Source: Rahnella sp. AA
GTDB lineage: Bacteria; Pseudomonadota; Gammaproteobacteria; Enterobacterales; Enterobacteriaceae
Direction of reading: 5' to 3'
Length of the DNA: 64,000 nucleotides
NCBI RefSeq assembly: GCF_002834385.1
Contig: NZ_PITQ01000006.1
Location: 124,001 to 188,000 of the forward strand
Part shown: positions 1-64,000 of the stretch, one piece after another
Layout: every line of letters begins with the position of its first letter
Numbering within the stretch: position 1 is the stretch's first letter
The notes under the pieces: model-generated
Databases searched by the model: none
What the model saw: only the letters and a program-made list of their open reading frames with translations
Told to the model about the DNA's origin: nothing
Made by a program: the position numbers and the translations under genes

Positions 1-867
1 CGCATGGGCAGTGGACAGCACGCCGTCGAGCTGGCGGCCACCGTGGTTAGAAACGACGATGCCGTCGGCGCCAAACTTTACGGCGTCTTTGGCATCTTCA
101 GGGTCCAGAATGCCTTTGATGATCATCGGGCCTTTCCAGAACTCGCGGATCCACTCCAGATCTTTCCATGAAATTGACGGGTCGAAGTTTGCGCCCAGCC
201 AGCCGATGTAATCTTCCAGCGTGGTCGGTTTACCGCGATACGCAGAAACGTTACCCAGGTCATGCGGTTTACCGTTCAGGCCGACATCCCACGCCCACTG
301 CGGGTGTGTCACCGCCTGTAACATCCGGCGTGCAGCAGCGTTCGGGCCACTCATCCCCGAATGTGCATCACGATAACGTGCACCGGGCACCGGCATATCC
401 ACGGTAAAAACCAGCGTTTTCACGCCTGCCGCCTGAGCACGTTCGAGCGCATTACGCATGAATCCGCGATCTTTTAAAACATAAAGCTGGAACCACATTG
501 GCCGGTTGATGGCCGGGGCAACCTCTTCAATCGGACAAACCGACACGGTAGAAAGCGTGAAAGGGATCCCCTTTGTGGCTGCCGCCCGCGCCGCCTGAAC
601 TTCGCCACGACGTGCATACATGCCCGTCAGCCCAACGGGTGCCAGCACCACCGGCATCGCCAGCTTTTCGCCAAACAACTGTGTTTCCAGGCTGAGATCG
701 GACATATTTTTCAGGATGCGCTGGCGCAACGCGATATCGGCCAGATCGGCAGTATTACGTCTGAGCGTATGCTCGTTATAAGCGCCGCCGTCGATGTAAT
801 GGAACAGAAACGGCGGCAATTTGCTTTTTGCCGCCGCACGGTAATCCGTTGATGCAGAAATGATCAT
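1..867 (-). CDS. lldD: L-lactate dehydrogenase (FMN), partial
   Basis: Membrane-associated FMN enzyme that oxidises L-lactate to pyruvate and feeds electrons to the quinone pool. The first 289 codons are present; the 3' end lies outside the window (E. coli LldD has 396 residues). The reading starts [14 protein letters not shown] and closely follows the E. coli protein throughout. It includes the [10 protein letters not shown] segment that carries the catalytic histidine and an FMN-contacting arginine, and that segment lies near the window edge. ATG at 867 is the natural start, as in E. coli; the ribosome site in front (GAGAAAA) is weak. No lldP or lldR precedes it, so within this window the gene has its own promoter. 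Confidence 0.95.
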
Positions 868-1229
868 TGTATTTTCTCGGTGTCTTGCGCTCTGACGGCG
901 CTGTTGGGGTGTAGGAGGTTTACTAAACTATTGTCATATATAGTTTAATCTTCGGCATTTGGCAAAATTTGTGCAGGAATAACGTGGTGCCCGTCCGGTG
1001 AAACACTGAGGAATAAAACGATTCTTACAGAAGGCTTTTAAGAAGTTTTCTCAAAAGAGTGGATATCTCATCTATCCTTGTGATCAGGGGACAATTTAAA
1101 TCAGTTCTCATAACGGTAAGAATCATGACAAAAATATTCTAACCATGATTATCTGTGCTGACGATCATACTTATCATTATTTGCACATGATATAAGGTCA
1201 TAAGGTAAATTGCGGCAAGGGGAATATTG
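868..1229. other. Intergenic region between divergent lldD and EAL-HDOD gene
   Basis: About 360 bases without a credible gene. The left part should hold the lldD promoter and contains a 7-bp inverted repeat (925-946). The right part is AT-rich and should hold the promoter of the EAL-HDOD gene. Another inverted repeat, AATCATG (1121-1127) with CATGATT (1144-1150), lies there. I saw no RNA gene. Confidence 0.6.
925..946. promoter_or_regulatory. Inverted repeat in the lldD promoter region
   Basis: AAACTAT at 925-931 is mirrored by ATAGTTT at 940-946, with an 8-base spacer. It lies about 60-80 bases before the lldD start, where an operator would be expected. The regulator is unknown; no lldR is in the window. 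Confidence 0.35.
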
Positions 1230-2459
1230 ATGAATTCTTTTATAGCAAGGCAGCCTATATTTAATCGTGATCTGAAAACTGTCGCTTACGAACTCCTTTT
1301 CAGAGACAGCATGAGTAATTACTTCCCCAATGTCTCTGACGAACATGCAACTTATAGTATGATCTCCGATCATCTGCTTGGCATGCCCCTTCCCCGCCTG
1401 GTGGGTCCTCATACTTCATTTATTAATTTCCCTTATCAGCTGATCATAAATGGTACAGCCAGCATTCTCCCCAGAGATAAAGTGGTGATTGAAATACTGG
1501 AAAACGCAGTGCCAGACGCAGACCTGCTCAGCGCAGTAAAAAAACTATACATTAACGGTTTTAAAATAGCCCTCGACGACTTTATTCTGGAAGAAAAATG
1601 GGAGGCGTTTTTCCCGTATATTTCCACCATTAAATTCGATGTCAGTAAAAAGTCACAAGATGAAATAATAACGTATTTAAAAAATAAGCACGATATATTA
1701 ACCGGCATAACATTTCTGGCCGAAAAGGTCGAAACCAGAGAGGTTTTCGACGCGTATGCTGACGCAGGCTTTACTTTATTTCAGGGGTATTTTTACAAAA
1801 AACCGGAGGTCATCCAATCCAAAAAGCTATCGCCCAACAGGATTTCCCTGCTAAAACTGATGAAAGAAATAAATGTTGATTCGCCCAATCTGGAAACAAT
1901 TGAAGAGCTCTTAAAGACTGATGTGACATTATCCTATAAGCTCCTGAAGTTTTCAAAGAACATTCTCTTTCAGCGCCGTGGTATCGTTTTGTCCAATGAT
2001 CTGACCATAAGGGAAATAATTCTGTATTTGGGATATAACGAACTTCGCCGTTTTGTCTCCATCGTATGCATATCAAACCTTGATGATATGAAAACCGCTG
2101 AGCTGTATTTCACAAGTTTGGCCAGAGGACGATTCTGCGAACTGATAGCCACCAAGATTGGATTGCAACAACAGGCGCATGATGCCTTCTTTTGTGGTCT
2201 GTTTTCATTATTAGATGTGATACTTGAAATATCCCATGAAGATTTATTCCAGCAAATATCCTTATCCGAAGGTGTCATGTCCGCATTATGCAACCACGAA
2301 GGTTTGCTTTATAAGATCCTTTATCTGAGCCAACTTTATGAGCAGCAAAAGTGGGACGAAGCCCGTGCACTTTGCCAGGATTTAAACTTGCCGGAAAACG
2401 GCATTATCCAGGATATGCAACAGGCCTTAAAATGGGCAGATGAACTCTCGTCCTATTGA
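1230..2459 (+). CDS. EAL-HDOD domain signalling protein
   Basis: A 409-residue cytosolic protein with an N-terminal EAL-like domain (about 1-200) and a C-terminal HDOD domain (about 205-400), the architecture of Bacillus YuxH and Vibrio CdgJ. The EAL signature is degenerate: the segment reads YELLFR where active phosphodiesterases have an EAL tripeptide, and DDF lacks the following Gly. Cyclic-di-GMP hydrolysis is therefore doubtful. Family members often act as motility or signalling adaptors. ATG 1230 is chosen because AAGGGGAA lies 6 bases before it; a TTG three bases upstream is also in frame. It is AT-richer than the neighbouring fec genes and appears monocistronic. Confidence 0.85.
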   Translation: MNSFIARQPIFNRDLKTVAYELLFRDSMSNYFPNVSDEHATYSMISDHLLGMPLPRLVGPHTSFINFPYQLIINGTASILPRDKVVIEILENAVPDADLLSAVKKLYINGFKIALDDFILEEKWEAFFPYISTIKFDVSKKSQDEIITYLKNKHDILTGITFLAEKVETREVFDAYADAGFTLFQGYFYKKPEVIQSKKLSPNRISLLKLMKEINVDSPNLETIEELLKTDVTLSYKLLKFSKNILFQRRGIVLSNDLTIREIILYLGYNELRRFVSIVCISNLDDMKTAELYFTSLARGRFCELIATKIGLQQQAHDAFFCGLFSLLDVILEISHEDLFQQISLSEGVMSALCNHEGLLYKILYLSQLYEQQKWDEARALCQDLNLPENGIIQDMQQALKWADELSSY

Positions 2460-2512
2460 GAGTAGTGAATATTTCGGCTTTTATTGACAGGCGGGAATAC
2501 ATGCCGGAATGC

Positions 2513-3280
2513 TTACTTCACCACGCACATCGGCCTGCCTGATACCGGGTCAGGGTGAATCTGAGCATGAATATCAAAGACCTCAGCCAGCAGCGCAGGC
2601 GTCATGATCTCTTCCGGCGTGCCCTGTGCGATGATATTCCCCTTTGCCATCATCACCAGATAATCGCAATACCGGCTGGCCTGATTAAGGTCATGCAATA
2701 CCGCCACCAGCGTTTTACCTTGCTGGTTCTGGCGGCGCAATAAATTCATCAGCTCAACCTGATGGCTGATATCGAGATACGTTGTCGGCTCGTCGAGCAA
2801 AACAAGCGGCGTATCCTGCGCCAGCACCATTGCCAGAAAGACGCGCTGCCGCTGCCCGCCGGAAAGCTCGCTGACCCGCATTTCCGCCAGATCCGTGATA
2901 TTTGTTTCCTGCATGGCCTTTTCAACAGCCGTTTTATCCTGCTGCCCCAACCTGCCCCACAGATTCAACCACGGGCTGCGGCCATAGCCCACCAGCTCCC
3001 GCACGCTGATCCCTTCCGGTGCAATATGCTGTTGCGGCAACAGTGCCAGTTTACGTGCCAGCGTGCGCCCGTGCAGCGCGGATAAATCATCTGCCCCCAG
3101 CCGTAATATTCCGGAAGACGGCGTCAGTAAGCGGGAAAAACATTTCAGCAACGTCGATTTCCCGCAACCGTTCGGGCCGATCAGCGCCGTGATTTTCCCC
3201 GCCGGAAGGCTCAGCGAAAGCCCGTTCAGAATGTTTTTATTGCCGTAACCGGCATACAGATTGTCTGCACTCAGTTGCAT
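2513..3280 (-). CDS. fecE: Ferric citrate ABC transporter, ATP-binding protein
   Basis: ATPase that powers import of ferric citrate-derived iron across the inner membrane through FecCD. At 255 residues it matches E. coli FecE. Visible motifs are Walker A GPNGCGKST (about 36-44), the signature LSGGQRQR, Walker B LVLLDEPTTYLD and the H-loop histidine in AVLHDLNQ. It is the last gene of fecABCDE and starts 2 bases after the fecD stop, so it is translationally coupled. No strong terminator was seen in the 53 bases separating it from the convergent EAL-HDOD gene. Confidence 0.95.
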   Translation of the reverse strand: MQLSADNLYAGYGNKNILNGLSLSLPAGKITALIGPNGCGKSTLLKCFSRLLTPSSGILRLGADDLSALHGRTLARKLALLPQQHIAPEGISVRELVGYGRSPWLNLWGRLGQQDKTAVEKAMQETNITDLAEMRVSELSGGQRQRVFLAMVLAQDTPLVLLDEPTTYLDISHQVELMNLLRRQNQQGKTLVAVLHDLNQASRYCDYLVMMAKGNIIAQGTPEEIMTPALLAEVFDIHAQIHPDPVSGRPMCVVK

Positions 3281-3282
3281 AA

Positions 3283-4245
3283 TCAGCGGGTTCTCATCAG
3301 TAACCAGAAAAAATACGGTGCACCGATCACCGCCGTTAAAACGCCTGCAGGCAGCTCCAGCGGCGGATGTAAGGTACGCGCCAGCACGTCTGCCAGCAGT
3401 AAAATCAGTGCGCCCACCAGCAATGACGCCGGGATGAGCACACGGTGACGGCCACCGACCAGCTTGCGGGTCAGATGCGGCGCGACCAGGCCAATAAAAC
3501 CGACCGGCCCGCAGGCGGCGACGCTGATGGCCGCCAGTGCAACCGCCAGCAATAACACCAGACGCTGCACGCGGGAAACACGAATACCCAGCGTCGAGGC
3601 GCTTTCATCGCCAAGCGCGAGTACGTCCAGATCGCGGCAAAACCACAGGCTGAGCGGCAGCAATATCAGCAACCACGGCGCAACGATTTCGACGAAATTC
3701 CAGCCGCGTCCCCACAGACTTCCTGTCAGCCATAACAATGCGCTGTTGATTTCCATCGGCCGCGACAACATCAGGTAATCCGTCAGGCTGGCGTAAAATG
3801 CGGTCAGCGCGACGCCGGTCAGCGCCAGCTTCAAAGGCGCGGAACGCCCTGACATCAGGCGCAGCAATACAAACGCGGTAATCCCACCGATAAACGCCAG
3901 CGGCGGCAGCCACAAAACGGAAAGCGCGGGGAACAGCATCAGCGCGCCCACCGACATCAGCCCGGCGGCGTGGTTAACGCCCAGAATATCCGGTGAGGCC
4001 AGCGGATTGCGGATAATGCCCTGCACCAGCACGCCGGAAAGCGCCAGTGCCGCGCCAACCAGCACAGCCAGGAGTGAGCGCGGCAGGCGATATTCCATCA
4101 GCGGGAAATGGTTGTCATCAGCGGGCGCAAGCGCCAGACGCATTTGCTCAAACGTCAGGGTGTGCGTGCCATAACGCAGGGAAATCAGGAAGGTCAGCAG
4201 CAACAGGCTGATCAGAACGGTGAACACCGTGAACTGCCGGGTCAT
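3283..4245 (-). CDS. fecD: Ferric citrate ABC transporter, permease subunit FecD
   Basis: A 320-residue polytopic inner-membrane permease of the FecCD/BtuC family. It pairs with FecC to form the channel for iron from ferric citrate. Residues such as MEYRLPRSLLAVLVGAALALSG and NPLASPDILGVNHAA follow the E. coli FecD pattern, and a GPVGFIGLVAPHLTR segment forms the coupling region contacted by FecE. The start overlaps the fecC stop (ATGA), and fecE follows 2 bases later. Expression is expected from the FecI-dependent fecA promoter. Confidence 0.95.
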   Translation of the reverse strand: MTRQFTVFTVLISLLLLTFLISLRYGTHTLTFEQMRLALAPADDNHFPLMEYRLPRSLLAVLVGAALALSGVLVQGIIRNPLASPDILGVNHAAGLMSVGALMLFPALSVLWLPPLAFIGGITAFVLLRLMSGRSAPLKLALTGVALTAFYASLTDYLMLSRPMEINSALLWLTGSLWGRGWNFVEIVAPWLLILLPLSLWFCRDLDVLALGDESASTLGIRVSRVQRLVLLLAVALAAISVAACGPVGFIGLVAPHLTRKLVGGRHRVLIPASLLVGALILLLADVLARTLHPPLELPAGVLTAVIGAPYFFWLLMRTR

Positions 4246-5246
4246 GTGCGTGTCCTCACCAGCCAGACAAAGAACGGTGCGCCAATCAGCGCCAGCACCA
4301 CGCCCGCCGGTAATTCACCCGGCCACGCCAGAAAGCGCGCCAGCAGATCGGCCAGCAGCATCAGCGTTGCGCCAAAAATCATGCTCACCGGCAACATGCG
4401 GCGCAAGTCGTAGCCAATCCAGTAACGGGAAATATGCGGCACCAGCAGCCCGATAAAGGCCAGCGGCCCGGCGACGCTGACGCAGGCACCGACCAGCAAT
4501 AGCACCATCAGGTTGATGGTCAGCCGCAGGCGCGGCAGATTTACGCCAAGCGTCTGTGCGCTTTCATCGCTGACCTGCAACAAATTCAGGCGGCTGGAAA
4601 GCAGTAAAACCCACGGCGCGATAATTACGGTAAACGGAAACAAATGCCAGAACTCCGGCCAGCGGGCGTGCGCCACGCCTCCGGCCAGCCAGTTTAGAAT
4701 GCCGTATGCATGATCTTCTGAGAGGATCAGCGTCGCCTTCGCCAGCGCTGCGCACAACGCCGAAACGGCGACACCGGCAAGAATTAACCGGCTGCGGTCA
4801 CCCGCCTGCTGCCAGCCGCCGCCGGTCAGCATCACCATCCCCCAGCTTATTCCGCCGCCGGTGGCCGCCACCAGCGCAATGCTGAAACCAGATAACAGTT
4901 GCGGGCTGAGGGCACTGACCACCACCATCGCCAGTGAGGCCCCGGCGTTAATGCCAAATAAGGAAGGCGATGCCAGCGGATTGCGGGTCAGGGTTTGCAG
5001 CAAACTGCCCGCCAGCGCCAGGCTGGCACCGAGCAACATCGCCACCAGGCTGCGGGGCAGCCGCAGATTGAGCACCAGCGCCTGCGCCAGTGACGCGGGC
5101 GGGCCGGGAAGCAGCGCGCGCAAAGATTCCAGTGCGCCGATGGGCACCGCAGAACGGCAAAAAAGCGTCAGCCAGAAGCTGACGCCCAATGCGCACAGGG
5201 GCAACGTCCAGCGCCACCCTTTCACTCTCCGTGTTACTGCCATCAT
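4242..5246 (-). CDS. fecC: Ferric citrate ABC transporter, permease subunit FecC
   Basis: A 334-residue polytopic permease, partner of FecD (E. coli FecC 332 residues). Diagnostic stretches include LRLPRSLVAMLLGASLALAG, NPLASPSLFGIN and the cytoplasmic coupling loop GPLAFIGLLVPHISR. The start is ambiguous between two adjacent ATGs (5246 and 5243). The first overlaps the fecB stop codon as ATGA, typical of this operon. About nine to ten hydrophobic helices are visible. Confidence 0.95.
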   Translation of the reverse strand: MMAVTRRVKGWRWTLPLCALGVSFWLTLFCRSAVPIGALESLRALLPGPPASLAQALVLNLRLPRSLVAMLLGASLALAGSLLQTLTRNPLASPSLFGINAGASLAMVVVSALSPQLLSGFSIALVAATGGGISWGMVMLTGGGWQQAGDRSRLILAGVAVSALCAALAKATLILSEDHAYGILNWLAGGVAHARWPEFWHLFPFTVIIAPWVLLLSSRLNLLQVSDESAQTLGVNLPRLRLTINLMVLLLVGACVSVAGPLAFIGLLVPHISRYWIGYDLRRMLPVSMIFGATLMLLADLLARFLAWPGELPAGVVLALIGAPFFVWLVRTRT

Positions 5247-6148
5247 GGTGCGGTAACGACCGCCTGATGATGCAGGATTTTTACAACGTCACTGGCAATA
5301 TGTTCAGCGGCAAACACCCCGCGCATTCTCGCCCAGACGTTAGCATCGACTGCCGCGATCTGATTTTTCTGCGCGGCTTTCATCATTTGCCACAGCGGAT
5401 CCTGCTGCCACTGGCGCACGATACTTTCCTGACGGTAGTGCGCGACAATCAGCCAGTCCGGGTTGATCGCCAGCAGTTGCTCAAAACTGATATTTGCCAG
5501 CGCCTGCTGCTTAACCGGCTCCGGCACAACCAGGCCAAGCGACGTCAGCACGCTGCCGGTGTAGGAATCGCGCGTATGCAAATTAAATTGCTGTTCGCGC
5601 GAGGTGCCGAACACCACCTGCGTACCTTTTGGCAACTGGCTGGCAAACGCCTGCATCCGCTGGTGATGTTCCGCCAGACGTTGCTGCATCAGCGCCTCTT
5701 TCCCCAGCACTTTGCCGATGATCGCCGCCGATTCCAGATTCTCAGTGTAAGTTTCGTTGCGGGATTTCAGCATCAGCGTCGGTGCAATGCCTTTCAGCGC
5801 GGTGTAAATGCCGCCGTGACGGCTGCTGTCGGCAATGATCAGATCCGGCTTCAGCGCGGCAATCGCCTCAAGGCTCGGCTGCGAACGGGTGCCAACGGAC
5901 TTCCATGCACCGATGCGCTGGCACACTTCCGGCAAGATACGTTCTGCGTCGTTGTCATCGGCCACGCCCACCGGGCTGACATCCACCACGGCTAACGCAT
6001 CCACAAAAGACAACTCCAGAACGACGACGCGTTTGGGAGCCGTATCGAGCGTAAAACTGCCCTGCTGGTCAGCCACCGTCACGGCCTGCGCGGTGCCCAG
6101 CGAAAAACATAAACCAATCAAAAGCGCAAAGCGGGAGAATAAAGACAT
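5243..6148 (-). CDS. fecB: Ferric citrate ABC transporter, periplasmic binding protein
   Basis: A 301-residue periplasmic substrate-binding protein (E. coli FecB 300) that hands ferric citrate or citrate-bound iron to FecCD. It has a clear N-terminal signal peptide ending near LGTAQAVT (about 22), followed by the fold of the iron-siderophore binding proteins: PKRVVVLELSFVDAL and PDLIIADSSRHGG are recognisable. AGAGGTTTT before ATG 6148 is a good ribosome site. A GC-rich hairpin in the 67 bases after fecA may lower expression of fecBCDE relative to fecA. Confidence 0.95.
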   Translation of the reverse strand: MSLFSRFALLIGLCFSLGTAQAVTVADQQGSFTLDTAPKRVVVLELSFVDALAVVDVSPVGVADDNDAERILPEVCQRIGAWKSVGTRSQPSLEAIAALKPDLIIADSSRHGGIYTALKGIAPTLMLKSRNETYTENLESAAIIGKVLGKEALMQQRLAEHHQRMQAFASQLPKGTQVVFGTSREQQFNLHTRDSYTGSVLTSLGLVVPEPVKQQALANISFEQLLAINPDWLIVAHYRQESIVRQWQQDPLWQMMKAAQKNQIAAVDANVWARMRGVFAAEHIASDVVKILHHQAVVTAP

Positions 6149-6177
6149 AAAACCTCTGTGCGGTTGAAAAGGGAGAA

Positions 6178-6202
6178 ACCGGGCTTAATGACTCAGCCCG
6201 GT
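6178..6202 (-). terminator. Intercistronic hairpin between fecA and fecB
   Basis: ACCGGGCT (6178-6185) pairs with AGCCCGGT (6195-6202). On the minus strand the stem is followed by TTTCTC rather than a full T run. It is best read as a partial terminator or mRNA-stabilising hairpin that keeps the receptor more abundant than the ABC transporter. Confidence 0.5.
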
Positions 6203-6215
6203 AAATGTTCAGCAA

Positions 6216-8576
6216 TTAAAAATGGAGGGAGCCTTGCATATACAGCGTGCGCGGCTGTCCGGCATAAATCCCTTTGTTGTTATCGTCATACGCACGGGTG
6301 AAGTATTCGTGGTCGAAGATATTCTTCACACCGAAGGCCAGATTCAGGTTTGCCATGTCCGGGCCAAACTGATAACCGGCGCGTGCGCCCCACAGCATGA
6401 AGCCGGGAATGCGGCCCGTGCTGCCGTCGGCGCTTTCCGCAACGGTATTGGCGTTATCCGCAAACTGGCCGGACTGGTATTCGCTGTTGACGTTGAAGAA
6501 CCAGTTGCCCGGCGTGTAGTCGAGCCCCAGCGTGCCTTTGTTTTTCGGGGAAAACGGCACCTGATTGCCCTTCGTGTCGCCGGATTCGCGAATGACGGCG
6601 TTGACATACGCATAGCTGGCGTAAGCGGAGAAGTTTTCGAGTTTTGGCGACAAATCAGCGAGGTCGTAACGGATCTGACTTTCCAGCCCGGTGTGGCGGG
6701 TTTTCCCGCGTGCATTGACGCTGTCGTCTGTCTGGTTAGAGTCGTACTGATTGTTAAAGTTGATCATGAACAGCCCGACTTCCGCCTTCACAACGCTGTT
6801 ATCAAAGCGCGTACCCAGCTCCCAGGTGCGGGCTTTTTCCGGTTCGATACTGCCGCTGTCCACGGCTTTACCGATCTGGCTGTACTGCACCGTGCCGAAA
6901 GAGCCTTCTGTGTTGGCGTAAAGATTCCAGGCCTCGTTCATGTGATAAACGACGTTCAGCGCAGGCAGCGGCGCGTTGTAGCTGATTTCCTGTTTGGTGC
7001 CTTTGATGTAGTTATTCTGATACGACTGAATGTGTTCGTAACGCATGCCCGGCGTGATGGTCCAGTCGCCAACGTCGATGCGGTCATCGATGTAAAACGC
7101 GTTCGCCTGCGTGCCGGACTGCGTATCGCGGTCATAAGGGCTGTCGCTGGTCGGCAGCACGCCCGATTTCGCCGGGCTGTAATAGCGCAATTCATGGGTG
7201 GATTCGCTGACATAACGGTAACCGACGCCGACTTCATGGGCGGTCTGCCCAAGGTTAAAGCTCTGGCTGTAGCGCGGTTCGATGCCGCGTACCCAGTACT
7301 GGCGCGGGGAAAGCGTCAGGTTTTTGCCCTGATCGAGATAACCGCTGCGCAGCGTGTAGGTATAGAACGTCTGCACGTTGAATTTATGCTGCTGGTCAGG
7401 CTGATACTGATAGCCAAAATTCGCCAGCTGGCGGCGGCCCCAGAATTCGTCATAAGGACGTGTGGACTGAAAACGGTTAGCGTTGTAATCCGCACGGGAT
7501 AAACCACCCGGCATTTCAGCCCGGCCTTCGTAATATTGCAGCAGGCTGTTAAACGTGTGGACCTCGTTCGGCGCGTAGCGGGTTTTGAGCATCACATCGT
7601 CGATTTTAGTGGCGCTGTGTTCGCGCCAGTCGCTGCCGCGTGTGCCGGAATACAGTAACGCACCGCCCAGACCGTTATCTGCCGTGCCGCCCACCATCAG
7701 ATTACCGGTGCCTTTCGGGTCATTCTGGCTGGACGTCGGGCTGAGCAAGCCTTCCATTCCGGCTTCAATACCAAAATCTTTCGGAATAGCGCGCGTCACA
7801 AAGTTGACCACGCCGCCGACGCTTTGCGGCCCGTAACGTACGGCACCGCCGCCACGCACTACGTCCACCGCATCCATATTGCCGAGCGAAACCGGCGCAA
7901 GGGAAAGCTGTGGCTGGCCGTAAGGCGCAAACGGGACAGGAATGCCGTCCATCAGCACGGTTGAACGGCTGGCAAGGCGCGGATTCAGGCCACGAATACC
8001 GAAGTTCATCGCCATATCATGGCTGCCGGTACCGTTGTTTTCCGGCGCATTGACGCCCGGAATACGGTTCATCACTTCGCGCACCGTGGTGGCGCCGGTT
8101 TTCACAAAATCTTCACGGCGGATCACGTCACGCGCCCCGCCATGTTCAAAAACGTCATTTTCCCGCGCATCAGCCAGCCAGTCGCCGACCACGGTCAGGG
8201 ATTCGGACGTCTGCACCGGCACAGGGATCGCCGCCAGCGTAAACGCATTATTGCCCAGCGATTTAGCTTCCAGGCCGCTGTTTGCCAGCAGTGTCGTCAG
8301 CCCGTCGGTGACGGTGTAACTCCCCTGCAATCCGCTGCTGTGTTTTCCACGCGTCAGCGAAGAATCAACCGAAAGCGTGATCCCCGCTTTAGCGGCAAAC
8401 TGATTGAGGGCGGTATCCAGATCCCCTGCGGCAATCTGATAAGGCGCAGACTGAACCGCAGCGGCCACCGGCAACGCGGTCAGCAGAGCGGCTGGAATGA
8501 TGGCGCAGTGAATGGCAATCGCCAGTGGTGTTGTTTTGCCAAAAGAACGAATAACGCGTGAGCGTGAAATGAACAT
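6216..8576 (-). CDS. fecA: Ferric citrate outer-membrane receptor FecA
   Basis: TonB-dependent receptor that imports diferric dicitrate and signals its binding to FecR. The 786-residue protein (E. coli FecA 774) follows the E. coli sequence closely along its length. In order: signal peptide (about 1-40), periplasmic STN signalling domain (about 42-120), a TonB box around SLTVVG, the plug with [19 protein letters not shown], and a 22-strand barrel ending in a C-terminal phenylalanine. GGGAGAGGGT before ATG 8576 is a strong ribosome site. The STN domain shows it is a transducer receptor that uses the adjacent FecIR. Confidence 0.97.
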
Positions 8577-8629
8577 ACCCTCTCCCGATTTTATGTTTTT
8601 TGCTGTGTGATTTTTTAATGGCTACATAG

Positions 8630-8690
8630 GAGTCGGATGAGAATTCAAAAGGGACAATCGCGAATGCGATTATTTATCATTTTTATTTGC
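8630..8690 (-). promoter_or_regulatory. FecI-dependent fecA promoter region
   Basis: Read on the minus strand, this region contains GATTGTCCCTTTT, then TCTC and CGACTC. From memory the E. coli fecA promoter has the same elements in the same order (GATTGTCCTTTTT, TCTCG, CGACTC). That is the site used by the ECF sigma factor FecI. Exact -35 and -10 boundaries were not resolved. Confidence 0.6.
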
Positions 8691-8711
8691 GGGGAGGATT
8701 TCACCGAAGCA

Positions 8712-9683
8712 TCAGGCAGGCACTACGTTCACCCAATAGCGCGTAGCCGTCTGAATTTTCACAGGAAGTGTGCGTGAAAGAATATCGAGCACGCTGTCGG
8801 TATCTTTCAGCGGGAATGTCCCGCTGATCCGCAGGTTTGCCACCCGCGGATCGCAGCCCAGGTGTCCGTGCCGGTAGCGGGAGAGTTCATCGATCACATC
8901 CGCCAGCCGCCAGTCGCTGACGCTCAGGACACCTTTACTCCAGCTTCCGGCCCCGCTGACATTCGCTGTCACTTCATCAAACACATTGCCGGTAAAACGC
9001 ACCGAGTGCCCTTCGCTGACCTGCAAAATTTGAGAAGGCCGGTCACGCAGCGTGATTTCAACCGCGTGTTTCAGCACCGTAAGCCGTGTCGCATCCTCTT
9101 GCTGCCGGACGATAAATTCGGTACCGAGCGCACGCAGCATTCCCTGTTGCGTTTCCACCAGAAACGGGCGCGAAACGGGATACGGATCGCGCGCGGTAGT
9201 CATGCTGATTTCACCCTGATGCAGTCGGATAAGACGTTGCGTATCGGTAAAACGGATATCGGCGGCACTGGCGGTATTGAGAGAAAGCTGTGAGCCATCT
9301 TCAAGACGCAGTGTTTTAATTTCGCCCGTTGCGGTACGGGCATCCGCCAGCAAGCCCTGCCCGGCAGGTGTTTGCCAGGCTTTCCAGATACCACCCAGCC
9401 CCAGCAGCACCAGCAGGCTTTTCAGCACGCGCCTGCGCGTAACCTCGGACTGCTGCCGCGCATGGTTAAGCGTCTGATAACTGAATTTGCCGGGCATATT
9501 GTGCAACTGCCCCTGCAAGGATTCCACGCGCTGCCATGCCCAGAGATGGTCTTCACTCTGCGCCAGCCACTGCTGCCATTTCAGGTTTTGCTGCGGCGTG
9601 ACGTCACCTGCGCACAGCGTAGCGAACCACTGTGCCGCCATTTTCAGCGACAGACGCTGATTGTCGGTAAGGGAAGTGTTCAT
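8712..9683 (-). CDS. fecR: Ferric citrate signal transducer FecR
   Basis: Inner-membrane regulator of 323 residues (E. coli FecR 317) that receives the signal from the FecA STN domain and activates FecI. An N-terminal cytoplasmic part (about 1-85, with WQQWLAQSEDHLWAWQRVE) is followed by one membrane segment (about 86-100, VLKSLLVLLGLGGIW) and a periplasmic FecR domain with LSLNTASAADIRF. It starts 5 bases after the fecI stop, so the two genes are co-transcribed. About 135 bases then separate it from fecA. Confidence 0.95.
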   Translation of the reverse strand: MNTSLTDNQRLSLKMAAQWFATLCAGDVTPQQNLKWQQWLAQSEDHLWAWQRVESLQGQLHNMPGKFSYQTLNHARQQSEVTRRRVLKSLLVLLGLGGIWKAWQTPAGQGLLADARTATGEIKTLRLEDGSQLSLNTASAADIRFTDTQRLIRLHQGEISMTTARDPYPVSRPFLVETQQGMLRALGTEFIVRQQEDATRLTVLKHAVEITLRDRPSQILQVSEGHSVRFTGNVFDEVTANVSGAGSWSKGVLSVSDWRLADVIDELSRYRHGHLGCDPRVANLRISGTFPLKDTDSVLDILSRTLPVKIQTATRYWVNVVPA

Positions 9684-9688
9684 CGCGC

Positions 9689-10207
9689 TCAGCCCTGTTC
9701 CAGGCTGAACAGCAGGCAGTGCTCGGTGGCTTTCGCCATGTACTTTTTGACCGAGCTGACCGAAACGCCCAGACGCTGCGCAATCACCGGATACGTCAGC
9801 CCCTCAAGCTGTGACAGCAGGAATGCCTGGCGCACTTTCTCGCCCAACCCGTCGAGCATTGCATCGATTTGCTGCAAAGTTTCGAGCAGACATTGTCGCT
9901 GTTCCGGCGACGGCATATGCTCTTCCGGCATCAGCGCCAGCATGTCGAGATAAGCACGTTCCAGCGCATTGCGGCGGAAAAAATCCACCATTACGCGCCG
10001 GGCAATCGTGCAGAGAAAGGATTTGGGTTCACGAATTTCCTGCACCGTATCACCGGTAAGGACGCGCATGAACGTGTCCTGCGCCAGATCGTCTGCGTCA
10101 CTGGCAGACCCCAGTTTGAACTGGAGCCAGTTTTTCAGCCAGCGGTGATGCGTGCTGTAAAGCGCTTCAAAGGCGCGAACCGGGGTGACGGCAACGTTTG
10201 CGGACAT
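9689..10207 (-). CDS. fecI: ECF RNA polymerase sigma factor FecI
   Basis: A 172-residue extracytoplasmic-function sigma factor (E. coli FecI 173). Region 2 (about 12-80: DADDLAQDTFMRVL, SFLCTIARRVMVDFFRRNALE) binds the core enzyme and the -10 element. Region 4 (about 110-165: AFLLSQLEGLTYPVIAQRLGVS, SSVKKYMAKATEHC) binds the -35 element of the fecA promoter. It is first in the fecIR unit and is preceded by a Fur box about 40 bases upstream, so iron limitation should be needed for synthesis and ferric citrate for activity. Confidence 0.97.
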   Translation of the reverse strand: MSANVAVTPVRAFEALYSTHHRWLKNWLQFKLGSASDADDLAQDTFMRVLTGDTVQEIREPKSFLCTIARRVMVDFFRRNALERAYLDMLALMPEEHMPSPEQRQCLLETLQQIDAMLDGLGEKVRQAFLLSQLEGLTYPVIAQRLGVSVSSVKKYMAKATEHCLLFSLEQG

Positions 10208-10246
10208 AGACAGTTACATAACCAGACCAGAAATTCACAATCGGAT

Positions 10247-10270
10247 GATAATTGATAATAGTTATCATTA
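10247..10270. promoter_or_regulatory. Fur box before fecI
   Basis: The core ATTGATAATAGTTATCATT (10251-10269) is a near-palindrome close to the Fur consensus GATAATGATAATCATTATC. It lies about 40-60 bases before the fecI start and 110 bases before the divergent dehydrogenase gene, so it could influence both. Confidence 0.8.
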
Positions 10271-10380
10271 CAATCGAGAATCATTCGCTTTCCCATCTGC
10301 GGTAAAAGCTAAGCCAATTAAGTGCATCGATCACACTTGCGCCGGATGTTAGCCTGCATAAAAACCACAAGGAAAACATC

Positions 10381-11085
10381 ATGAGTTCACTCCCTGTCGC
10401 CATCGTCACCGGCGGAACCAGCGGTATCGGGCTGGCCATCGTTCATAATCTGGCACGCGACCATCGGGTTTATGCCCTTGGCCGGAATAAAGACAGCCTG
10501 ATTGCGCTGCGGCTGGTTGAAAATGTGGAGGCGGTTGAAATCGATCTGCTGGATTTCAACGCCATTGAGCAGTTTGTCCGCGAATTACCGGCGATTGATG
10601 TGCTGGTGCATTCTGCGGCGATCTCCAAACCGCTGCGCCTTGAACAGGCGGCGCCGGAAGACTGGCAAAAGCAGTTTTCCATCAACGTTTTTGCACCGGC
10701 GGAATTCACCCGTCTGGCGTTACCGGCCTTGAGAAAACAGGAAGGCCAGGTGGTGTTTATCGGCTCGGGATCGGGCACGAAAGCGGAAGGCGGGAACACA
10801 GTGTATTGCGCCTCAAAATTTGCGCTGAGCGCAGTTGCCCATGCGCTAAGGCAGGAAGAAACGGAGCACGGCGTGCGTGTCTCCACCGTCGCACCGGGGC
10901 CTACGGACACACCGATGAACCGCAAAACCCGCGAAAGCCAGGGCAACTTTGACACCATTGACCCACGCGAATACAGCACGCCAGAATCCGTGGCCGCCGC
11001 CGTGCGTCTGGTGGTCAGCGCCAGCGACGATACGCAAATTACAGACATCGCCGTCAGGCCGCGCCGGGATAAAGCAAAGCGATAA
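10381..11085 (+). CDS. SDR-family oxidoreductase
   Basis: A 234-residue classical short-chain dehydrogenase. It has the nucleotide-binding motif TGGTSGIG (about 10-17), the NAG-type segment HSAAIS and the catalytic YCASK motif (Tyr and Lys present), so it should be active with NAD(P)H. The substrate is unknown. It ends in a basic tail, RPRRDKAKR. AAGGA precedes ATG 10381 at good spacing. It is divergent from fecI across a shared region with a Fur box and ends at a bidirectional hairpin terminator. Confidence 0.85.
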   Translation: MSSLPVAIVTGGTSGIGLAIVHNLARDHRVYALGRNKDSLIALRLVENVEAVEIDLLDFNAIEQFVRELPAIDVLVHSAAISKPLRLEQAAPEDWQKQFSINVFAPAEFTRLALPALRKQEGQVVFIGSGSGTKAEGGNTVYCASKFALSAVAHALRQEETEHGVRVSTVAPGPTDTPMNRKTRESQGNFDTIDPREYSTPESVAAAVRLVVSASDDTQITDIAVRPRRDKAKR

Positions 11086-11099
11086 GAATCTGTGGAGAT

Positions 11100-11124
11100 A
11101 AAAGCTCAGAGGATCTGAGCTTTT
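11100..11124. terminator. Bidirectional terminator
   Basis: AAAAGCTCAGA pairs with TCTGAGCTTTT around a 3-base loop. A and T tracts flank it on both sides, so it can end both the dehydrogenase gene and the convergent DUF4435 gene. Confidence 0.8.
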
Positions 11125-11143
11125 AAGTTTGCAGGGAGTTGGA

Positions 11144-12142
11144 TCAGTGAGACAGAGCTCTTAGTTTTTCAATAATCTGATCAAAAAAAGCATGGCGGCA
11201 AAATGCATGTCCGGTTGAGAGAAGCGTCGACAGGTGGCGTTCATTTTTATAGTAGTTGTCAATTTCGTTCATTTTTTGTCTTTTGGTCGCGCGTCTTTCG
11301 GGTTCAGGATACATGTCATCAATGCTGGCTTTCTCAGCTCTTTTGGTCACAGCCACCATCTTTTCCAGCATAGGTTTCACGACTGTATTTTGAAGACAGT
11401 GCCCATTAATAAACATATATGCGTTATCTTCTGTTATACCTTTTCTGTTCAACTCTGCTTTGAAGTCTTCGAATGTGACCCGGTCTGTAATATCGTTCAT
11501 TAAAGATTGGCAATATTCATCTATCCTGGTTTTTAAGCGAGTCAGAAGATCCCCATTAATTCGTAGCTCATCATCAATCAGACAAGCCGCAGCCTCTGTT
11601 GTTAACGCATCTTTGAACAAATCCTCGCCGTATTTCTGCCAATTCTGATTGTGCAAATATGCAAACGCGCACAATGCAGGATAAATACAGCGTGAATACT
11701 GAGTCAGCGCTTCGAGAATTTCTGATGGCAACGCTTCATGGTAGTAGAGAATATCAGTAATTGACTCGACAGAAAGATGGCAACATTGAAAACTTTCTCT
11801 CGAATAACAATATGTATGCAAAATAAAAGGGTTTTCGTTTAGCTGAACAGCATGGTCATGGCGCTCCGGGCACAGATAATCATAGTCGCTGTCAACTGCA
11901 ACCAGAAATTCCTGATTAAGCTCTGCATAACGCTTCTGTAATGTCCGCTTCCCTGCAGCCTTTTCTTTCGCGATTGGCCTGACTTTATAGCGTGAAGCCT
12001 CTACCGCATTGACCACATGTTGCCAGAACGGAATATCAGTTGGGTTCTCCACGAAAATATTGCCCATTGTCTGACCACTCTGAATGCTGCTATAGGCTCT
12101 GATAAACGCAGGTGAGCCAATCATCCTTGAAAAATCAGACAT
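11144..12142 (-). CDS. DUF4435 TOPRIM-like protein (AriB-like)
   Basis: A 332-residue protein of the DUF4435 family, which carries a TOPRIM-type nuclease fold. The likely catalytic glutamate is E32 in NIFVENPTDIPFW, followed by the acidic motif AVDSDYDYL (about 82-90), the usual E...DxD arrangement. It overlaps the upstream AAA ATPase gene by one base (TAATG) and has its own ribosome site GGAGGAAAG, so the two are made together. In PARIS anti-phage systems an ATPase (AriA) holds a DUF4435 effector (AriB) that is freed on sensing phage anti-restriction proteins. Assignment to PARIS rather than another ATPase/DUF4435 pair is an inference. Confidence 0.7.
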   Translation of the reverse strand: MSDFSRMIGSPAFIRAYSSIQSGQTMGNIFVENPTDIPFWQHVVNAVEASRYKVRPIAKEKAAGKRTLQKRYAELNQEFLVAVDSDYDYLCPERHDHAVQLNENPFILHTYCYSRESFQCCHLSVESITDILYYHEALPSEILEALTQYSRCIYPALCAFAYLHNQNWQKYGEDLFKDALTTEAAACLIDDELRINGDLLTRLKTRIDEYCQSLMNDITDRVTFEDFKAELNRKGITEDNAYMFINGHCLQNTVVKPMLEKMVAVTKRAEKASIDDMYPEPERRATKRQKMNEIDNYYKNERHLSTLLSTGHAFCRHAFFDQIIEKLRALSH

Positions 12143-13143
12143 TACTTTCCTCCCGTCACGATGCTTTCCATATCAACGTAAGAATCCATGTATCCATCCA
12201 TAATGATAGCCGGGCTGTGTGTCACGATGACAATCTGGCAGTTTGGATTCAGCGTTTTAATGCTGTCGATAAGTTTTTCCTGCCAGTTCAGGTGAAGAGA
12301 AATTTCCGGCTCATCCATTAAAAGAAATGCCGGGCTGCTTTTAGTATTGGCAACCTTCGCCATGATGTACAGCAACTGGCGCTCACCGGAAGAGAGCTTG
12401 CTGATCGGGAGGGGATTTTTTGAATCAGAGGTAATGACTTTAAGGCCTTCTGTGATTTGTACCTTCTTACCGCTGTCAGAAAAATGACGATTTAATTCCT
12501 TCAGGAATAAAAGGGTGAATTTTCCTTTCGGTGTTTTCACCAAATCTGCTATTTCTTTTTCTATTTCCCAATCAAGGAAATTCCTCTGACGGCCATCGCT
12601 CCCCGTTAAAACTTGCTGAGAGTTGGCGCTCATGTTGATGGTGGAAATGAAGTTGATCTTTGCTACTGCGTTCAGAAAATATTTTTTATTGTCGGATAAA
12701 GTGAACTTAGAATTCAGAAATTCACGCAAGATAGAATATAAGTATGTTTTATTGACTATCTCAATTTTGCTCTCGAAATTATTATAACCTACAGTTCCCT
12801 CAGGAATGTCATGCATTGAATTGTTCTCTGATAATTCATAGAGATGATCATCAATATCTTCAGGTATCTTTTTTTCAATACCGTCGGCATCCGTAAATGA
12901 TAATGGCTTTTTACGAAAGTCTATCGTCTCATTATCTGAGAAAGTAAGTGTTGCATTAAGGCAATTGCTGATTTCTGCACAAGATTGACGCATCAACAGC
13001 GCATGCAAAATCTTTAGTAGCGTCGTTTTACCCAGGCCATTTTTGCCCACCAAAACAGTGACATCATTAAAATGCAGCTCGATATCTTTGTGGCCAAAAA
13101 GCCTCTCAATTTTTAGTGTCTTGAGTGTAGGGTGCATGTTCAT
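12142..13143 (-). CDS. AAA-family ATPase (AriA-like), defence module
   Basis: A 333-residue ABC/SMC-like ATPase. Walker A is GKNGLGKTT (33-41), the signature is KLSSGERQLL, Walker B is PAFLLMDEPEISLH, and the switch histidine is in VTHSPAII. A central insert (about 75-190) is rich in Lys, Asn and Ile. It is AT-richer than its flanks, which suggests recent acquisition. It lies just upstream of, and coupled to, the DUF4435 gene. Two possible starts, ATG 13143 and ATG 13137, both have weak ribosome sites. PARIS AriA proteins as I recall are somewhat longer, so this may be a divergent or minimal relative. Confidence 0.75.
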   Translation of the reverse strand: MNMHPTLKTLKIERLFGHKDIELHFNDVTVLVGKNGLGKTTLLKILHALLMRQSCAEISNCLNATLTFSDNETIDFRKKPLSFTDADGIEKKIPEDIDDHLYELSENNSMHDIPEGTVGYNNFESKIEIVNKTYLYSILREFLNSKFTLSDNKKYFLNAVAKINFISTINMSANSQQVLTGSDGRQRNFLDWEIEKEIADLVKTPKGKFTLLFLKELNRHFSDSGKKVQITEGLKVITSDSKNPLPISKLSSGERQLLYIMAKVANTKSSPAFLLMDEPEISLHLNWQEKLIDSIKTLNPNCQIVIVTHSPAIIMDGYMDSYVDMESIVTGGK

Positions 13144-13297
13144 TATTCCATCGCAGATTTATAGGCTCAGTGTAAGTCATTGAAGGGACGGACGACAGAG
13201 GCAGAGCACCGGCCCCTGCAATGAATGGGAAGATTTGCGCGGCATTACGCAATTTCTTAACTTGATACAGATCATCGAAAGCGCGGGTAGGGTTTGA

Positions 13298-13316
13298 TCG
13301 AATGATAATCATTATC
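13298..13316. promoter_or_regulatory. Fur box before hutW
   Basis: The last 16 of 19 bases match the Fur consensus exactly (AATGATAATCATTATC at 13301-13316). It lies about 50 bases before the hutW ATG. A further half-site, GCGATAATGATT, follows at 13326-13337, hinting at extended Fur binding. Confidence 0.9.
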
Positions 13317-13362
13317 GTTTAATAAGCGATAATGATTGTTTCTTCAGGAGAAGAAGACCCCC

Positions 13363-14688
13363 ATGAGCTTAGACCTCACGCGCTTTTATGCAGCGGCACA
13401 GGGCCTGCCGTTTCCGGACCGCTGGGCGGTGATGCCCTGGCGGCCCCAGCAGCCCGTCGCCCCGCAAGATGTTCCTGCGCAATGGCATGCACTTTGCCTG
13501 CGAACACTCCCGGCCAATAAACGTCTGGTCTATCTGCATATCCCTTTTTGCGCAACGCACTGTAAATTCTGTGGTTTCTACCAGAACAAACTGGAAGAAG
13601 AGGCAACCGAAAAATACTGTGATTATCTGATCAGGGAAATCGAGCAGGAAGCCAGCTCGCCCTTGCATCAGTCGGCCCCCATCCACGCCGTATATTTTGG
13701 GGGCGGTACCCCGACGGCGCTCAGCGCCCGGCAGTTACACCGGATTATTGTGACGTTACGCCGCAGTTTGCCGCTGGCGCCGGATTGTGAAATCACGGTA
13801 GAAGGCCGCATCCTGAATTTTGATGACGAACGCATTGATGCCTGTCTGGAGGCCGGCGCTAACCGTTTTTCCGTCGGTATTCAGACCTTTGACACGCGTA
13901 TCCGCCAGCGAATGGGACGCCGCGCCGACCGCGACGAAGCCATTAATTTTCTGCGTAAGCTGGGAGAGCGTGACCGCGCAGCAGTGGTCTGTGATCTGAT
14001 GTTTGGCCTGCCGGAACAGACCCGCGCGTCGTGGCTGGAAGATTTACAGATTGTCCGCGACCTGCCGCTTGACGGTGTCGATCTTTATGCGCTGAATCTG
14101 CTGCCGTCCACGCCGCTGGGCAAAGCGGTCGAGAACAACCGCGTCACCCTGCCCGACGTCAGTATGCGCCGAGATTTCTATCTGGAAGGCGAAGCGTTTC
14201 TGGCGCGTGACGGCTGGCATCAGATCAGCAACAGCCACTGGGCGCGCACCACCCGCGAACGCAATCTCTATAATCTGCTGATCAAAAAAGGCGCAGACTG
14301 TCTGGCTTTCGGCAGCGGCGCGGGCGGCAATCTTGGCGGGCAGTCTTATATGACGATGCGCAACCTGGACGCTTATTATCAACAGCTCGACGCCGGGCAA
14401 AAACCGATCATGATGATGACCGCCGCAACGACCGGTGAACACCGCTGGCGGCTGGATTTACAGGGCGGTATAGAGGCTGGCCGTTATGATCTGAGCCGCA
14501 TCGTCGAGGATCCCTTCCCGATTGAACCGCTGCTGCAACAGTGGCAAGAGTGCGGCCTGATGCACAGCGAAGGCCCGCGTTTTAGCCTGACGCCTGCCGG
14601 CCGTTTCTGGGCCAGCAATATGTTGCAGGCATTACAAACACTTATCCCTCAACTGACTTTACGGAATGATTCCCATGCACACGGATAA
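13363..14688 (+). CDS. hutW: HutW/ChuW-type radical SAM haem-opening enzyme
   Basis: A 441-residue HemN-like radical SAM methyltransferase. Homologues (ChuW) open the haem ring without oxygen to give anaerobilin and release iron. The [4Fe-4S] motif is C63-x3-C67-x2-C70 in CATHCKFCGF, followed by the glycine-rich YFGGGTPT and a C-terminal HemN-type domain. ATG 13363 is chosen because CAGGAGAAGAAG precedes it; a TTG at 13336 is in frame but overlaps the control region. It is first in a Fur-controlled operon with hutX and chuY. No outer-membrane haem receptor gene adjoins; a candidate lies at 33 kb. Confidence 0.93.
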   Translation: MSLDLTRFYAAAQGLPFPDRWAVMPWRPQQPVAPQDVPAQWHALCLRTLPANKRLVYLHIPFCATHCKFCGFYQNKLEEEATEKYCDYLIREIEQEASSPLHQSAPIHAVYFGGGTPTALSARQLHRIIVTLRRSLPLAPDCEITVEGRILNFDDERIDACLEAGANRFSVGIQTFDTRIRQRMGRRADRDEAINFLRKLGERDRAAVVCDLMFGLPEQTRASWLEDLQIVRDLPLDGVDLYALNLLPSTPLGKAVENNRVTLPDVSMRRDFYLEGEAFLARDGWHQISNSHWARTTRERNLYNLLIKKGADCLAFGSGAGGNLGGQSYMTMRNLDAYYQQLDAGQKPIMMMTAATTGEHRWRLDLQGGIEAGRYDLSRIVEDPFPIEPLLQQWQECGLMHSEGPRFSLTPAGRFWASNMLQALQTLIPQLTLRNDSHAHG

Positions 14689-15187
14689 CCTTCAATCCCT
14701 GATCGACTTCTTAGCCACGCAGCCCGACGGCACCGTCGAGGATATCGCCCGCGAATACGCCACCACGCCGCTGAACGTGATTCAGAATTTGCCGGGAAGT
14801 TATCTGTTTGCTGGCACTCACTTCGACACCGTCTGGGACGACATCACACAATGGGGCGACGTCACGACGCTGGTGAATAATGAGGATCTGATCCTCGAAT
14901 TTCACGGTGAATTGCCCACAGGCACGCATCGCCACGGGTATTTCAACCTGCGCGGTAAACAGGGAATGAGCGGGCATATCCGTGCAACAAATTGCCAGCA
15001 CATTGCATTCGTCGAACGGCCATTTATGGGGATGAGCACAGCAAGTGTCTGGTTTTTAAACGCTTCCGGTTATGCGATGCTTAAGGTTTTCGTCGGGCGT
15101 GACAGCCATCGTGAATTACTGACCGATCAGCTGAATGCATTTCGCACCCTCCCCGCGACTTTGAGCGAGAGAGAGAACCATCCTTGA
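14675..15187 (+). CDS. hutX: Haem utilisation carrier HutX/ChuX
   Basis: A cytosolic haem-binding protein of 170 residues from ATG 14675. Homologues accept haem and pass it to degrading enzymes or buffer it. A short N-terminal helical part (TVEDIAREYATTPLNVIQNLPG) precedes the HutX/HuvX fold, with conserved blocks FDTVWDDITQWGDVTTLV and HRHGYFNLRG. ATG 14666 is also in frame, but the ACGGA ribosome site sits correctly only for 14675. It overlaps the end of hutW by 14 bases and the start of the next gene by 4, so translation is coupled. Confidence 0.9.
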   Translation: MHTDNLQSLIDFLATQPDGTVEDIAREYATTPLNVIQNLPGSYLFAGTHFDTVWDDITQWGDVTTLVNNEDLILEFHGELPTGTHRHGYFNLRGKQGMSGHIRATNCQHIAFVERPFMGMSTASVWFLNASGYAMLKVFVGRDSHRELLTDQLNAFRTLPATLSERENHP

Positions 15188-15807
15188 AGACTTTGCTGAT
15201 TTTTGGCGCTGGCAGCGGCGTCGGGGCTGAACTGGTCGCCCTTTCTGCACAGGAGCGCCCCGTTGTGGCGCTTATCCGCAACCCTGAACAGGCGAAAACC
15301 CTGCGCGCAGCGGGCGTCACCGTGATTTCGGGCGACGCGCTGAACCCGGAAGATGTCTTGCAGGCCTGCCGGATGGCCGGCGCGGAGGCACAAATCGTGT
15401 CAACGCTGGGCGGGAAACTCTCCGACTACACCGCCAACCGCCTGATTGTGGATACGGCTGAAAAAACCGGGATCCGTCAGATGCTGCTGGTGACGTCCAT
15501 CGGCTGTGGTAACAGCTGGCCGACCTTATCTGACCGCGCAAAACAGGCGTTCGGGCAGGCAGTTCGTGAGAAATCACTCGCTGAGAGCTGGCTGCAAACC
15601 AGCACGCTGGCGTGGTGTATTTTACGCCCGGGCGGTCTGGTGAACGGCGAGGCAACCGGTAAGGCACATCTTATCGAAACTGAAGCGCATGGCCGCGTCC
15701 GCCGCGCCGACGTTGCCCTGCATATCCGGCAACTGCTGTCCTCCGGCGCGGGCTGGGGCGACGTGTACGCGCTGTGCGATTCCACACTGGATGGCGAAAG
15801 ATTTTAA
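15184..15807 (+). CDS. ChuY-like NAD(P)-binding anaerobilin reductase
   Basis: A 207-residue atypical SDR / NmrA-type protein with an N-terminal Rossmann motif GAGSGVGAEL. It occupies the position of chuY in chuWXY operons, whose product reduces the anaerobilin made by ChuW. The catalytic segment reads LVTSIGCGNSWP, without a classic YxxxK. The start is TTG at 15184, overlapping the hutX stop as TTGA; GAGAGAGA upstream serves as the ribosome site. The operon ends at a strong hairpin a few bases downstream. Confidence 0.8.
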   Translation: MKTLLIFGAGSGVGAELVALSAQERPVVALIRNPEQAKTLRAAGVTVISGDALNPEDVLQACRMAGAEAQIVSTLGGKLSDYTANRLIVDTAEKTGIRQMLLVTSIGCGNSWPTLSDRAKQAFGQAVREKSLAESWLQTSTLAWCILRPGGLVNGEATGKAHLIETEAHGRVRRADVALHIRQLLSSGAGWGDVYALCDSTLDGERF

Positions 15808-15811
15808 AAAA

Positions 15812-15840
15812 ATGCCCCGGAAACGGGGCATCTGTCTTTT
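15812..15840. terminator. Terminator after hutWX-chuY
   Basis: ATGCCCCG and CGGGGCAT close over a GAAA loop (15812-15831). The stem is preceded by seven A and followed by TCTGTCTTTT, so it can work in both directions. It serves this operon and the convergent HEAT-repeat gene. Confidence 0.85.
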
Positions 15841-17182
15841 ATTGCGCCAGCATCTGCAACAGATAAGGCCGGTCTTTCAGTGCGATATGAGGATGTTGCC
15901 TGAGTAACGTCAGCAACACTTTTTTCTGCTCGCGGGAAGGCTCGTGATACGTGTGGGTCTGTTCATGCGACCCGTTGTTCAACGCCTGACGCAGCAACTC
16001 CGTATCCGCAGACTCCGCATTCATCAGCAAAAATTGCAGCCTGTCCCACCGGTTAAGCCGTGCGGCTAACGAGAAATACAGTTGCTGATGTTTCACTGAT
16101 GGCGCAACCGCCTGACTCTGCTGGATATCGCTCAACCGGATATACAGTTTCAGCTTCACAAAGTAGCGGCAGGCGAATATCGCCACCGGATAAGCCGGAT
16201 GCGCCATCGCCTCAAGTAACACCTCGCGGGCATCTTCCTGCAAACCGTGGACCGTGATTTGCAATGCCGTTTTACAGAGCGCTTTATTGCTGCTTTTCAG
16301 GCAATCCGCCGCCAGCGCCAGGACATTTTCGTATTTCTGCTCGTCCAGCCCTGACAGCGCGATGCGCCGCCGGGATATTTTCTGGTTTTCATCGCCGAAT
16401 ATTGAAAGATAGTGCGCAATAACCGGTTGCCCGCCCGCAATCAGTAATCTCGCCGCACGCTTTCGCACCACTTCATTTCTGTCACACAGCAACTCCAGCA
16501 ACAATGAAACCGGCACGTCCCTGGCCTCATCAATAACGTGATTCAGCGCAGCCTGTCTGACCGGCGCGTAGCGATCCTTCAACAACGCCAGCAGCCTTTC
16601 CTGCGTGACCGATTCAGGTTGAGCCAGTAAAGCACGGGCAGCGGCCAGCCTGACGGCGGCATTTTTATGCCTGCGCGTGCTTTCAAAAATAACATCCACC
16701 GCCAGCAGCTGATGTTCCAGTAAAAGAGCCTGCGCGTACCGTGCCACGTCATTTTTCGGCGACACTAATCCGCTCATCAACGCCGCGCAGTGTTCCGGAC
16801 GGGCGAGAAAACTGACAATCTCATCAACCAGTAACGCGTGGTTATCGCGCCGGGTATTGAGCAAGGCGTAGAAATCCGGCAAACAGACAACAAGCCATCC
16901 GGCGCTTTCGGGAGTCATAAATTGCCGGATGCTCTGACGGGCCGCATCGCGTACCTGGCTGGCCCAGTCATTCACCCGCTTAATGATTGAAGGCAGCGCT
17001 TCACCCTCTTTCATCAGCCCCAGACACAAGACCGCACGCTGGCGGATATGGCCGTTGTAATGACGCGTCAGGCACTCCAGCCTTTTTCGCGGATCCGTTT
17101 CGTTTGAGTAGCTGTAATCCCAGTTCTTAGGATCGGCCATCATTACTTCGAGCTGCCTGCGTAGATAATATTCCGTCGCCAT
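15839..17182 (-). CDS. HEAT-repeat protein of unknown function
   Basis: A 447-residue soluble protein without signal peptide or membrane segment. It consists of tandem 30-40-residue helical repeats of HEAT type, with recurring patterns such as NGHIRQRAVLCLGLM, VRDAARQSIRQFM, KNAAVRLAAARALLA, APVRQAALNHVID and NEVVRKRAARLLIAGG between about 40 and 330. Such superhelices mediate protein binding; no enzymatic motif is visible. It appears monocistronic, flanked by a shared terminator downstream and a 281-base control region upstream. Its partner cannot be deduced from context. Confidence 0.8.
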   Translation of the reverse strand: MATEYYLRRQLEVMMADPKNWDYSYSNETDPRKRLECLTRHYNGHIRQRAVLCLGLMKEGEALPSIIKRVNDWASQVRDAARQSIRQFMTPESAGWLVVCLPDFYALLNTRRDNHALLVDEIVSFLARPEHCAALMSGLVSPKNDVARYAQALLLEHQLLAVDVIFESTRRHKNAAVRLAAARALLAQPESVTQERLLALLKDRYAPVRQAALNHVIDEARDVPVSLLLELLCDRNEVVRKRAARLLIAGGQPVIAHYLSIFGDENQKISRRRIALSGLDEQKYENVLALAADCLKSSNKALCKTALQITVHGLQEDAREVLLEAMAHPAYPVAIFACRYFVKLKLYIRLSDIQQSQAVAPSVKHQQLYFSLAARLNRWDRLQFLLMNAESADTELLRQALNNGSHEQTHTYHEPSREQKKVLLTLLRQHPHIALKDRPYLLQMLAQ

Positions 17183-17463
17183 AAATTACCTCCCTTGGGG
17201 AACTGCGGATCCTGGTTCAGTTTTATACGTCCAGAAGCTATTACGAAAGTATGCCAGAACACGGTGTGGGATAGCGGAAAATGGCGGACGGGTTGCAAGA
17301 GAATCCTCCGAAAAGGGAGAGTTCAGTACAATACAATATCATTCAAATATTTTGACAATTATCAGCAAATCACTCCGCTATCCATCCAACTCCAGCGGCG
17401 CTATTCTTCTTCTCATCGAAGGCAGCCGCCTTCACCTAACAAACACTGAGAAGGAATTACATC

Positions 17464-17685
17464 ATGAAAACCATCAAAACTATCGTTATCGCTGCAGCAC
17501 TCGCCACTGTTTCTTTTGGTAGCTTTGCGGCTCAGATCGGCACTGTTAGCGCATCCGACAACACGCTGGATGGCCTGGAATCCACCTTCGCAGCAAAAGC
17601 TGCGGCAGCCGGTGCAACCTCTTATAAAATTATCGAAGCCGGTGGTCAGAACCGCATTCATGGCACCGCTGTGTTATACAAATGA
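17464..17685 (+). CDS. DUF1471 (BhsA/McbA-type) periplasmic protein
   Basis: A 73-residue secreted protein. The signal peptide ends at SFGSFAA (about 22), and one DUF1471 domain follows (QIGTVSASDNTLDGLESTF... YKIIEAGGQNRIHGTAVLYK). This family includes E. coli BhsA, McbA and YdgH-type proteins linked to stress, copper permeability and biofilm; the exact role here is unknown. AAGGAATTACATC before the ATG is a good ribosome site. The 281 bases upstream to the HEAT gene should hold its promoter. It is monocistronic, with a bidirectional terminator downstream. Confidence 0.9.
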   Translation: MKTIKTIVIAAALATVSFGSFAAQIGTVSASDNTLDGLESTFAAKAAAAGATSYKIIEAGGQNRIHGTAVLYK

Positions 17686-17712
17686 TTTGCTGAAGTCTGA
17701 GCATTAAGAACA

Positions 17713-17740
17713 AAAGCCGCTCCTGTTACAGAGCGGCTTT
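17713..17740. terminator. Bidirectional terminator
   Basis: AAAGCCGCTC (17713-17722) pairs with GAGCGGCTTT (17731-17740) over an 8-base loop, followed by TTGTTGTTTTT-like sequence. It lies between the convergent DUF1471 and sugE genes. Confidence 0.85.
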
Positions 17741-17763
17741 GTTGTTTTTGGCGTTTTACCCCA

Positions 17764-18084
17764 TCACTCTTTCGTTGCAACCTTCAGCAAAATCACGCCC
17801 GCGAAAATCAGCAAAACGGCGGTAACCCGCAGCGGACTGAGGCTTTCGCCAAACATCGTGACACCCAGAATAAATGCGCCGATAGCGCCAATACCCACCC
17901 AGATGGTGTATGACGTGCCAAGCGGCAGGGTTTTCATCGATATCGCCAGTAAAATAACGCTGAGCAACATAAAGACGGCGGTGATAATACTGGGGATGAG
18001 GCGGGTGAATCCGTGGGATTCTTTCATCGCGGTAGACCAGACCACTTCGAAAATTCCGGCTAAAAACAGGTAAACCCAGGCCAT
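17764..18084 (-). CDS. sugE: Guanidinium exporter (SMR family, SugE/Gdx)
   Basis: A 106-residue small multidrug resistance protein with four membrane helices. It exports guanidinium in exchange for protons as a dual-topology dimer. The conserved glutamate lies in GIFEVVWSTAMK (about 13), and IWVGIGAIGAF and GESLSP follow the SugE rather than the EmrE pattern. The guanidine-II riboswitch in the leader independently supports the substrate. AAGGA precedes ATG 18084. Confidence 0.93.
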   Translation of the reverse strand: MAWVYLFLAGIFEVVWSTAMKESHGFTRLIPSIITAVFMLLSVILLAISMKTLPLGTSYTIWVGIGAIGAFILGVTMFGESLSPLRVTAVLLIFAGVILLKVATKE

Positions 18085-18102
18085 AGTGTGTCCTTAAAAC
18101 AC

Positions 18103-18146
18103 GCAGGGTCGTCCCTGCAAATAAGGCTGAGTCTCTGGTCGTCCAG
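18103..18146 (-). promoter_or_regulatory. Guanidine-II (mini-ykkC) riboswitch
   Basis: On the minus strand two hairpins stand in tandem just before the sugE ribosome site: CTGG-ACGA-CCAG (18146-18135) and GCAGGG-ACGA-CCCTGC (18118-18103). Paired stems with ACGR loops are the defining feature of the mini-ykkC / guanidine-II class. The second hairpin ends about 18 bases before the ATG. Guanidine binding should expose the ribosome site and raise exporter translation. Confidence 0.92.
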
Positions 18147-18151
18147 TCAGC

Positions 18152-18196
18152 ATGAAAGAGTGAAACATTATAGTTCACTCTTTCATAGGTTTACAA
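18152..18196 (-). promoter_or_regulatory. sugE promoter with a palindrome over the -10 box
   Basis: A perfect -10 TATAAT (minus strand, 18172-18167) lies 18 bases after a TTGTAA -35 (18196-18191). The -10 sits inside the 9-base spacer of a perfect 13-bp inverted repeat, ATGAAAGAGTGAA (18152-18164) and TTCACTCTTTCAT (18174-18186). The arms look like an operator where a bound repressor would block polymerase. Confidence 0.6.
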
Positions 18197-18199
18197 AAA

Positions 18200-19054
18200 T
18201 CACTCCCCCGGCAAAAACGAATCCTTTTCGGTATGCAGCGTAATGATCGCCGGGCGGAAAAGTTTACCTTTCTGTTCAATGTTAAACATACGGAAATGGC
18301 GGCTTTCCCCGACTTCTGATTCCGGCATCAGCGCAGCGCCCGTCAGGCCGTCGCGGAACATCTCGATCACCAGCCGCGGCTCTGAGACTTTCATGATGAC
18401 ATTCACATCCTTCACTTCTTCATACAACCGGTTGAGCAGGACTTCATAGGTGCCCTCACCGCCCATCCGGTGCAGCATGATCAGCGGAAAACCGGATAAA
18501 TCCGCAAAGGACAATGTGCGGTCGGGCAACGTATCCGCAAGCTCGCCGGAGACCACCGCGACCAGCCTGATAGGCTCGAATTCACGTACATAAAAAGAAC
18601 GCACGTCGGCGGGAGTCTGAATCATCGCCATATCCAGCGTTTTATTCATGACCAGCTCTTCCAGATAGGTGGATTCAGACACCAGAATGTTCGGATCCCA
18701 GTCCGGATTCTTGCGTTACAGATCGAGAAATACGGTATTGAAATAGCGCAGATAAAGATAGGAGACGCCGATACGCACCGTACGTTTCTTTTGTGAGGCA
18801 ATATCGATTGCCTGCTTTGTCACGCTGTTGACCTGATTGAGAATTTCACTGGATTTGCGATACAAAAACCGCCCGGCCTCGGTCAGCACCATTTGTTTGC
18901 TGGTGCGGATAAACAGCGGTGAACCAACCTCCTCCTCCAGTTCATGCAGGCGCTTGCCCAGCGGCGGCTGTGCGATATTCAACACTTTCGCCGCTTTGCT
19001 GATCGACCCCTGCTCTGCGATGGTACAGAAATAGCGCATTCTTTTGAGATCCAT
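18200..19054 (-). pseudogene. LysR-family regulator, interrupted by an in-frame stop
   Basis: Reading one frame from ATG 19054 gives a LysR regulator of about 284 residues, but codon 113 is TAA (18716-18718). The part before it is an intact winged helix-turn-helix (MDLKRMRYFCTIAEQGSISKAAKVLNIAQ...). The part after it, from RKNPDWDPNILVSES on, is a complete LysR effector domain in the same frame. One base change (for example CAA to TAA) explains the break, so the event is recent, or the stop is read through, or it is a sequencing error. It lies downstream of the decarboxylase operon but behind a terminator, and may once have controlled that operon. Confidence 0.8.
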
Positions 19055-19097
19055 CTTATCCTTCCTTTCATTCAGGCCGCGTCATCGCCAGTATACA

Positions 19098-19126
19098 AAA
19101 AGCCACTTCATGATGAAGTGGCTTTT
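19098..19126 (-). terminator. Terminator of the decarboxylase operon
   Basis: AAAAGCCACTTCA (19098-19110) pairs with TGAAGTGGCTTTT (19114-19126) with a 3-base loop; A/T tracts flank both sides. It ends the ubiD-ubiX-DUF554 unit. Confidence 0.9.
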
Positions 19127-19137
19127 GCAGGCAGTGA

Positions 19138-19851
19138 TCAGTGAATGAACAGGCTCCAGTAGTGCGAGATGGGCATCACCAGGATCAGCGCCGGTAATAA
19201 ATTGCCTACCGCAATCGATTTAATTCCGCTGATGCGAAAACCTGCAGCCAGCATAATAAAACCGCCCGCCGCGGTAAAATCTCCCATCATTTGTGCATTG
19301 GTCAGCGGAAGAATAAACACCGCCGCCGAGGCAATAAGGAACTGCACAATCCACTGCGGAATGAAAATCAGCGCGACCGCATAGCCCAGCACGGTGGCGA
19401 AAATCGCCGCAGTAAACAGATCCATAATCGCTTTGACAAACAGAATATTCGGATCATGTGTCATTCCCTCCGTCATGGCGCCGATAATCCCGGTGCCGCT
19501 GGCACAAAACAGGACAATAATCGCGACGAATTTCTCCGTAAATACGCTCTGATCCATGCCGGTATCAGGTGCAAAACGTGAGGCAATGCCCCGGGCCATA
19601 TTCCCCAGGCGGGCAATATAGCGTTCGAGATAAAACAATTCGCCAATGGCTGCGCCGAGAATAACCGACAGGATCACAACGGGCATACTGTGCATTTTGA
19701 CCAGCAGTACAATACCCAACGCCATTGAGCATAATCCGAACGTCTGGGGCAACGAAGTTCGCAGCCGCTCTGGCATTTTTACGCCAAGAAAGCCCCCTAA
19801 CAGGCCGCCGATAATAATGGCACCGCTGTTAACAATAGGTCCAATTAACAT
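19138..19851 (-). CDS. DUF554 (YqgA-like) membrane protein
   Basis: A 237-residue inner-membrane protein with about seven hydrophobic helices, beginning MLIGPIVNSGAIIIGGLLGG. The family (E. coli YqgA) is a predicted transporter or channel of unknown substrate. ATG 19851 is chosen because GGAGTAGAA precedes it; a 43-codon longer frame overlaps ubiX and is unlikely. As the third gene behind the UbiD/UbiX pair it could move an aromatic acid or its product, but that rests on position only. Some hydroxyarylic decarboxylase operons have a small third gene (vdcD/ecdD type); none is seen here. Confidence 0.8.
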   Translation of the reverse strand: MLIGPIVNSGAIIIGGLLGGFLGVKMPERLRTSLPQTFGLCSMALGIVLLVKMHSMPVVILSVILGAAIGELFYLERYIARLGNMARGIASRFAPDTGMDQSVFTEKFVAIIVLFCASGTGIIGAMTEGMTHDPNILFVKAIMDLFTAAIFATVLGYAVALIFIPQWIVQFLIASAAVFILPLTNAQMMGDFTAAGGFIMLAAGFRISGIKSIAVGNLLPALILVMPISHYWSLFIH

Positions 19852-19894
19852 TTCTACTCCGCAAATTTGATATATTGTTATAAATATTTGTCTG

Positions 19895-20461
19895 TTAACT
19901 TTCACCCCAGCGCTTAATATTGGCGATATCCAGATCAAATAAATCCAGAGCCCGCGCCACGCTGTGGTGAATAATGTCATCCACGCTTTCAGGCTTATGA
20001 TAGAGCGCCGGAACCGGCGGGAAAATAATCCCGCCCATTTCAGTCACCGATTGCATATTTTTCAGATGTGAAAGATTCAGCGGTGTTTCCCTGACCATTA
20101 AGACTAACCTGCGCCGCTCTTTTAACACGACATCCGCCGCGCGCGTCAGCAAATTACTGGTCAGCCCGTGAGCAATGGACCCCAAAGTATTCATCGAGCA
20201 CGGCGCAACAATCATCCCGATGGTTTTATAAGAACCACTGGACACCGACGCCCCAAGATTATTGATGGAATGCACTTCATCGGCCAGCCGGATAACATCC
20301 TGCCGTTCGATATCGGTTTCAAGACTCCGCGTCACTTCGGCACCTTTACTGATAATCAGGTGCACTTCAACATCCGTATCCTGCAATATTTCCAGAGCCT
20401 TCATTCCGTACTGGAACCCTGAGGCACCGCTTATCCCGACAATTATCCGCCGTTTACTCAT
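19895..20461 (-). CDS. UbiX-type flavin prenyltransferase
   Basis: A 188-residue enzyme that prenylates FMN to make the cofactor required by the adjacent UbiD decarboxylase. It carries the FMN-binding GISGASG (9-15), the conserved [15 protein letters not shown] and the C-terminal [23 protein letters not shown] block typical of VdcB/Pad1-type proteins. It starts 10 bases after the ubiD stop. It could be called vdcB or ecdB by context; the reaction is the same. The DUF554 gene follows 43 bases after its stop. Confidence 0.9.
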
Positions 20462-20471
20462 TTTTACTTCC

Positions 20472-21968
20472 TTACTTAAAATCTGGCAGGAATTTCTTCA
20501 CATCAACTTCTTTAAATTTAGAACGTTCGAAATGCGCTTTCAGATGGAAAGGAACGGTGCAGTCGAAGATCGTTTTGCATGACATCCCTTCCTGCAGAAT
20601 GCTCGGGCTGTACGCCGGATTTTGTGAAGGATCCAGCGGATGGCAGCGTACGCCGGGGATTGTCGCAATATCCACATCGCCCTGGAAGCGGGTTTGCATC
20701 GCCCACAGAATGTCGTCGGTATCGAAAATGTCCACATCTTCATCGACCAGAATGACGTGCTTCAGCTCGGAAAAAGCAGCAAACGCCAGCAATGCGGCCT
20801 GACGCTGACGACCTTCATCTGCCGGTGATGCTTTCTTAAATTGCAGCACAGCCAGCAGTTTGCCGCCGCCGGAAGTATGAGCGTGCACATTCAGCACGCG
20901 ACCAGGCATTGCACGGTCGATCATATCCAGAATACTGGCTTCGGTCGGAATACCGGCCATGCTGACGTGTTCACCGCTTGGGCCAAGTGTGGTTTGCAGA
21001 ATCGGATTTCTGCGGTGCGTTACGGCTTTCACTTTAATGACCGGCAGTGCCGCTTTCGCTTCACCGGTATAACCCGGGAACTCAGGCATCGCTTTACCGG
21101 TATTTGTATTCTGGTCTTCACGGACGCGCACGTTGGGCAGCAGTTCGCCTTCGATAACAATCTCAGCATGCGCAATGGCTTTTTCGTCGATGGATACGCA
21201 GTGTGTCAGTTCAACCGCTTTGCCGCGCAGTGCACCGGCAATGCTCAGTTCGTTGAAACCGAGCGGCGTGGTTGGCGGCTCGAAGCAGGCCGCAATTTCA
21301 ATCGCCGGATCTACACCAATACTGATGGAAATCGGCAGCGGTTTACCCGCACGTTCGGCTTTTTCACGGAAGGCATCAATATGGCGGCCCGGGGTCAGCC
21401 ACATAGAAAGCTCGTCGCGGCTCTGGATGCACAGGCGGTGAATCGTGATATCGGACTCTTTGGTTTCCGGGTCAGAGGCGTAGCACATGCCCATAGTGAA
21501 ATACGGACCCGCGTCTTCTTCAGTATTGGTCGGCGCAGGCAACAATGTACGCAGGTCAAAATTCGGATCATCCGCCAGATACGTCACTTCCTGGCATGGC
21601 GCAGTGCCACGGTCAATCACGACCGGTGCAATGGCGTTTTTTACCGAGTCTTTCAGCAGAAAACCCAGTCTTTCCGGCGCACAGTTCAGGAGGTAGCCGG
21701 CACGTTCACGGGTGGACATCAGGCCAGTGACAACACGGACTCCCGGAAACCCTTTGATGGTGTTGAACATCATTGCCGGGCCTTTGCGGGTCGGGCGTTC
21801 GCAGGTACCACCGGCACCGACGTAACGGTAAACGCCGGACAATTCCGCATGAGGATCGACTTCCACATCGGTGCTGACCATTTCGCCCGGCAGGCTTTCT
21901 AAAAATTTAATCGCGGACCGGAGATCGTGCACATTATTATTTTGAGGGTGGGTTTCATTTTTAGACAT
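20472..21968 (-). CDS. UbiD-family hydroxyarylic acid decarboxylase (AroY/LpdC-like)
   Basis: A 498-residue prenyl-FMN-dependent non-oxidative decarboxylase. Blocks such as [61 protein letters not shown] and [18 protein letters not shown] closely follow the protocatechuate decarboxylase AroY of Klebsiella and gallate decarboxylases. Likely reactions are gallate to pyrogallol or protocatechuate to catechol. With a tannase 6 kb away, gallate is an attractive substrate but not proven. First gene of the operon; the 259 bases upstream are AT-rich and should hold the promoter. The UbiX gene beside it supplies the cofactor. Confidence 0.88.
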
Positions 21969-22166
21969 ATTATTTTCCTGGTAAGGATATATTCAATTCA
22001 AGAGGAGGTTGTTATTTCACCGCCGCAGTCAATATATATTCACGAGGAAAATTCAAAAAGTACCGTTTAAATTCACCAACTAAACCTTTTTGGTTTATAT
22101 CTGTATTTTAATTATCCCTTAACAAATAAAAACACATAATAATAACTTCCCGGATTAATGAGGGGT

Positions 22167-22202
22167 AATTTGAGTGACCGGGATCACCTTGTCACTCAAA
22201 TT
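22167..22202. repeat. 12-bp inverted repeat between kinase gene and ubiD operon
   Basis: AATTTGAGTGAC (22167-22178) is mirrored exactly by GTCACTCAAATT (22191-22202), spacer 12 bases. It starts 26 bases beyond the histidine kinase stop. On the minus strand no T run follows the stem, so it is not a standard terminator; it may be a regulator site for the decarboxylase promoter. Confidence 0.5.
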
Positions 22203-22227
22203 AAAAAAAGCTATTTCCGATAGCGCC

Positions 22228-23694
22228 TTAAACCGGCACAGAAAACTGGAAGCACGCACCGTGTTTAGGCTGATCAATAAGCGTAATGTTGCTGCCGTGA
22301 AGCTGAAGGATGCGGTGAACTATCATCAGCCCCAGCCCGCCAGCACGATGTTTATTGGTGCTGAGAATGGAAGGCCGGACGAACAGGCTGTCTTTCAGCT
22401 CCGGCGCAATACCCGGCCCGGTATCTTTCAGCTGTACCATCACCTGTCCTTCGTTCTGCCACAATTTTATTTCAATCGTGCCACCTTCCGGCGTAAAACG
22501 GATCGCGTTATCCAGAAGATTGGTCAGCACCCGCTCAATCATGCCCAGATCGGCATTCACCAGCGGGATCCCCGGAGTGATGTCGGCCAGCAGCTTCTGC
22601 CCGCGCGTTTCGGTCGCCAGTTCAAATTTCTGAAAGACGTCCTGTACCAGTTCGCTTAAGGAAAACGGCTCTTTCTGCGGTTTCACCACGCCATACTCCA
22701 GCCGCGCCAGCTCGAATAATTCCTGTGCCAGTCGCCCGACTTTCTTACTCTGCGTCAGCGCAATGCTCAGATAACGCTGCCGGTCTTCATTACTCAGATT
22801 GTCCGATTTCATCGACAACGTTTCCAGATAACCGTGCAGCGAGGTCAGCGGTGTACGCAGGTCATGGGAAATGTTTGCGATGAATTCACGCCGTTGCTGA
22901 TCCTGCAACATCAGGCTTTGCCACTGTTGATCGATACGTTTCGCCAGCGCGATAAACGCCTGCTGGAGCTGTGCCACTTCATCGCGCGGCGCACCTGCCG
23001 GAATGTCGGTTTTTGCCAGCACCTGAATGGCGTCCATACCACCGGTATCCAGCCGGGCAATCTGCGCGGTCAGTTTACGCACCGGGCGCGTCACCCAGCG
23101 AAACGCCAGCGCCCCGGCCAGTAAACCAAACAACGCCACCAGCGCAGTGGAACGCAGCGCCAGATAAATCGATGACTGGTACTGCGCGTCACTGGTCAGC
23201 GTGGTATAAGCATCGCCCAGCAACACAATGTAAACATAGCCTTTAGTGACGCCATCCACCTGCAACGGCGCGGCGCTAAAGACCTGGCGGGTCTGTGGAT
23301 CGCGGGGGTTCTCACCGTAGATCGGCATTTTCGCGCCATTCAGCAGGGCGTTAACCGGTGTTAAATCAATCTTTTGCTGCCGTAACCGCCCGGCAGGTGC
23401 CGCATTGCCGACGATATTCCCGTCTTTATCCAGCAGATAAACTTCTACGCTCGGGTTGACCGCCATCAGCTGATTAAACAGTGAATGCACCGCTTTCGGA
23501 TCCCAGTCACCCTGGCTGAGCAGCGGATTATTGGCGGCAATTTGTGTCGCCAGATTGGCCGATAATCGCTGGATCACCGCCTGGCTGTACTGCGTACTGG
23601 TACGCACCTGCATGTAGCCGGAAAGCGCGCAGCAGGCGAGCAACAACAGCATGAATACCAGCGTCAGTCTTTGTGCCAGTGTGAGTTTTTTCAT
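22228..23694 (-). CDS. Two-component sensor histidine kinase
   Basis: A 488-residue membrane kinase. Two membrane helices (about 8-28 and 178-198) flank a 150-residue periplasmic sensor; then HAMP (about 199-255), HisKA with the phospho-accepting H277 in FIANISHDLRTPL, and HATPase_c with NLLDNAIRF (N box), DTGPGIAPE (G1) and GGLGLMIVHR (G2). It starts 3 bases after the response regulator stop. The signal is unknown. Its ATG has a moderate ribosome site. It resembles BaeS/CpxA-like kinases in layout but I do not recognise an ortholog. Confidence 0.88.
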   Translation of the reverse strand: MKKLTLAQRLTLVFMLLLLACCALSGYMQVRTSTQYSQAVIQRLSANLATQIAANNPLLSQGDWDPKAVHSLFNQLMAVNPSVEVYLLDKDGNIVGNAAPAGRLRQQKIDLTPVNALLNGAKMPIYGENPRDPQTRQVFSAAPLQVDGVTKGYVYIVLLGDAYTTLTSDAQYQSSIYLALRSTALVALFGLLAGALAFRWVTRPVRKLTAQIARLDTGGMDAIQVLAKTDIPAGAPRDEVAQLQQAFIALAKRIDQQWQSLMLQDQQRREFIANISHDLRTPLTSLHGYLETLSMKSDNLSNEDRQRYLSIALTQSKKVGRLAQELFELARLEYGVVKPQKEPFSLSELVQDVFQKFELATETRGQKLLADITPGIPLVNADLGMIERVLTNLLDNAIRFTPEGGTIEIKLWQNEGQVMVQLKDTGPGIAPELKDSLFVRPSILSTNKHRAGGLGLMIVHRILQLHGSNITLIDQPKHGACFQFSVPV

Positions 23695-23697
23695 GGT

Positions 23698-24420
23698 TTA
23701 TCCTTGCGCGTCTTGCGCAGAATTGGCGAACTTATACCCTTTTCCCCACACGGTCAGAATGCGTTCCGGCTCAGCCGGATTGGCCTCTATCTTAATGCGC
23801 AACCGGTTGATATGGGTGTTCACCGTATGCTCATACCCTTCGTGTTCATATCCCCAAACCTGATTTAACAGGCTAAGACGCGAAAACACTTTGCCGGGGT
23901 TTTTGGCAAAGAAATACAGCAGATCAAACTCACGCGGTGTCAGCTCAACCGGTTGTTCATTCAGCATCACTTCGCGGGCGATAGGGTCAATCGCCAGCCC
24001 GGCGAAACGCAGCGTACCGGCATCCATTTTCATGTTCCGGCTCATGGCTTCCTGACGCCGAAACAGCGCCTTGACCCGGGCCACCAGTTCCAGCATCGAA
24101 AACGGTTTCGCCAGATAGTCATCAGCCCCCAGTTCCAGCCCGAGCACGCGGTGCACTTCACTCGAACGCGCGCTGATAATAATGATCGGCGTGTAGCGCG
24201 TCATGTTGCGGGCACGGCGGCAGATTTCCAGCCCGTCCACCCCCGGCAGCATCAGGTCGAGGATCAGCGCATCCCATCCCCCTTTTTCCAGCAACGCCAC
24301 GCCCAGATTGCCATCCGCAGCGTGAGTAATTTCATAACCTTCATCGCGCAAATGCAAACTCAGCAATTCCGCGATATCCCCATCATCTTCGACAATCAGA
24401 ATCTTTTTCGTCTTATCCAT
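23698..24420 (-). CDS. OmpR-family response regulator
   Basis: A 240-residue DNA-binding regulator. The receiver domain (about 6-120) has the acidic pocket EDD (11-13), phospho-accepting D55 in LILDLMLPG and Lys in AKPFSM. The C-terminal winged helix (about 140-232) ends with the OmpR signature HINRLRIKIEANPAEPERILTVWGKGYKF. It is co-transcribed with the downstream kinase. The 159 bases upstream are shared with the divergent cytochrome b operon, which is a plausible target but is not demonstrated. Confidence 0.9.
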   Translation of the reverse strand: MDKTKKILIVEDDGDIAELLSLHLRDEGYEITHAADGNLGVALLEKGGWDALILDLMLPGVDGLEICRRARNMTRYTPIIIISARSSEVHRVLGLELGADDYLAKPFSMLELVARVKALFRRQEAMSRNMKMDAGTLRFAGLAIDPIAREVMLNEQPVELTPREFDLLYFFAKNPGKVFSRLSLLNQVWGYEHEGYEHTVNTHINRLRIKIEANPAEPERILTVWGKGYKFANSAQDAQG

Positions 24421-24579
24421 TGCGTCATCCCGGTCCGCTTTATTGATTCGTTTTCTGGTTTCAGTCTACACAAGCGACTGCCCCTGAGTTATCACATTTT
24501 ATTTAACTTTGCGTGAGGTCTCGGGGAACAAATCTGCTCAATAATTTCAACATCACAGGGCAGATGGCAGGGATTCATC

Positions 24580-25206
24580 ATGACAGTTCACACTGATTTA
24601 CCGACTCAGTCGAAACCCAAACCGGCCATCGTCCATCCGTTATGGCTGCGTCTGGCCCACTGGCTGAATGCACTGGCGGTGCTGATTATGGTCACCAGTG
24701 GCTGGCAAATTTATAACGCCTCGCCTTTGTTCGATTTCGACTTCCCGACCACCATCACCCTCGGTGGCTGGCTTGGCGGTGCAATCCAGTGGCATTTCGC
24801 CGGCATGTGGCTGTTTGGTTTCAACGGTTTGTTTTATCTGCTGATGAATATTGTCACGGGCCGGATGAAACGCAAATTCTGGCCACTGACGCCGCGCGGC
24901 ATCTTTAATGACCTGCGCGATGCGGTACGCGGCAGGCTAAAACACGACGATTTGAATCACTACAACATGGTCCAGCGCGCGGCTTACATCTTCGTGATGT
25001 TTGACGGCATCGTGCTGGTACTTTCCGGCCTGGTGGTATGGAAATCCGTACAGTTTCCCCTGTTGCGTGAACTGCTTGGCGGGTTTGATACCGCACGCTA
25101 CGTGCACTTTTTAGCGATGGCATCGTTAGTGGGGTTTGTAGTTTTGCATCTGGTCATGGTGGCGCTGGTGCCGAAAACCCTGATTGCCATGCTGCGCGGA
25201 CGTTAA
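24580..25206 (+). CDS. Cytochrome b561-type membrane subunit
   Basis: A 208-residue integral membrane cytochrome b with four helices (about 20-45, 65-90, 125-150, 165-195). Histidines suited to haem ligation lie in LRLAHWLNAL, IQWHFAGMW, YVHFLAMAS and VVLHLVMVAL. It likely passes electrons between the quinone pool and the molybdopterin protein encoded next. The stop lies 10 bases before the next ATG. It plays the part YedZ/MsrQ plays for YedY/MsrP, but is a different family (cytochrome b/b6-like). Confidence 0.85.
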   Translation: MTVHTDLPTQSKPKPAIVHPLWLRLAHWLNALAVLIMVTSGWQIYNASPLFDFDFPTTITLGGWLGGAIQWHFAGMWLFGFNGLFYLLMNIVTGRMKRKFWPLTPRGIFNDLRDAVRGRLKHDDLNHYNMVQRAAYIFVMFDGIVLVLSGLVVWKSVQFPLLRELLGGFDTARYVHFLAMASLVGFVVLHLVMVALVPKTLIAMLRGR

Positions 25207-25216
25207 GGAAAGCCCG

Positions 25217-26020
25217 ATGAAAAATATTATTAAAAAAAGCATCAGCCAGATTTTCAGCCCTTCCGACAGCGAAGCGATTTTGCGGGAAGCTAAAAAACAG
25301 ATCATCCGTGAACTTGATGCCCCCTCCCGACGCCTGTTTTTACAACGCGGGCTCACGCTGGGTGGCGTGGCAATGCTGACTGGTTGCGATATCAGCGACA
25401 ACGCCAGTGTAGAAACGGCACTGGGTAAGATTTCCGGTTTCAACGATCGCGTTCAGGGCTGGCTGTTTGGTTCCACTCGTCTCGCGCCGGTTTATGCCGA
25501 ATCGATGATCACCCGCCCGTTTCCGTTTAACGCTTTTTATGCAGAAGACGACGCACCGGACGTTGATGGCACGGCCTATCGCCTGAAAATTGCCGGTCTG
25601 GCGTTAGATAAACGTGAATGGTCGCTGCCGGCGCTTTACAAGATGGCGCAGGTCAGCCAGGTGACGCGGCATATTTGCGTGGAAGGCTGGAGCGCAATCG
25701 GCAAATGGGGCGGCGTGCCGTTTGGTGATTTTTTACGGCTGATTGGTGCCGACCTCACGGCGGAATACGTCAGTTTCAAATGTGCCGACGAGTATTACAC
25801 CAGCATTGATATGGCGACAGCGCTGCACCCGCAAACCCTGCTGGCGCTGACATACGACGGCCAGATACTGCCGCGTAAATACGGCTTCCCGATGAAACTC
25901 CGGATGCCAACCAAGCTCGGCTATAAGAATCCGAAACACATCGAAGTGATTGAAATTACCAATAAGTACACCGGTGGCTACTGGGAAGATCAGGGCTACA
26001 ACTGGTTTGGTGGAAGTTAG
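25217..26020 (+). CDS. Molybdopterin-dependent oxidoreductase (sulfite-oxidase fold), Tat substrate
   Basis: A 267-residue protein of the YedY/MsrP-like oxidoreductase family. A Tat-type motif SRRLFLQRG (37-45) precedes a short hydrophobic stretch ending LTGC57, so it may be a Tat-exported lipoprotein. The molybdenum-ligating cysteine is C154 in RHICVEGWSAIGKWGG, followed by KCADEYYTSIDM and YGFPMKLRMPTKLGYKNPK. ATG 25217 has AAGGA in front; the longer frame starts inside the cytochrome gene. The substrate is unknown. The operon partner downstream is an MXKDX-repeat protein, a recurrent neighbour of this enzyme type. Confidence 0.85.
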   Translation: MKNIIKKSISQIFSPSDSEAILREAKKQIIRELDAPSRRLFLQRGLTLGGVAMLTGCDISDNASVETALGKISGFNDRVQGWLFGSTRLAPVYAESMITRPFPFNAFYAEDDAPDVDGTAYRLKIAGLALDKREWSLPALYKMAQVSQVTRHICVEGWSAIGKWGGVPFGDFLRLIGADLTAEYVSFKCADEYYTSIDMATALHPQTLLALTYDGQILPRKYGFPMKLRMPTKLGYKNPKHIEVIEITNKYTGGYWEDQGYNWFGGS

Positions 26021-26069
26021 AACACACGACGACGATCTCAATAAAACCCAACAGAGAAAAGGAATAACC

Positions 26070-26321
26070 ATGAAAAAGTTAACAGTAATGATGATGTCTG
26101 CCTGCCTGATGATGGGCGTAGTGAGCACCACTTATGCCGCAGACGCGATGATGAAAAAAGATACGATGGGCCACATGTCCAAAGACTGCATGAAGAAGGA
26201 CAGCATGAGTAAAGAGGCGATGAGCAAAGATTGCATGTCAAAAGACAAAATGTCGAAAGACTCTATGAAGAAAGACACCATGTCGAAAGATGCCATGAAA
26301 AAAGGCGCGATGAGCCAGTAA
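26070..26321 (+). CDS. Pentapeptide MXKDX repeat protein
   Basis: An 83-residue exported protein. A signal peptide (about 1-24, ending TTYAADA) is followed almost entirely by repeats of the form M-(K/S)-K-(D/E)-x, about ten copies, for example MSKDC, MKKDS and MSKEA. Such MXKDX proteins are a named family of unknown function. The methionines (and a few cysteines) would suit metal binding or methionine oxidation. It follows the molybdopterin enzyme gene by 49 bases with ribosome site AAAAGGAA. Unusual composition: Met, Lys, Asp and Ser make up almost all of the mature part. Confidence 0.9.
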   Translation: MKKLTVMMMSACLMMGVVSTTYAADAMMKKDTMGHMSKDCMKKDSMSKEAMSKDCMSKDKMSKDSMKKDTMSKDAMKKGAMSQ

Positions 26322-26354
26322 AACAGCGTTTCTGTCTTTATTGCCTGAACAAAA

Positions 26355-26388
26355 AACGCCTCCGCGTATCTCAACCGGAGGCGTTTTT
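26355..26388 (+). terminator. Terminator of cytochrome b operon
   Basis: AACGCCTCCG (26355-26364) pairs with CGGAGGCGTT (26376-26385), followed by TTT and preceded by AAAA. Confidence 0.88.
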
Positions 26389-26470
26389 CATTGGCGGTCG
26401 CCCCGCCCTTTCCGGCCAGCAGAACCGCACATCCTCTGTCTGCGACGGTTGAGTTTAGCGCTTATTATGC

Positions 26471-26504
26471 GTAGTATATAAAACATATATGATTCGTATA
26501 CTAC
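26471..26504. promoter_or_regulatory. Operator-like inverted repeat before the ParD-like gene
   Basis: GTAGTATA (26471-26478) and TATACTAC (26497-26504) form an 8-bp inverted repeat spaced by 18 AT-rich bases. It ends 12 bases before the ATG. The position suits autoregulation by the ParD-like protein, as in toxin-antitoxin operons. Confidence 0.5.
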
Positions 26505-26516
26505 CGAGGTAACCCA

Positions 26517-26771
26517 ATGGGTATCATCAAGATTTCAGAGCTGATGCACGAGAATCTGCGTATCGCCAGCCTGGCTTATACACGCTCGATGAATGCGCAG
26601 GCCGAGCACTGGATGAAGATCGGCATGCTGATGGAGACGCATCCCGACATGACCCACAGCGAAATTTCGCAGTTGCTGGTGCGTTGCAGCGTGGAGTCTG
26701 ATGAGAACGCCGGCAGTATCCGTACGCTGTTAAACGTGGGTGGCACACACAGGAAGGCAAGCAATGAATAA
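26517..26771 (+). CDS. ParD-like antitoxin-family protein
   Basis: An 84-residue protein of the ParD_like family (MGIIKISELMHENLRIASLAYTRSMNAQAEHWMKIGMLMETHPDMT...). The N-terminal part resembles a ribbon-helix-helix DNA-binding unit. There is no ParE toxin; instead the stop overlaps the start of a methionine aminopeptidase gene by 8 bases. This pairing recurs in proteobacteria, and the function is unknown. GAGGT precedes the ATG, and an inverted repeat lies in the promoter. Confidence 0.82.
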   Translation: MGIIKISELMHENLRIASLAYTRSMNAQAEHWMKIGMLMETHPDMTHSEISQLLVRCSVESDENAGSIRTLLNVGGTHRKASNE

Positions 26772-27564
26772 TGGTTTAGACAGCAAATACTTTGTGAACA
26801 ATAACCGGATGATCAAAACGCCGGAAGGTATCGAAAAAGCCCGCATCGCCGGTAAACTGGCTGCCCGTGTTTTGCATATGATCACGCCATATGTCGTGCC
26901 GGGTGTCACCACCAATGAACTTGACCAAATCTGCCACGATTTTATCGTCGGTGAATTGCAGGCAATTCCGGCTAACATCGGTTATCACGGGTATCAGAAA
27001 ACAACCTGCATTTCCGTCAACCATGTGATTTGCCACGGCATTCCTTCAGATAAAGCGCTCAGGAAAGGTGATATTGTCAATATCGACGTAGCGCTGATTA
27101 AAGACGGCTGGTACGGCGATACCAGCCGCATGTACTACGCCGGTGAGCCCGGTATTCTGGCTCGTCGTCTGGTGGATACCACCTTTGAAGCCATGATGGC
27201 GGGTATCGGCGTGGTCCGTCCGGGCGCGACACTCGGCGATGTCGGGCACGCCATCGCGGCAGTGGCAAAGCGGGAAGGCTTTTCGATTGTGGAAGAATAT
27301 TGTGGCCACGGCATCGGCATGGGCTACCACGAAGATCCGCAGGTATTACATTACGGTGAGAAAGGCCGCGGGCTGGTGTTGCAGGAAGGCATGTTATTCA
27401 CTATCGAACCGATGCTGAATGCCGGTAAAAAGCAAAATAAAGTGCTGCCCGATGGCTGGACCGTGGTCACGAAAGATCATTCGTTATCCGCACAGTGGGA
27501 ACATATGATTGCAGTGACCAAAGACGGCTATGAAATACTCACGCCGTGGCCGGAAGAACAGTAA
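26764..27564 (+). CDS. map: Type I methionine aminopeptidase (second copy type)
   Basis: A 266-residue metalloprotease removing N-terminal methionine. Metal ligands are visible in the expected order: D in NIDVALIKDGWYGDTSR (two aspartates), H in YCGHGIGMGYHE, E in FTIEPML and E in QWEHMIAV. It is coupled to the ParD-like gene, not to rpsB where the housekeeping map normally lies, so this is probably an accessory paralogue. ATG 26764 has AGGAAGGCAAG in front. It ends at a hairpin terminator. Confidence 0.92.
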   Translation: MNNGLDSKYFVNNNRMIKTPEGIEKARIAGKLAARVLHMITPYVVPGVTTNELDQICHDFIVGELQAIPANIGYHGYQKTTCISVNHVICHGIPSDKALRKGDIVNIDVALIKDGWYGDTSRMYYAGEPGILARRLVDTTFEAMMAGIGVVRPGATLGDVGHAIAAVAKREGFSIVEEYCGHGIGMGYHEDPQVLHYGEKGRGLVLQEGMLFTIEPMLNAGKKQNKVLPDGWTVVTKDHSLSAQWEHMIAVTKDGYEILTPWPEEQ

Positions 27565-27575
27565 CAAATCTCCCT

Positions 27576-27602
27576 AAAGCCTCCCGTAAACGGAGGCTTT
27601 TT
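27576..27602. terminator. Terminator after map
   Basis: AAAGCCTCC (27576-27584) pairs with GGAGGCTTT (27592-27600) and is followed by more T. It also sits just past the convergent padR gene and may serve both. Confidence 0.85.
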
Positions 27603-27617
27603 CGTTATCAGGCCACA

Positions 27618-28172
27618 TCAGCTGCGCTCAATTTCCTTCGTTGCACGGTCAAGCGCATCGGTAATCTTATAAAGCGTTTCCTGTTCGATCGGCCCTTTCG
27701 CCAGCCGCAGATTAAGCGCCATACGGATATTATTAATCGCTCTTTGCATTTCGGGAATACTGCGGTTATTCGATAAAATCGCCAGTGAATGCAGGCGTTC
27801 AGTTACGCTTTCCAGCTGTTCAGTTTGTTTGCCCAGCAGGGTGCTGCCCTCTGCGGTGAGGGTATATTGCTTTTTCCCGCCCTCTTCCTGACGGGCAAAA
27901 ATATAACCCTGCTCTTCCAGAAATGTCAGGTTCGGATAAATAATACTGGCGCTCGGGGTGTATTCCCCTTTGGATAACTCCTCGATGGCTTTGATCAGTT
28001 CATAACCGTGGGCGGAGCGTTGTTGCAGAAAATGCAGCATTAATAAGCGGATATCACCGGTTTCGAACATTCTTTCACGACGGTGTTTTTTCGCAGCAAT
28101 GCAGTTGGATTTGTTGCCTGACCCGGCAGGGGGACGATCGTTACCCGGAGGATTATTTTTCATCAGAACCAT
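27618..28172 (-). CDS. PadR-family regulator (YqjI-like)
   Basis: A 184-residue regulator with a PadR winged helix (about 35-115: LLMLHFLQQRSAHGYELIKAIEELSKGEYTPSASIIYPNLTFLEEQGYI, then EEGGKKQYTLT) and a C-terminal dimerising helix. It resembles E. coli YqjI, which represses the ferric reductase gene yqjH, but its N-terminal 35 residues lack YqjI's His/Cys-rich nickel-binding tail. A yqjH-like gene lies 2 kb away. It lies 123 bases after the tannase stop on the same strand. The start is uncertain (ATG 28172 or 28163); neither has a clear ribosome site. Confidence 0.82.
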   Translation of the reverse strand: MVLMKNNPPGNDRPPAGSGNKSNCIAAKKHRRERMFETGDIRLLMLHFLQQRSAHGYELIKAIEELSKGEYTPSASIIYPNLTFLEEQGYIFARQEEGGKKQYTLTAEGSTLLGKQTEQLESVTERLHSLAILSNNRSIPEMQRAINNIRMALNLRLAKGPIEQETLYKITDALDRATKEIERS

Positions 28173-28187
28173 AGTTAATATTGCGTA

Positions 28188-28199
28188 AAGATATCCCTT
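28188..28199. promoter_or_regulatory. Imperfect PadR box before padR
   Basis: AAGATATCCCTT matches 10 of 12 bases of AAGATATATCTT, the palindrome found before the ferric reductase operon and the RND-pump padR. It lies 16 bases before the padR start, suiting autoregulation. Confidence 0.4.
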
Positions 28200-28295
28200 A
28201 AAGATAACGGGTTAAGCCCTCTTTCACAAATACTGTAAAGCATCAGGCAAGCCGCAGCCTGCCTGATATATCGTGATCACCGGCCTGAACGGCGT

Positions 28296-30026
28296 TTAAT
28301 TCACAAAAGTATAGGGCTTATAGAAATCTTCGCCCAGCCAGTGATAAGCCGCAGGCTGCGTCGCCAGCGGTTTGCGCACATAGCTGGCGGCTGAATTCAC
28401 ATCGCCTTTGCCGCTGTACACCGCGTAATCCGGGTACGGGAAAACCGGGCGTGAAGCGGCATCTGCCGGGATTTTCTCCAGACGGATTTCAGTTGCTGGC
28501 TTTTTACCGCGTTCCGGCAGCGGTTGCCCGAACGACGTTTTCTGCTCTTTTGCCGCCTGATACGTGGTGATGTTATCCGGCGCAGTGCCCTTTTCCACCC
28601 AGTTCATCATAGGTGTGAGGAAATCCACCAGGCTCGGGCCTTCACCGCCGGAGCAGTGATGCACGCCCGGCAGCAGATACAGACGCTCAAACTGATCGCG
28701 GCTCGCTGCCCCCATGACGTTGCCGACGGCCTGATGATAAGCCACGGAATTGAGCGGTGAAATGTGCTGATCCGCCCAGCCGTGCCAGATAATCAGCTTG
28801 CCACCGGCGGCTTTAAACGCCGTCAGATCCGGGTTGGTCGCGTCATAAAGCGGATGCATTTTGCGCAGTTCGTCAAACGCCTCTTCGGTGAACTTCACGT
28901 CTTTTAACGTAAAATTCTCTGGCGGATTTTTCTCGTAATTCATGTATTTAAGTGACGACAGCGCTATCATCTGGCTGAAAATCGGGTCGCTGGCTTTTTC
29001 CGGCACAAACACGCCTTCCCACGCCAGTTCTGAACCCGGCATCGGGCCGCCGACAATCAGTTTTTTGCCGGTTGTCGGATCTACAGGCCCGGCGTATAAC
29101 CGGTTCAGCGCCGTCAGTTCGGCGGTGGATAAACACGATCCCTGCGGCGTGGCCGGATCGGTTTTACACGCCAGAACCGAGGTGTCGAAATGGCAACTTT
29201 GCGGGTCGGCAATCAGGCCATCGGTCTGACCATCCAGCGCGTCGCATTGTTTGAGCACGGCGTTATGGATCAGCGGCAAACGCGCGGCCAGCAGCAACGG
29301 TTTGCCGTCAGGCCCGGTATTGGAAAGCGCCTGCCAGGCGTGATAAACCGCATTCTGCGACTGGAAATTCATCGCGGCGGCACCGGCAATAATCCCGTTG
29401 AAATCATGCGGGAAACGCTGCGCTTCCATCAGGGCTTCGCGGCCACCGTCCGAGCAGCCGTTAAAATAGGAATACGCAGGCGCGCGGCCATAGAACGCCG
29501 TGATCAGCTTTTTCGACACTTCCGCCGTCAGATGCTGGCTGCGGTAGGCGAAATCCACGCGTTTCTGAGGATCCTTACCAAAATCACCTTCCTTCATGGA
29601 ATGGCCCATGTCGGTGGCGGCCAGTACAAAACCGTTGGTATTTAAGGGCGTACAACCGGCGGCTGCGCCGATTTGCAGCTGAATATTCCCGCAAAGACCG
29701 CCGCAGCCGATTTGCATATAACGTTGCTGCCACGATGAAACCGGCAGGATCACCTGAAAACCGATCTCCGGATGCAGATTGCCATCGACTTCACAGACCG
29801 TTGCGCCGTTCACGGTGATTTCTTTGGCGGTCGTGATCCGGCTGCCTTCGCCGCCGATGTCGGTCAGCGAAACGTCGGCAAGTTTTGCGCAGGACATCAC
29901 CGGCCTGACCACCTCCCGTACAGGTGCTGTGGGGTCAGCAGCGGCGCTGAAGGAGGAATATCCGGCTAACAGCAGAGGTAACAGACAAAGCGCCCGCCAG
30001 CGCCCGTTAAGGCTTTTTAATTTCAT
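28296..30026 (-). CDS. Tannase / feruloyl esterase family protein
   Basis: A 576-residue secreted serine esterase of the fungal-type tannase/feruloyl esterase family. Signal peptide about 1-30. The catalytic serine S192 lies in FNGCSDGGREAL, the aspartate D419 in WHGWADQHIS, and the histidine H457 in PGVHHCSGG; C191 and C458 flank Ser and His, giving the CS-D-HC disulfide pattern of this family. Expected reaction: hydrolysis of galloyl or feruloyl esters in the periplasm or outside. ATG 30026 is chosen because AAAGGA precedes it; a frame 12 codons longer lacks a site. A gallate-type decarboxylase lies at 20-22 kb. Confidence 0.88.
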   Translation of the reverse strand: MKLKSLNGRWRALCLLPLLLAGYSSFSAAADPTAPVREVVRPVMSCAKLADVSLTDIGGEGSRITTAKEITVNGATVCEVDGNLHPEIGFQVILPVSSWQQRYMQIGCGGLCGNIQLQIGAAAGCTPLNTNGFVLAATDMGHSMKEGDFGKDPQKRVDFAYRSQHLTAEVSKKLITAFYGRAPAYSYFNGCSDGGREALMEAQRFPHDFNGIIAGAAAMNFQSQNAVYHAWQALSNTGPDGKPLLLAARLPLIHNAVLKQCDALDGQTDGLIADPQSCHFDTSVLACKTDPATPQGSCLSTAELTALNRLYAGPVDPTTGKKLIVGGPMPGSELAWEGVFVPEKASDPIFSQMIALSSLKYMNYEKNPPENFTLKDVKFTEEAFDELRKMHPLYDATNPDLTAFKAAGGKLIIWHGWADQHISPLNSVAYHQAVGNVMGAASRDQFERLYLLPGVHHCSGGEGPSLVDFLTPMMNWVEKGTAPDNITTYQAAKEQKTSFGQPLPERGKKPATEIRLEKIPADAASRPVFPYPDYAVYSGKGDVNSAASYVRKPLATQPAAYHWLGEDFYKPYTFVN

Positions 30027-30174
30027 AACCATTCCTTTGAATAAAGATTCAGAATTTGTCATAAGAATTATAATGATGGCAGAAATAATAAATAATGGCG
30101 TTCAGGGCGGCTGCCGTAATGATTTACGCGGCAGTTGCAACAAAGTATTAATTCGTGGCGACTGAGATAAAAAA

Positions 30175-30210
30175 CGCAGATAACAGGGAAAATACGTTCT
30201 GTTATCTGCG
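30175..30210 (-). terminator. Terminator of the ferric reductase operon
   Basis: CGCAGATAACAG (30175-30186) and CTGTTATCTGCG (30199-30210) form a perfect 12-bp stem. On the minus strand it is followed by TTTTTT (complement of 30169-30174). Confidence 0.93.
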
Positions 30211-30263
30211 GGAGAATTATTCCGTCACACTTTACAGGGGTAAATCAGTTCCGGCGAAGAAAA

Positions 30264-31076
30264 TTATTTCGCGTGCCAGTACGCCACGCAGCGGACAAAG
30301 TTTGCGTCCAGCCCGCGGGTTTCGATGAAATAATCATTCAGACCTTTGACGAATTTCCCTTCGCCGGTGGCCCAGACGTAATAATCATTTTCCGGCAGCA
30401 TCAGGCTTTTCAGTTTCTGCACCACCGCATCGTCTTCGCGATAACCATTGTGCTCATCGCTGACGATCCACTCGACGTTGAAATCTTTTTCTTCATCCAG
30501 ATAACTGATGCAGCTCACGTCTTTCACTTTCACCAGTACGGTGATTTTTGCGTTTACAGCCGCCTCTTTCAGTTCACGCAGGCGGCGTTTCACCGCAGGA
30601 AGACCGGTTTCATCGCAAAGATACAGCTGCCACCGGTAGGTCGTCGGAATAATCAGGGAACCGCGCGGCCCGCCAATGATCAGTTTATCGCCCGGTTTGG
30701 CATTGTCGGCCCATTCGCTGGCCACGCCGCCGTCGTGAATATAAAAATCCAGCGTCAGTTCGTGGGTTTGTGCGTCGAAATGCAGTGGCGTGTATTCACG
30801 GTTAATTGGCCGCGGGCCTTCTCCCCAGACGATTCCTTCTTCGGTCGCCGTCGGCGGATTAATGACGTCACCCGGCGTTGCCGGGAAAAACAGCTTGATA
30901 TGGTCGTCAAAGCCACGCGAATTAAAACCCTTCAGTTCTTCGCCGCTTAAAACAATACGTTTAAAACAGCCGGAAACTGTTTCAGCGGATTTTACCGTGA
31001 TATGACGGAAAACCAGTTCGTTCTTAACGCGCACCGGCAGGTTGGCGGCGGAAGATTCAGTGCGTTTGTGTTCCAT
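30264..31076 (-). CDS. Siderophore-interacting ferric-chelate reductase (YqjH/ViuB-like)
   Basis: A 270-residue flavoprotein of the SIP family that reduces ferric siderophores or ferric citrate in the cytosol to free iron. The FAD-binding barrel (about 15-135) includes INREYTPLHFD and FYIHDGGVASEWADNAKPGD; the NAD(P)-binding half follows with YLCDETGLPAVKRRL and ends YVWATGEGKFVKGLNDYF and CVAYWHAK. It could process iron from the fec system. It follows an SDR gene by 43 bases and ends at a perfect terminator. A PadR box lies at the head of the operon. Confidence 0.9.
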   Translation of the reverse strand: MEHKRTESSAANLPVRVKNELVFRHITVKSAETVSGCFKRIVLSGEELKGFNSRGFDDHIKLFFPATPGDVINPPTATEEGIVWGEGPRPINREYTPLHFDAQTHELTLDFYIHDGGVASEWADNAKPGDKLIIGGPRGSLIIPTTYRWQLYLCDETGLPAVKRRLRELKEAAVNAKITVLVKVKDVSCISYLDEEKDFNVEWIVSDEHNGYREDDAVVQKLKSLMLPENDYYVWATGEGKFVKGLNDYFIETRGLDANFVRCVAYWHAK

Positions 31077-31119
31077 ATTCTTTCTCTCAGTATGTCGAAA
31101 TGATCAATCGCCGGTCCGG

Positions 31120-31845
31120 TCAGCCCAGCATAATACCGCCGTCGACGGCCAGTTTCTGACCGGTTATAAATGTGTTACTCATCAGGAAGATATAAGCCGA
31201 CGCCAGTTCGTCAATAGTCGCGACGCGGTGTAACGGAATGCTGGTTTCAAAACGCTGTTTGATCGTTTCAAACTGCTCTGAAGGCATATCACGCCAGAAC
31301 GGCGTCGGCGTCCAGGTCGGCGCGACGGTATTCACACGCACGCCCGGCGCCAGTTCCACCGCCAGGCCTTCCACTAATGCCTGAATCCCAAGATTACCGA
31401 TATAGCTGGCGCAGGCATCCTGTGCGCGGCCACCGGTTCCGGACGTAAAAATCAGACTGCCACCGGCGTTCAGTTTCGTGGCCGCCAGCTTACCAATCAG
31501 GACGTTCGTGAAGAATTTGGATTCCATCACACGCCGGATTGTCGCCATATCGGCTGACAGAAAACCGCCGCCCATGACGTCACCGACCATTGAAACAGCG
31601 TGGTCGAAAGCGGCTGTTTCCGCAAAAAAAGCTTCCAGCGCAGCGTGATCGTGCGCATCGAAGATCACGGTTTCGACTTCCGCGCCGCTGCCCGCCAGCC
31701 CGGTTTTGGCCTGAGCCAGACGCTCGGCATTTCTGCCCGCCAGCGTCAGTTTTGCACCCTGCTCTGCCGCCAGTTTCGCCACGCGCAGCCCGATACCGGA
31801 GCTGCCGCCAATCACCAGAATACGTTTCCCTGATAATTCGTTCAT
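31120..31845 (-). CDS. SDR-family protein, catalytic lysine not evident
   Basis: A 241-residue short-chain dehydrogenase-like protein with the cofactor motif GGSSGIG (10-16) and a C-terminal GQKLAVDGGIMLG. In the active-site region the sequence reads ASYIGNLGIQ: the tyrosine is present but position +4 is Leu, not the Lys of YxxxK, so catalysis may be impaired or altered. ATG 31845 has AAGGAAAG in front; an in-frame start 11 codons upstream is less likely. It is first in an operon with the ferric-chelate reductase, so a redox or iron-linked role is possible. Confidence 0.82.
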   Translation of the reverse strand: MNELSGKRILVIGGSSGIGLRVAKLAAEQGAKLTLAGRNAERLAQAKTGLAGSGAEVETVIFDAHDHAALEAFFAETAAFDHAVSMVGDVMGGGFLSADMATIRRVMESKFFTNVLIGKLAATKLNAGGSLIFTSGTGGRAQDACASYIGNLGIQALVEGLAVELAPGVRVNTVAPTWTPTPFWRDMPSEQFETIKQRFETSIPLHRVATIDELASAYIFLMSNTFITGQKLAVDGGIMLG

Positions 31846-31886
31846 CGCACTTTCCTTCAGAAGTGGAATCATTCTCAACTTCGTGA

Positions 31887-31898
31887 AAGATATATCTT
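31887..31898. promoter_or_regulatory. PadR box before the SDR-ferric reductase operon
   Basis: AAGATATATCTT, a perfect 12-bp palindrome about 42 bases before the SDR start. The identical core occurs twice before the RND-pump padR (41086-41097 and 41114-41125). Confidence 0.6.
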
Positions 31899-31928
31899 AG
31901 CAATATTTTATGCAACGATTTCAAAAAA

Positions 31929-31955
31929 AACCGGCCATCGCGAAGAAGGCCGGTT
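31929..31955 (-). terminator. Terminator of the tetR gene
   Basis: AACCGGCC (31929-31936) pairs with GGCCGGTT (31948-31955); on the minus strand eight T follow (complement of 31923-31930). Confidence 0.85.
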
Positions 31956-31982
31956 ATTTAACCGCAGAACGTGGGTTACGGG

Positions 31983-32594
31983 CTAACGCACCGCCCCGTG
32001 CAAGAACATACCGACGGCGCTGCTCACCATCTGGCGGATTTCCGCAATTTCCAGCGGTGCCGGATTACGCTGATAGACGCGCGTATTGGTTTGCGCCGTC
32101 ACCAGCGCCAGAAATTGTAAGGCACGCAGATGCGCATCGGCCTGCGCCAGTTGCCCTCGATCCATCGCACTGCCCAGGAATTTTGCCAGAATATCGACGC
32201 TTTCCCGCGGGCCGGCATCATAAAACAACGTGCCGATTTCGGAATGCCCGGACTCGGCGATCACCATGCGATACACCGCCAGCGCGGAGACATCATTAGT
32301 CAGCACCATCAACATTCTTTCGCCAAAACGGGTGAGGATGGTTTCGAGATCGGCATCCGCCCACGTTTGGGTCAGATCGCTGACGGCGTCGGAGAGATGC
32401 CCGGTGGCATAGGCTTTCACCACCGCCACCAGCAAGGCTTCTTTCGACGGGAAATAGCTGTAGAGCGTGGCTTTTGAACCGCCGAGACGCCGGGCGAGCT
32501 CATTCATTGACGCGCGTTCGTAACCGGTTTCCTGAAACAATTGCGCTGCGGCATCGATAATCGCCTCCCTGCGGGCTTCGGTGCGGACTTTCAT
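31983..32594 (-). CDS. TetR/AcrR-family regulator
   Basis: A 203-residue repressor. The N-terminal helix-turn-helix (about 8-55) reads AIIDAAAQLFQETGYERASMNELARRLGGSKATLYSYFPSKEALLVAVV; the C-terminal ligand-binding part resembles the AcrR C-terminal domain group. AGGAGGGGAG before ATG 32594 is a strong ribosome site, which decides against a 25-codon longer frame. A 17-bp palindrome about 52 bases upstream is the likely operator, and a related sequence occurs before the pqi operon at 36.7 kb. The ligand is unknown. Confidence 0.88.
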   Translation of the reverse strand: MKVRTEARREAIIDAAAQLFQETGYERASMNELARRLGGSKATLYSYFPSKEALLVAVVKAYATGHLSDAVSDLTQTWADADLETILTRFGERMLMVLTNDVSALAVYRMVIAESGHSEIGTLFYDAGPRESVDILAKFLGSAMDRGQLAQADAHLRALQFLALVTAQTNTRVYQRNPAPLEIAEIRQMVSSAVGMFLHGAVR

Positions 32595-32645
32595 CTCCCC
32601 TCCTGACGTTGCTTTTACGGCCACGGCCAAAAACCGTCGTGGCGA

Positions 32646-32662
32646 AACTGTACGGTACAGTT
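32646..32662. promoter_or_regulatory. TetR operator candidate
   Basis: AACTGTACGGTACAGTT is a perfect 17-bp palindrome with a central G. It lies between tetR and the divergent TonB receptor gene. Ten of its bases, ACTGTACGGT, recur before the pqi operon. Confidence 0.6.
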
Positions 32663-32780
32663 CCCTCATCGCCCCACTCTAACGATGGGTTAGCGCCTTG
32701 TAAAGCGACCCGCATAGCCCATTTTTCAGAACGAAGTGCAAAGATTTCGTTAAGAAGCGTATTTTTATTTACCATTTTGT

Positions 32781-32810
32781 TGATAACAATTATCAGTATC
32801 ATTATCATTC
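32781..32810 (+). promoter_or_regulatory. Fur box before the TonB receptor gene
   Basis: TGATAACAATTATC followed by AGTATCATTATCATTC gives overlapping Fur hexamers (GATAAC, ATTATC, TATCAT, TATCATT). It lies about 160-190 bases before the receptor ATG. The remaining bases of this 377-base gap (32595-32971) hold the TetR site and a 26-codon open frame at 32830-32910 that I do not support as a gene. Confidence 0.75.
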
Positions 32811-32971
32811 GCACAAAGCCGAAATGGGTAATGACTGAAAATAAACCCATATTTTATAAGGATAGCGGCTTTTTCACGGAAGAATTGAATACAGATGACC
32901 AGCGCGTCTGATTTGTCGAAAGGCAGTAAATGCGAGCAGAACTTAAAAAATCAGTGCAGGACTAAAAACAA

Positions 32972-35392
32972 ATGTTCAAATCCTTTACACAGCAGGGTTT
33001 GGTGAAAAACGTCATTTTCATGGGGACGATTCTCACCACCACCTTTAACGTTAATGCAGCGGAAGCAGTTAAAGAAAGTACCGATCTCACCGCCAATAAA
33101 GTGCAACCTTCTGACACCGTCAAGAAAAAACCGGTGGTACGCACTGCGCAAGATCTGGCGCAAAACAATGAAGAAGTGATGACCGTCACCGAAACGATGC
33201 CGGATAAAAAACCTGGCTCGAAAACCACCATCACTGCGGCAGAAATGCAGAAAAAAGGGGGTAACGATTTCGGCACCATCATGCGTTATGAACCCCTGAT
33301 CACCGCAACCGGCTCCAGCGGCGGCTCCGGCAACGGCAAAAGCGGCTTCGACCGCAGCGGATATACCGGCTATAACATTCGTGGTCTGGAAAGCAACCGC
33401 GTCAGCATCGACGTTGACGGCATTCCACAGCCAAATGCTACCGGCCGCAGCTACGCCAGCCGCGCGGGTTTAGGCACATCCGGCATCGGCCGTGATTACA
33501 TTGACCCGTATATTTACGGTCAGGTAGACATCGAATCCGGCGCTACTTCCGCCGAACGCGCCAACACCTCCATCGGCGGTGCTGTTTCCTTCCTGCCAAA
33601 AACCGCAGACGACTATCTGCGTCCGGGCAAAGAAACTTACTTCGGCTACCAGTCTGATTATGACTCTTCAGACCGTTCATGGCACAACGGCATCACCGCA
33701 GCTGCGGGGGATGAGACCCTGCGTGGCGTTGTGGCTATCAGCCGCCGCGACGGTCAGGAAACCAGTAATAACAGCGGCACGCATGATGCTTATCCGGCTA
33801 ACTGGCACTCTGATGCCATCATGACTTCCGCTATCTGGCAGCCAAATGATGCACACAAATTTACCGGCACGCTGGATTACTACGAAAAAGTCAATCACAC
33901 CCATTACGATGCGTGGAACAGCGCAGGCAGCTCCATTCTGGGCACCGCGCAGCAGCAAAGTAATACCCGCCGCTGGGGCGCAAGCCTGAAAGACGAATGG
34001 ACGCCGTTCAACGATTATGTCGATGCGGTCGTTTCCAAAGTCTATTACCAGTACACCCAGGCGCACGACAACACCTACATGCCGAACGCCAGCAAAGAGA
34101 TGATGAACGTCTATTCCGACTACGACGTCAGCACCTATGGCGCGGAAACCAGCTGGCTGAAAACGCTGGGTCGCCACGAGCTGAGTGCCGGGATCAACGG
34201 TCGCATCTCTAACACTGAACGTCCGTTCCGCGAAAGCCCGGATCAGAGTGTTTACACCACCATCATGCAGCCTGAAGCCAACAGCCGTTCTTACGTTCTC
34301 GGCGGTTTCCTGCAAGACACCATGAAGTTTGACCTCGACGGCCATAACTTCTCCATCGTGCCGGCGGTGCGTGTGGCGTACCAGAATACAAAAGCGACAG
34401 ACTTGTCAGATTTGTCTAACAGCACGGTGTCTGAAAGCCAGGTTTCGACTCTGTACGGTAAAGCCAACTCCGATACACAGGTTCTGCCATCACTGGCATT
34501 CACGTATGACATCACGCCTAAACTGATGACTTACCTGCAATATCGTCGTGGCGCGCAGTTCCCGGATGCCAGCCAGCTTTACGGTTCCTGGAACCTCGGT
34601 TCTTCTTATGCCGCTTCTCAGCAATATGCGCTGATCGGTAACACCAATCTGAAAACCGAAACCAGCAACAACTTCGAATGGGGCATGAAAGGTGAAGCGA
34701 CCGAAGGCGTGACCTTCAAAACGGCCGTGTTCTACAACACGTACAAAAACTTCATCGCCAATACCCGTTACACCCGCTCGGCTAACCCGGGCATGTTCAC
34801 CAACGTACCTTCCAATATTTATACGATTTATCAGGCCGAAAACCGCGATGAAGCGTTTATCTACGGGGGCGATCTGAGTACCAAAATCAACTACGGTACG
34901 TGGTTCAGCAGCGTTGACGGTCTGAGCACCAGCTTCGCACTGGGTTACGCCAAGGGTGAATCCAAATCCAGCTACGCGGGCGACAAATACGTTGATATCG
35001 ACAGCGTTCCGCCAATGAAATTTGTAGCCGGTGTGGCATGGGATGATCCGTCAGGCATCTACGGCACGGCGCTGACCGCAACCTTCGTGAAAGGTAAAAA
35101 AGCCGAAGCGACCAACCGTCAGAGCTACACCAACGCCGGTACACCGATCACGGATTCCACCACGGAATACATGAACGTGCCTGGCTACGGTTTGCTTGAT
35201 GCAACGGCCTACTGGAAAGTGGCGAAAAACGTAAAACTCAGCGGGGGCGTGTATAACATCACCGACCGTAAATACTGGGATTACCTGAGCAGCCGCACGC
35301 TGACTGAAACCACCAATCAGGATGCATACAACAAAGCGCTGGCCGTGATGCCGGGCCGCAGCTTCCAGTTGGGCGTGAATGTCGATTTCTAA
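32972..35392 (+). CDS. TonB-dependent receptor, haem/haemoglobin type
   Basis: An 806-residue outer-membrane receptor. Signal peptide about 1-29; TonB box near EEVMTVTETMP; plug with YNIRGLESNRVSIDVDGIPQP; then a 22-strand barrel ending in phenylalanine (LGVNVDF). The overall pattern, with DYIDPYIYGQVDIESGA in the plug and NTNLKTETSNNFEWG in the barrel, fits the haemoglobin/transferrin/lactoferrin receptor family. The Fur box and the hutWX operon in the same window make haem a plausible substrate, but the specificity is inferred. It is monocistronic with a strong terminator. Confidence 0.82.
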   Translation: MFKSFTQQGLVKNVIFMGTILTTTFNVNAAEAVKESTDLTANKVQPSDTVKKKPVVRTAQDLAQNNEEVMTVTETMPDKKPGSKTTITAAEMQKKGGNDFGTIMRYEPLITATGSSGGSGNGKSGFDRSGYTGYNIRGLESNRVSIDVDGIPQPNATGRSYASRAGLGTSGIGRDYIDPYIYGQVDIESGATSAERANTSIGGAVSFLPKTADDYLRPGKETYFGYQSDYDSSDRSWHNGITAAAGDETLRGVVAISRRDGQETSNNSGTHDAYPANWHSDAIMTSAIWQPNDAHKFTGTLDYYEKVNHTHYDAWNSAGSSILGTAQQQSNTRRWGASLKDEWTPFNDYVDAVVSKVYYQYTQAHDNTYMPNASKEMMNVYSDYDVSTYGAETSWLKTLGRHELSAGINGRISNTERPFRESPDQSVYTTIMQPEANSRSYVLGGFLQDTMKFDLDGHNFSIVPAVRVAYQNTKATDLSDLSNSTVSESQVSTLYGKANSDTQVLPSLAFTYDITPKLMTYLQYRRGAQFPDASQLYGSWNLGSSYAASQQYALIGNTNLKTETSNNFEWGMKGEATEGVTFKTAVFYNTYKNFIANTRYTRSANPGMFTNVPSNIYTIYQAENRDEAFIYGGDLSTKINYGTWFSSVDGLSTSFALGYAKGESKSSYAGDKYVDIDSVPPMKFVAGVAWDDPSGIYGTALTATFVKGKKAEATNRQSYTNAGTPITDSTTEYMNVPGYGLLDATAYWKVAKNVKLSGGVYNITDRKYWDYLSSRTLTETTNQDAYNKALAVMPGRSFQLGVNVDF

Positions 35393-35419
35393 GCGATAAT
35401 TCATCACCCGAAAAACCTG

Positions 35420-35449
35420 AGCGCTATGTGAAAACATGGCGCTTTTTTT
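35420..35449 (+). terminator. Terminator after TonB receptor
   Basis: AGCGCTATGT pairs (one G-T) with ACATGGCGCT over a GAAA loop and is followed by seven T. Confidence 0.92.
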
Positions 35450-35550
35450 ATGCCTGACAATACGGCCATAAAGTGCGGGGACGCACATCAGAGCGTGTCG
35501 TAAACCCGTAGACTCCTTGTTTCCTCCCCTTTATTTCACTGAGAGATTAC

Positions 35551-36585
35551 ATGGACTTAATCAGAAAACCGCTCGCGCTGGTGCTCGCCCTGTTGCTGCC
35601 CGTCAGTGCAGGCGCAACCACTTTCCTGACGTACACCGATCATGAACCGCCGGGCGGCACGCGCACCCGCTTCATCAATGACGTTTTCTTCCCGGCTATC
35701 GAAAAAGAATCACAGGGCCGCCTGAAAATTAACGCCCACTGGGGCAGTGAACTGGCGACCGGCTATAACGCGCTGGGCGTTATCGGTGAGGGTTCGAAAG
35801 CGGATATGGGCACCGTTGTACCTGAATACGTGGCAAAATCGCTGCCGTTGCATCAGATTTTTAAAAGCTTTCCCGCCGGGCCGACCGGTGACAAACAGAT
35901 CGCATTCTTCCGCCGCGTTTACGCCGAAATTCCGGCTTTTCCTGCCGAATTACATCACGAAAACGTCGTGAACATTTTCTTCGGTACCGGTTATCCGGTG
36001 GCGTTTTTCAGCACGCATCCGCTGAACAATCTGCAAGATATCCGGGGCACGACGTGGCGTTCGGCAAGTTTCTGGCATCAGGATTTCCTGCGACATGCGG
36101 GCGCGAAGCCGGTCACGATGCCGTGGGGGCCGGAAACGGTGAAAGCGTTTCAGACCGGCGCGCTGGACGGCATTATGGTCAACGTGGACAGCGGTTATGA
36201 TCTGAAAATCCAGAAGATAGCACCCGACGTTTTAGTCTCGCGGGAGCTGTGGCTCGGCCACGTTTATCTGCTGGTGATGAATGAAAAAGTCTGGAACGCG
36301 TTGGCGAAAGCCGATCAGGATGCCATTCACCGCGCCGCAGAAACTGCCTACAAAACTGCCGGTCAGGCGATGGACAACGGCTATATAAACCAGCTGGATG
36401 CGCTGCGCAAAGACGGCGCAAACGTCCGTGAACTTCAGCACAGCGAAGTGGAACACTGGCAAACGGTGAGCCGCTATCCGGAGATTCAGGCCGCGTGGGC
36501 AAAAGAGCAAACTGCAGCAGGCGTGACACAGGCGGCTCCGGTGCTGGAAAAAGTCCGTGCAATTTTGGCGGATGAGATGAGGTAA
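35551..36585 (+). CDS. TRAP transporter substrate-binding protein (DctP family), orphan
   Basis: A 344-residue periplasmic binding protein with signal peptide (about 1-22, ending PVSAGA). The DctP fold is clear: TFLTYTDHEPPGGTRTRFINDVFFPAIEKESQGRLKINAHWG, the central LQDIRGTTWRS and ALDGIMVNVDSGYDLK. TRAP carriers need DctQ and DctM membrane subunits, and neither is adjacent, so this is an orphan in the window. The likely ligand is an organic acid (inference). It has a weak ribosome site, GAGAGATTAC. A GC-rich hairpin around 36597-36622 follows but lacks a T run. Confidence 0.85.
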   Translation: MDLIRKPLALVLALLLPVSAGATTFLTYTDHEPPGGTRTRFINDVFFPAIEKESQGRLKINAHWGSELATGYNALGVIGEGSKADMGTVVPEYVAKSLPLHQIFKSFPAGPTGDKQIAFFRRVYAEIPAFPAELHHENVVNIFFGTGYPVAFFSTHPLNNLQDIRGTTWRSASFWHQDFLRHAGAKPVTMPWGPETVKAFQTGALDGIMVNVDSGYDLKIQKIAPDVLVSRELWLGHVYLLVMNEKVWNALAKADQDAIHRAAETAYKTAGQAMDNGYINQLDALRKDGANVRELQHSEVEHWQTVSRYPEIQAAWAKEQTAAGVTQAAPVLEKVRAILADEMR

Positions 36586-36743
36586 ATAAAGCCGATCCGG
36601 CAGAGGTGGCCGCCTTTGCCGGAACCCGTTTGTTCACCCTTCCCCGCAAACCGCTATTTGTCACACTTTCTCTTTTTTACTTTCATAACTGAACCCACCT
36701 GTACATTTTCTTGACAGGAGAATTGTCTTACTTCATAAATGCA

Positions 36744-36756
36744 CCGTACTGTACGG
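36744..36756. promoter_or_regulatory. Palindrome before the pqi-type operon
   Basis: CCGTACTGTACGG is a 13-bp palindrome about 58 bases before the first gene. Its right part, with the next base, shares ACTGTACGGT with the operator in front of tetR (32646-32662). Confidence 0.5.
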
Positions 36757-36813
36757 TTTAATGAAAAAGTAAACCGACATCCCGCTGCATTTTTTCATAA
36801 GAAGGTAAGACGT

Positions 36814-37476
36814 ATGTCTGCGTTAACAAACAGCTATCCGCTGGCAGCTTTGATTTCTTTAGGTTTATTAACGGGGTGCGCGAGTACCCAGCCTGTGCCC
36901 TACACCGGGGTCACTTCTTCTTCCCAGATGAAACCTGACACGCAGGATGAATCCGGGCATATCGCTTTCAGCTACAACACGCCGGTCGACTGGAATAAAT
37001 ATTCCCGCGCCATTGTGGATCCGGTGGTGATTTATCAGGGAGCGGATGCCCAGTTTGATGACGTTTCTCCTGAACAAAAACAACAACTGGCGGCGCATAT
37101 GCAGCAGGTCTTCGGCAAAAGCGTGGCGGAGCGGTTCCCGCTGACCAACGCCATCACGCCGGGCACCTTGCGCATTCGTCTGACGCTGACCGGCGCGGAA
37201 ACCAGTACGCCGTTTGTCGGCACGTTCACACGCTTTGACCTGATGGGCGGGCCGTACAACATCGTGCAGTCAATCCGCGGCAAACAGGGGTCGTTTACCG
37301 GCTCGGTGAGTTATGCGGTGGAAATCTACGATGCGCCGGGCAATCAGCTGCTCAAATCCTATATCTCACGCCAGTACCCGAACTCACTGAACATCGGGGC
37401 GACTTTTGGCGCGCTGAGTGCGGCAGAAACCGGGCTGGAGAAAGGCGCGGATCAGTTGCAGGACCAGCTGAAATAA
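36814..37476 (+). CDS. DUF3313 lipoprotein
   Basis: A 220-residue lipoprotein: signal peptide with lipobox LLTGC (Cys about 22), then a DUF3313 domain (FSYNTPVDWNKYSRAIVDPVVIYQGADAQFDDVS...). The family function is unknown. GAAGGTAAG precedes ATG 36814; the longer frame from 36739 starts inside the putative operator and is rejected. It is 25 bases upstream of pqiA and probably co-transcribed, suggesting a part in envelope lipid transport or in anchoring it. Confidence 0.82.
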   Translation: MSALTNSYPLAALISLGLLTGCASTQPVPYTGVTSSSQMKPDTQDESGHIAFSYNTPVDWNKYSRAIVDPVVIYQGADAQFDDVSPEQKQQLAAHMQQVFGKSVAERFPLTNAITPGTLRIRLTLTGAETSTPFVGTFTRFDLMGGPYNIVQSIRGKQGSFTGSVSYAVEIYDAPGNQLLKSYISRQYPNSLNIGATFGALSAAETGLEKGADQLQDQLK

Positions 37477-37501
37477 CCGGCTGAATCAGAAAGGGCTCGT
37501 G

Positions 37502-38119
37502 ATGAAAATCTATCCGCAGCAAATCATCTGCAAACACTGCGACAGCCTGTATACCCGAAAATCCGTGCGGCCCGGCGAGGCCGCACACTGCCCGCGCTGC
37601 CGGGCGGTGTTATATCGGGGAAGCTGGCTGAGTCTGGAACAATGGTTCGCGCTCACCCTCACGGCGGCGCTGTTTTTTATCATCGCCAATGTTTTTCCGG
37701 TGCTGGAAATCGGCTTCCACGGCCAGTCGCAGGCGGCCACGCTATGGCAAACCGCGATGGCGCTGGCACACAGCTATGCGTCGCCGCTGGCGATCCCGGT
37801 GGCGTTGCTGATGATTGTCTGCCCGTGTTTGCAAATTTTGCTGCTCGGCTGGGTGTTATTTCACGCGTGCAGGAAAAAAGCCGCGCCCGGTTTTGCCTCC
37901 GCCATGCGTTTGCTCGCCGGGCTGGCACCGTGGAGCATGGCGGAAGTCGCGCTGCTGAGTATCCTGATTGCCGCCATCAAACTTTCCGGCCTGGTTGAAA
38001 TCACCACCGGACCCGGCACCTGGGCGTTACTCGGCCTGTGCATGCTGTTGCCGGTAATTAATCATCAGGATTTCCAGCCGTTATGGACACTCAAAACCCT
38101 CCGCGGCTACCGCCCGTGA
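37502..38119 (+). CDS. PqiA-like membrane protein, first half
   Basis: A 205-residue inner-membrane protein corresponding to one of the two repeats of PqiA. A zinc-ribbon-like segment (CKHC about 10-13, CPRC about 30-33) precedes four hydrophobic helices. PqiABC form a transenvelope conduit for phospholipids; PqiA is the inner-membrane part. In E. coli both halves are fused in a protein of just over 400 residues, whereas here they are separate overlapping genes. ATG 37502 follows GAAAGGG; a GTG three bases upstream is in frame. Confidence 0.85.
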   Translation: MKIYPQQIICKHCDSLYTRKSVRPGEAAHCPRCRAVLYRGSWLSLEQWFALTLTAALFFIIANVFPVLEIGFHGQSQAATLWQTAMALAHSYASPLAIPVALLMIVCPCLQILLLGWVLFHACRKKAAPGFASAMRLLAGLAPWSMAEVALLSILIAAIKLSGLVEITTGPGTWALLGLCMLLPVINHQDFQPLWTLKTLRGYRP

Positions 38120-38736
38120 TGCCCGTTCAGGCGTTACCGCAGGGGCTCGTCCGCTGCCACGTTTGCGGGCTGGTCTGCGAGCATGTTTCCGGCGTTCATT
38201 GTTTGCCGTGCCCGCGCTGTCATGCGGCGCTGCACCCGCGCCAGCCGGACAGCCGCAGCCAGTCATGGGCGTTTTTGCTGACCGCTCTGCTGTTGTATTT
38301 ACCCGCCAATTTACTGCCGGTGATGTACAGCTCATTTGCCGGTCACGGCGGTGAAAACACCATCCTGGGCGGTATCGCAGAATTCTGGGCGTCCGGTTCA
38401 TACAGCGTCGCTACCGTCATTTTTATCGCCAGCGTGGTCGTACCCTGCGCCAAATTCCTGATCCTCGGCGGGCTGTTGCTTGCCGCCGGAAAAGGCGAAG
38501 CCAAAAGCCGCGTTCGCCGCACCCGCCTGTACCGCCTGACGGAATATATCGGGTACTGGTCGATGCTCGACGTGATGGTTGTGGCACTGGTCGCCGCACT
38601 GGTGCAGTTCCCCGGTTTCAGCACTGCCGAACCTCGCATCGGCATTGTCTTTTTTGGTGCCGTGGTGATTTTTACCCTGCTGGCCGCCATGAAGTTCGAC
38701 CCGCGTTTGATTTGGGAAAATAACAAGAATGAGTGA
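38083..38736 (+). CDS. PqiA-like membrane protein, second half
   Basis: A 217-residue protein paralogous to the preceding one. The N-terminal zinc-ribbon cysteines are denser (CHVC, C, CLPC, C between about 25 and 47), followed by four membrane helices with YLPANLLPVMY and VVVPCAKFLIL. It overlaps pqiA-1 by 37 bases. An alternative start, ATG 38119, overlaps the pqiA-1 stop as TGATG and may be the true one. It overlaps pqiB by 8 bases, so translation is coupled along the operon. Confidence 0.85.
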   Translation: MDTQNPPRLPPVMPVQALPQGLVRCHVCGLVCEHVSGVHCLPCPRCHAALHPRQPDSRSQSWAFLLTALLLYLPANLLPVMYSSFAGHGGENTILGGIAEFWASGSYSVATVIFIASVVVPCAKFLILGGLLLAAGKGEAKSRVRRTRLYRLTEYIGYWSMLDVMVVALVAALVQFPGFSTAEPRIGIVFFGAVVIFTLLAAMKFDPRLIWENNKNE

Positions 38737-40324
38737 AAACGTTTCTCCGGCACCCGAAATCACACCGCGCCGCTGGCGTCCGTCGCTGGTCTGGCTGGTG
38801 CCTGCCACCGCTGCGGTGATCGGGCTGTTTTTGTTTCTTCAGATGTGGGCATCCGCCGGGCCGGAGATTTCGATCACGTTCCAGACCGCCAGCGGATTAC
38901 AGGCCGGAAAAACCGAGGTGAAATACAAAGACGTCACCGTCGGGCTGGTGAAAACAATTACTCTCAGCCCCGATGGCCACCGCGTACTCGTGACAGTGTC
39001 ACTGATGAAGAATGCCGAAAGTCTGGCGAAAGAAGACACCCGCTTCTGGGTTGTGCGCCCGCGCGTGGGGATGGGCGGCGTGTCCGGTATCGATACCCTG
39101 CTTTCGGGGGCTTATATCAGCCTCGACACCGGCACCTCAGACAAACCGGGCAACGTATTTCGCGGGCTGGAAACGCCCCCCACGGTCATCAACGGCATGC
39201 CCGGCAGGCAGTTTGAGGTAGTAGCGGATGATCTGGGGTCACTGGATATCGGCTCAGCCGTCTATTACCGTCGCGTGCCGGTCGGGCGGGTATCGTCCTA
39301 CGCGCTGAGGCCGGATGGTAAAGGCGTCAGCCTGAACATTTTTATTGATGCACCTTATGATCGATTTGTGACCACGGCCAGCCGGTTCTGGAACGCCAGC
39401 GGTGTCGATCTCTCGCTCGATTCTGAGGGCTTGCAGATCAAAACCCAGACAATGGCCTCGGTCATTGCAGGCGGTATTGCATTCGCTAATCCGCCGGATA
39501 ACGTCGCAGCCGCTCCTTCGGCCAGCCACAGCGTGTTTACGCTGGCTGGCGATCAGGCATCCGCCATGGCACAACCCGACGGCACACCACAGATACTTCA
39601 GCTACGTTTCCAGCAGTCCCTGCGCGGCATGAAAACCGGCGCACCGGTAGAATTCTCCAGTGTGAAACTCGGTAAAGTGACCGCCATCGATCTGGATTAC
39701 GAACCTGCCGGTTCACGGTTTGTTTCCGTCGTGACGATCGAGGTATACCCGAACCGTTTAGGTCGTGTGCTGGACAAACTACCGAAACCTGAGAAAGACA
39801 GCCAGAAACAGGCCGCCGTTTTCCTGCGAGATATGGTCAGACATGGCCTTCGGGCACAGGCGCGCACCGGGAATTTACTGACCGGGCAGCTGTATATTTC
39901 GCTCGATTTCATCCCGAACGCCGCGCCGGTTTCTTACGATATCAGCGCAAGGCCGCTGCGCATTCCGACGCTGAACGGCGGATTTGATCACCTTCAGGAA
40001 CAGCTCGCGACGCTCATCGGCAAGGTTTCGAAGATGCCCATTGAATCGATCGGTAATAATCTCAACGCCACACTGGGCAATCTCAATCAAACGCTGATTC
40101 AGGTCAACAGCCAGGTTCTGCCGCAAACCAAGCAGACGCTCGGCACGATGAATCAGACCCTGACCCGGGCCGAAACCTTGCTGGCGGAAGATTCGCCGCT
40201 GCTGCAAACGCTGGCTGAATTCCAGCGCACATTATATTCCCTGCGTACCCTGACCGGCCTGCTCACACGTCAGCCGCAGGCACCGATTACCGGCAGATCG
40301 GATGATAAAAAGGAAAAGCCATGA
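38729..40324 (+). CDS. pqiB: Intermembrane lipid transport protein PqiB (MCE domains)
   Basis: A 531-residue protein with one N-terminal membrane helix (about 18-40, LVWLVPATAAVIGLFLFLQMW), three MCE domains (about 45-135, 160-270, 285-400) and a long coiled-coil C-terminal part (about 415-510, SIGNNLNATLGNLNQTLIQVNSQVLPQ...). This is the layout of PqiB, whose hexamer forms a needle across the periplasm. It overlaps both neighbours (8 bases with pqiA-2, ATGA with pqiC). Confidence 0.93.
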   Translation: MSENVSPAPEITPRRWRPSLVWLVPATAAVIGLFLFLQMWASAGPEISITFQTASGLQAGKTEVKYKDVTVGLVKTITLSPDGHRVLVTVSLMKNAESLAKEDTRFWVVRPRVGMGGVSGIDTLLSGAYISLDTGTSDKPGNVFRGLETPPTVINGMPGRQFEVVADDLGSLDIGSAVYYRRVPVGRVSSYALRPDGKGVSLNIFIDAPYDRFVTTASRFWNASGVDLSLDSEGLQIKTQTMASVIAGGIAFANPPDNVAAAPSASHSVFTLAGDQASAMAQPDGTPQILQLRFQQSLRGMKTGAPVEFSSVKLGKVTAIDLDYEPAGSRFVSVVTIEVYPNRLGRVLDKLPKPEKDSQKQAAVFLRDMVRHGLRAQARTGNLLTGQLYISLDFIPNAAPVSYDISARPLRIPTLNGGFDHLQEQLATLIGKVSKMPIESIGNNLNATLGNLNQTLIQVNSQVLPQTKQTLGTMNQTLTRAETLLAEDSPLLQTLAEFQRTLYSLRTLTGLLTRQPQAPITGRSDDKKEKP

Positions 40325-40896
40325 AACTCGCCCGAACCGCCAGCGCGGCATTTGCCCTGCTGGTCTTAAACGGCTGCGCGTCTTCCGCACCGCACTATTA
40401 CACGCTGACCACTGCCGCCGCACCCGTGGTTGCCGGCTCCGCGCCTTTTGTCATCCGCGTGAAACCGGTGAATGTTGCGGAACGGCTCAATCAGCCGCAG
40501 CTGATGGTGCATCAGCGCAACGGAGAACTGCTGATTTCGGATAACGCACTCTGGGCTGCGCCGTTGCCCGAGGAGATCCGCGCGGCGCTGACTGCGCGGC
40601 TTGAACATTCTCTCAATACCACGGACACCGCCGCACTGACCGCATCGCCAGACAAACCGGTGATCGGTATCCGTGTGTCAGTGGAACAGTTTGACGTCTG
40701 GCAAGGTGAGAAAGCGACGATAGCCGCCACCTGGCAGCTGGATTTCGGTAAAGACGGCGGGCAACTCATCTGTCAGGCGCAGCATCAGCGTGCAATACCG
40801 GAAGGCACTCAGGAGCGGGTGATTATTCAGCAGAAACTGGTGCAGGACGTGGCGGATGACATCACTTTTTCCGTGCTACAGCGCCGCTGCGGCTGA
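40321..40896 (+). CDS. pqiC: PqiC outer-membrane lipoprotein
   Basis: A 191-residue lipoprotein with lipobox LNGC (Cys about 19) followed by the ABC-type auxiliary/PqiC domain (HYYTLTTAA, FVIRVKPVNVAERLNQPQLM). PqiC docks the PqiB needle to the outer membrane. It overlaps pqiB by ATGA and ends the operon. No strong terminator is seen in the 260 bases before the next gene, though the sequence is AT-rich. Confidence 0.92.
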   Translation: MKLARTASAAFALLVLNGCASSAPHYYTLTTAAAPVVAGSAPFVIRVKPVNVAERLNQPQLMVHQRNGELLISDNALWAAPLPEEIRAALTARLEHSLNTTDTAALTASPDKPVIGIRVSVEQFDVWQGEKATIAATWQLDFGKDGGQLICQAQHQRAIPEGTQERVIIQQKLVQDVADDITFSVLQRRCG

Positions 40897-41083
40897 CTTT
40901 TTCGCAATGCTTACAGTGTAAAACGACCCTGATAACGGATTTTTTTTAGTCTTTAAAAATCAAAAAGATAAAACAAGCGTTGATGTTAAGAATTGTCAAC
41001 ACGGGGAAAACCCGCCGAATCACAACGGGTTTAAAATTGTTTAAAAACAATGAACTAACGCTATCCTTACGTTGTTTTGCCTC

Positions 41084-41126
41084 TCAAGATATATCTTGAT
41101 CCGGCTCGCACACAAGATATATCTTG
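41084..41126. promoter_or_regulatory. Tandem PadR operators before padR and the RND pump
   Basis: TCAAGATATATCTTGA (41084-41099) and CAAGATATATCTTG (41113-41126) are two perfect palindromes, centres 28 bases apart, about 30-70 bases before the padR start. Tandem identical sites at this place fit an autoregulated PadR promoter. Confidence 0.75.
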
Positions 41127-41156
41127 AACGCCTCTGGTCACCTGGCAGAAGGAAAA

Positions 41157-41651
41157 ATGATGATCCCCCCCGAACCGGTCACCCGCCGCAAAAGCAAATT
41201 GTTTACGCGTCAGGAACTGACGTTGTTTGTGCTGCATTTGCTCCAGATAAACCCGGCGCATGGCTATGAAATCATTAAAACCATCGAAGGCTACTCGATG
41301 GGGGCATATATCCCCAGCCCCGGCGTAATTTATCCGATTCTGACGTTTATCGTCGAAGAAGGCTTTGCCACAGCAACCGACATTGAAGGAGGCAAAAAGC
41401 AGTTCACGATGACACCTGCCGGTTCCGCTTTTCTGACGCTCAAAAGAAAAGAAATTCGCGTCATCGAAGAAAAAATGAAAACCCATGTGATCAACAACAG
41501 GCCACCACCGGCACCCGAACTGCTTTACGCCATAGAGAATTTAAAAATCACGATACGCGCTAAATTTTACAACGGAGAAATTACCCCGGAGAAATATGCC
41601 AAAATTATTGAATACGTCAACGACACGACGCGGAAAATAAACGAACTCTGA
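41157..41651 (+). CDS. PadR-family regulator of the RND pump
   Basis: A 164-residue regulator with the PadR winged helix (about 18-95: ELTLFVLHLLQINPAHGYEIIKTIEGYSMGAYIPSPGVIYPILTFIVEEGF, EGGKKQFTMT) and C-terminal dimerisation helices. It is homologous to the PadR at 27.6 kb. AGAAGGA precedes two adjacent ATGs (41157, 41160). It lies 125 bases before the efflux genes and shares their direction, so it is probably autoregulated through the two palindromes upstream and controls the pump. The ligand is probably a phenolic or a toxic compound (inference). Confidence 0.85.
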   Translation: MMIPPEPVTRRKSKLFTRQELTLFVLHLLQINPAHGYEIIKTIEGYSMGAYIPSPGVIYPILTFIVEEGFATATDIEGGKKQFTMTPAGSAFLTLKRKEIRVIEEKMKTHVINNRPPPAPELLYAIENLKITIRAKFYNGEITPEKYAKIIEYVNDTTRKINEL

Positions 41652-41703
41652 TTAACCTTTGCGTTAATGACTGCATTTAAATAAATCCGATTAAACCCGG
41701 ACT

Positions 41704-41721
41704 GTTTTATTTCGATAAAAC
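41704..41721 (+). terminator. TTCG-loop hairpin between padR and pump genes
   Basis: GTTTTAT (41704-41710) pairs with ATAAAAC (41715-41721) over a TTCG loop. A run of T occurs about 30 bases later, not directly after, so it may be a weak attenuator or stabilising hairpin. Confidence 0.35.
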
Positions 41722-41776
41722 GGCCAGGGATTCTTTTTGCCTTTTTTTTATTTCGTTACTATTTACGGACACCAAA

Positions 41777-42916
41777 ATGCCATCAAAACTTTTGCCATTA
41801 CTCATTATTATGGGGCTGAGCGGATGTGATAATTCGCAAACGGTCCCGCAATCTGTTCCGCCGGTCGAAGTGGGCGTCGTCACGCTAAAAGCACAACCGT
41901 TTAATCTGGTCAGCGAATTAACCGGGCGCACCACCGCTACGTTAACCGCCGATGTCCGCCCGCAGGTCGGCGGAATTATTCAAAAACAGCTGTTCACCGA
42001 AGGCAGCATGGTGAAAGCCGGCCAGGCACTGTATCAGATTGATCCCTCTTCTTATAAAGCGAGCTACGATCAGGCCGCAGCGGCGCTGAAGAGTGCCAAT
42101 GCGCTGGTGATTTCCGATTGCCAGAAAGCTAAGCGCTACGCGGTGCTGGTGAAGGAACAGGGCGTGTCGCAGCAGGACGCCGAAGATGCGCAGTCCGCTT
42201 GTGCCGAAGACCGCGCCAGCGTGGATGAAAAAAAGGCGGCGCTGGAAACGGCAAAAATCGACCTCGACTGGACACGCGTCGCCTCACCGATTGCCGGACG
42301 CATCGGGATCTCGTCCGTCACGCCGGGCGCGCTGGTTTCAGCCGCACAGGACACGGCGCTGGCGACCGTGCGCAATCTCGATTCCATGTATGTCGATCTC
42401 ACCCGCTCGAGCGCCGATTTGCTGAACCTGCGTAAACGCGCGCTGGCAACCAACAGCGATACGCTGGCCGTCATCCTCACGCTGGAAGACGGGTCGGTAT
42501 ATCCCGAAAAAGGCCGTCTGGAACTGACCGAAGTGGCCGTTGATGAGGCTACCGGTTCTGTGACACTGCGCGCCGTATTCCCTAATCCGCAACACGTTTT
42601 ACTGCCGGGGATGTTTATCCGCGCAGATGTGGATGAAGGCGTGATCGAAAACGCCATTCTCGCCCCGCAACAGGGTGTGACTCGCGATGCCAAAGGCGAT
42701 GCCACGGCGCTGGTAGTGACCGCGGACAACAAAGTGGAACAACGCAGCGTCGTGACCGGCGAAGCCAACGGCACAAACTGGTTGATCGTCAAAGGATTAC
42801 AGGCGGGTGACCGCGTGCTGGTAGAAGGTAGCGACAAAGTCTCGACCGGCGATACAGTGAAACCGGTTGAAGTGAATAATACTGCCGCCACGAAAAGCAC
42901 AGAAGGAGCCGCCTGA
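41777..42916 (+). CDS. RND efflux periplasmic adaptor (AcrA family)
   Basis: A 379-residue membrane-fusion lipoprotein: lipobox LSGC17; lipoyl halves (about 55-95 and 155-190, VRPQVGGIIQKQLFTEGSMVKAGQALYQID and VASPIAGRIG), an alpha-hairpin between them, then beta-barrel and membrane-proximal domains. It links the AcrB-like pump to the outer-membrane channel. Oddly, the hairpin carries cysteines C115 and C142 at positions that would face each other across the two helices. ACGGA precedes the ATG. It overlaps the pump gene by one base (TGATG). Confidence 0.92.
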   Translation: MPSKLLPLLIIMGLSGCDNSQTVPQSVPPVEVGVVTLKAQPFNLVSELTGRTTATLTADVRPQVGGIIQKQLFTEGSMVKAGQALYQIDPSSYKASYDQAAAALKSANALVISDCQKAKRYAVLVKEQGVSQQDAEDAQSACAEDRASVDEKKAALETAKIDLDWTRVASPIAGRIGISSVTPGALVSAAQDTALATVRNLDSMYVDLTRSSADLLNLRKRALATNSDTLAVILTLEDGSVYPEKGRLELTEVAVDEATGSVTLRAVFPNPQHVLLPGMFIRADVDEGVIENAILAPQQGVTRDAKGDATALVVTADNKVEQRSVVTGEANGTNWLIVKGLQAGDRVLVEGSDKVSTGDTVKPVEVNNTAATKSTEGAA

Positions 42917-45900
42917 TGTTTTCCCGCTTCTTTGTGCGTCGCCCGGTTTTCGCCTGGGTGATTGCGATTCTTATCATGATGGCCGGGGTTATGGCCATCC
43001 GCACGCTGCCCGTCGCGCAGTATCCGGACGTCGCCCCGCCGTCAGTCAAAATCAAAGCCACTTACAGCGGTGCAAACGCCGAAACCCTTGAAAACAGTGT
43101 TACGCAGGTCATCGAACAACAGCTGACCGGGCTGGATAATTTGCTCTATTTCAGTTCCAGCAGCAGCTCCGACGGTTCTGTTGATATTACCGTAACCTTC
43201 AAGCAAGGCACCAACGCCGATACCGCACAGGTTCAGGTGCAGAACAAAGTGCAACAGGCCGAATCACGCCTGCCAACAGAAGTGCAGACTGCGGGCGTGA
43301 CCGTCACCAAATCGCAGTCGAGCTTCCTGCTGATCATGGCGGTGTACGACAAAACCGACAAAGCCAGCAGTTCGGATATCGCCGACTGGCTGGTAAGCAA
43401 CATGCAGGATCCGCTGGCGCGCGTCAGCGGCGTCGGCAGTTTGCAGGTTTTTGGTGCCGAATACGCCATGCGTATCTGGATGGACCCGACCAAACTGGCC
43501 GCTTATGACCTGATGCCGTCTGACGTTGAAACTGCCATCGAAGCCCAGAACGTACAGATTTCTGCCGGGAAAATCGGGGGTCTGCCCGCTTCCAATACCC
43601 AGCAACTGACCGCCACGGTGCGCGCGCAGTCACGGCTGCAAACGCCGGAGCAGTTTCGCAATATCATCGTAAAAGGCAATACCGGCGGTGCGATTGTCCG
43701 TATCAGCGACATCGCGCGCGTTGAAATGGGCAGTGAAGATTACACCGCCACTTCACAGCTGAACGGCCATCCGGCCGCCGGTATGGCGGTCATGCTGTCG
43801 CCCGGTGCCAACGCACTGGACACCGCCACGCTGGTGAAAAATACCATCAGCGAATATCAGCGCAGCATGCCGAAAGGCTATGACGTCGCGTACCCGAAAG
43901 ACAGCACGGAGTTTATCAAAGTCTCCGTTGAAGATGTGATCAAAACGCTGATCGAGGCCATCGTGCTGGTGATCGTGGTGATGTATCTGTTTATGCAGAA
44001 TTTACGCGCCACGATTATCCCTGCGCTGGCGGTACCGGTCGTGCTGCTCGGGACTTTCGGCGTGCTGGCATTGTTTGGTTACTCAATCAATACCCTGACG
44101 TTGTTTGCGATGGTGCTGGCGATTGGTTTGCTGGTGGACGATGCCATTGTGGTGGTGGAAAACGTCGAGCGAATCATGCGCGACGAAGGGCTTTCCGCAC
44201 GCGAAGCCACCGAAAAATCGATGGGCGAAATCTCCGGTGCGCTGGTTGCCATCGCGCTGGTGCTCTCCGCCGTCTTCCTGCCGATGGCCTTTTTCGGCGG
44301 CTCGACCGGCGTGATTTACCGCCAGTTCTCCGTCACGATTATCTCCGCGATGGCGCTTTCTGTGGTCGTGGCGCTGACGCTGACACCCGCGCTGTGCGGT
44401 GCTTTCCTGCGTCACAAACCGCAATCCACCACTGGCTTCTTTGGCGGGTTCAACCGGCTATATTCCCGCACGGAGCATCGTTATGAAAACGGTGTCACGC
44501 ACGTTCAGCGCCGCCCGGTCGCGATGGTCCTGATTTACGGTGCCATGGCTGCGCTGATGGGCTTGCTGATGTGGCAGTTGCCAACCAGCTTCCTGCCGTC
44601 CGAAGATCAGGGCGAGATTATGGTGCAGTACACCCTGCCAGCAGGCGCAACGGCGAACCGCACAGAAGCCGTCAATTCCCGCGTCACACAGTGGTTTATG
44701 GATAAAGAAAAAGACAATACCAACGTCATTTTCACCATTACCGGCTTTAACTTCAGCGGCAGCGGCCAGAACGCCGGGATGGCCTTCGTGTCCCTTAAAA
44801 ACTGGGACAGCCGCCCCGGCACGGCCAACACCGCGCAATCCATCGCCGGGCGTGCAATGAAAGATCTCGCGGTGATCCGTGATGCGAAAGTCATTGCCAT
44901 GACGCCGCCGTCGGTAGACGGTCTGGGGCAAAGCAACGGCTTCACCTTCGAGCTGATGTCAACCGGCGGCACCAGCCGTGCCGACCTGCTGAAACTGCGC
45001 ACAGAACTGCTGGCGATGGCGGCAAAAAGCCCTGAGCTGCAATCCGTCCGCGCCAACGATCTGCCACAGATGCCACAGCTTCAGGTGGATATCGACAATA
45101 ACAAAGCCGTGGCGCTGGGATTAACACTGAGCGACGTCACCGATACCCTGAGCAGCGCCTGGGGCGGCACCTACGTTAATGATTTCATCGACCGTGGCCG
45201 CGTTAAAGAAGTGTATATCCAGGGCGACAGTCAGTTTCGCTCTAAACCGGCTGACCTGAACAAATGGTTTGTACGCACCAGTGACGGCACCAGCATGACG
45301 CCGTTCTCCGCGTTCGCCACCACACACTGGACCTATGGCCCGGAAAGCCTGGCGCGCTACAACGGCTCAACCTCCTATGAAATTCAGGGCGAAAATACCG
45401 ACGGATACAGCTCCGGTGCCGCAATGGCAAAAATGGAAGCGCTGGCGGATAAATTGCCTGCCGGTTCGACCTGGGCGTGGAGCGGATTGTCGCTGCAGGA
45501 AAAACTCGCCAGCGGGCAGGCGCTGAGCCTTTACGCTATCTCAATTCTGGTGGTGTTTTTGTGCCTCGCCGCGTTGTATGAAAGCTGGTCCGTCCCCTTC
45601 TCGGTCATTCTGGTGATCCCGCTCGGTCTGCTGGGTGCATCCCTTGCCGCCGAACTGCGTGGCCTGAATAACGACGTGTATTTCCAGGTCGCGTTGCTGA
45701 CCACCATCGGGCTGTCGTCGAAAAACGCCATTCTGATTGTCGAGTTCGCCGAAGCGGCGCTTAAACAAGGCAGCACACTGACCGCCGCCGCGCTGTCAGC
45801 CGCCCGTACCCGCCTGCGCCCGATCCTGATGACATCACTGGCCTTTATCGCCGGGGTGATGCCGCTGGCCGTAGCCACGGGTGCCGGTGCCAACAGCCGT

Positions 45901-46026
45901 ATCGCCATCGGGACCGGCATCATTGGCGGCACCGTGACCGCCACCTTACTGGCTATTTTCTTTGTTCCGCTGTTCTTCGTTCTGGTGAAAAAAGTGTTCA
46001 CCGGCCACAAAGACGCGCAGGAGTAA
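42916..46026 (+). CDS. RND multidrug efflux pump (AcrB family)
   Basis: A 1036-residue inner-membrane transporter with 12 helices and two large periplasmic loops. It starts MFSRFFVRRPVFAWVIAI, the HAE1 signature. The proton-relay aspartates lie in LLVDDAIVVVENVERIM (about 407-408), and the matching lysine lies in the second half. It exports hydrophobic or amphiphilic compounds, likely including antibiotics, bile salts or plant phenolics. Substrate range cannot be read from sequence. It sits between its adaptor and outer-membrane channel genes. Confidence 0.95.
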   Translation: MFSRFFVRRPVFAWVIAILIMMAGVMAIRTLPVAQYPDVAPPSVKIKATYSGANAETLENSVTQVIEQQLTGLDNLLYFSSSSSSDGSVDITVTFKQGTNADTAQVQVQNKVQQAESRLPTEVQTAGVTVTKSQSSFLLIMAVYDKTDKASSSDIADWLVSNMQDPLARVSGVGSLQVFGAEYAMRIWMDPTKLAAYDLMPSDVETAIEAQNVQISAGKIGGLPASNTQQLTATVRAQSRLQTPEQFRNIIVKGNTGGAIVRISDIARVEMGSEDYTATSQLNGHPAAGMAVMLSPGANALDTATLVKNTISEYQRSMPKGYDVAYPKDSTEFIKVSVEDVIKTLIEAIVLVIVVMYLFMQNLRATIIPALAVPVVLLGTFGVLALFGYSINTLTLFAMVLAIGLLVDDAIVVVENVERIMRDEGLSAREATEKSMGEISGALVAIALVLSAVFLPMAFFGGSTGVIYRQFSVTIISAMALSVVVALTLTPALCGAFLRHKPQSTTGFFGGFNRLYSRTEHRYENGVTHVQRRPVAMVLIYGAMAALMGLLMWQLPTSFLPSEDQGEIMVQYTLPAGATANRTEAVNSRVTQWFMDKEKDNTNVIFTITGFNFSGSGQNAGMAFVSLKNWDSRPGTANTAQSIAGRAMKDLAVIRDAKVIAMTPPSVDGLGQSNGFTFELMSTGGTSRADLLKLRTELLAMAAKSPELQSVRANDLPQMPQLQVDIDNNKAVALGLTLSDVTDTLSSAWGGTYVNDFIDRGRVKEVYIQGDSQFRSKPADLNKWFVRTSDGTSMTPFSAFATTHWTYGPESLARYNGSTSYEIQGENTDGYSSGAAMAKMEALADKLPAGSTWAWSGLSLQEKLASGQALSLYAISILVVFLCLAALYESWSVPFSVILVIPLGLLGASLAAELRGLNNDVYFQVALLTTIGLSSKNAILIVEFAEAALKQGSTLTAAALSAARTRLRPILMTSLAFIAGVMPLAVATGAGANSRIAIGTGIIGGTVTATLLAIFFVPLFFVLVKKVFTGHKDAQE

Positions 46027-46028
46027 GC

Positions 46029-47399
46029 ATGATTTTTCGTCTGAGTATTATTTCTCTGTCGCTGCTGCTGGCAGGCTGTATCTCGCTGGATCCCCATTAT
46101 CAGCGCCCCGCTGCGCCAGTGCCTGCTGTCTGGCCGGCCGGCAGCCAACCCGCAGCGACCACAGTATTGAGCGACTGGCAGCACATTTTGGCCGATACGC
46201 GCCTTAACGCGGTGGTCGCACGGGCGCTGACCAGCAACCGCGATATGCAGGAAGCCATCGCCGATATCGAAGCCGCTAAAGCGCTGTACGGGGAACAGCG
46301 CGCCAGCCTGTTCCCGACGGTGGATGCAGAACTGTCGCAGACCCGCAGCCGCACGCAGGATGCGGGTGTCAGCAGCAGTGCGACAGCCGACGGCGCGGTC
46401 AGCAGCTTTGAGATTGATTTATTTGGCCGTAACCGCAGCCTGAGTACCGCCGCAAAAGAAACCTGGCTGGCGAGCGAGTCCACGGCGCAGAACACGCGTC
46501 TGACGCTGATTTCTGAAACCAGCACGGCGTGGATCACGCTGGCAGCCGACAACAGCAACCTGAAACTGGCGCAGGACACCCAAAAAAGCGCCGCCGACTC
46601 GTTGCGCATTACACAGCTGCGCCAGAAAGAAGGCGTGGCGTCCGGCCCGGATGTCAGTTCATCGATGGCGATTTACCAGCAGGCACGCGCCAGCGTCGCC
46701 AGTTATCAGACGCTGGTTGCGCAGGACATTAACGCGCTGAACCTGCTGGTGGGGGATACCGTGCCGCAAAACCTGCTGCCGGGCACATTGGAAAGCCTCG
46801 CACCGCAGGCCATTGCGCTGGTGCCTGCCGGTGTCTCGTCTTCCGTATTATTGCGCCGCCCGGATGTGCAGGAAGCGGAACATAACCTGAAAAGCGCCAA
46901 CGCGGATATCGGTGCGGCGCGTGCGAATTTCTTCCCGACGCTGTCGCTCACCGCCAGCGCAGGCGTCGGCAGCAGTTCGCTGTCGAATCTGTTCAGCCAC
47001 GGCGCGAATGTGTGGTCTTTCGCCCCCAGCCTGAGCCTGCCGCTGTTCACCGGTGGCAGCAACACGGCGCAACTTCGCTACGCCGAAGCGGAGAAAAAGG
47101 GCCTGATCGCCGCGTATGAAAAATCGATCCAGAGTGCCTTTAAAGATGTCGCTGACGCCCTCGCCCGACGCGCAACGCTCAGCGAACAGCTGGACGCCCA
47201 GCAGCAATATGTCGCGGCCGCACAGCGCAGCTACGATCTGGCGCGCCGCAGTTACGAAACCGGTGCGGGGGACTACCTGACCGTTCTGACCGATCAGCGT
47301 TCCTTATGGTCAGCGCAGACCGATTTGATTGCGCTGCAACAGACCGATTTCGAAAACCGGATCACCCTGTGGCAGTCGCTGGGCGGCGGCGTGGAATAA
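46029..47399 (+). CDS. Outer-membrane efflux channel lipoprotein (NodT/OprM family)
   Basis: A 456-residue TolC-like lipoprotein with lipobox LLAGC17. Two outer-membrane-efflux repeats (about 60-250 and 270-450) form the alpha-barrel, with LRRPDVQEAEHNLKSANADIGAARANFFPTLSLTAS and ADALARRATLSEQLDAQQQYVAAAQRSYDLARRSYETGAGDYLTVLTDQRSLW. It completes a self-contained tripartite pump that need not rely on TolC. CAGGAGTAAGC precedes the ATG, 2 bases after the pump stop. Confidence 0.93.
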   Translation: MIFRLSIISLSLLLAGCISLDPHYQRPAAPVPAVWPAGSQPAATTVLSDWQHILADTRLNAVVARALTSNRDMQEAIADIEAAKALYGEQRASLFPTVDAELSQTRSRTQDAGVSSSATADGAVSSFEIDLFGRNRSLSTAAKETWLASESTAQNTRLTLISETSTAWITLAADNSNLKLAQDTQKSAADSLRITQLRQKEGVASGPDVSSSMAIYQQARASVASYQTLVAQDINALNLLVGDTVPQNLLPGTLESLAPQAIALVPAGVSSSVLLRRPDVQEAEHNLKSANADIGAARANFFPTLSLTASAGVGSSSLSNLFSHGANVWSFAPSLSLPLFTGGSNTAQLRYAEAEKKGLIAAYEKSIQSAFKDVADALARRATLSEQLDAQQQYVAAAQRSYDLARRSYETGAGDYLTVLTDQRSLWSAQTDLIALQQTDFENRITLWQSLGGGVE

Positions 47400-47415
47400 C
47401 CCCTCAGTTTCGGAT

Positions 47416-47435
47416 ACACCGCACGGATGCGGTGT
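47416..47435 (+). terminator. Hairpin terminator after the RND operon
   Basis: ACACCGCA (47416-47423) pairs perfectly with TGCGGTGT (47428-47435) over four bases. Only a short TT follows directly, with TTTTT 15 bases on, so efficiency is uncertain. Confidence 0.6.
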
Positions 47436-47559
47436 TTACCCGATGTGCCTTTTTAACCTTCAGATAACAACTCCCCTTGTTTCGTCACCTCTTAGGCGTT
47501 ATTAATACCCCCATGATTGACATGCCACAGTAATGATTACCCTGTAAGGAATACGCGTT

Positions 47560-47943
47560 ATGAACAGAGAACTGAATGATTTTGAACGTTTTGTCATTGA
47601 GAACAAAGGGACAGAGCGGCCTAACACCGGCGAATATAACGACCATTTTTCACCCGGACGTTATGTCTGCAAAAGATGCTCAGCTCCGCTGTATACCTCA
47701 GCGCATAAATTCGAGTCCCACTGCGGCTGGCCAGCTTTTGATGATGAAATTCCGGGCGCGGTAGAACGGGTGCCTGATGCTGACGGGCGCAGAACCGAAA
47801 TCGTCTGTGCTAACTGTAAAGCACATTTAGGGCACGTCTTTGAGGGGGAATATCTGACCGAAAAGAATTTGCGTCACTGTGTTAATTCAGTTTCGCTTAT
47901 TTTTGAAAGCGCCGATGAGCAAGGGAATTATCATCAGGCGTAA
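47560..47943 (+). CDS. msrB: Peptide methionine-R-sulfoxide reductase
   Basis: A 127-residue repair enzyme reducing methionine-R-sulfoxide with thioredoxin. Zinc ligands are C37 and C40 (YVCKRC) and C83 and C86 (VCANC); the catalytic cysteine is C107 in [10 protein letters not shown], and C55 ([10 protein letters not shown]) can act as resolving residue. AAGGAATACGCGTT precedes the ATG. It is monocistronic. The N-terminus has an extra approx. 28 residues rich in acidic residues compared with the catalytic core. Confidence 0.95.
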
Positions 47944-47952
47944 GTCCGTAAA

Positions 47953-47984
47953 ATAAAAAAAAGGGCCGCACAGGGGCAGCCCTT
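47953..47984 (-). terminator. Minus-strand terminator between msrB and bamA-like gene
   Basis: AAGGGC (47961-47966) pairs with GCCCTT (47979-47984). Read on the minus strand the stem is followed by TTTTTTTT, so it ends the bamA-like transcript about 150 bases after its stop codon. Confidence 0.65.
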
Positions 47985-48138
47985 AAAAGGAAGAACTCCA
48001 ACAATATTATAATGGCATGATGTTTTACCATAAATGGTTGCTCAATAAACATCATGCACACATTATAATTGAATCCGTATCAAACTCTATTCTCATTACG
48101 TCTGCAAAAAGTAATAAGTTTGTAAGCCGGACATATTA

Positions 48139-50559
48139 TTACCACGTTTTGCCAATATTAAACTGGAACTGTTCTGCGCTATCACCTTCATATTTCACCA
48201 GCGGCTGAGCGTAAGAGAATACCAGCGGACCTAACGGCGATTGCCATTGCAGTGCAATACCGCTGGAAACACGGATATGCATCGGATCACCATAATCCGG
48301 AATACCTGCCGCTTCGGTCGCCGACGTATTTTGCCATTTGGTATCCCACACCGTACCGGAGTCCACAAAGAACGATGTGCGCACGGAACTGGCGTATTTT
48401 TCGCTGATAAACGGCGTTGGCACATACAGTTCAGCACTGGCGATCGCCATCGCATTCCCCCCCACGGCATCGGAAGATTTATCCACCGGGCAACTGGAAT
48501 AGGACGTGTCGCTGGTCGTGCATTTGTAATAAGCCGCTTTCGGGCCGATGGTGTTAGACGAGAATCCTCGCACTGAGCTGGAGCCACCCGCATAGAAGTT
48601 GTCGTAAAACGGTACATCGTTACCGCCAATTCCTGCTGCATAACCGGCTTTGGCGCGGCCCATCAGAACCCAATCCGATTTATCACTCAGCGGAATGTAA
48701 TGGTTGGCGTCAAAGGTAATCTTGTAATAACTATCATCCGAGCCCGGCGTGGTCACTTTTGCGCTTAAGCTGGCGCGGGTGCCCGATGACGGGAAGAAAC
48801 CCCGGTTGAGATCGTTATACGCCCAGCCTACACTGGCGAAAAAGTCGTTGGTGCGCAGTTCGGCGGTACTGTTGCCGGATGTCACCACGCCCGGCTGTAC
48901 GCCACTGGCGTTCAGATAACGCCACACCGCCACCTGGGGTTCCATATCGCTCAGCGTGCTGTGAACATAGTCCAGCCCCAGGTTCAGCGTATTATTTTCA
49001 CTGACCGGCAGGCCAAGATTAACGCCCGTGCCGTAGCTTTGCAGGTTGTACGCAGCCAGATCATCATCTTCAGCGTCGTAATGGTTGTAGAACACTTTGC
49101 CGCCAAGGCTGATACCGTCGACGGTGTAATACGGATTAGTGGCCGAGACTTCAACATATGTCTGGTAGGTATTTCGGGTTCCGCTGAAACTGACGGTATT
49201 ACCGCTGCCCAGCCAGTTATCCTGCGTCACGCCAAGCTGATAGCTGATACCGCTGTCGGTGCCATACCCGATACCGACGTTGAAAGTGCCGGTGTTGCGT
49301 TCTTTGACTTTGTATATCACATCAACCTGATCGTTTGATCCCGGAACAGGCTGTGTATCGACATCCACCGTCTCAAAATAGCCGGTCCTGTTCAGGCGGT
49401 CTTTGCCCTTTTGCACCAGATCATTGCCCAGCCACGCGCCTTCCATCTGCCGCATTTCGCGGCGCAGCACTTCATCTTTCGACGTGTCATTGCCTTCAAA
49501 ACGAATCTGACGAACGGAATACCGGTTGCCGGTGTCGACACTGATCCGCAGTTTGACGGTTTTAGCAGCGTCGTTAATATCACTCTGTGTGGTGACGTGC
49601 GGATAAGCATATCCGTAGCGTCCCAACATATTTTTAATATCGCCTTCGATTTTGGTGACTTTCGCACCGCTATATAATTCGCCAGATGGGATCACCGCCA
49701 GCGCTTCGATTTCTGCCGAATGCCCGGCCATACTGCCGCTGACCTCGACTCCGGAAAATTTATATTGTTCGCCTTCCGTAATATTGACGGTAATATAAAT
49801 CCCTTTCTTATCCGGCGTTAAACTCACCTGTGTTGAGTCAATAGTAAAACGCGCATAACCCCGGTCGAGATAAAAGCTGCGAAGCGTTTCCAGGTCACCG
49901 GACAGTTTTTGTTTTTGATATTTTTGATCCCCCAGAATATTCCACCAGGGCACCTGATCGCGCAGCTGAAAATGAGCAACCAGGTCATCGTTGGTGAAAG
50001 CTTTATTCCCCACAATATTGATTTGCTGAATTTTAGCCGAAACCCCTTCCGTAAAGACAAATTTCACATCCACACGGTTACGCGGCAACGGCGTCACCAC
50101 CGCTTTCACGCTGGCGCTGTATTTACCGACGCTGTAATAGAAATCTTCCAGGCCGTGCTCAATTGAGGAAATCGTGGTGCGATCCAGCGCATCGCCGACG
50201 CGGACCCCGGAGGCATCCAGGTTCTGTTTCAGCATGTCATCTTTGATAGCCTTGTTGCCAGAGAAGGTAATGCTGGCAATGGTTGGCCGTTCTTTCACCT
50301 GCACAATCAGTGTATTATCCTCCTCCAACACCTTCACATCTTCAAAATTCCCGGTCGCAAACAGCGAACGAATTGTCTGGCTGATATCGTCATCCGATAT
50401 CGTATCCCCCACACGCACCGGGATGCTCAGCAAAGCCGCACCGACGGTTACCCGCTGCAACCCTTCGACGTGAATGTCCTTTACGACAAAGCCGCCGGCG
50501 GCATAAACCGGGATACTGCTGAACAGCAGCGACGCTAAGAGTATTTTTTTCATTGTCAT
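48139..50559 (-). CDS. BamA paralogue (outer-membrane protein insertase)
   Basis: An 806-residue Omp85 protein very close to E. coli BamA (810): signal peptide (about 1-22), five POTRA domains (about 24-420, for example [34 protein letters not shown]) and a 16-strand barrel with the lid-lock motif in [15 protein letters not shown] and the typical end FNIGKTW. The housekeeping bamA normally lies between rseP and skp/lpxD; here the gene stands alone, flanked by msrB and a regulator, so it is most likely a second copy. Two starts are possible, ATG 50559 and ATG 50553. Extracellular loops differ from E. coli, including [18 protein letters not shown] in loop 6. Confidence 0.93.
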
Positions 50560-51192
50560 TTAACGAAAGTCTTCCGAACAGTGAATGTTGGAAATCATCC
50601 TTTCCAGCACTGCGCTCTGTCATTAAGGCTGGTGAGTGATCTGTGCCCGCTGTTTTTCCTGCTGATAAAATCCACCGCGAACGGAAAGATTTTGCTCACA
50701 GAAAAAACAACCTCGCTAACAGACTGTGGGATATACCGGAGGTTCATCGGCGAAGTTTTGATTTTCATAAAACACGGGATTCGATTACGCATTACTTACG
50801 TTATTTTCACGAGGCGTACAGTTGTGGCTTTCAGTAAGGAACACGGCGGCTTCGCGGCGGAGAAGGAGAGGTGCCCTCATTTGGGTTGACGGTGAAACGT
50901 CATCCTTTGAAATAATAGTAAACAGAGATTCACGCCACCTGTTTATTATTAAATCCGGCTAATGATTCCCGCTTAAAATAATAGTGTAAATTATCACGAA
51001 AAATAACAGCAACGTCTCTAGGATTTTTGCTTTCGTTGTTATTTACGAGAGAAGTTAACATCCTTTCACAAAAATTAACATTATCAGCAAGGCTGAATTA
51101 ACCCGGCTGTGACGCGTTTCAAAATATAAAAACGCTCTCTCCTGTATATTTATCGGGTAAATATCTTACCGTTGGTATTGCAGGCAGGCTTA
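50560..51192. other. Long intergenic region between bamA-like and PocR-kinase genes
   Basis: About 630 bases between divergent genes. A 102-codon open frame (50581-50889) has no recognisable composition or ribosome site and I do not support it. The right part is AT-rich. It contains an inverted repeat ATATTTA/TAAATAT (51146-51164) and a TGTGA half-site at 51109-51113 that could belong to a weak CRP site before the kinase gene. Confidence 0.5.
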
Positions 51193-52422
51193 ATGAATAA
51201 CAAATATAAACTGCATGAATTTCTTGATGTAAAAAGACTTCAAACTCTCCAGGACAATTTCAGTAAATCCATGATGATCGCCCTGGTGGTGGTGGATCAG
51301 GACGGCGTGCCGGTGACGCAGGCCAGCGGGTTCTCTGATTTTTGCGCCCGCTCACGCCTCAACGAGGCGCTTGCGACACACTGCTATGAAAGCGATAACG
51401 CCGGGGGCCGCGCGGCCATGCAGGCGGGGAAACCGGTAGTCTATCGCTGCTACTGCGGATTCGTGGAATTCGCTGTGCCGATCATGATCAATGACCATTA
51501 TCTGGGCGCGTTTATCTCCGGTCAGGTGAAAGTCGAGGAAGAGAAAGAAAATACCATTCCCTACATTCTCGATAATCATGAAATATGGAAAGAAAATACG
51601 TGGCTGATCGACTTACATCAGGATGCCAAACGGATGCCTTACGACCGTTTTGAATCTACGGCATCGACATTACTGCACGTCTCTTCTTATCTGGTCGAAC
51701 AGGCGCACACCAATAATATTCAGCGTGAACTGCACCGCAAAGATCTCGAATTGACCGACGAGCTGCGTAAACGCGTTGAGATTGAGCGTTCACTGCATGA
51801 GGCCGAATTTAAAGCGCTGTCGTATCAGATTAACCCGCACTTCTTATTTAATGTATTAAATACTATTGGCCGTCTGGCGTATCTCGAAGATGCCCAGAGA
51901 ACCGAAACGATGGTGCATGATTTTTCCGATATGATGCGCTATTTATTACGCAAAAATAATCACGGGCTGATTACGCTGAGCCATGAAATTAATTATGTCA
52001 CCAGCTATATGTCCATTCAAAAAGTCAGAATGCACGATCGTTTTGATTATCACTGCGATATCCCGGAAAAGTATTCTGACGTGGTTTGCCCGTTCCTGAT
52101 TTTACAGCCGCTGGTCGAAAATTTCTTCAACTACGTTGTCGAACCGCGCGATACCAGCAGCCAGCTGCGGATCAGCGCCCGCGACGACGGCCACGATGTC
52201 ATTCTGGAAGTCAGTGACAACGGAGATGGCATTTCACAGGCCGATATCGCCAATATTTTATCCGGCGATGAAAACCGTCAGAAAGGCGGTATCGGTATCA
52301 ATAATATTAAAAACCGGCTTCAGCTGTTATTCGGGGAAAACTATGGGCTGGAAATTTACAGCGCCCATAAACCCAGAATGGGCACCACGATTACACTGAA
52401 ATTCCCCATGCTGGAAGCCTGA
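51193..52422 (+). CDS. PocR-domain sensor histidine kinase (LytS-type)
   Basis: A 409-residue cytosolic kinase. The N-terminal PocR ligand-binding domain (about 8-170) has conserved cysteines C51, C64, C86 and C88 ([13 protein letters not shown]). A short coiled coil (about 175-207) leads to a His_kinase domain with H216 in [15 protein letters not shown], and a HATPase domain with [11 protein letters not shown] and VSDNGDGIS. PocR domains sense small hydrocarbon diols such as 1,2-propanediol, fitting the microcompartment substrate. ATG 51193 is the most natural start; its ribosome site is weak. The response regulator follows 18 bases later. Confidence 0.9.
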
Positions 52423-52440
52423 CAGACCGGAGAAATAAAC

Positions 52441-53493
52441 ATGTATAATATTGTTATTGTCGAAGACGAATTAATTGAATCTGAATCCCTGCGGCGTATT
52501 GTTTCGCAATATGTCGATAACGCGGTTGTTCATGAAGCGTCAACCGGAAAAAAGGCCATCCAGCTGATTGACGATCTCGAGAAAATTGACATGATGTTTG
52601 TCGATATTAATATTCCGCTGCCCAACGGGAATCAGGTCATCGAATATCTGCGCACAAAAAATAACGACACAAAAGTGATTGTTACCACTGCCAATGATGA
52701 TTTCGAAATTGTGCGCAGCATGCTGAATTTAAAAGTGGACGACTATTTGTTAAAACCGGTGAAAAAAAGCACGCTGACTGACGCCATCAAAAAAACGCTG
52801 GAAGTGAATGATGTCGATATCGCCGCGTCACGGGCGCTGAAACAGAAAATAGTATCCATGATTGAATCCTGTGATTACCCCCGGTGGCACAGCTTTTTAT
52901 TCAACACCCTCGATGACGCCTGTGTGGGCACTACGTCCGGGGTCAGCCAGCGTAAATTGCTGACCGATGTTCTCGAAATACTGCATCAGCATCTCGCCTC
53001 GCAGGGCGATAAAAGCATTCCCACCGGCAAAAAAGTGGCGGCACTTATCCAGGAAATACACCAGTGCGGGATACCTTCCCATGCGTATTATCGTGTAATG
53101 TCCTCCCTGTTCGACGCCAGCGAAGAAACGTTCGATTATTCACTCAAACATGCCAGCGGCACGATGGATTTCATCGATCGCGCGAAATTCCATATCGAAA
53201 AAAACATCCTGAAAAACCTGACGCTCGACGAAATTGCTGCCCGCTCTTTTGTCAGCTCCTGCTATCTCAGCCGTGCGTTTAAGAAAATTACCGGTGCCGG
53301 TTTTTCCAATTACATTGCCAGCCGGAAAATTGGCGTTGCCAAATCGTTATTGCAGTTCAGCGATCTCAAAATCAACACCATCGCGCTCGAACTGTCTTAT
53401 CAGGATGCGAATTATTTCTGCCGGATTTTCAAAAAAGAGACCGGAATGGCGCCGTCCGATTTTCGTAAAATTGTCGCGCCGCAACCCGTTTAA
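52441..53493 (+). CDS. AraC-type response regulator for the microcompartment locus
   Basis: A 350-residue regulator: receiver domain (about 1-120) with acidic ED (8-9), phospho-accepting D55 in MMFVDINIPL and Lys in LLKPVKKS; a central linker; and a C-terminal AraC double helix-turn-helix (about 245-345, LTLDEIAARSFVSSCYLSRAFKKITGAGFSNYI and INTIALELSYQDANYFCRIFKKETG). Together with the PocR kinase it resembles a two-protein version of the PocR activator of pdu/cob genes. Likely targets are the metK-shell unit downstream and the pduA promoter at 63 kb. Confidence 0.9.
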   Translation: MYNIVIVEDELIESESLRRIVSQYVDNAVVHEASTGKKAIQLIDDLEKIDMMFVDINIPLPNGNQVIEYLRTKNNDTKVIVTTANDDFEIVRSMLNLKVDDYLLKPVKKSTLTDAIKKTLEVNDVDIAASRALKQKIVSMIESCDYPRWHSFLFNTLDDACVGTTSGVSQRKLLTDVLEILHQHLASQGDKSIPTGKKVAALIQEIHQCGIPSHAYYRVMSSLFDASEETFDYSLKHASGTMDFIDRAKFHIEKNILKNLTLDEIAARSFVSSCYLSRAFKKITGAGFSNYIASRKIGVAKSLLQFSDLKINTIALELSYQDANYFCRIFKKETGMAPSDFRKIVAPQPV

Positions 53494-53500
53494 CCGGCCT

Positions 53501-53538
53501 GCGACGGGCACGCCTGATTTTGTGCGCGTGCCCGTCGC
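53501..53538 (+). terminator. Long GC-rich hairpin between response regulator and metK
   Basis: GCGACGGGCACGC (53501-53513) pairs perfectly with GCGTGCCCGTCGC (53526-53538). No T run follows, so it may be a Rho-independent-like pause, a processing site or a stabilising element rather than a full terminator. Confidence 0.55.
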
Positions 53539-53635
53539 GTGGGCAAAAAAGTCCACCTTACCAGCAAGATAGTTCACGCCAGTTTCGCCGCTTGCCGCCT
53601 ACCATGGGGTACCCTCTGAGAAACGTGGCGCGACT

Positions 53636-54781
53636 TTGGACGACTTTCTTTTCACCTCTGAATCGGTTGCCGCCGGGCATCCGGACAAAATGGCCGACCA
53701 GATTGCCGATGCAATCCTGGACGCCTTCCTCTTGCAAGATCCGCAGGCCCGCGTGGCCTGCGAATGCATGCTCAAAACCGGTATTGTGATTGTTGCAGGC
53801 GAAATCAGCTCAACGGCCAATGTCGATATCGAATCCGTTATCCGCCACACCATCAGCGAAATTGGATACAACCACTCCCGTCTGGGTTTTGATGCCAAAA
53901 CCTGCGGCGTGCTGAATATCCTGGGGAAACAGTCTGCGGATATTGCACAGGGGATGACCGGTTCCGCGCCGGAATTCCTGGGCGCAGGCGATCAGGGGAT
54001 GACCTTCGGTTATGCCTGCGACGAAACACCGGAACTTATGCCCGCCACGCTGATGTTGGCGCACCGGCTGATGATGCGTCAGGCGATTTTACGTCAGTCT
54101 GGCAGACTGTCGTTTCTGCGTCCGGATGCCAAAAGCCAGGTCACGCTGCGCTACAACCACCGTCAGGTCATGGCCGCCGACACCATCGTGGTTTCCACGC
54201 AACACGATCCGGAGATTTCCCTGGCGGAACTGCGCGAGGCGGTGATTGAGGAGATCGTGAAACCCGTGATCCCCGCCCGCGTATTAACGCCGAAAACCCG
54301 TTTACTGATCAACCCCGCCGGGCAATTTGTCACCGGCGGCCCGGTGGGCGACTGCGGCCTGACCGGCAGAAAAATTATCGTCGATACCTACGGCGGCGTA
54401 GCCCGCCACGGCGGCGGCGCATTCTCCGGCAAAGACCCGTCGAAAGTCGATCGCTCGGCCGCTTATGCCGCACGGTATGTGGCGAAAAATATCGTCGCCG
54501 CCGGGTTGGCAAAACGTTGCGAAGTCCAGCTGGCCTGGGCGATCGGCCTTCCGCGTCCGGTAGCCATCCGCATACATACTTTTGGCAGCAGCCCGCTGAC
54601 CGCTGAACAGCTGACTCAGCGGGTTGAGCGCCATTTCGATCTGAGCGTTTCCGGCATCATTTCGATGCTGGATTTGCTTGTTCCCCGCTACCGTCAGACC
54701 GCCTGCTATGGCCATTTTGGCCGGGACATTTTCCCCTGGGAAAAAACCGACAAGGCGCAGGCACTGCGCGACGACACCTGA
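53636..54781 (+). CDS. metK: S-adenosylmethionine synthetase, microcompartment-linked copy
   Basis: A 381-residue enzyme making SAM from methionine and ATP (E. coli MetK 384). All main motifs are seen: [12 protein letters not shown] (8-19), [23 protein letters not shown] and [27 protein letters not shown]. The only in-frame start near the family N-terminus is TTG 53636, with a poor ribosome site. It lies between the regulator and a shell-protein gene, so it is unlikely to be the housekeeping copy; it could supply SAM to the glycyl-radical activase. No encapsulation-like N-terminal helix is evident. Sequence is more divergent than E. coli housekeeping MetK. Confidence 0.9.
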
Positions 54782-54838
54782 ATACGCAAAGGCGGCGGTC
54801 ACCGCACGCCACAATGAATCCATCAACAGGAGAAATTT

Positions 54839-55363
54839 ATGTCCGGGCTAAGTTTGGGATTAATAGAAACCGTCGGGCTGGCGGCGGCGGTGGAAGCTGC
54901 GGATGCCGCCATGAAATCCGCACATGTCACACTGGTCGGTTATGAGCTGACCAAAGGTGGCGGAATGGTCACGATAAAACTGGAAGGCGAAATCGGTGCG
55001 ATCAACGCCGCCGTCGCTGCCGGCGTCATTGCCGCGCGCAAAGTCGGTGTCGTTTACGCCCACAAAGTCATCGCCCGTACCGCGCAACACATTGAAAGTC
55101 TGATTTATTCCGCCGAAACCAAAGGCATCACGCCTGCCGAACCGGAACCTGAAGCGCTGCCACCCTCACCAACGATACAGCCGTCAATCATTGCAGTCGT
55201 GAATGTCGAAGAAATACCGCAAACGTCCTGCATGGAATTAGCATCTGTGGCTGAACCCGTCGGGGAACCGGTCATTTCAGAAACGGCAGAAGATAAAAAA
55301 CCGCAACCGGCTGCGGTGAATACTAAAAAAAACACCTCTGGCCGGGGGAATAAAAAAGCGTAA
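54839..55363 (+). CDS. BMC-H shell protein with long C-terminal tail
   Basis: A 174-residue microcompartment shell protein. Residues 1-90 are a standard hexamer-forming BMC domain (LGLIETVGLAAAVEAADAAMKSAHVTLVGYELTKGGGMVTIKLEGEIGAINAAV). The remaining 84 residues are low-complexity, rich in Pro, Glu and Val, and end in a basic tail, KKNTSGRGNKKA. The tail has one cysteine. Comparable extended shell proteins (PduK, EutK) use tails for other domains; no known domain is recognised here. It follows metK by 57 bases with AACAGGAGAAATTT, and ends at a strong terminator, so metK and this gene form a small unit. Confidence 0.9.
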   Translation: MSGLSLGLIETVGLAAAVEAADAAMKSAHVTLVGYELTKGGGMVTIKLEGEIGAINAAVAAGVIAARKVGVVYAHKVIARTAQHIESLIYSAETKGITPAEPEPEALPPSPTIQPSIIAVVNVEEIPQTSCMELASVAEPVGEPVISETAEDKKPQPAAVNTKKNTSGRGNKKA

Positions 55364-55385
55364 AACGCGGAATAACAAAACAGCA

Positions 55386-55443
55386 AAACGGCAGTGCGGG
55401 TCGGGGCAATAATCATCAGCCCCTCACCTTCACTGCCGTTTTT
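55386..55443. terminator. Bidirectional terminator
   Basis: AAACGGCAGTG (55386-55396) pairs with CACTGCCGTTT (55431-55441), followed by TT; an inner GGGGC/GCCCC stem (55403-55407, 55419-55423) extends it. It separates the shell unit from the convergent facilitator gene. Confidence 0.85.
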
Positions 55444-55482
55444 ATTGCTTCACATTCGGGAGCTTTAAGACGGGAATACTTT

Positions 55483-56274
55483 TTACGCGGTGACTTTGCC
55501 CGGTAAATTTTTGCTGATGCAGAAACGGTAAACCGCCGCGCCCAGACATGCACCGATCACCGGCGCAATAACGGGCACCAGGAAGTACGGAATATCGCGA
55601 CCCCCGGTCATCGACATTTCACCCCAGCCGGCGAAGAAGGTAAATAATTTCGGGCCAAAATCGCGTGCCGGATTCATGGCAAATCCGGTCAGCGGCCCGG
55701 TTGATGCGCCAATCACCGCCACCAGGATCCCGATTAACAACGGCCCGAGCGGGCCGCGCGGCACACCATTACCATCATCGGTCAGCGCCATGATCAGCCC
55801 CATCAGAATCGAGGTAATGACAATTTCCACGAAAGCCGCCTGCCAGACGCTGATCGCCGCCGCCGGATACGTGCTGAAAATGCTGGCCAGTTGCAGGCTT
55901 TCCACGCTGCCGCGCACCATCTGATGGGCACTTTCGAATTCCGTGAACAGATTGTGATAAAGCAGATAGGTCAGCAACGCACCGCCAAACGCCCCGGCAA
56001 CCTGAGCGATAATGTACGGCACCACTTTCCGGCCAGGAAAGCTGGCGAATAACCATAGCGCGATGGTAATCGCCGGGTTCAGGTGGGCACCGGAAATCCC
56101 GGCGGTGAGATACACCGCCAGCGAAATTCCCAGCCCCCACACAATACAGATTTCCCATAACCCGAAACTGGCCCCCGCGACTTTCACTGCGGCAAGACAG
56201 CTGATGCCAAAAAACAGAAATAATCCGGTACCGAGAAACTCCGCAAGGCACTGCGTTTTGACTGAATCATTCAT
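55483..56274 (-). CDS. pduF: MIP-family diol/glycerol facilitator (PduF/GlpF-like)
   Basis: A 263-residue aquaglyceroporin with six helices and the two NPA loops, SGAHLNPAITI and GFAMNPARDFGPK; the Asp after the second NPA-Arg marks glycerol-type channels. It would admit 1,2-propanediol or glycerol. It is the last gene of the minus-strand microcompartment operon, 52 bases after the activase stop. AGGATTATTAT precedes the ATG. Confidence 0.9.
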   Translation of the reverse strand: MNDSVKTQCLAEFLGTGLFLFFGISCLAAVKVAGASFGLWEICIVWGLGISLAVYLTAGISGAHLNPAITIALWLFASFPGRKVVPYIIAQVAGAFGGALLTYLLYHNLFTEFESAHQMVRGSVESLQLASIFSTYPAAAISVWQAAFVEIVITSILMGLIMALTDDGNGVPRGPLGPLLIGILVAVIGASTGPLTGFAMNPARDFGPKLFTFFAGWGEMSMTGGRDIPYFLVPVIAPVIGACLGAAVYRFCISKNLPGKVTA

Positions 56275-56325
56275 ATAATAATCCTGATTTTGATTATTGT
56301 TATTTTGATATTCCTGACCGGAACA

Positions 56326-57243
56326 TCACCCGCCTATATGGCAATTAAACCCTAATGACTCTACTTCTTTTTTTAATATTTCCATTTTTGATTCGCCGGT
56401 ACGTTCCGGGTCACCCATCGGATAAATGCGCCCCAGCAAGCCATATTTATTTTCACCATATTCGTGATACGGCAATAAGTGAATCGTATCGACATTGGAC
56501 ATCAGGCGGGCAAATCCGGCTATCTGGTGGATCTCATCGACGTTATCATTGACGCCGGGGATCACCGGAATACGGACAATCACTTTGGTCAGGAATGAAA
56601 TACGCAGCAGGTTTTCCAGAATCTGCGTATTGCCTATTCCGGTGTTCGCCAGATGCACGGCCGGATTGATGGCTTTGATGTCGGTCAGCGCCAGATCGAC
56701 GTAAGGGAAAACGTCGGCAATCACTTCCGGCGTGGTGAAACCGGTGGTTTCCATCGCCGTATGCCAGCCCTTTTCTTTGCAGGCTTTCAGCAGTTCGCGA
56801 GCAAACGCCGGTTGCGCCAGCGGTTCGCCGCCGGAAAGCGTGATCCCGCCCCCGGAGCGGCGGTAAAGATTTTCTTCTTTCTGCAATTCACGCATCACTT
56901 CGGCAATCGTCATGCGTTTGCCTTTCATTTCCAGCGCCTGCGTCGGGCAGACCTGTGTACATTCGCCGCACTGAATACAACGTTCGCGATCGACAAAGAA
57001 AGCATTATTTACCGACAGCGCCTGTCGTTTGCAGACTTCAATACATTTACCGCAGCGGATACAGTCATTCTTTTTAAATATTAATTCCGGCTGAGGACGT
57101 TGTGATTCCGGATTACTACACCATTTACACGAAAGCGGGCATCCTTTAAAAAAAGGAATTGTACGAATACCCGGACCGTCATGCAGAGAATAGCGCTGAA
57201 TATTAAACAGCACGCCTTCCATTTCGTAATCGACTTTATTCAT
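56326..57243 (-). CDS. Glycyl-radical enzyme activase (radical SAM)
   Basis: A 305-residue activating enzyme that uses SAM and a [4Fe-4S] cluster to create the glycyl radical on the adjacent dehydratase. Radical SAM motif C35-x3-C39-x2-C42 (CPLSCKWC), two ferredoxin-like clusters (C61, C64, C67, C71 and C89, C92, C95, C99), and GGITLSGGEPLAQ. ATG 57243 is preferred; an in-frame GTG at 57255 is possible. A strong hairpin between the dehydratase and this gene likely keeps its level low, as expected for a catalytic activator. Confidence 0.93.
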   Translation of the reverse strand: MNKVDYEMEGVLFNIQRYSLHDGPGIRTIPFFKGCPLSCKWCSNPESQRPQPELIFKKNDCIRCGKCIEVCKRQALSVNNAFFVDRERCIQCGECTQVCPTQALEMKGKRMTIAEVMRELQKEENLYRRSGGGITLSGGEPLAQPAFARELLKACKEKGWHTAMETTGFTTPEVIADVFPYVDLALTDIKAINPAVHLANTGIGNTQILENLLRISFLTKVIVRIPVIPGVNDNVDEIHQIAGFARLMSNVDTIHLLPYHEYGENKYGLLGRIYPMGDPERTGESKMEILKKEVESLGFNCHIGG

Positions 57244-57276
57244 GACTTCGCTCACATCAGCGCCACAGGTTATTTT

Positions 57277-57306
57277 AAAAAAGGGCCATGCTGTAATACA
57301 TGGCCC
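57277..57306 (-). terminator. Terminator between dehydratase and activase genes
   Basis: On the minus strand GGGCCATG (57306-57299) pairs with CATGGCCC (57290-57283) and is followed by six T (57282-57277). It is a full intrinsic terminator inside the operon, so the activase and pduF depend on read-through or an internal promoter. Confidence 0.9.
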
Positions 57307-57324
57307 GCCGGTGAAACTGATTAA

Positions 57325-59868
57325 TCAGAACTGCTGTTCAGTACGGCTGATAATGTCATCCTGCACTTCTTTCGCCAGCACCACGAACTGGGCGCTGTAT
57401 CCGGCCACACGCACAACCAGATCCTGATGTTGCTGAGGATTGTTCTGCGCTTCAACCAGGGTTTTGCGGTCGATGACGTTAAACTGAACGTGCATCCCTT
57501 TCTTATCGAAGTAGTTTCTGACCAGCCCGCTGAAGTGACGCAAACCTTGTTCCCCGGCAAGCGAAGACGGCAGGAATTTCTGGTTATACAGCGTCCCGTT
57601 TGAGGCAATGAAGTGGTCGAGTTTTGCCACAGAGTTTGCCGCAGCGGTTGGGCCCTTCGTGTCTTTCCCCTGACGCGGAGAAACACCGTCGGCCAGCGGT
57701 TCTTTCGCCATGCGTCCGTCCGGCAATGCGGCAACGTCTTTACCAAACAACACGTTAGCCGACACCGGATAGATACCGGCCTGGAACTGGCCGCCGCGCG
57801 GGTTGGTATATTTCTCGACTTCCTGGCAGTAAATCAACGCACACTGACGCGCCACCATATCCACTTCGTCGATGTCATTACCAAAGCACGGCGTATTTTC
57901 CAGAATATGGCGGATTTCCTCAAAACGGGAACCGTTACCCGCCGGTGCCGCCGTATTGCTGGCAAGCTGGCGATAGACTTCCGCTTTGATCGCCACCGCA
58001 TCCAGAGCACCGTGCGTTTCGATGATGCGTTTCACCATCTCGTGAATTTCCTGCTCGCCTAGCGAAGATTTCCCGGCGGCAGCGTGCGGCGTGCCACCGG
58101 TGGCGTGGCCGAAGTTAGCGTCCAGCGCGCTTTTCAGTTCATTCAGCGTCAGTTTGCGATCTTCGAATACCTGTTTCTGAATCGCGTAGACGGAATCCCC
58201 GGTGTCGGCAATCCCGAACGCCTGCGGGCCGGTGAAGTTGTAAATAGCGCCGCCTTCCTGAAGCGATTTGCCGCGCCCGATACAGTCATCCACCAGCGCA
58301 GACAAGAATGGCAGCGGGCAGCGCTCGCCGTGCGCAATATCCACGCTGTTGCAGGCTTCCACCAGCTGATGAACAAAGTGCGCCATCTGTTTCTTAAACG
58401 CGCTAAAGAAATCGTCAATGCCGGTGTACTGCGTCATTTCACCGGTCACCGGCCCCAGCTGTTTGTTACCTGCGCGGCCATTATTGAGGGTGATTTCGAG
58501 CACTTTTGCCACGTTGAAGAAAGCGGCGTCGTGCCAGCCTTCCGTGCGGTGCGGTGCCTGCGGTTCCACGCAGCCGATGATGCAGTAATCGCGGGCGTCA
58601 TGCAGTGATACGCCACGGTTTTGCAACGCCGGAATAATCACTTCGTCGTTATACATTGCCGGAACGCCCAGCCCCATGCGCACCAGTTCACAAGCGCGGA
58701 ACAGGAATTCATCCGGCGTGCCCTGCCAGACGCGAATGGAGAACGACGGCTGCGGCAGACGCACGTGCGCCGTGGCTTCCATACACATGTAGGTCAGCGG
58801 GTTAGTTGCGTCGCGGCCATCTTCCGTTTGTCCGCCCACGCACAGGTTCTGGAAAACCGCATAACCGGCAAATGCCTGTGCTGAGATTTCATCGCGCGTT
58901 TTGTTGATGTCGTTAAGCTTAATCCAGCAGCAATCCACCAGTTCCTGGGCAAATTCTTTAGAAATGGATTTGTCCGCCGCCAGATGCGGATACATGTACT
59001 GGTCGAAACGCCCCGGAGAAATGGAATGACCGCTGGACTCAATCTGCAACATACTTTGCAGGAACCAGAAGGTCTGGCAAGCTTCCCAGAACGTGCTCGC
59101 GCCGTTTTCCGGAACACGGGTACAGTTTTGCGCGATTTGTTCCAGCTCACGTTTACGCGCCGGATTGCTTTCCAGCTGCGCCAGACGTGTGGCCTCCTGC
59201 GCATAACGATGAGCAAAATTAATCGCCGCCTGATAGCTGATGATCACGGCGTTATAGAATTGCTCTTTTTTGATATAGCCCGGTTCGCGGCGATCCAGAT
59301 TTTCCAGCGCACGGGTAACGTCGTTAATGATGCCACGGAAACCGATTTTCAGGATTTTGCCGTAATCCACGCTGACATGGCCAACGCCGCCGAAGAAGTA
59401 GTTACCGACGGTGAAAACGCCGCTGGCCATACTTTCCTTGGTACCGTCGGACATATAAGACGCCGCCAGCGAACTGGTGGTTTTACCCGGCCAGTATTTA
59501 AACGCTTCGTGCAATTCGTCTGCGGTCTTTTGAGGAATAATAAACGGGTCAGCCACCCGGTGTTCCATGGTATTAAATTCTTTTTCCACCCAGTCATAAG
59601 AGAATTCAGGGCAGATTTCAGTCGAGCGGGGATTAATAGTCACTGCACCGACGATCAGCTCATCAGGACGAATAGTCACCGGCAGCTCATTGAATATTTT
59701 CTCGACGACTTTCGCCCTGCGCATAATAGCCGGCAGATGTTCATTTTCTTTATAGGCATTCGTTGCCAGGACGGCGCGCTCAGATTCCACATACGGTCTG
59801 GCATGCAGGATCATATTCTTGAGTCTGACAACACGTTCGGTCGGATTAGAAAAACCTTTCTCTAACAT
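57325..59868 (-). CDS. B12-independent glycyl-radical diol dehydratase (propanediol/glycerol)
   Basis: An 847-residue glycyl-radical enzyme dehydrating 1,2-propanediol to propionaldehyde (or glycerol to 3-hydroxypropionaldehyde). Active-site C433 and E435 lie in IIGCVEPQ, H164 in GGVGHVSVDY, H281/S282 in SSGHSISPGR, D447 in TEGWHDAAF; the radical glycine is G823 in RVAGYSAQF. As I recall, these numbers match Clostridium butyricum glycerol dehydratase, except that the radical glycine is shifted by about 60 because of an insertion at about 588-648. That insertion contains an amphipathic helix between Ala/Gly/Pro-rich linkers and looks like an encapsulation peptide. It is not choline lyase: CutC lacks the TEGWHD segment. 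GGGAGTTATTCT precedes the ATG. Confidence 0.92.
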   Translation of the reverse strand: MLEKGFSNPTERVVRLKNMILHARPYVESERAVLATNAYKENEHLPAIMRRAKVVEKIFNELPVTIRPDELIVGAVTINPRSTEICPEFSYDWVEKEFNTMEHRVADPFIIPQKTADELHEAFKYWPGKTTSSLAASYMSDGTKESMASGVFTVGNYFFGGVGHVSVDYGKILKIGFRGIINDVTRALENLDRREPGYIKKEQFYNAVIISYQAAINFAHRYAQEATRLAQLESNPARKRELEQIAQNCTRVPENGASTFWEACQTFWFLQSMLQIESSGHSISPGRFDQYMYPHLAADKSISKEFAQELVDCCWIKLNDINKTRDEISAQAFAGYAVFQNLCVGGQTEDGRDATNPLTYMCMEATAHVRLPQPSFSIRVWQGTPDEFLFRACELVRMGLGVPAMYNDEVIIPALQNRGVSLHDARDYCIIGCVEPQAPHRTEGWHDAAFFNVAKVLEITLNNGRAGNKQLGPVTGEMTQYTGIDDFFSAFKKQMAHFVHQLVEACNSVDIAHGERCPLPFLSALVDDCIGRGKSLQEGGAIYNFTGPQAFGIADTGDSVYAIQKQVFEDRKLTLNELKSALDANFGHATGGTPHAAAGKSSLGEQEIHEMVKRIIETHGALDAVAIKAEVYRQLASNTAAPAGNGSRFEEIRHILENTPCFGNDIDEVDMVARQCALIYCQEVEKYTNPRGGQFQAGIYPVSANVLFGKDVAALPDGRMAKEPLADGVSPRQGKDTKGPTAAANSVAKLDHFIASNGTLYNQKFLPSSLAGEQGLRHFSGLVRNYFDKKGMHVQFNVIDRKTLVEAQNNPQQHQDLVVRVAGYSAQFVVLAKEVQDDIISRTEQQF

Positions 59869-59932
59869 AGAATAACTCCCGAATTAATTATTTAACCTTG
59901 CGGCAGTAATTTGTTTTTTCATCGGCGGATAA

Positions 59933-60235
59933 TCAGAACGCGGTATTATTATCGTCTTCTATTATTCGCATGGCCTCATTCACCGCAGCGACCTCACCAA
60001 ATATGGCCAGCGTCGTAATATGTTGCGGGCAGCTGCCAAATATTTCCGAGACCACCACATTCGCACTTTTACTGGCAGCATCCGCGTAGAAATAAAGATC
60101 CGGCACCGGCAACATAATCATGCCAATCGCATCGATACGGATGAGATCCAGTCTTGAACGGAATTCGCCAGGCATCCTGCGTTTTATCATGGCCACGATG
60201 TCTGGCGTCGGTGCGTTTATGATGCGTTTTTTCAT
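59933..60235 (-). CDS. Circularly permuted BMC shell protein (GrpU-like)
   Basis: A 100-residue shell protein. The N-terminal stretch KKRIINAPTPDIVAMIKRR matches the C-terminal end of ordinary BMC-H proteins (for example [16 protein letters not shown] in the PduA here), followed by the usual core (DAIGMIMLPVPDLYFYADAASKSANVVVSEIFGSCPQHITTLAIFGEVAAVNEAM). The domain is therefore permuted. The cysteine in FGSCPQH would face the pore, like the iron-sulfur-binding GrpU proteins of GRM loci. ATG 60235 has AAGGGGCG in front; GTG 60238 is also possible. It lies between pduP and the dehydratase gene. Confidence 0.82.
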   Translation of the reverse strand: MKKRIINAPTPDIVAMIKRRMPGEFRSRLDLIRIDAIGMIMLPVPDLYFYADAASKSANVVVSEIFGSCPQHITTLAIFGEVAAVNEAMRIIEDDNNTAF

Positions 60236-60244
60236 CACCGCCCC

Positions 60245-61753
60245 TTATCTGACGTTAAGGGCCTCGACCATCACGCAGCGGCGGATCCGGGCGAATGACT
60301 TCGCTGACGTCAACCCCTCTCCGGTTGGCCCGGCAATCGTAAAGGTCGCATGTCCTTCACCGCCGACGCCTAATCCGGCATAGGAAGGCCCGTTTTTCAC
60401 GAAAATAGTGGTCTGGATCTGACGGGCCATTTTGGTGAGTTTATCGACATTGGTAGAGTGCATGATGGCCGTGTGACGGTTGCCATGTTCCACTTTCACC
60501 GCCAGTTCAATGGCTTCATCAACATTTTCCACACGCACCACCGGCAGCACCGGCATCATCAGTTCATGGATCACAAAAGGATGCGTTCTTTCGGTTTCCA
60601 CCAGGATCACTTTGGTGTCTTCCGGCGCGTTCACGCCCAGTTGTTGCAGGATGTAGCGCGCATCTTTGCCAACAAACGCGGTGTCCGGCCCGGTGCCTTT
60701 TTCGTTCATCACCAGCGCCTGTAGTTGCCGGATGAGTTTTGGGTCACACAGCAGATACCCACCGCTTTTCTTCATACAGTGAATCAGATAGTCCGCCACC
60801 TGATTGACCACGATGACCTCTTTTTCAGCGACGCACGGCAGGTTATTGTCGAAACTGCATCCGCGGATAATATCGCGGGCGGCTTTTTCAATATCTGCGG
60901 TTTCATCGACCACGGCGGGCGGATTTCCTGCTCCCGCACCGATGGCTTTTTTGCCGGAAGACATCACCGTTTTCACAATTGACGGCCCGCCGGTTGCCAC
61001 CAGCATATTGATACGCGGGTCTTTGATTAATGCGCTGGTGTTATCGAGTGAAGGCTGCGTGACCGTGACCACCAGATTGGCCGGTGCGCCAAGGCTCGCC
61101 AGCTTCTGGTTAATCAGCGCCACCGTCATCAGCGAAACGTTGCGGGAACGCGGATGCGGGCTGAACACCACGGTGTTTCCCGCCGCCAGCATCCCGATGC
61201 TGTTGTTGATGATGGTTTCGGTCGGATTGGTGGTCGGCGTAATCGACCCAATCACGCCGTAGGCCGAAAACTCCGTCAGCGTCAGGCCGTTGTCGCCACT
61301 CAGCGCGCCGGTCGTCAGATCTTCCAGCCCCGGCGTTTTCTGCGCCGCGACGCGGTTTTTCGTCAGTTTATCGGCATAATTCCCCATGCCGGTTTCTTCC
61401 ACCGCCAGACGGGAAATCTCCTGCAAGGTGCTTTCCTGCAAAAATACGTCACGGATGCCCTGAATAAACGTGGCGCGATCCTGCATTGAACAATGGCGAT
61501 ACTGAACCTGCGCCAGCACGGCGGCAGAAATCGCTTCGTCCATCGAATCAAATGCACCGTTGCCCGCATCGCAGGTCGCCGCCTGTGGTGCGGGCACTGA
61601 TTGTTGTGCCAGCGCGCGGGCAACAATGGCATCCAGCGAATCACTGTTTTGAACCGCCTGCACAGGCGCGGCCTGCGGTGCCGCTTCCGGTGCAATTTTG
61701 GTGTACCGGCTCAGAACGTTCGATACCGCCTGAGCAATTTCAATATCATTCAT
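60245..61753 (-). CDS. pduP: CoA-acylating propionaldehyde dehydrogenase (PduP-like)
   Basis: A 502-residue NAD-dependent aldehyde dehydrogenase converting propionaldehyde to propionyl-CoA in the microcompartment lumen. The N-terminal 18 residues (MNDIEIAQAVSNVLSRYT) form an amphipathic encapsulation helix, joined by an Ala/Pro/Gln-rich linker (about 20-65) to the enzyme. Catalytic cysteine is C307 in SFDNNLPCVAEKEV; the cofactor segment GSITPTTNPTETIINN is clear. A PduP/CutF-type role is fixed by the operon. AAGGAACTGACAGC precedes the ATG. Confidence 0.93.
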   Translation of the reverse strand: MNDIEIAQAVSNVLSRYTKIAPEAAPQAAPVQAVQNSDSLDAIVARALAQQSVPAPQAATCDAGNGAFDSMDEAISAAVLAQVQYRHCSMQDRATFIQGIRDVFLQESTLQEISRLAVEETGMGNYADKLTKNRVAAQKTPGLEDLTTGALSGDNGLTLTEFSAYGVIGSITPTTNPTETIINNSIGMLAAGNTVVFSPHPRSRNVSLMTVALINQKLASLGAPANLVVTVTQPSLDNTSALIKDPRINMLVATGGPSIVKTVMSSGKKAIGAGAGNPPAVVDETADIEKAARDIIRGCSFDNNLPCVAEKEVIVVNQVADYLIHCMKKSGGYLLCDPKLIRQLQALVMNEKGTGPDTAFVGKDARYILQQLGVNAPEDTKVILVETERTHPFVIHELMMPVLPVVRVENVDEAIELAVKVEHGNRHTAIMHSTNVDKLTKMARQIQTTIFVKNGPSYAGLGVGGEGHATFTIAGPTGEGLTSAKSFARIRRCVMVEALNVR

Positions 61754-61795
61754 GCTGTCAGTTCCTTACTTCACATCGCTTCGCACGGTGAACCC

Positions 61796-62581
61796 TCAGA
61801 TATAAGGTTTGGTGGTGGAGTTGATGGGCGCCGGGTCGAGCGTGGCGAGCAGTTTCAGCCCCACTTCGCGCGCCGCGATCACTGCCTGGCGGACGGCACC
61901 GGAATCACCGGCGAACGTGAAGATGACTTCGTTACTGAAGCTGGTTCCCTGAGACGGGCTGGCATAACCGACCGGTTCGATGACCGCAGATTTCGCTGCG
62001 ACGTCAGCAATCACCACGCCAATCGCCGCCGGAGAGGCGCAGGTCATGCCGAAAGATTTGCCGATCGGTGCGCCGAACGCCTTGTTAAGGGCGAAACTGG
62101 CGCGGGCGGTATATTGAAATTCGAGATGTCCCGCCGGTGAACCATAAACGTCGCCCATAGTGCGTTCGATTTCTGACAACGCCACTTCAATGGCGCGACG
62201 GACATCCGACACATCGGCAGCGCCGAAAATGATTAAACATCCGTGTCCGCCGCCACCTTCTGTATCACGCGCCAGTTCAATCGAGATCACTTCGCTGTTG
62301 GTCGCTTTCACGGCTTCGTCCGCTGCGAAAATATGCGGGCCTGCGCCGGTGCGCGCACCCAGAATACCGATAGAGCGATATTTCTTGTCGATATTCATGA
62401 CGTCATGTAATTGATGATCGACATTGGCAATGACCAGACCAATAGTATGGCCGAGGGCGGTGCCGACAAATTCTGTCAGACCACAACCGGCAATACTGGC
62501 GGCTGTTTTGCCTCTGCCATTTTCATCAGTCTGTTTATTCACTACTTCAGATATAATCTGCTCAACAAGATTATCTCTCAT
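61796..62581 (-). CDS. pduB: BMC-T trimeric shell protein PduB
   Basis: A 261-residue shell protein with two tandem BMC domains (about 55-155 and 160-255) forming pseudohexameric trimers. It carries the PduB-type N-terminal extension, MRDNLVEQIISEVVNKQ, an amphipathic helix that in Pdu compartments links shell and cargo. Sequence blocks GCGLTEFVGTALGHTIGLVIANVD and GARTGAGPHIFAADEAVKATN are typical. AGAGGATACTGACC precedes the ATG; it follows pduA by 21 bases. Confidence 0.95.
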   Translation of the reverse strand: MRDNLVEQIISEVVNKQTDENGRGKTAASIAGCGLTEFVGTALGHTIGLVIANVDHQLHDVMNIDKKYRSIGILGARTGAGPHIFAADEAVKATNSEVISIELARDTEGGGGHGCLIIFGAADVSDVRRAIEVALSEIERTMGDVYGSPAGHLEFQYTARASFALNKAFGAPIGKSFGMTCASPAAIGVVIADVAAKSAVIEPVGYASPSQGTSFSNEVIFTFAGDSGAVRQAVIAAREVGLKLLATLDPAPINSTTKPYI

Positions 62582-62602
62582 GGTCAGTATCCTCTGGCGT
62601 TA

Positions 62603-62884
62603 TTAACCGACGGCTTTTGGCAGAATTTTTTCCACTTCGATATGCGGGCGCGGAATAACGTGGACAGAAACCAGTTCACCCACTTTCAGGGCTGCCGCAG
62701 AACCGGCGTCAGTGGCTGCTTTTACTGCGCCGACGTCGCCGCGCACCATCACAGTGACCAGGCCGGAACCGATCTTTTCATAACCCACCAGCGTGACATT
62801 GGCGGATTTGACCATGGTATCTGCCGCTTCAATTGCAGAAACCAGCCCTTTAGTTTCAACCATACCTAGTGCTTCTTGTTGCAT
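62603..62884 (-). CDS. pduA: BMC-H shell protein PduA
   Basis: A 93-residue hexameric shell protein nearly identical in pattern to Salmonella PduA ([14 protein letters not shown]...[17 protein letters not shown]...[17 protein letters not shown]). KIGSG lines the pore used by propanediol. ATG 62884 with AGAGGTCGTT is the start; the 19-codon longer frame is rejected. It is the first shell gene of the minus-strand operon, behind a 327-base control region. Confidence 0.96.
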
Positions 62885-63211
62885 AACGACCTCTGATATT
62901 GAGTGGGAATATCGGTAAGCGCGGGAGTTAATAAAAGTCACCGCCGCGGGGTTTTCATTCTGCGCATAAACACTTCACGCACGATGATAGTAAGGATTTA
63001 GGGACAAAATGTTTTGCCCGCCAGCCGGACTATCTTGTTATTCCGGCAAACAGCCGGACAATAAAATCCATCTGCATTAAATAGCGCTGAATAAATAAAA
63101 AATGCTGAAACCGGCACGTACGAAACCCGCCCATGAATAAGGGGAATTGTTATTCAGATCTCAGTTTTATTTATTCTTTACTGCACAGAACTTAATAATC
63201 AAAATCCGGAA
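62885..63211 (-). promoter_or_regulatory. Control region before pduA with direct repeats
   Basis: These 327 bases hold no gene. CAGCCGGAC occurs at 63022-63030 and again at 63051-63059, 29 bases apart; the next bases are also alike (TATC and AATA). A CCGGC/GCCGG pair overlaps the second copy. Direct repeats spaced near three helical turns suit an AraC-type activator such as the response regulator at 52.4 kb. An inverted GAATAA/TTATTC pair lies near 63136-63156. Confidence 0.5.
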
Positions 63212-64000
63212 TTACCTTGCTGCGGAAATAGCCTGCGCATCACGGGCAATCATTTTTTCTTCATTGGTCGGGATCACGGCAATCTTCGGCGTATCAGTTT
63301 TTGAAATCAGCCCGAAGCAGCCACCGCAGGTTTCCTGATTTTTTTGTGCGTCCAGTTTCAGGCCAAAAACACTCAGGCGTGCAATGGTCAGTTCCCGTAC
63401 CAGCGCAGAATTCTCGCCAATACCGCCGGTGAAAATCAAAGCGTCCAGGCGTTTAAGCGAAGTGAGATGCCCGCCCAGATGACGCGCCAGCCGGTGAACC
63501 ATCACGTCGATCGCCAGGGTGGCGCGCGGATCACCGTTACTGCGGGCTTCCTGCAACGTCCGGCAATCGCTGGATATGCCGGACAATCCGAACAGACCGG
63601 ACTGGTTATTCACCATTTTATACAGTGCATCGATCGTCTGCCCGGTACAGGCCGCGATATGCGCCGCCGCACCAAAATCCAGATCGCCGCAGCGCGTCCC
63701 CATCACCAGCCCTTCCAGCGGCGTCATGCCCATCGACGTATCCACACTTTCTCCGTTCTGCACCGCACACACCGAAGAACCGTTACCCAAATGCGCAATC
63801 AGAATGCCGTGGTCGTCCGGGTCCAGACCCAGCGCTGACACCGCCTGCGCGGCAATATACCGGTGAGACGTGCCGTGAAAGCCGTAGCGCCGCACCTGAT
63901 AACGTTCCTGATATTCCAGCGGGATGGCGTAGGTATAGGCTGCTGGCGGCAGCGTCTGGTGGAACGCCGTGTCGAACACGGCGATTTGTGCCACCTCCGG
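63212..64000 (-). CDS. Acetate/propionate kinase, partial (PduW/AckA-like)
   Basis: The C-terminal 262 residues of an ASKHA-family kinase (full length about 400); the 5' end lies beyond the window. Recognisable blocks are [76 protein letters not shown] and [13 protein letters not shown]. It makes ATP from propionyl- or acetyl-phosphate and so completes the oxidative branch of diol fermentation. The stop lies about 330 bases before pduA on the same strand. No upstream partner is visible in the window. Confidence 0.92.

Follow-up and report, generated by a model that had tools for sequence, protein, structure and literature searches.

The locus

We analysed a stretch of 64,000 nucleotides from Rahnella sp. 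AA, and "the window" refers to all of it. Near its end lies a microcompartment locus with a glycyl-radical enzyme (a GRM locus), which has these features:

51172..52422, plus strand: PocR-domain sensor histidine kinase (PF10114, PF06580, PF02518)
52441..53493, plus strand: AraC-type response regulator with a receiver and an AraC-like DNA-binding domain (NCBIfam receiver and AraC matches, all below cut-off)
53541..53580, plus strand: tandem box, a predicted regulator site (14-mer core, relatives, matrix scan)
53636..54781, plus strand: second metK, S-adenosylmethionine (SAM) synthetase of the GRM clade, with a TTG start (TIGR01034, trees, active-site positions)
54839..55363, plus strand: extended BMC-H shell protein whose acidic, then basic tail is predicted to be disordered (PF00936, AlphaFold2)
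55382..55449, plus strand: terminator-like stem-loop with a T-run, between convergent units (fold -36.3 kcal/mol, z -8.2)
55483..56274, minus strand: MIP family channel (TIGR00861)
56326..57255, minus strand: glycyl-radical activase, radical SAM with a ferredoxin-like insert (PF04055, PF00037)
57325..59868, minus strand: glycyl-radical enzyme (GRE) of the 1,2-propanediol/glycerol dehydratase type (TIGR01774; PDB relatives)
59933..60238, minus strand: GrpU shell protein (match to GrpU, 4olp)
60245..61753, minus strand: CoA-acylating aldehyde dehydrogenase, AldDH (best PDB match 5jfl/5jfm)
61796..62581, minus strand: BMC-T shell protein (two PF00936 stretches)
62603..62941, minus strand: canonical BMC-H shell protein (PF00936)
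63001..63040, minus strand: tandem box, second copy, ahead of the main-operon BMC-H gene (matrix scan)
63212..64000, minus strand: acetate kinase (AckA), continuing beyond the end of the window (translation only)

The second metK and the extended BMC-H gene are 57 nt apart and form a two-gene unit (metK-bmcH) between the PocR kinase/AraC regulator pair and the terminator, with the main operon on the opposite strand. A sequence-only reading of this DNA had described this arrangement, and it is borne out by the gene, domain, and folding evidence. The unit stands at the downstream edge of the locus. The main operon converges on it from the minus strand and extends beyond the end of the window; the 13 genes that we read encode AlcDH, PduL, a flavoprotein, EutN, HbpS/DUF336 (we take DUF336 to be PF03928), AckA, BMC-H, BMC-T, AldDH, GrpU, the GRE, the activase, and the MIP channel (presumably PduF-like). 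The stem-loop was not listed by a simple terminator scan, which was limited to short loops.

A second strong hairpin (53494-53545; -35 kcal/mol, z -4.5; window sequence only) has no T-run and lies between the response-regulator gene and the metK box. Upstream of the locus, the window encodes a full-length second copy of BamA (806 aa; window 48139-50559, minus strand), which is 77% identical to the complete copy at C2:23063-25480. Its gene has an efflux operon that includes msrB on one side and the regulator genes of the microcompartment on the other.

Class of the microcompartment

The nearest solved relatives of the GRE in the PDB are 9rco, the glycerol dehydratase 1r8w, and the diol dehydratase 5i2a. 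Its matches at 94-95% (among the best 80 of 92 matches, in named genomes) are from Rahnella species. The GRE carries a helical insert of about 60 amino acids, predicted to be an encapsulation peptide, and in the accessible part of Ferlez 2019 (PMC6325248) an insert of this length and kind belongs to the definition of the GRM3 GRE. The locus pairs this GRE, which is of the 1,2-propanediol type (a substrate predicted from sequence), with a cognate radical-SAM activase. The best PDB match of the AldDH is 5jfl, the enzyme from R. palustris; 5JFL and 5JFM are given as the GRM3 AldDH of that species in the available text of PMC5311937.

As listed in the available part of Axen 2014 (PMC4207490), the accessory genes of GRM3 are a SAM synthetase, a two-component pair, acetate kinase, a flavoprotein, and DUF336, and all of them are found here (acetate kinase from the translation only). 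GrpU (4olp, E 4.9e-50) is present as well; it was reported for 53 of 55 GRM3b loci in the same part of Ferlez 2019, in which the word metK does not occur. A EutJ homologue and a peptidase are not among the 13 main-operon genes that we read, a statement that covers those genes only. Because the gene set fits the definitions of Axen 2014 and Ferlez 2019, the locus is GRM3, probably of the GRM3b subtype, and the predicted substrate of the compartment is 1,2-propanediol.

A second metK

The protein encoded at 53636-54781 is full-length and scores 583.5 bits against TIGR01034, for which the curated cut-off is 309.4. A search of the genome found exactly one other metK, at C11:632867-633997 on contig 11, which is flanked by a GalP-like transporter gene and a SpeA-like gene. 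(The neighbors are named from their translations, and the housekeeping metK of E. coli has the same surroundings.) Since the genome has two metK genes, we rejected the idea that the copy in the window is the housekeeping gene; the sequence-only reading, which had called it a second metK and would have given up the claim had there been no other, was right on this point.

The two MetK proteins are identical at 235 of 381 residues (62%). They are alike in family and at their active sites, with the same residue at 19 of 19 checked active-site and cation positions (which we take to be the relevant positions in MetK). The two genes differ in their neighborhoods and promoters, and the gating-loop sequence of the window's MetK is unlike that of the housekeeping enzyme. 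Every other aligned MetK from a GRM locus is unchanged at the 19 sites too, apart from three. The copy from Mixta tenebrionis (L084, 15462-16580) has an open frame, yet 8 of its 19 sites are changed, and it may be decaying or have been put to another use. The Rouxiella copy (L086) differs at 3 sites and one Symbiopectobacterium copy (L045) at 2. In two more loci (L088 and L101), metK is split between frames. These altered and split copies suggest that the enzyme may be dispensable in places. We also considered an encapsulation peptide on MetK and rejected it: across the aligned GRM MetKs, there is no conserved targeting extension at either the N or the C terminus.

A sigma-70 scan gave one site versus 1.2 expected. 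In the 300 nt upstream of the window's metK, the best pair of MetJ-like boxes has 9 of 16 matches, and overlapping windows ahead of the housekeeping copy reach 11 and 10 of 16 (the consensus used is what we take the MetJ box to be). A possible, if tentative, explanation for the second gene is escape from feedback: the GRM MetK would be a source of SAM that is free of MetJ repression or of product inhibition, because induction of the compartment coincides with high demand for methionine or SAM, and local delivery would play no part. Both the lack of a MetJ-like box pair and the divergent gating loop fit this explanation, but the comparison of MetJ boxes is a weak one that has no shuffled control, kinetics cannot be read from a sequence, and the explanation overlaps with the co-induced supply of SAM that we propose below.

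Recurrence of metK at GRE loci

A scan of named genomes for the GRE (the best 80 of 92 matches) gave 76 loci, and metK lies in the examined flank of 56 of them; the loci are related, so these counts are not independent. The sequence-only reading had staked its claim on recurrence near GRM loci, and metK does recur there. In 37 of the 56 loci, a shell gene follows metK on the same strand within 400 nt, and in 26 of these 37 the downstream shell gene best matches the tailed BMC-H (24 gammaproteobacteria and 2 Synergistaceae). Because metK recurs at GRE loci, we rejected chance adjacency.

Among the 20 loci with no metK in the flank, 8 are truncated by contig ends. Two Vibrio loci have metK and a tailed BMC-H just beyond the flank, and Raoultella sp. 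BIGb0138 has the kinase, the regulator, and metK together on another contig. Whole-genome searches found no second metK in Pasteurellaceae LFhippo2 or in two Veillonella genomes with a GRM locus. (The misses checked against whole genomes were L041, L047, L050, L065, L067, and L069 only.)

Of 14 genomes from the genus, 5 encode the GRE, and the GRM metK accompanies it in 4; in the fifth (G002), the likely counterpart of the GRE contig, L026, ends inside the activase. None of the 9 genus genomes that lack the GRE has the GRM metK, and two of them (G001 and G008) have a different extra metK. A strict search for the GRE across the order identified just 3 of 394 genomes (the present one and two with a GRE that is 56% identical), which is too few for an analysis of co-occurrence.

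Nine loci of a Lachnospiraceae type (L071-L074, L076, L085, L087, L091, and L098) have GRE, activase, and metK in a row, and no BMC match at E 0.1 in the DNA examined. From these loci it could be argued that metK is tied to the GRE rather than the shell. We dropped this argument because their GREs carry the encapsulation-type insert, so the shell is likely encoded elsewhere; the nine loci indicate only that metK adjoins the activase.

Other extra metK genes occur in two Rahnella genomes and in one other genome of the family (L135, 5821-6972; L136, 5318-6469; L137, 5866-7023). Their products group near the gammaproteobacterial housekeeping MetK in a FastTree phylogeny, and nothing near them matched any GRM query. 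In Clostridium sp. 1001271st1 H5 (L064 / G442), the copy in the GRM locus is the only metK found in the genome, which could be due to an assembly gap, a search miss, or the loss of the housekeeping gene.

Origin of the GRM MetKs

We built a FastTree phylogeny from 105 MetK rows (58 GRM, 40 labelled as housekeeping, and 7 DUP) and an IQ-TREE phylogeny of 45 rows with 24 of the 58 GRM MetKs, 21 of the 40 housekeeping-labelled MetKs, and none of the 7 DUP rows. (The rows omitted from the latter include L099, L153, and L156.) GRM MetKs fell into two clades, each with support of 100/99. One holds those of gammaproteobacteria and an uncultured Neisseriaceae and is sister to the gammaproteobacterial housekeeping MetK. 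The other holds those of Firmicutes, Synergistaceae, and one alphaproteobacterium. The MetK from the window belongs to the first clade, which is the outcome of the comparison with the housekeeping copy that the sequence-only reading had proposed. Monophyly of all GRM MetKs is rejected (p-AU 0.00036), and with it a single origin; the AU test presupposes groups named in advance, and the GRM label comes from gene context, though the FastTree phylogeny had been seen first.

A second tree, of 44 rows, includes L099 and leaves out GRM_L096 and GRM_L159. The L099 MetK, from Synergistota, groups with the housekeeping MetKs of its own phylum (100/99), and placing it in the Firmicutes GRM group gives p-AU 0.042. 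This MetK may represent a third recruitment, which is less firm because of its long branch and odd composition. In the FastTree phylogeny, a third metK from the genome of L056 (L153, which carried the housekeeping label irrespective of gene context) has a long branch next to the Firmicutes GRM group. Overall, the GRM MetKs in these trees are not one lineage, and metK joined such loci at least two times; instead of separate capture, an older copy may have been replaced in one lineage.

Comparison with choline loci

CutC GREs are activated by the same kind of SAM-using activase. The 295 genomes searched from the order include 5 with CutC, which have 6 such loci between them, a small control sample. 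None of the 6 loci has metK nearby (coverage was about 19 kb on each side for five loci, and 4.8 and 12.8 kb for the sixth), and none of the 5 genomes has a second metK, each having a single one. One of them (G148) also encodes a GRE that shares 56% identity with that of the window (residues 2-588), and it still has one metK. Shell genes were matched at only four of the 6 loci, which leaves four for the comparison with choline compartments. (L175, L176, and L177 belong to the two CutC loci with no shell-gene match nearby, and one of these CutC genes, G056:C1, has an in-frame stop.)

As these genomes manage with no extra metK, the use of SAM by the activase does not by itself explain the second metK. 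The sequence-only reading had proposed a dedicated supply of SAM on the grounds that the activase consumes it. The proposal gains from the recurrence of metK and from the predicted box in common with the main operon (see below), but its rationale is weakened by the five CutC genomes with a single metK.

A predicted regulatory box shared with the main operon

The tandem box consists of GCAA half-sites 21 bp apart and starts 95 nt upstream of metK. Two direct half-sites with this spacing, upstream of the controlled genes, are typical of AraC-type tandem operators. The gap between the regulator and metK contains a conserved tandem sequence of the type GCAAAAAAGTCC and GCAAGATAGTTTAC; about 36-47 nt before the start of metK, a CTAAGAT-like hexamer follows it in 26 of 27 rows (a pattern written afterwards). 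In relatives, metK and BMC-H are each preceded by both half-sites 21 bp apart. The core 14-mer, GGGCAAAAAAGTCC, has 2 exact copies in the 5.85-Mb genome, at 53541 of the window and upstream of AlcDH, which opens the main operon; if one mismatch is allowed, there are 14 sites, and a reversed control also has 14.

We trained a matrix on metK sites only, using 24 of 27 upstream regions (L046, L048, and L051 were not used), and tested it on 29 loci, leaving out L045, L050, L051, L088, and the window's own locus. In 26 of the 29 loci, which are related and are not independent tests, the best other site is on the coding strand, 60-200 nt ahead of AlcDH, PduL, or BMC-H, versus a mean of 0.45 loci and a maximum of 5 for 200 column-shuffled matrices. 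The three failures are L027, L029, and L069; in L027, the site closely precedes BMC-H and misses the distance limits, counted from an estimated start. At the window's locus, the next sites are upstream of BMC-H (score 13.1; 63001..63040), which is the second best in the 36 kb scanned, and upstream of AlcDH (score 8.5), where only the first half-site matches well. We predict that the tandem box is a regulator site common to the metK unit and the main operon, and the neighboring AraC-type regulator may act through it.

These results also bear on whether the extra metK is a passenger, i.e., a duplicate that is kept by its promoter and neighbors and has no special role in the compartment. The gene is absent or degenerate in Veillonella, Pasteurellaceae, and Mixta, and the sampled CutC genomes do without a second copy, as would be expected of a passenger. 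But separate MetK lineages were recruited to the same kind of locus, most copies conserve the active-site positions, and the promoter box is conserved, and we consider this explanation unlikely.

The extended shell protein

The BMC-H at 54839-55363 is a protein of 174 residues, with a single PF00936 domain at residues 5-80 (74.4 bits) and a tail of about 75-95 residues. In the AlphaFold2 model, the BMC core is confident and the tail is predicted to be unstructured (blocks of 54-65 pLDDT from residue 91). We examined tails in 27 of 39 BMC-H rows, having excluded those that were broken, untailed, or of another lineage (L045, L047, L050, L052, L054, L055, L058, L059, L065, L078, L088, and L093); a structure-based alignment has 29 rows. 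The tail is acidic and then basic over its last 20 residues in 25 of the 27 rows. An IPVVN[LVI]-like motif is present in 24 of 27, versus a mean of 0.16 and a maximum of 3 for shuffled tails (the regular expression was written after the sequences were seen), and an SCM-like motif follows it by 12-18 residues in 20 of 27. In the window's protein, these motifs are IAVVNV (residues 118-123) and SCM (130-132).

The sequence-only reading had suggested that MetK might be associated with the shell, and the tail could be its anchor: the tailed BMC-H would hold MetK at or in the shell, and SAM would be delivered locally to the encapsulated activase. Consistent with this, the genes for MetK and the tailed BMC-H directly adjoin each other at 24 gammaproteobacterial and 2 Synergistaceae loci, and the hydrophobic tail motif is enriched over shuffled tails. 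But MetK has no terminal extension for targeting. A similar tailed BMC-H, whose motif does not exactly match the pattern, is kept at a Pasteurellaceae locus in a genome with one metK, and in Budvicia, Neisseriaceae, and Cohaesibacter loci the tailed BMC-H adjoins BMC-T and not metK. The anchor is weakened by L050 and by loci of this kind, where the tailed BMC-H lies apart from metK; in Raoultella sp. BIGb0138, too, metK is on another contig. We therefore view a shell-held MetK as very improbable.

In Raoultella sp. BIGb0138, the tailed BMC-H is in the GRM locus (L041, 14670-15215), and the kinase, regulator, and metK are at L132 (4290-7911). This split implies that the metK/tailed BMC-H pair is separable, unless it reflects a misassembly.

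A different role for the tail is suggested by EutK, PduK, and CmcE, which, in the available portions of PMC12487888 and PMC12058022, share with the window's BMC-H a single BMC domain and a long C-terminal extension; the positively charged end of the tail is EutK-like. Unlike EutK and PduK, the window's BMC-H has neither the C-terminal nucleic-acid-binding-like domain of EutK (PF16365; only PF00936 matched) nor the tetracysteine motif of PduK (its tail has a single cysteine), and it has its own IPVVN ... SC motif. When eutK is deleted in Salmonella, most compartments are at the poles of the cell, and the authors, in the same portion of PMC12487888, draw attention to EutK's positively charged tail and to a similar role for PduK. 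By analogy, the tail most likely acts in positioning or tethering the compartment. Given the eutK-deletion phenotype and the tailed BMC-H proteins that occur away from an extra metK, we favor this role over docking of MetK.

A proposed role and comparison with known systems

We think it probable that metK-bmcH is an accessory unit of this GRM3/GRM3b locus that provides a co-induced, cytosolic supply of SAM beside an extended shell protein of the EutK/PduK kind. Starting from the gene identities, the recurrence, the shared box, the separate origins, and the intact active-site positions, all of which are read from the DNA, we infer the binding of the box by the regulator, the co-induction, the need for SAM, and the role of the tail. 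The PocR-domain kinase and AraC-type regulator would sense the diol and bind the tandem box. As the box lies upstream of both metK-bmcH and main-operon genes, the extra SAM synthetase would be made together with the compartment. Cytosolic MetK would then supply SAM to the radical-SAM activase, which would install the glycyl radical, and this supply would be outside the control of the housekeeping metK. The co-transcribed extended BMC-H would be a minor shell subunit, and its disordered, basic-ended tail would position or tether the compartment.

A more speculative idea, and one that we think is probably wrong, is that SAM is a bottleneck in GRM compartments with a diol dehydratase but not in choline compartments (e.g., from repeated re-activation or from uncoupled SAM cleavage by the activase), so that metK was captured into such loci at least three separate times, and that in Enterobacterales the conserved tail motif of the neighboring shell protein holds enzymes that make or use SAM at the shell's cytosolic face.

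One type of GRE compartment has captured metK repeatedly, in separate events, and the few loci that we sampled from a second type in this order have none. This makes it testable how encapsulated radical enzymes obtain SAM, which is large and charged, and why only some would need their own supply. The shared box offers a concrete regulon, and the tail motif is a defined element for work on shell proteins.

A dedicated supply of SAM is not a new idea: Axen 2014 (PMC4207490), in the part available, lists SAM synthetase as an accessory gene of GRM3 with the same rationale. What is new is the lineage and the supporting evidence. In the open-licence literature on microcompartments with metK, GRM3, extended BMC-H, PocR, or Rahnella, parts of which were accessible, we found no account of the separate recruitment of metK to GRM loci, of the box upstream of metK recurring upstream of main-operon genes, or of the tail motif, and each is new as far as we searched. 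The closest precedent is the GRM3 locus of C. beijerinckii, whose metK, according to the available text of PMC6384099, is strongly up on L-rhamnose and adjoins a response regulator and a LytS-like kinase. Like the loci of Axen 2014 and C. beijerinckii, the Rahnella locus combines a SAM synthetase and a two-component pair with a 1,2-propanediol GRE. The Rahnella unit differs from these GRM3 precedents in its position on the opposite strand from the main operon, in having a conserved promoter box of its own, and in its MetK, which is of a gammaproteobacterial lineage separate from the Firmicutes GRM MetKs.
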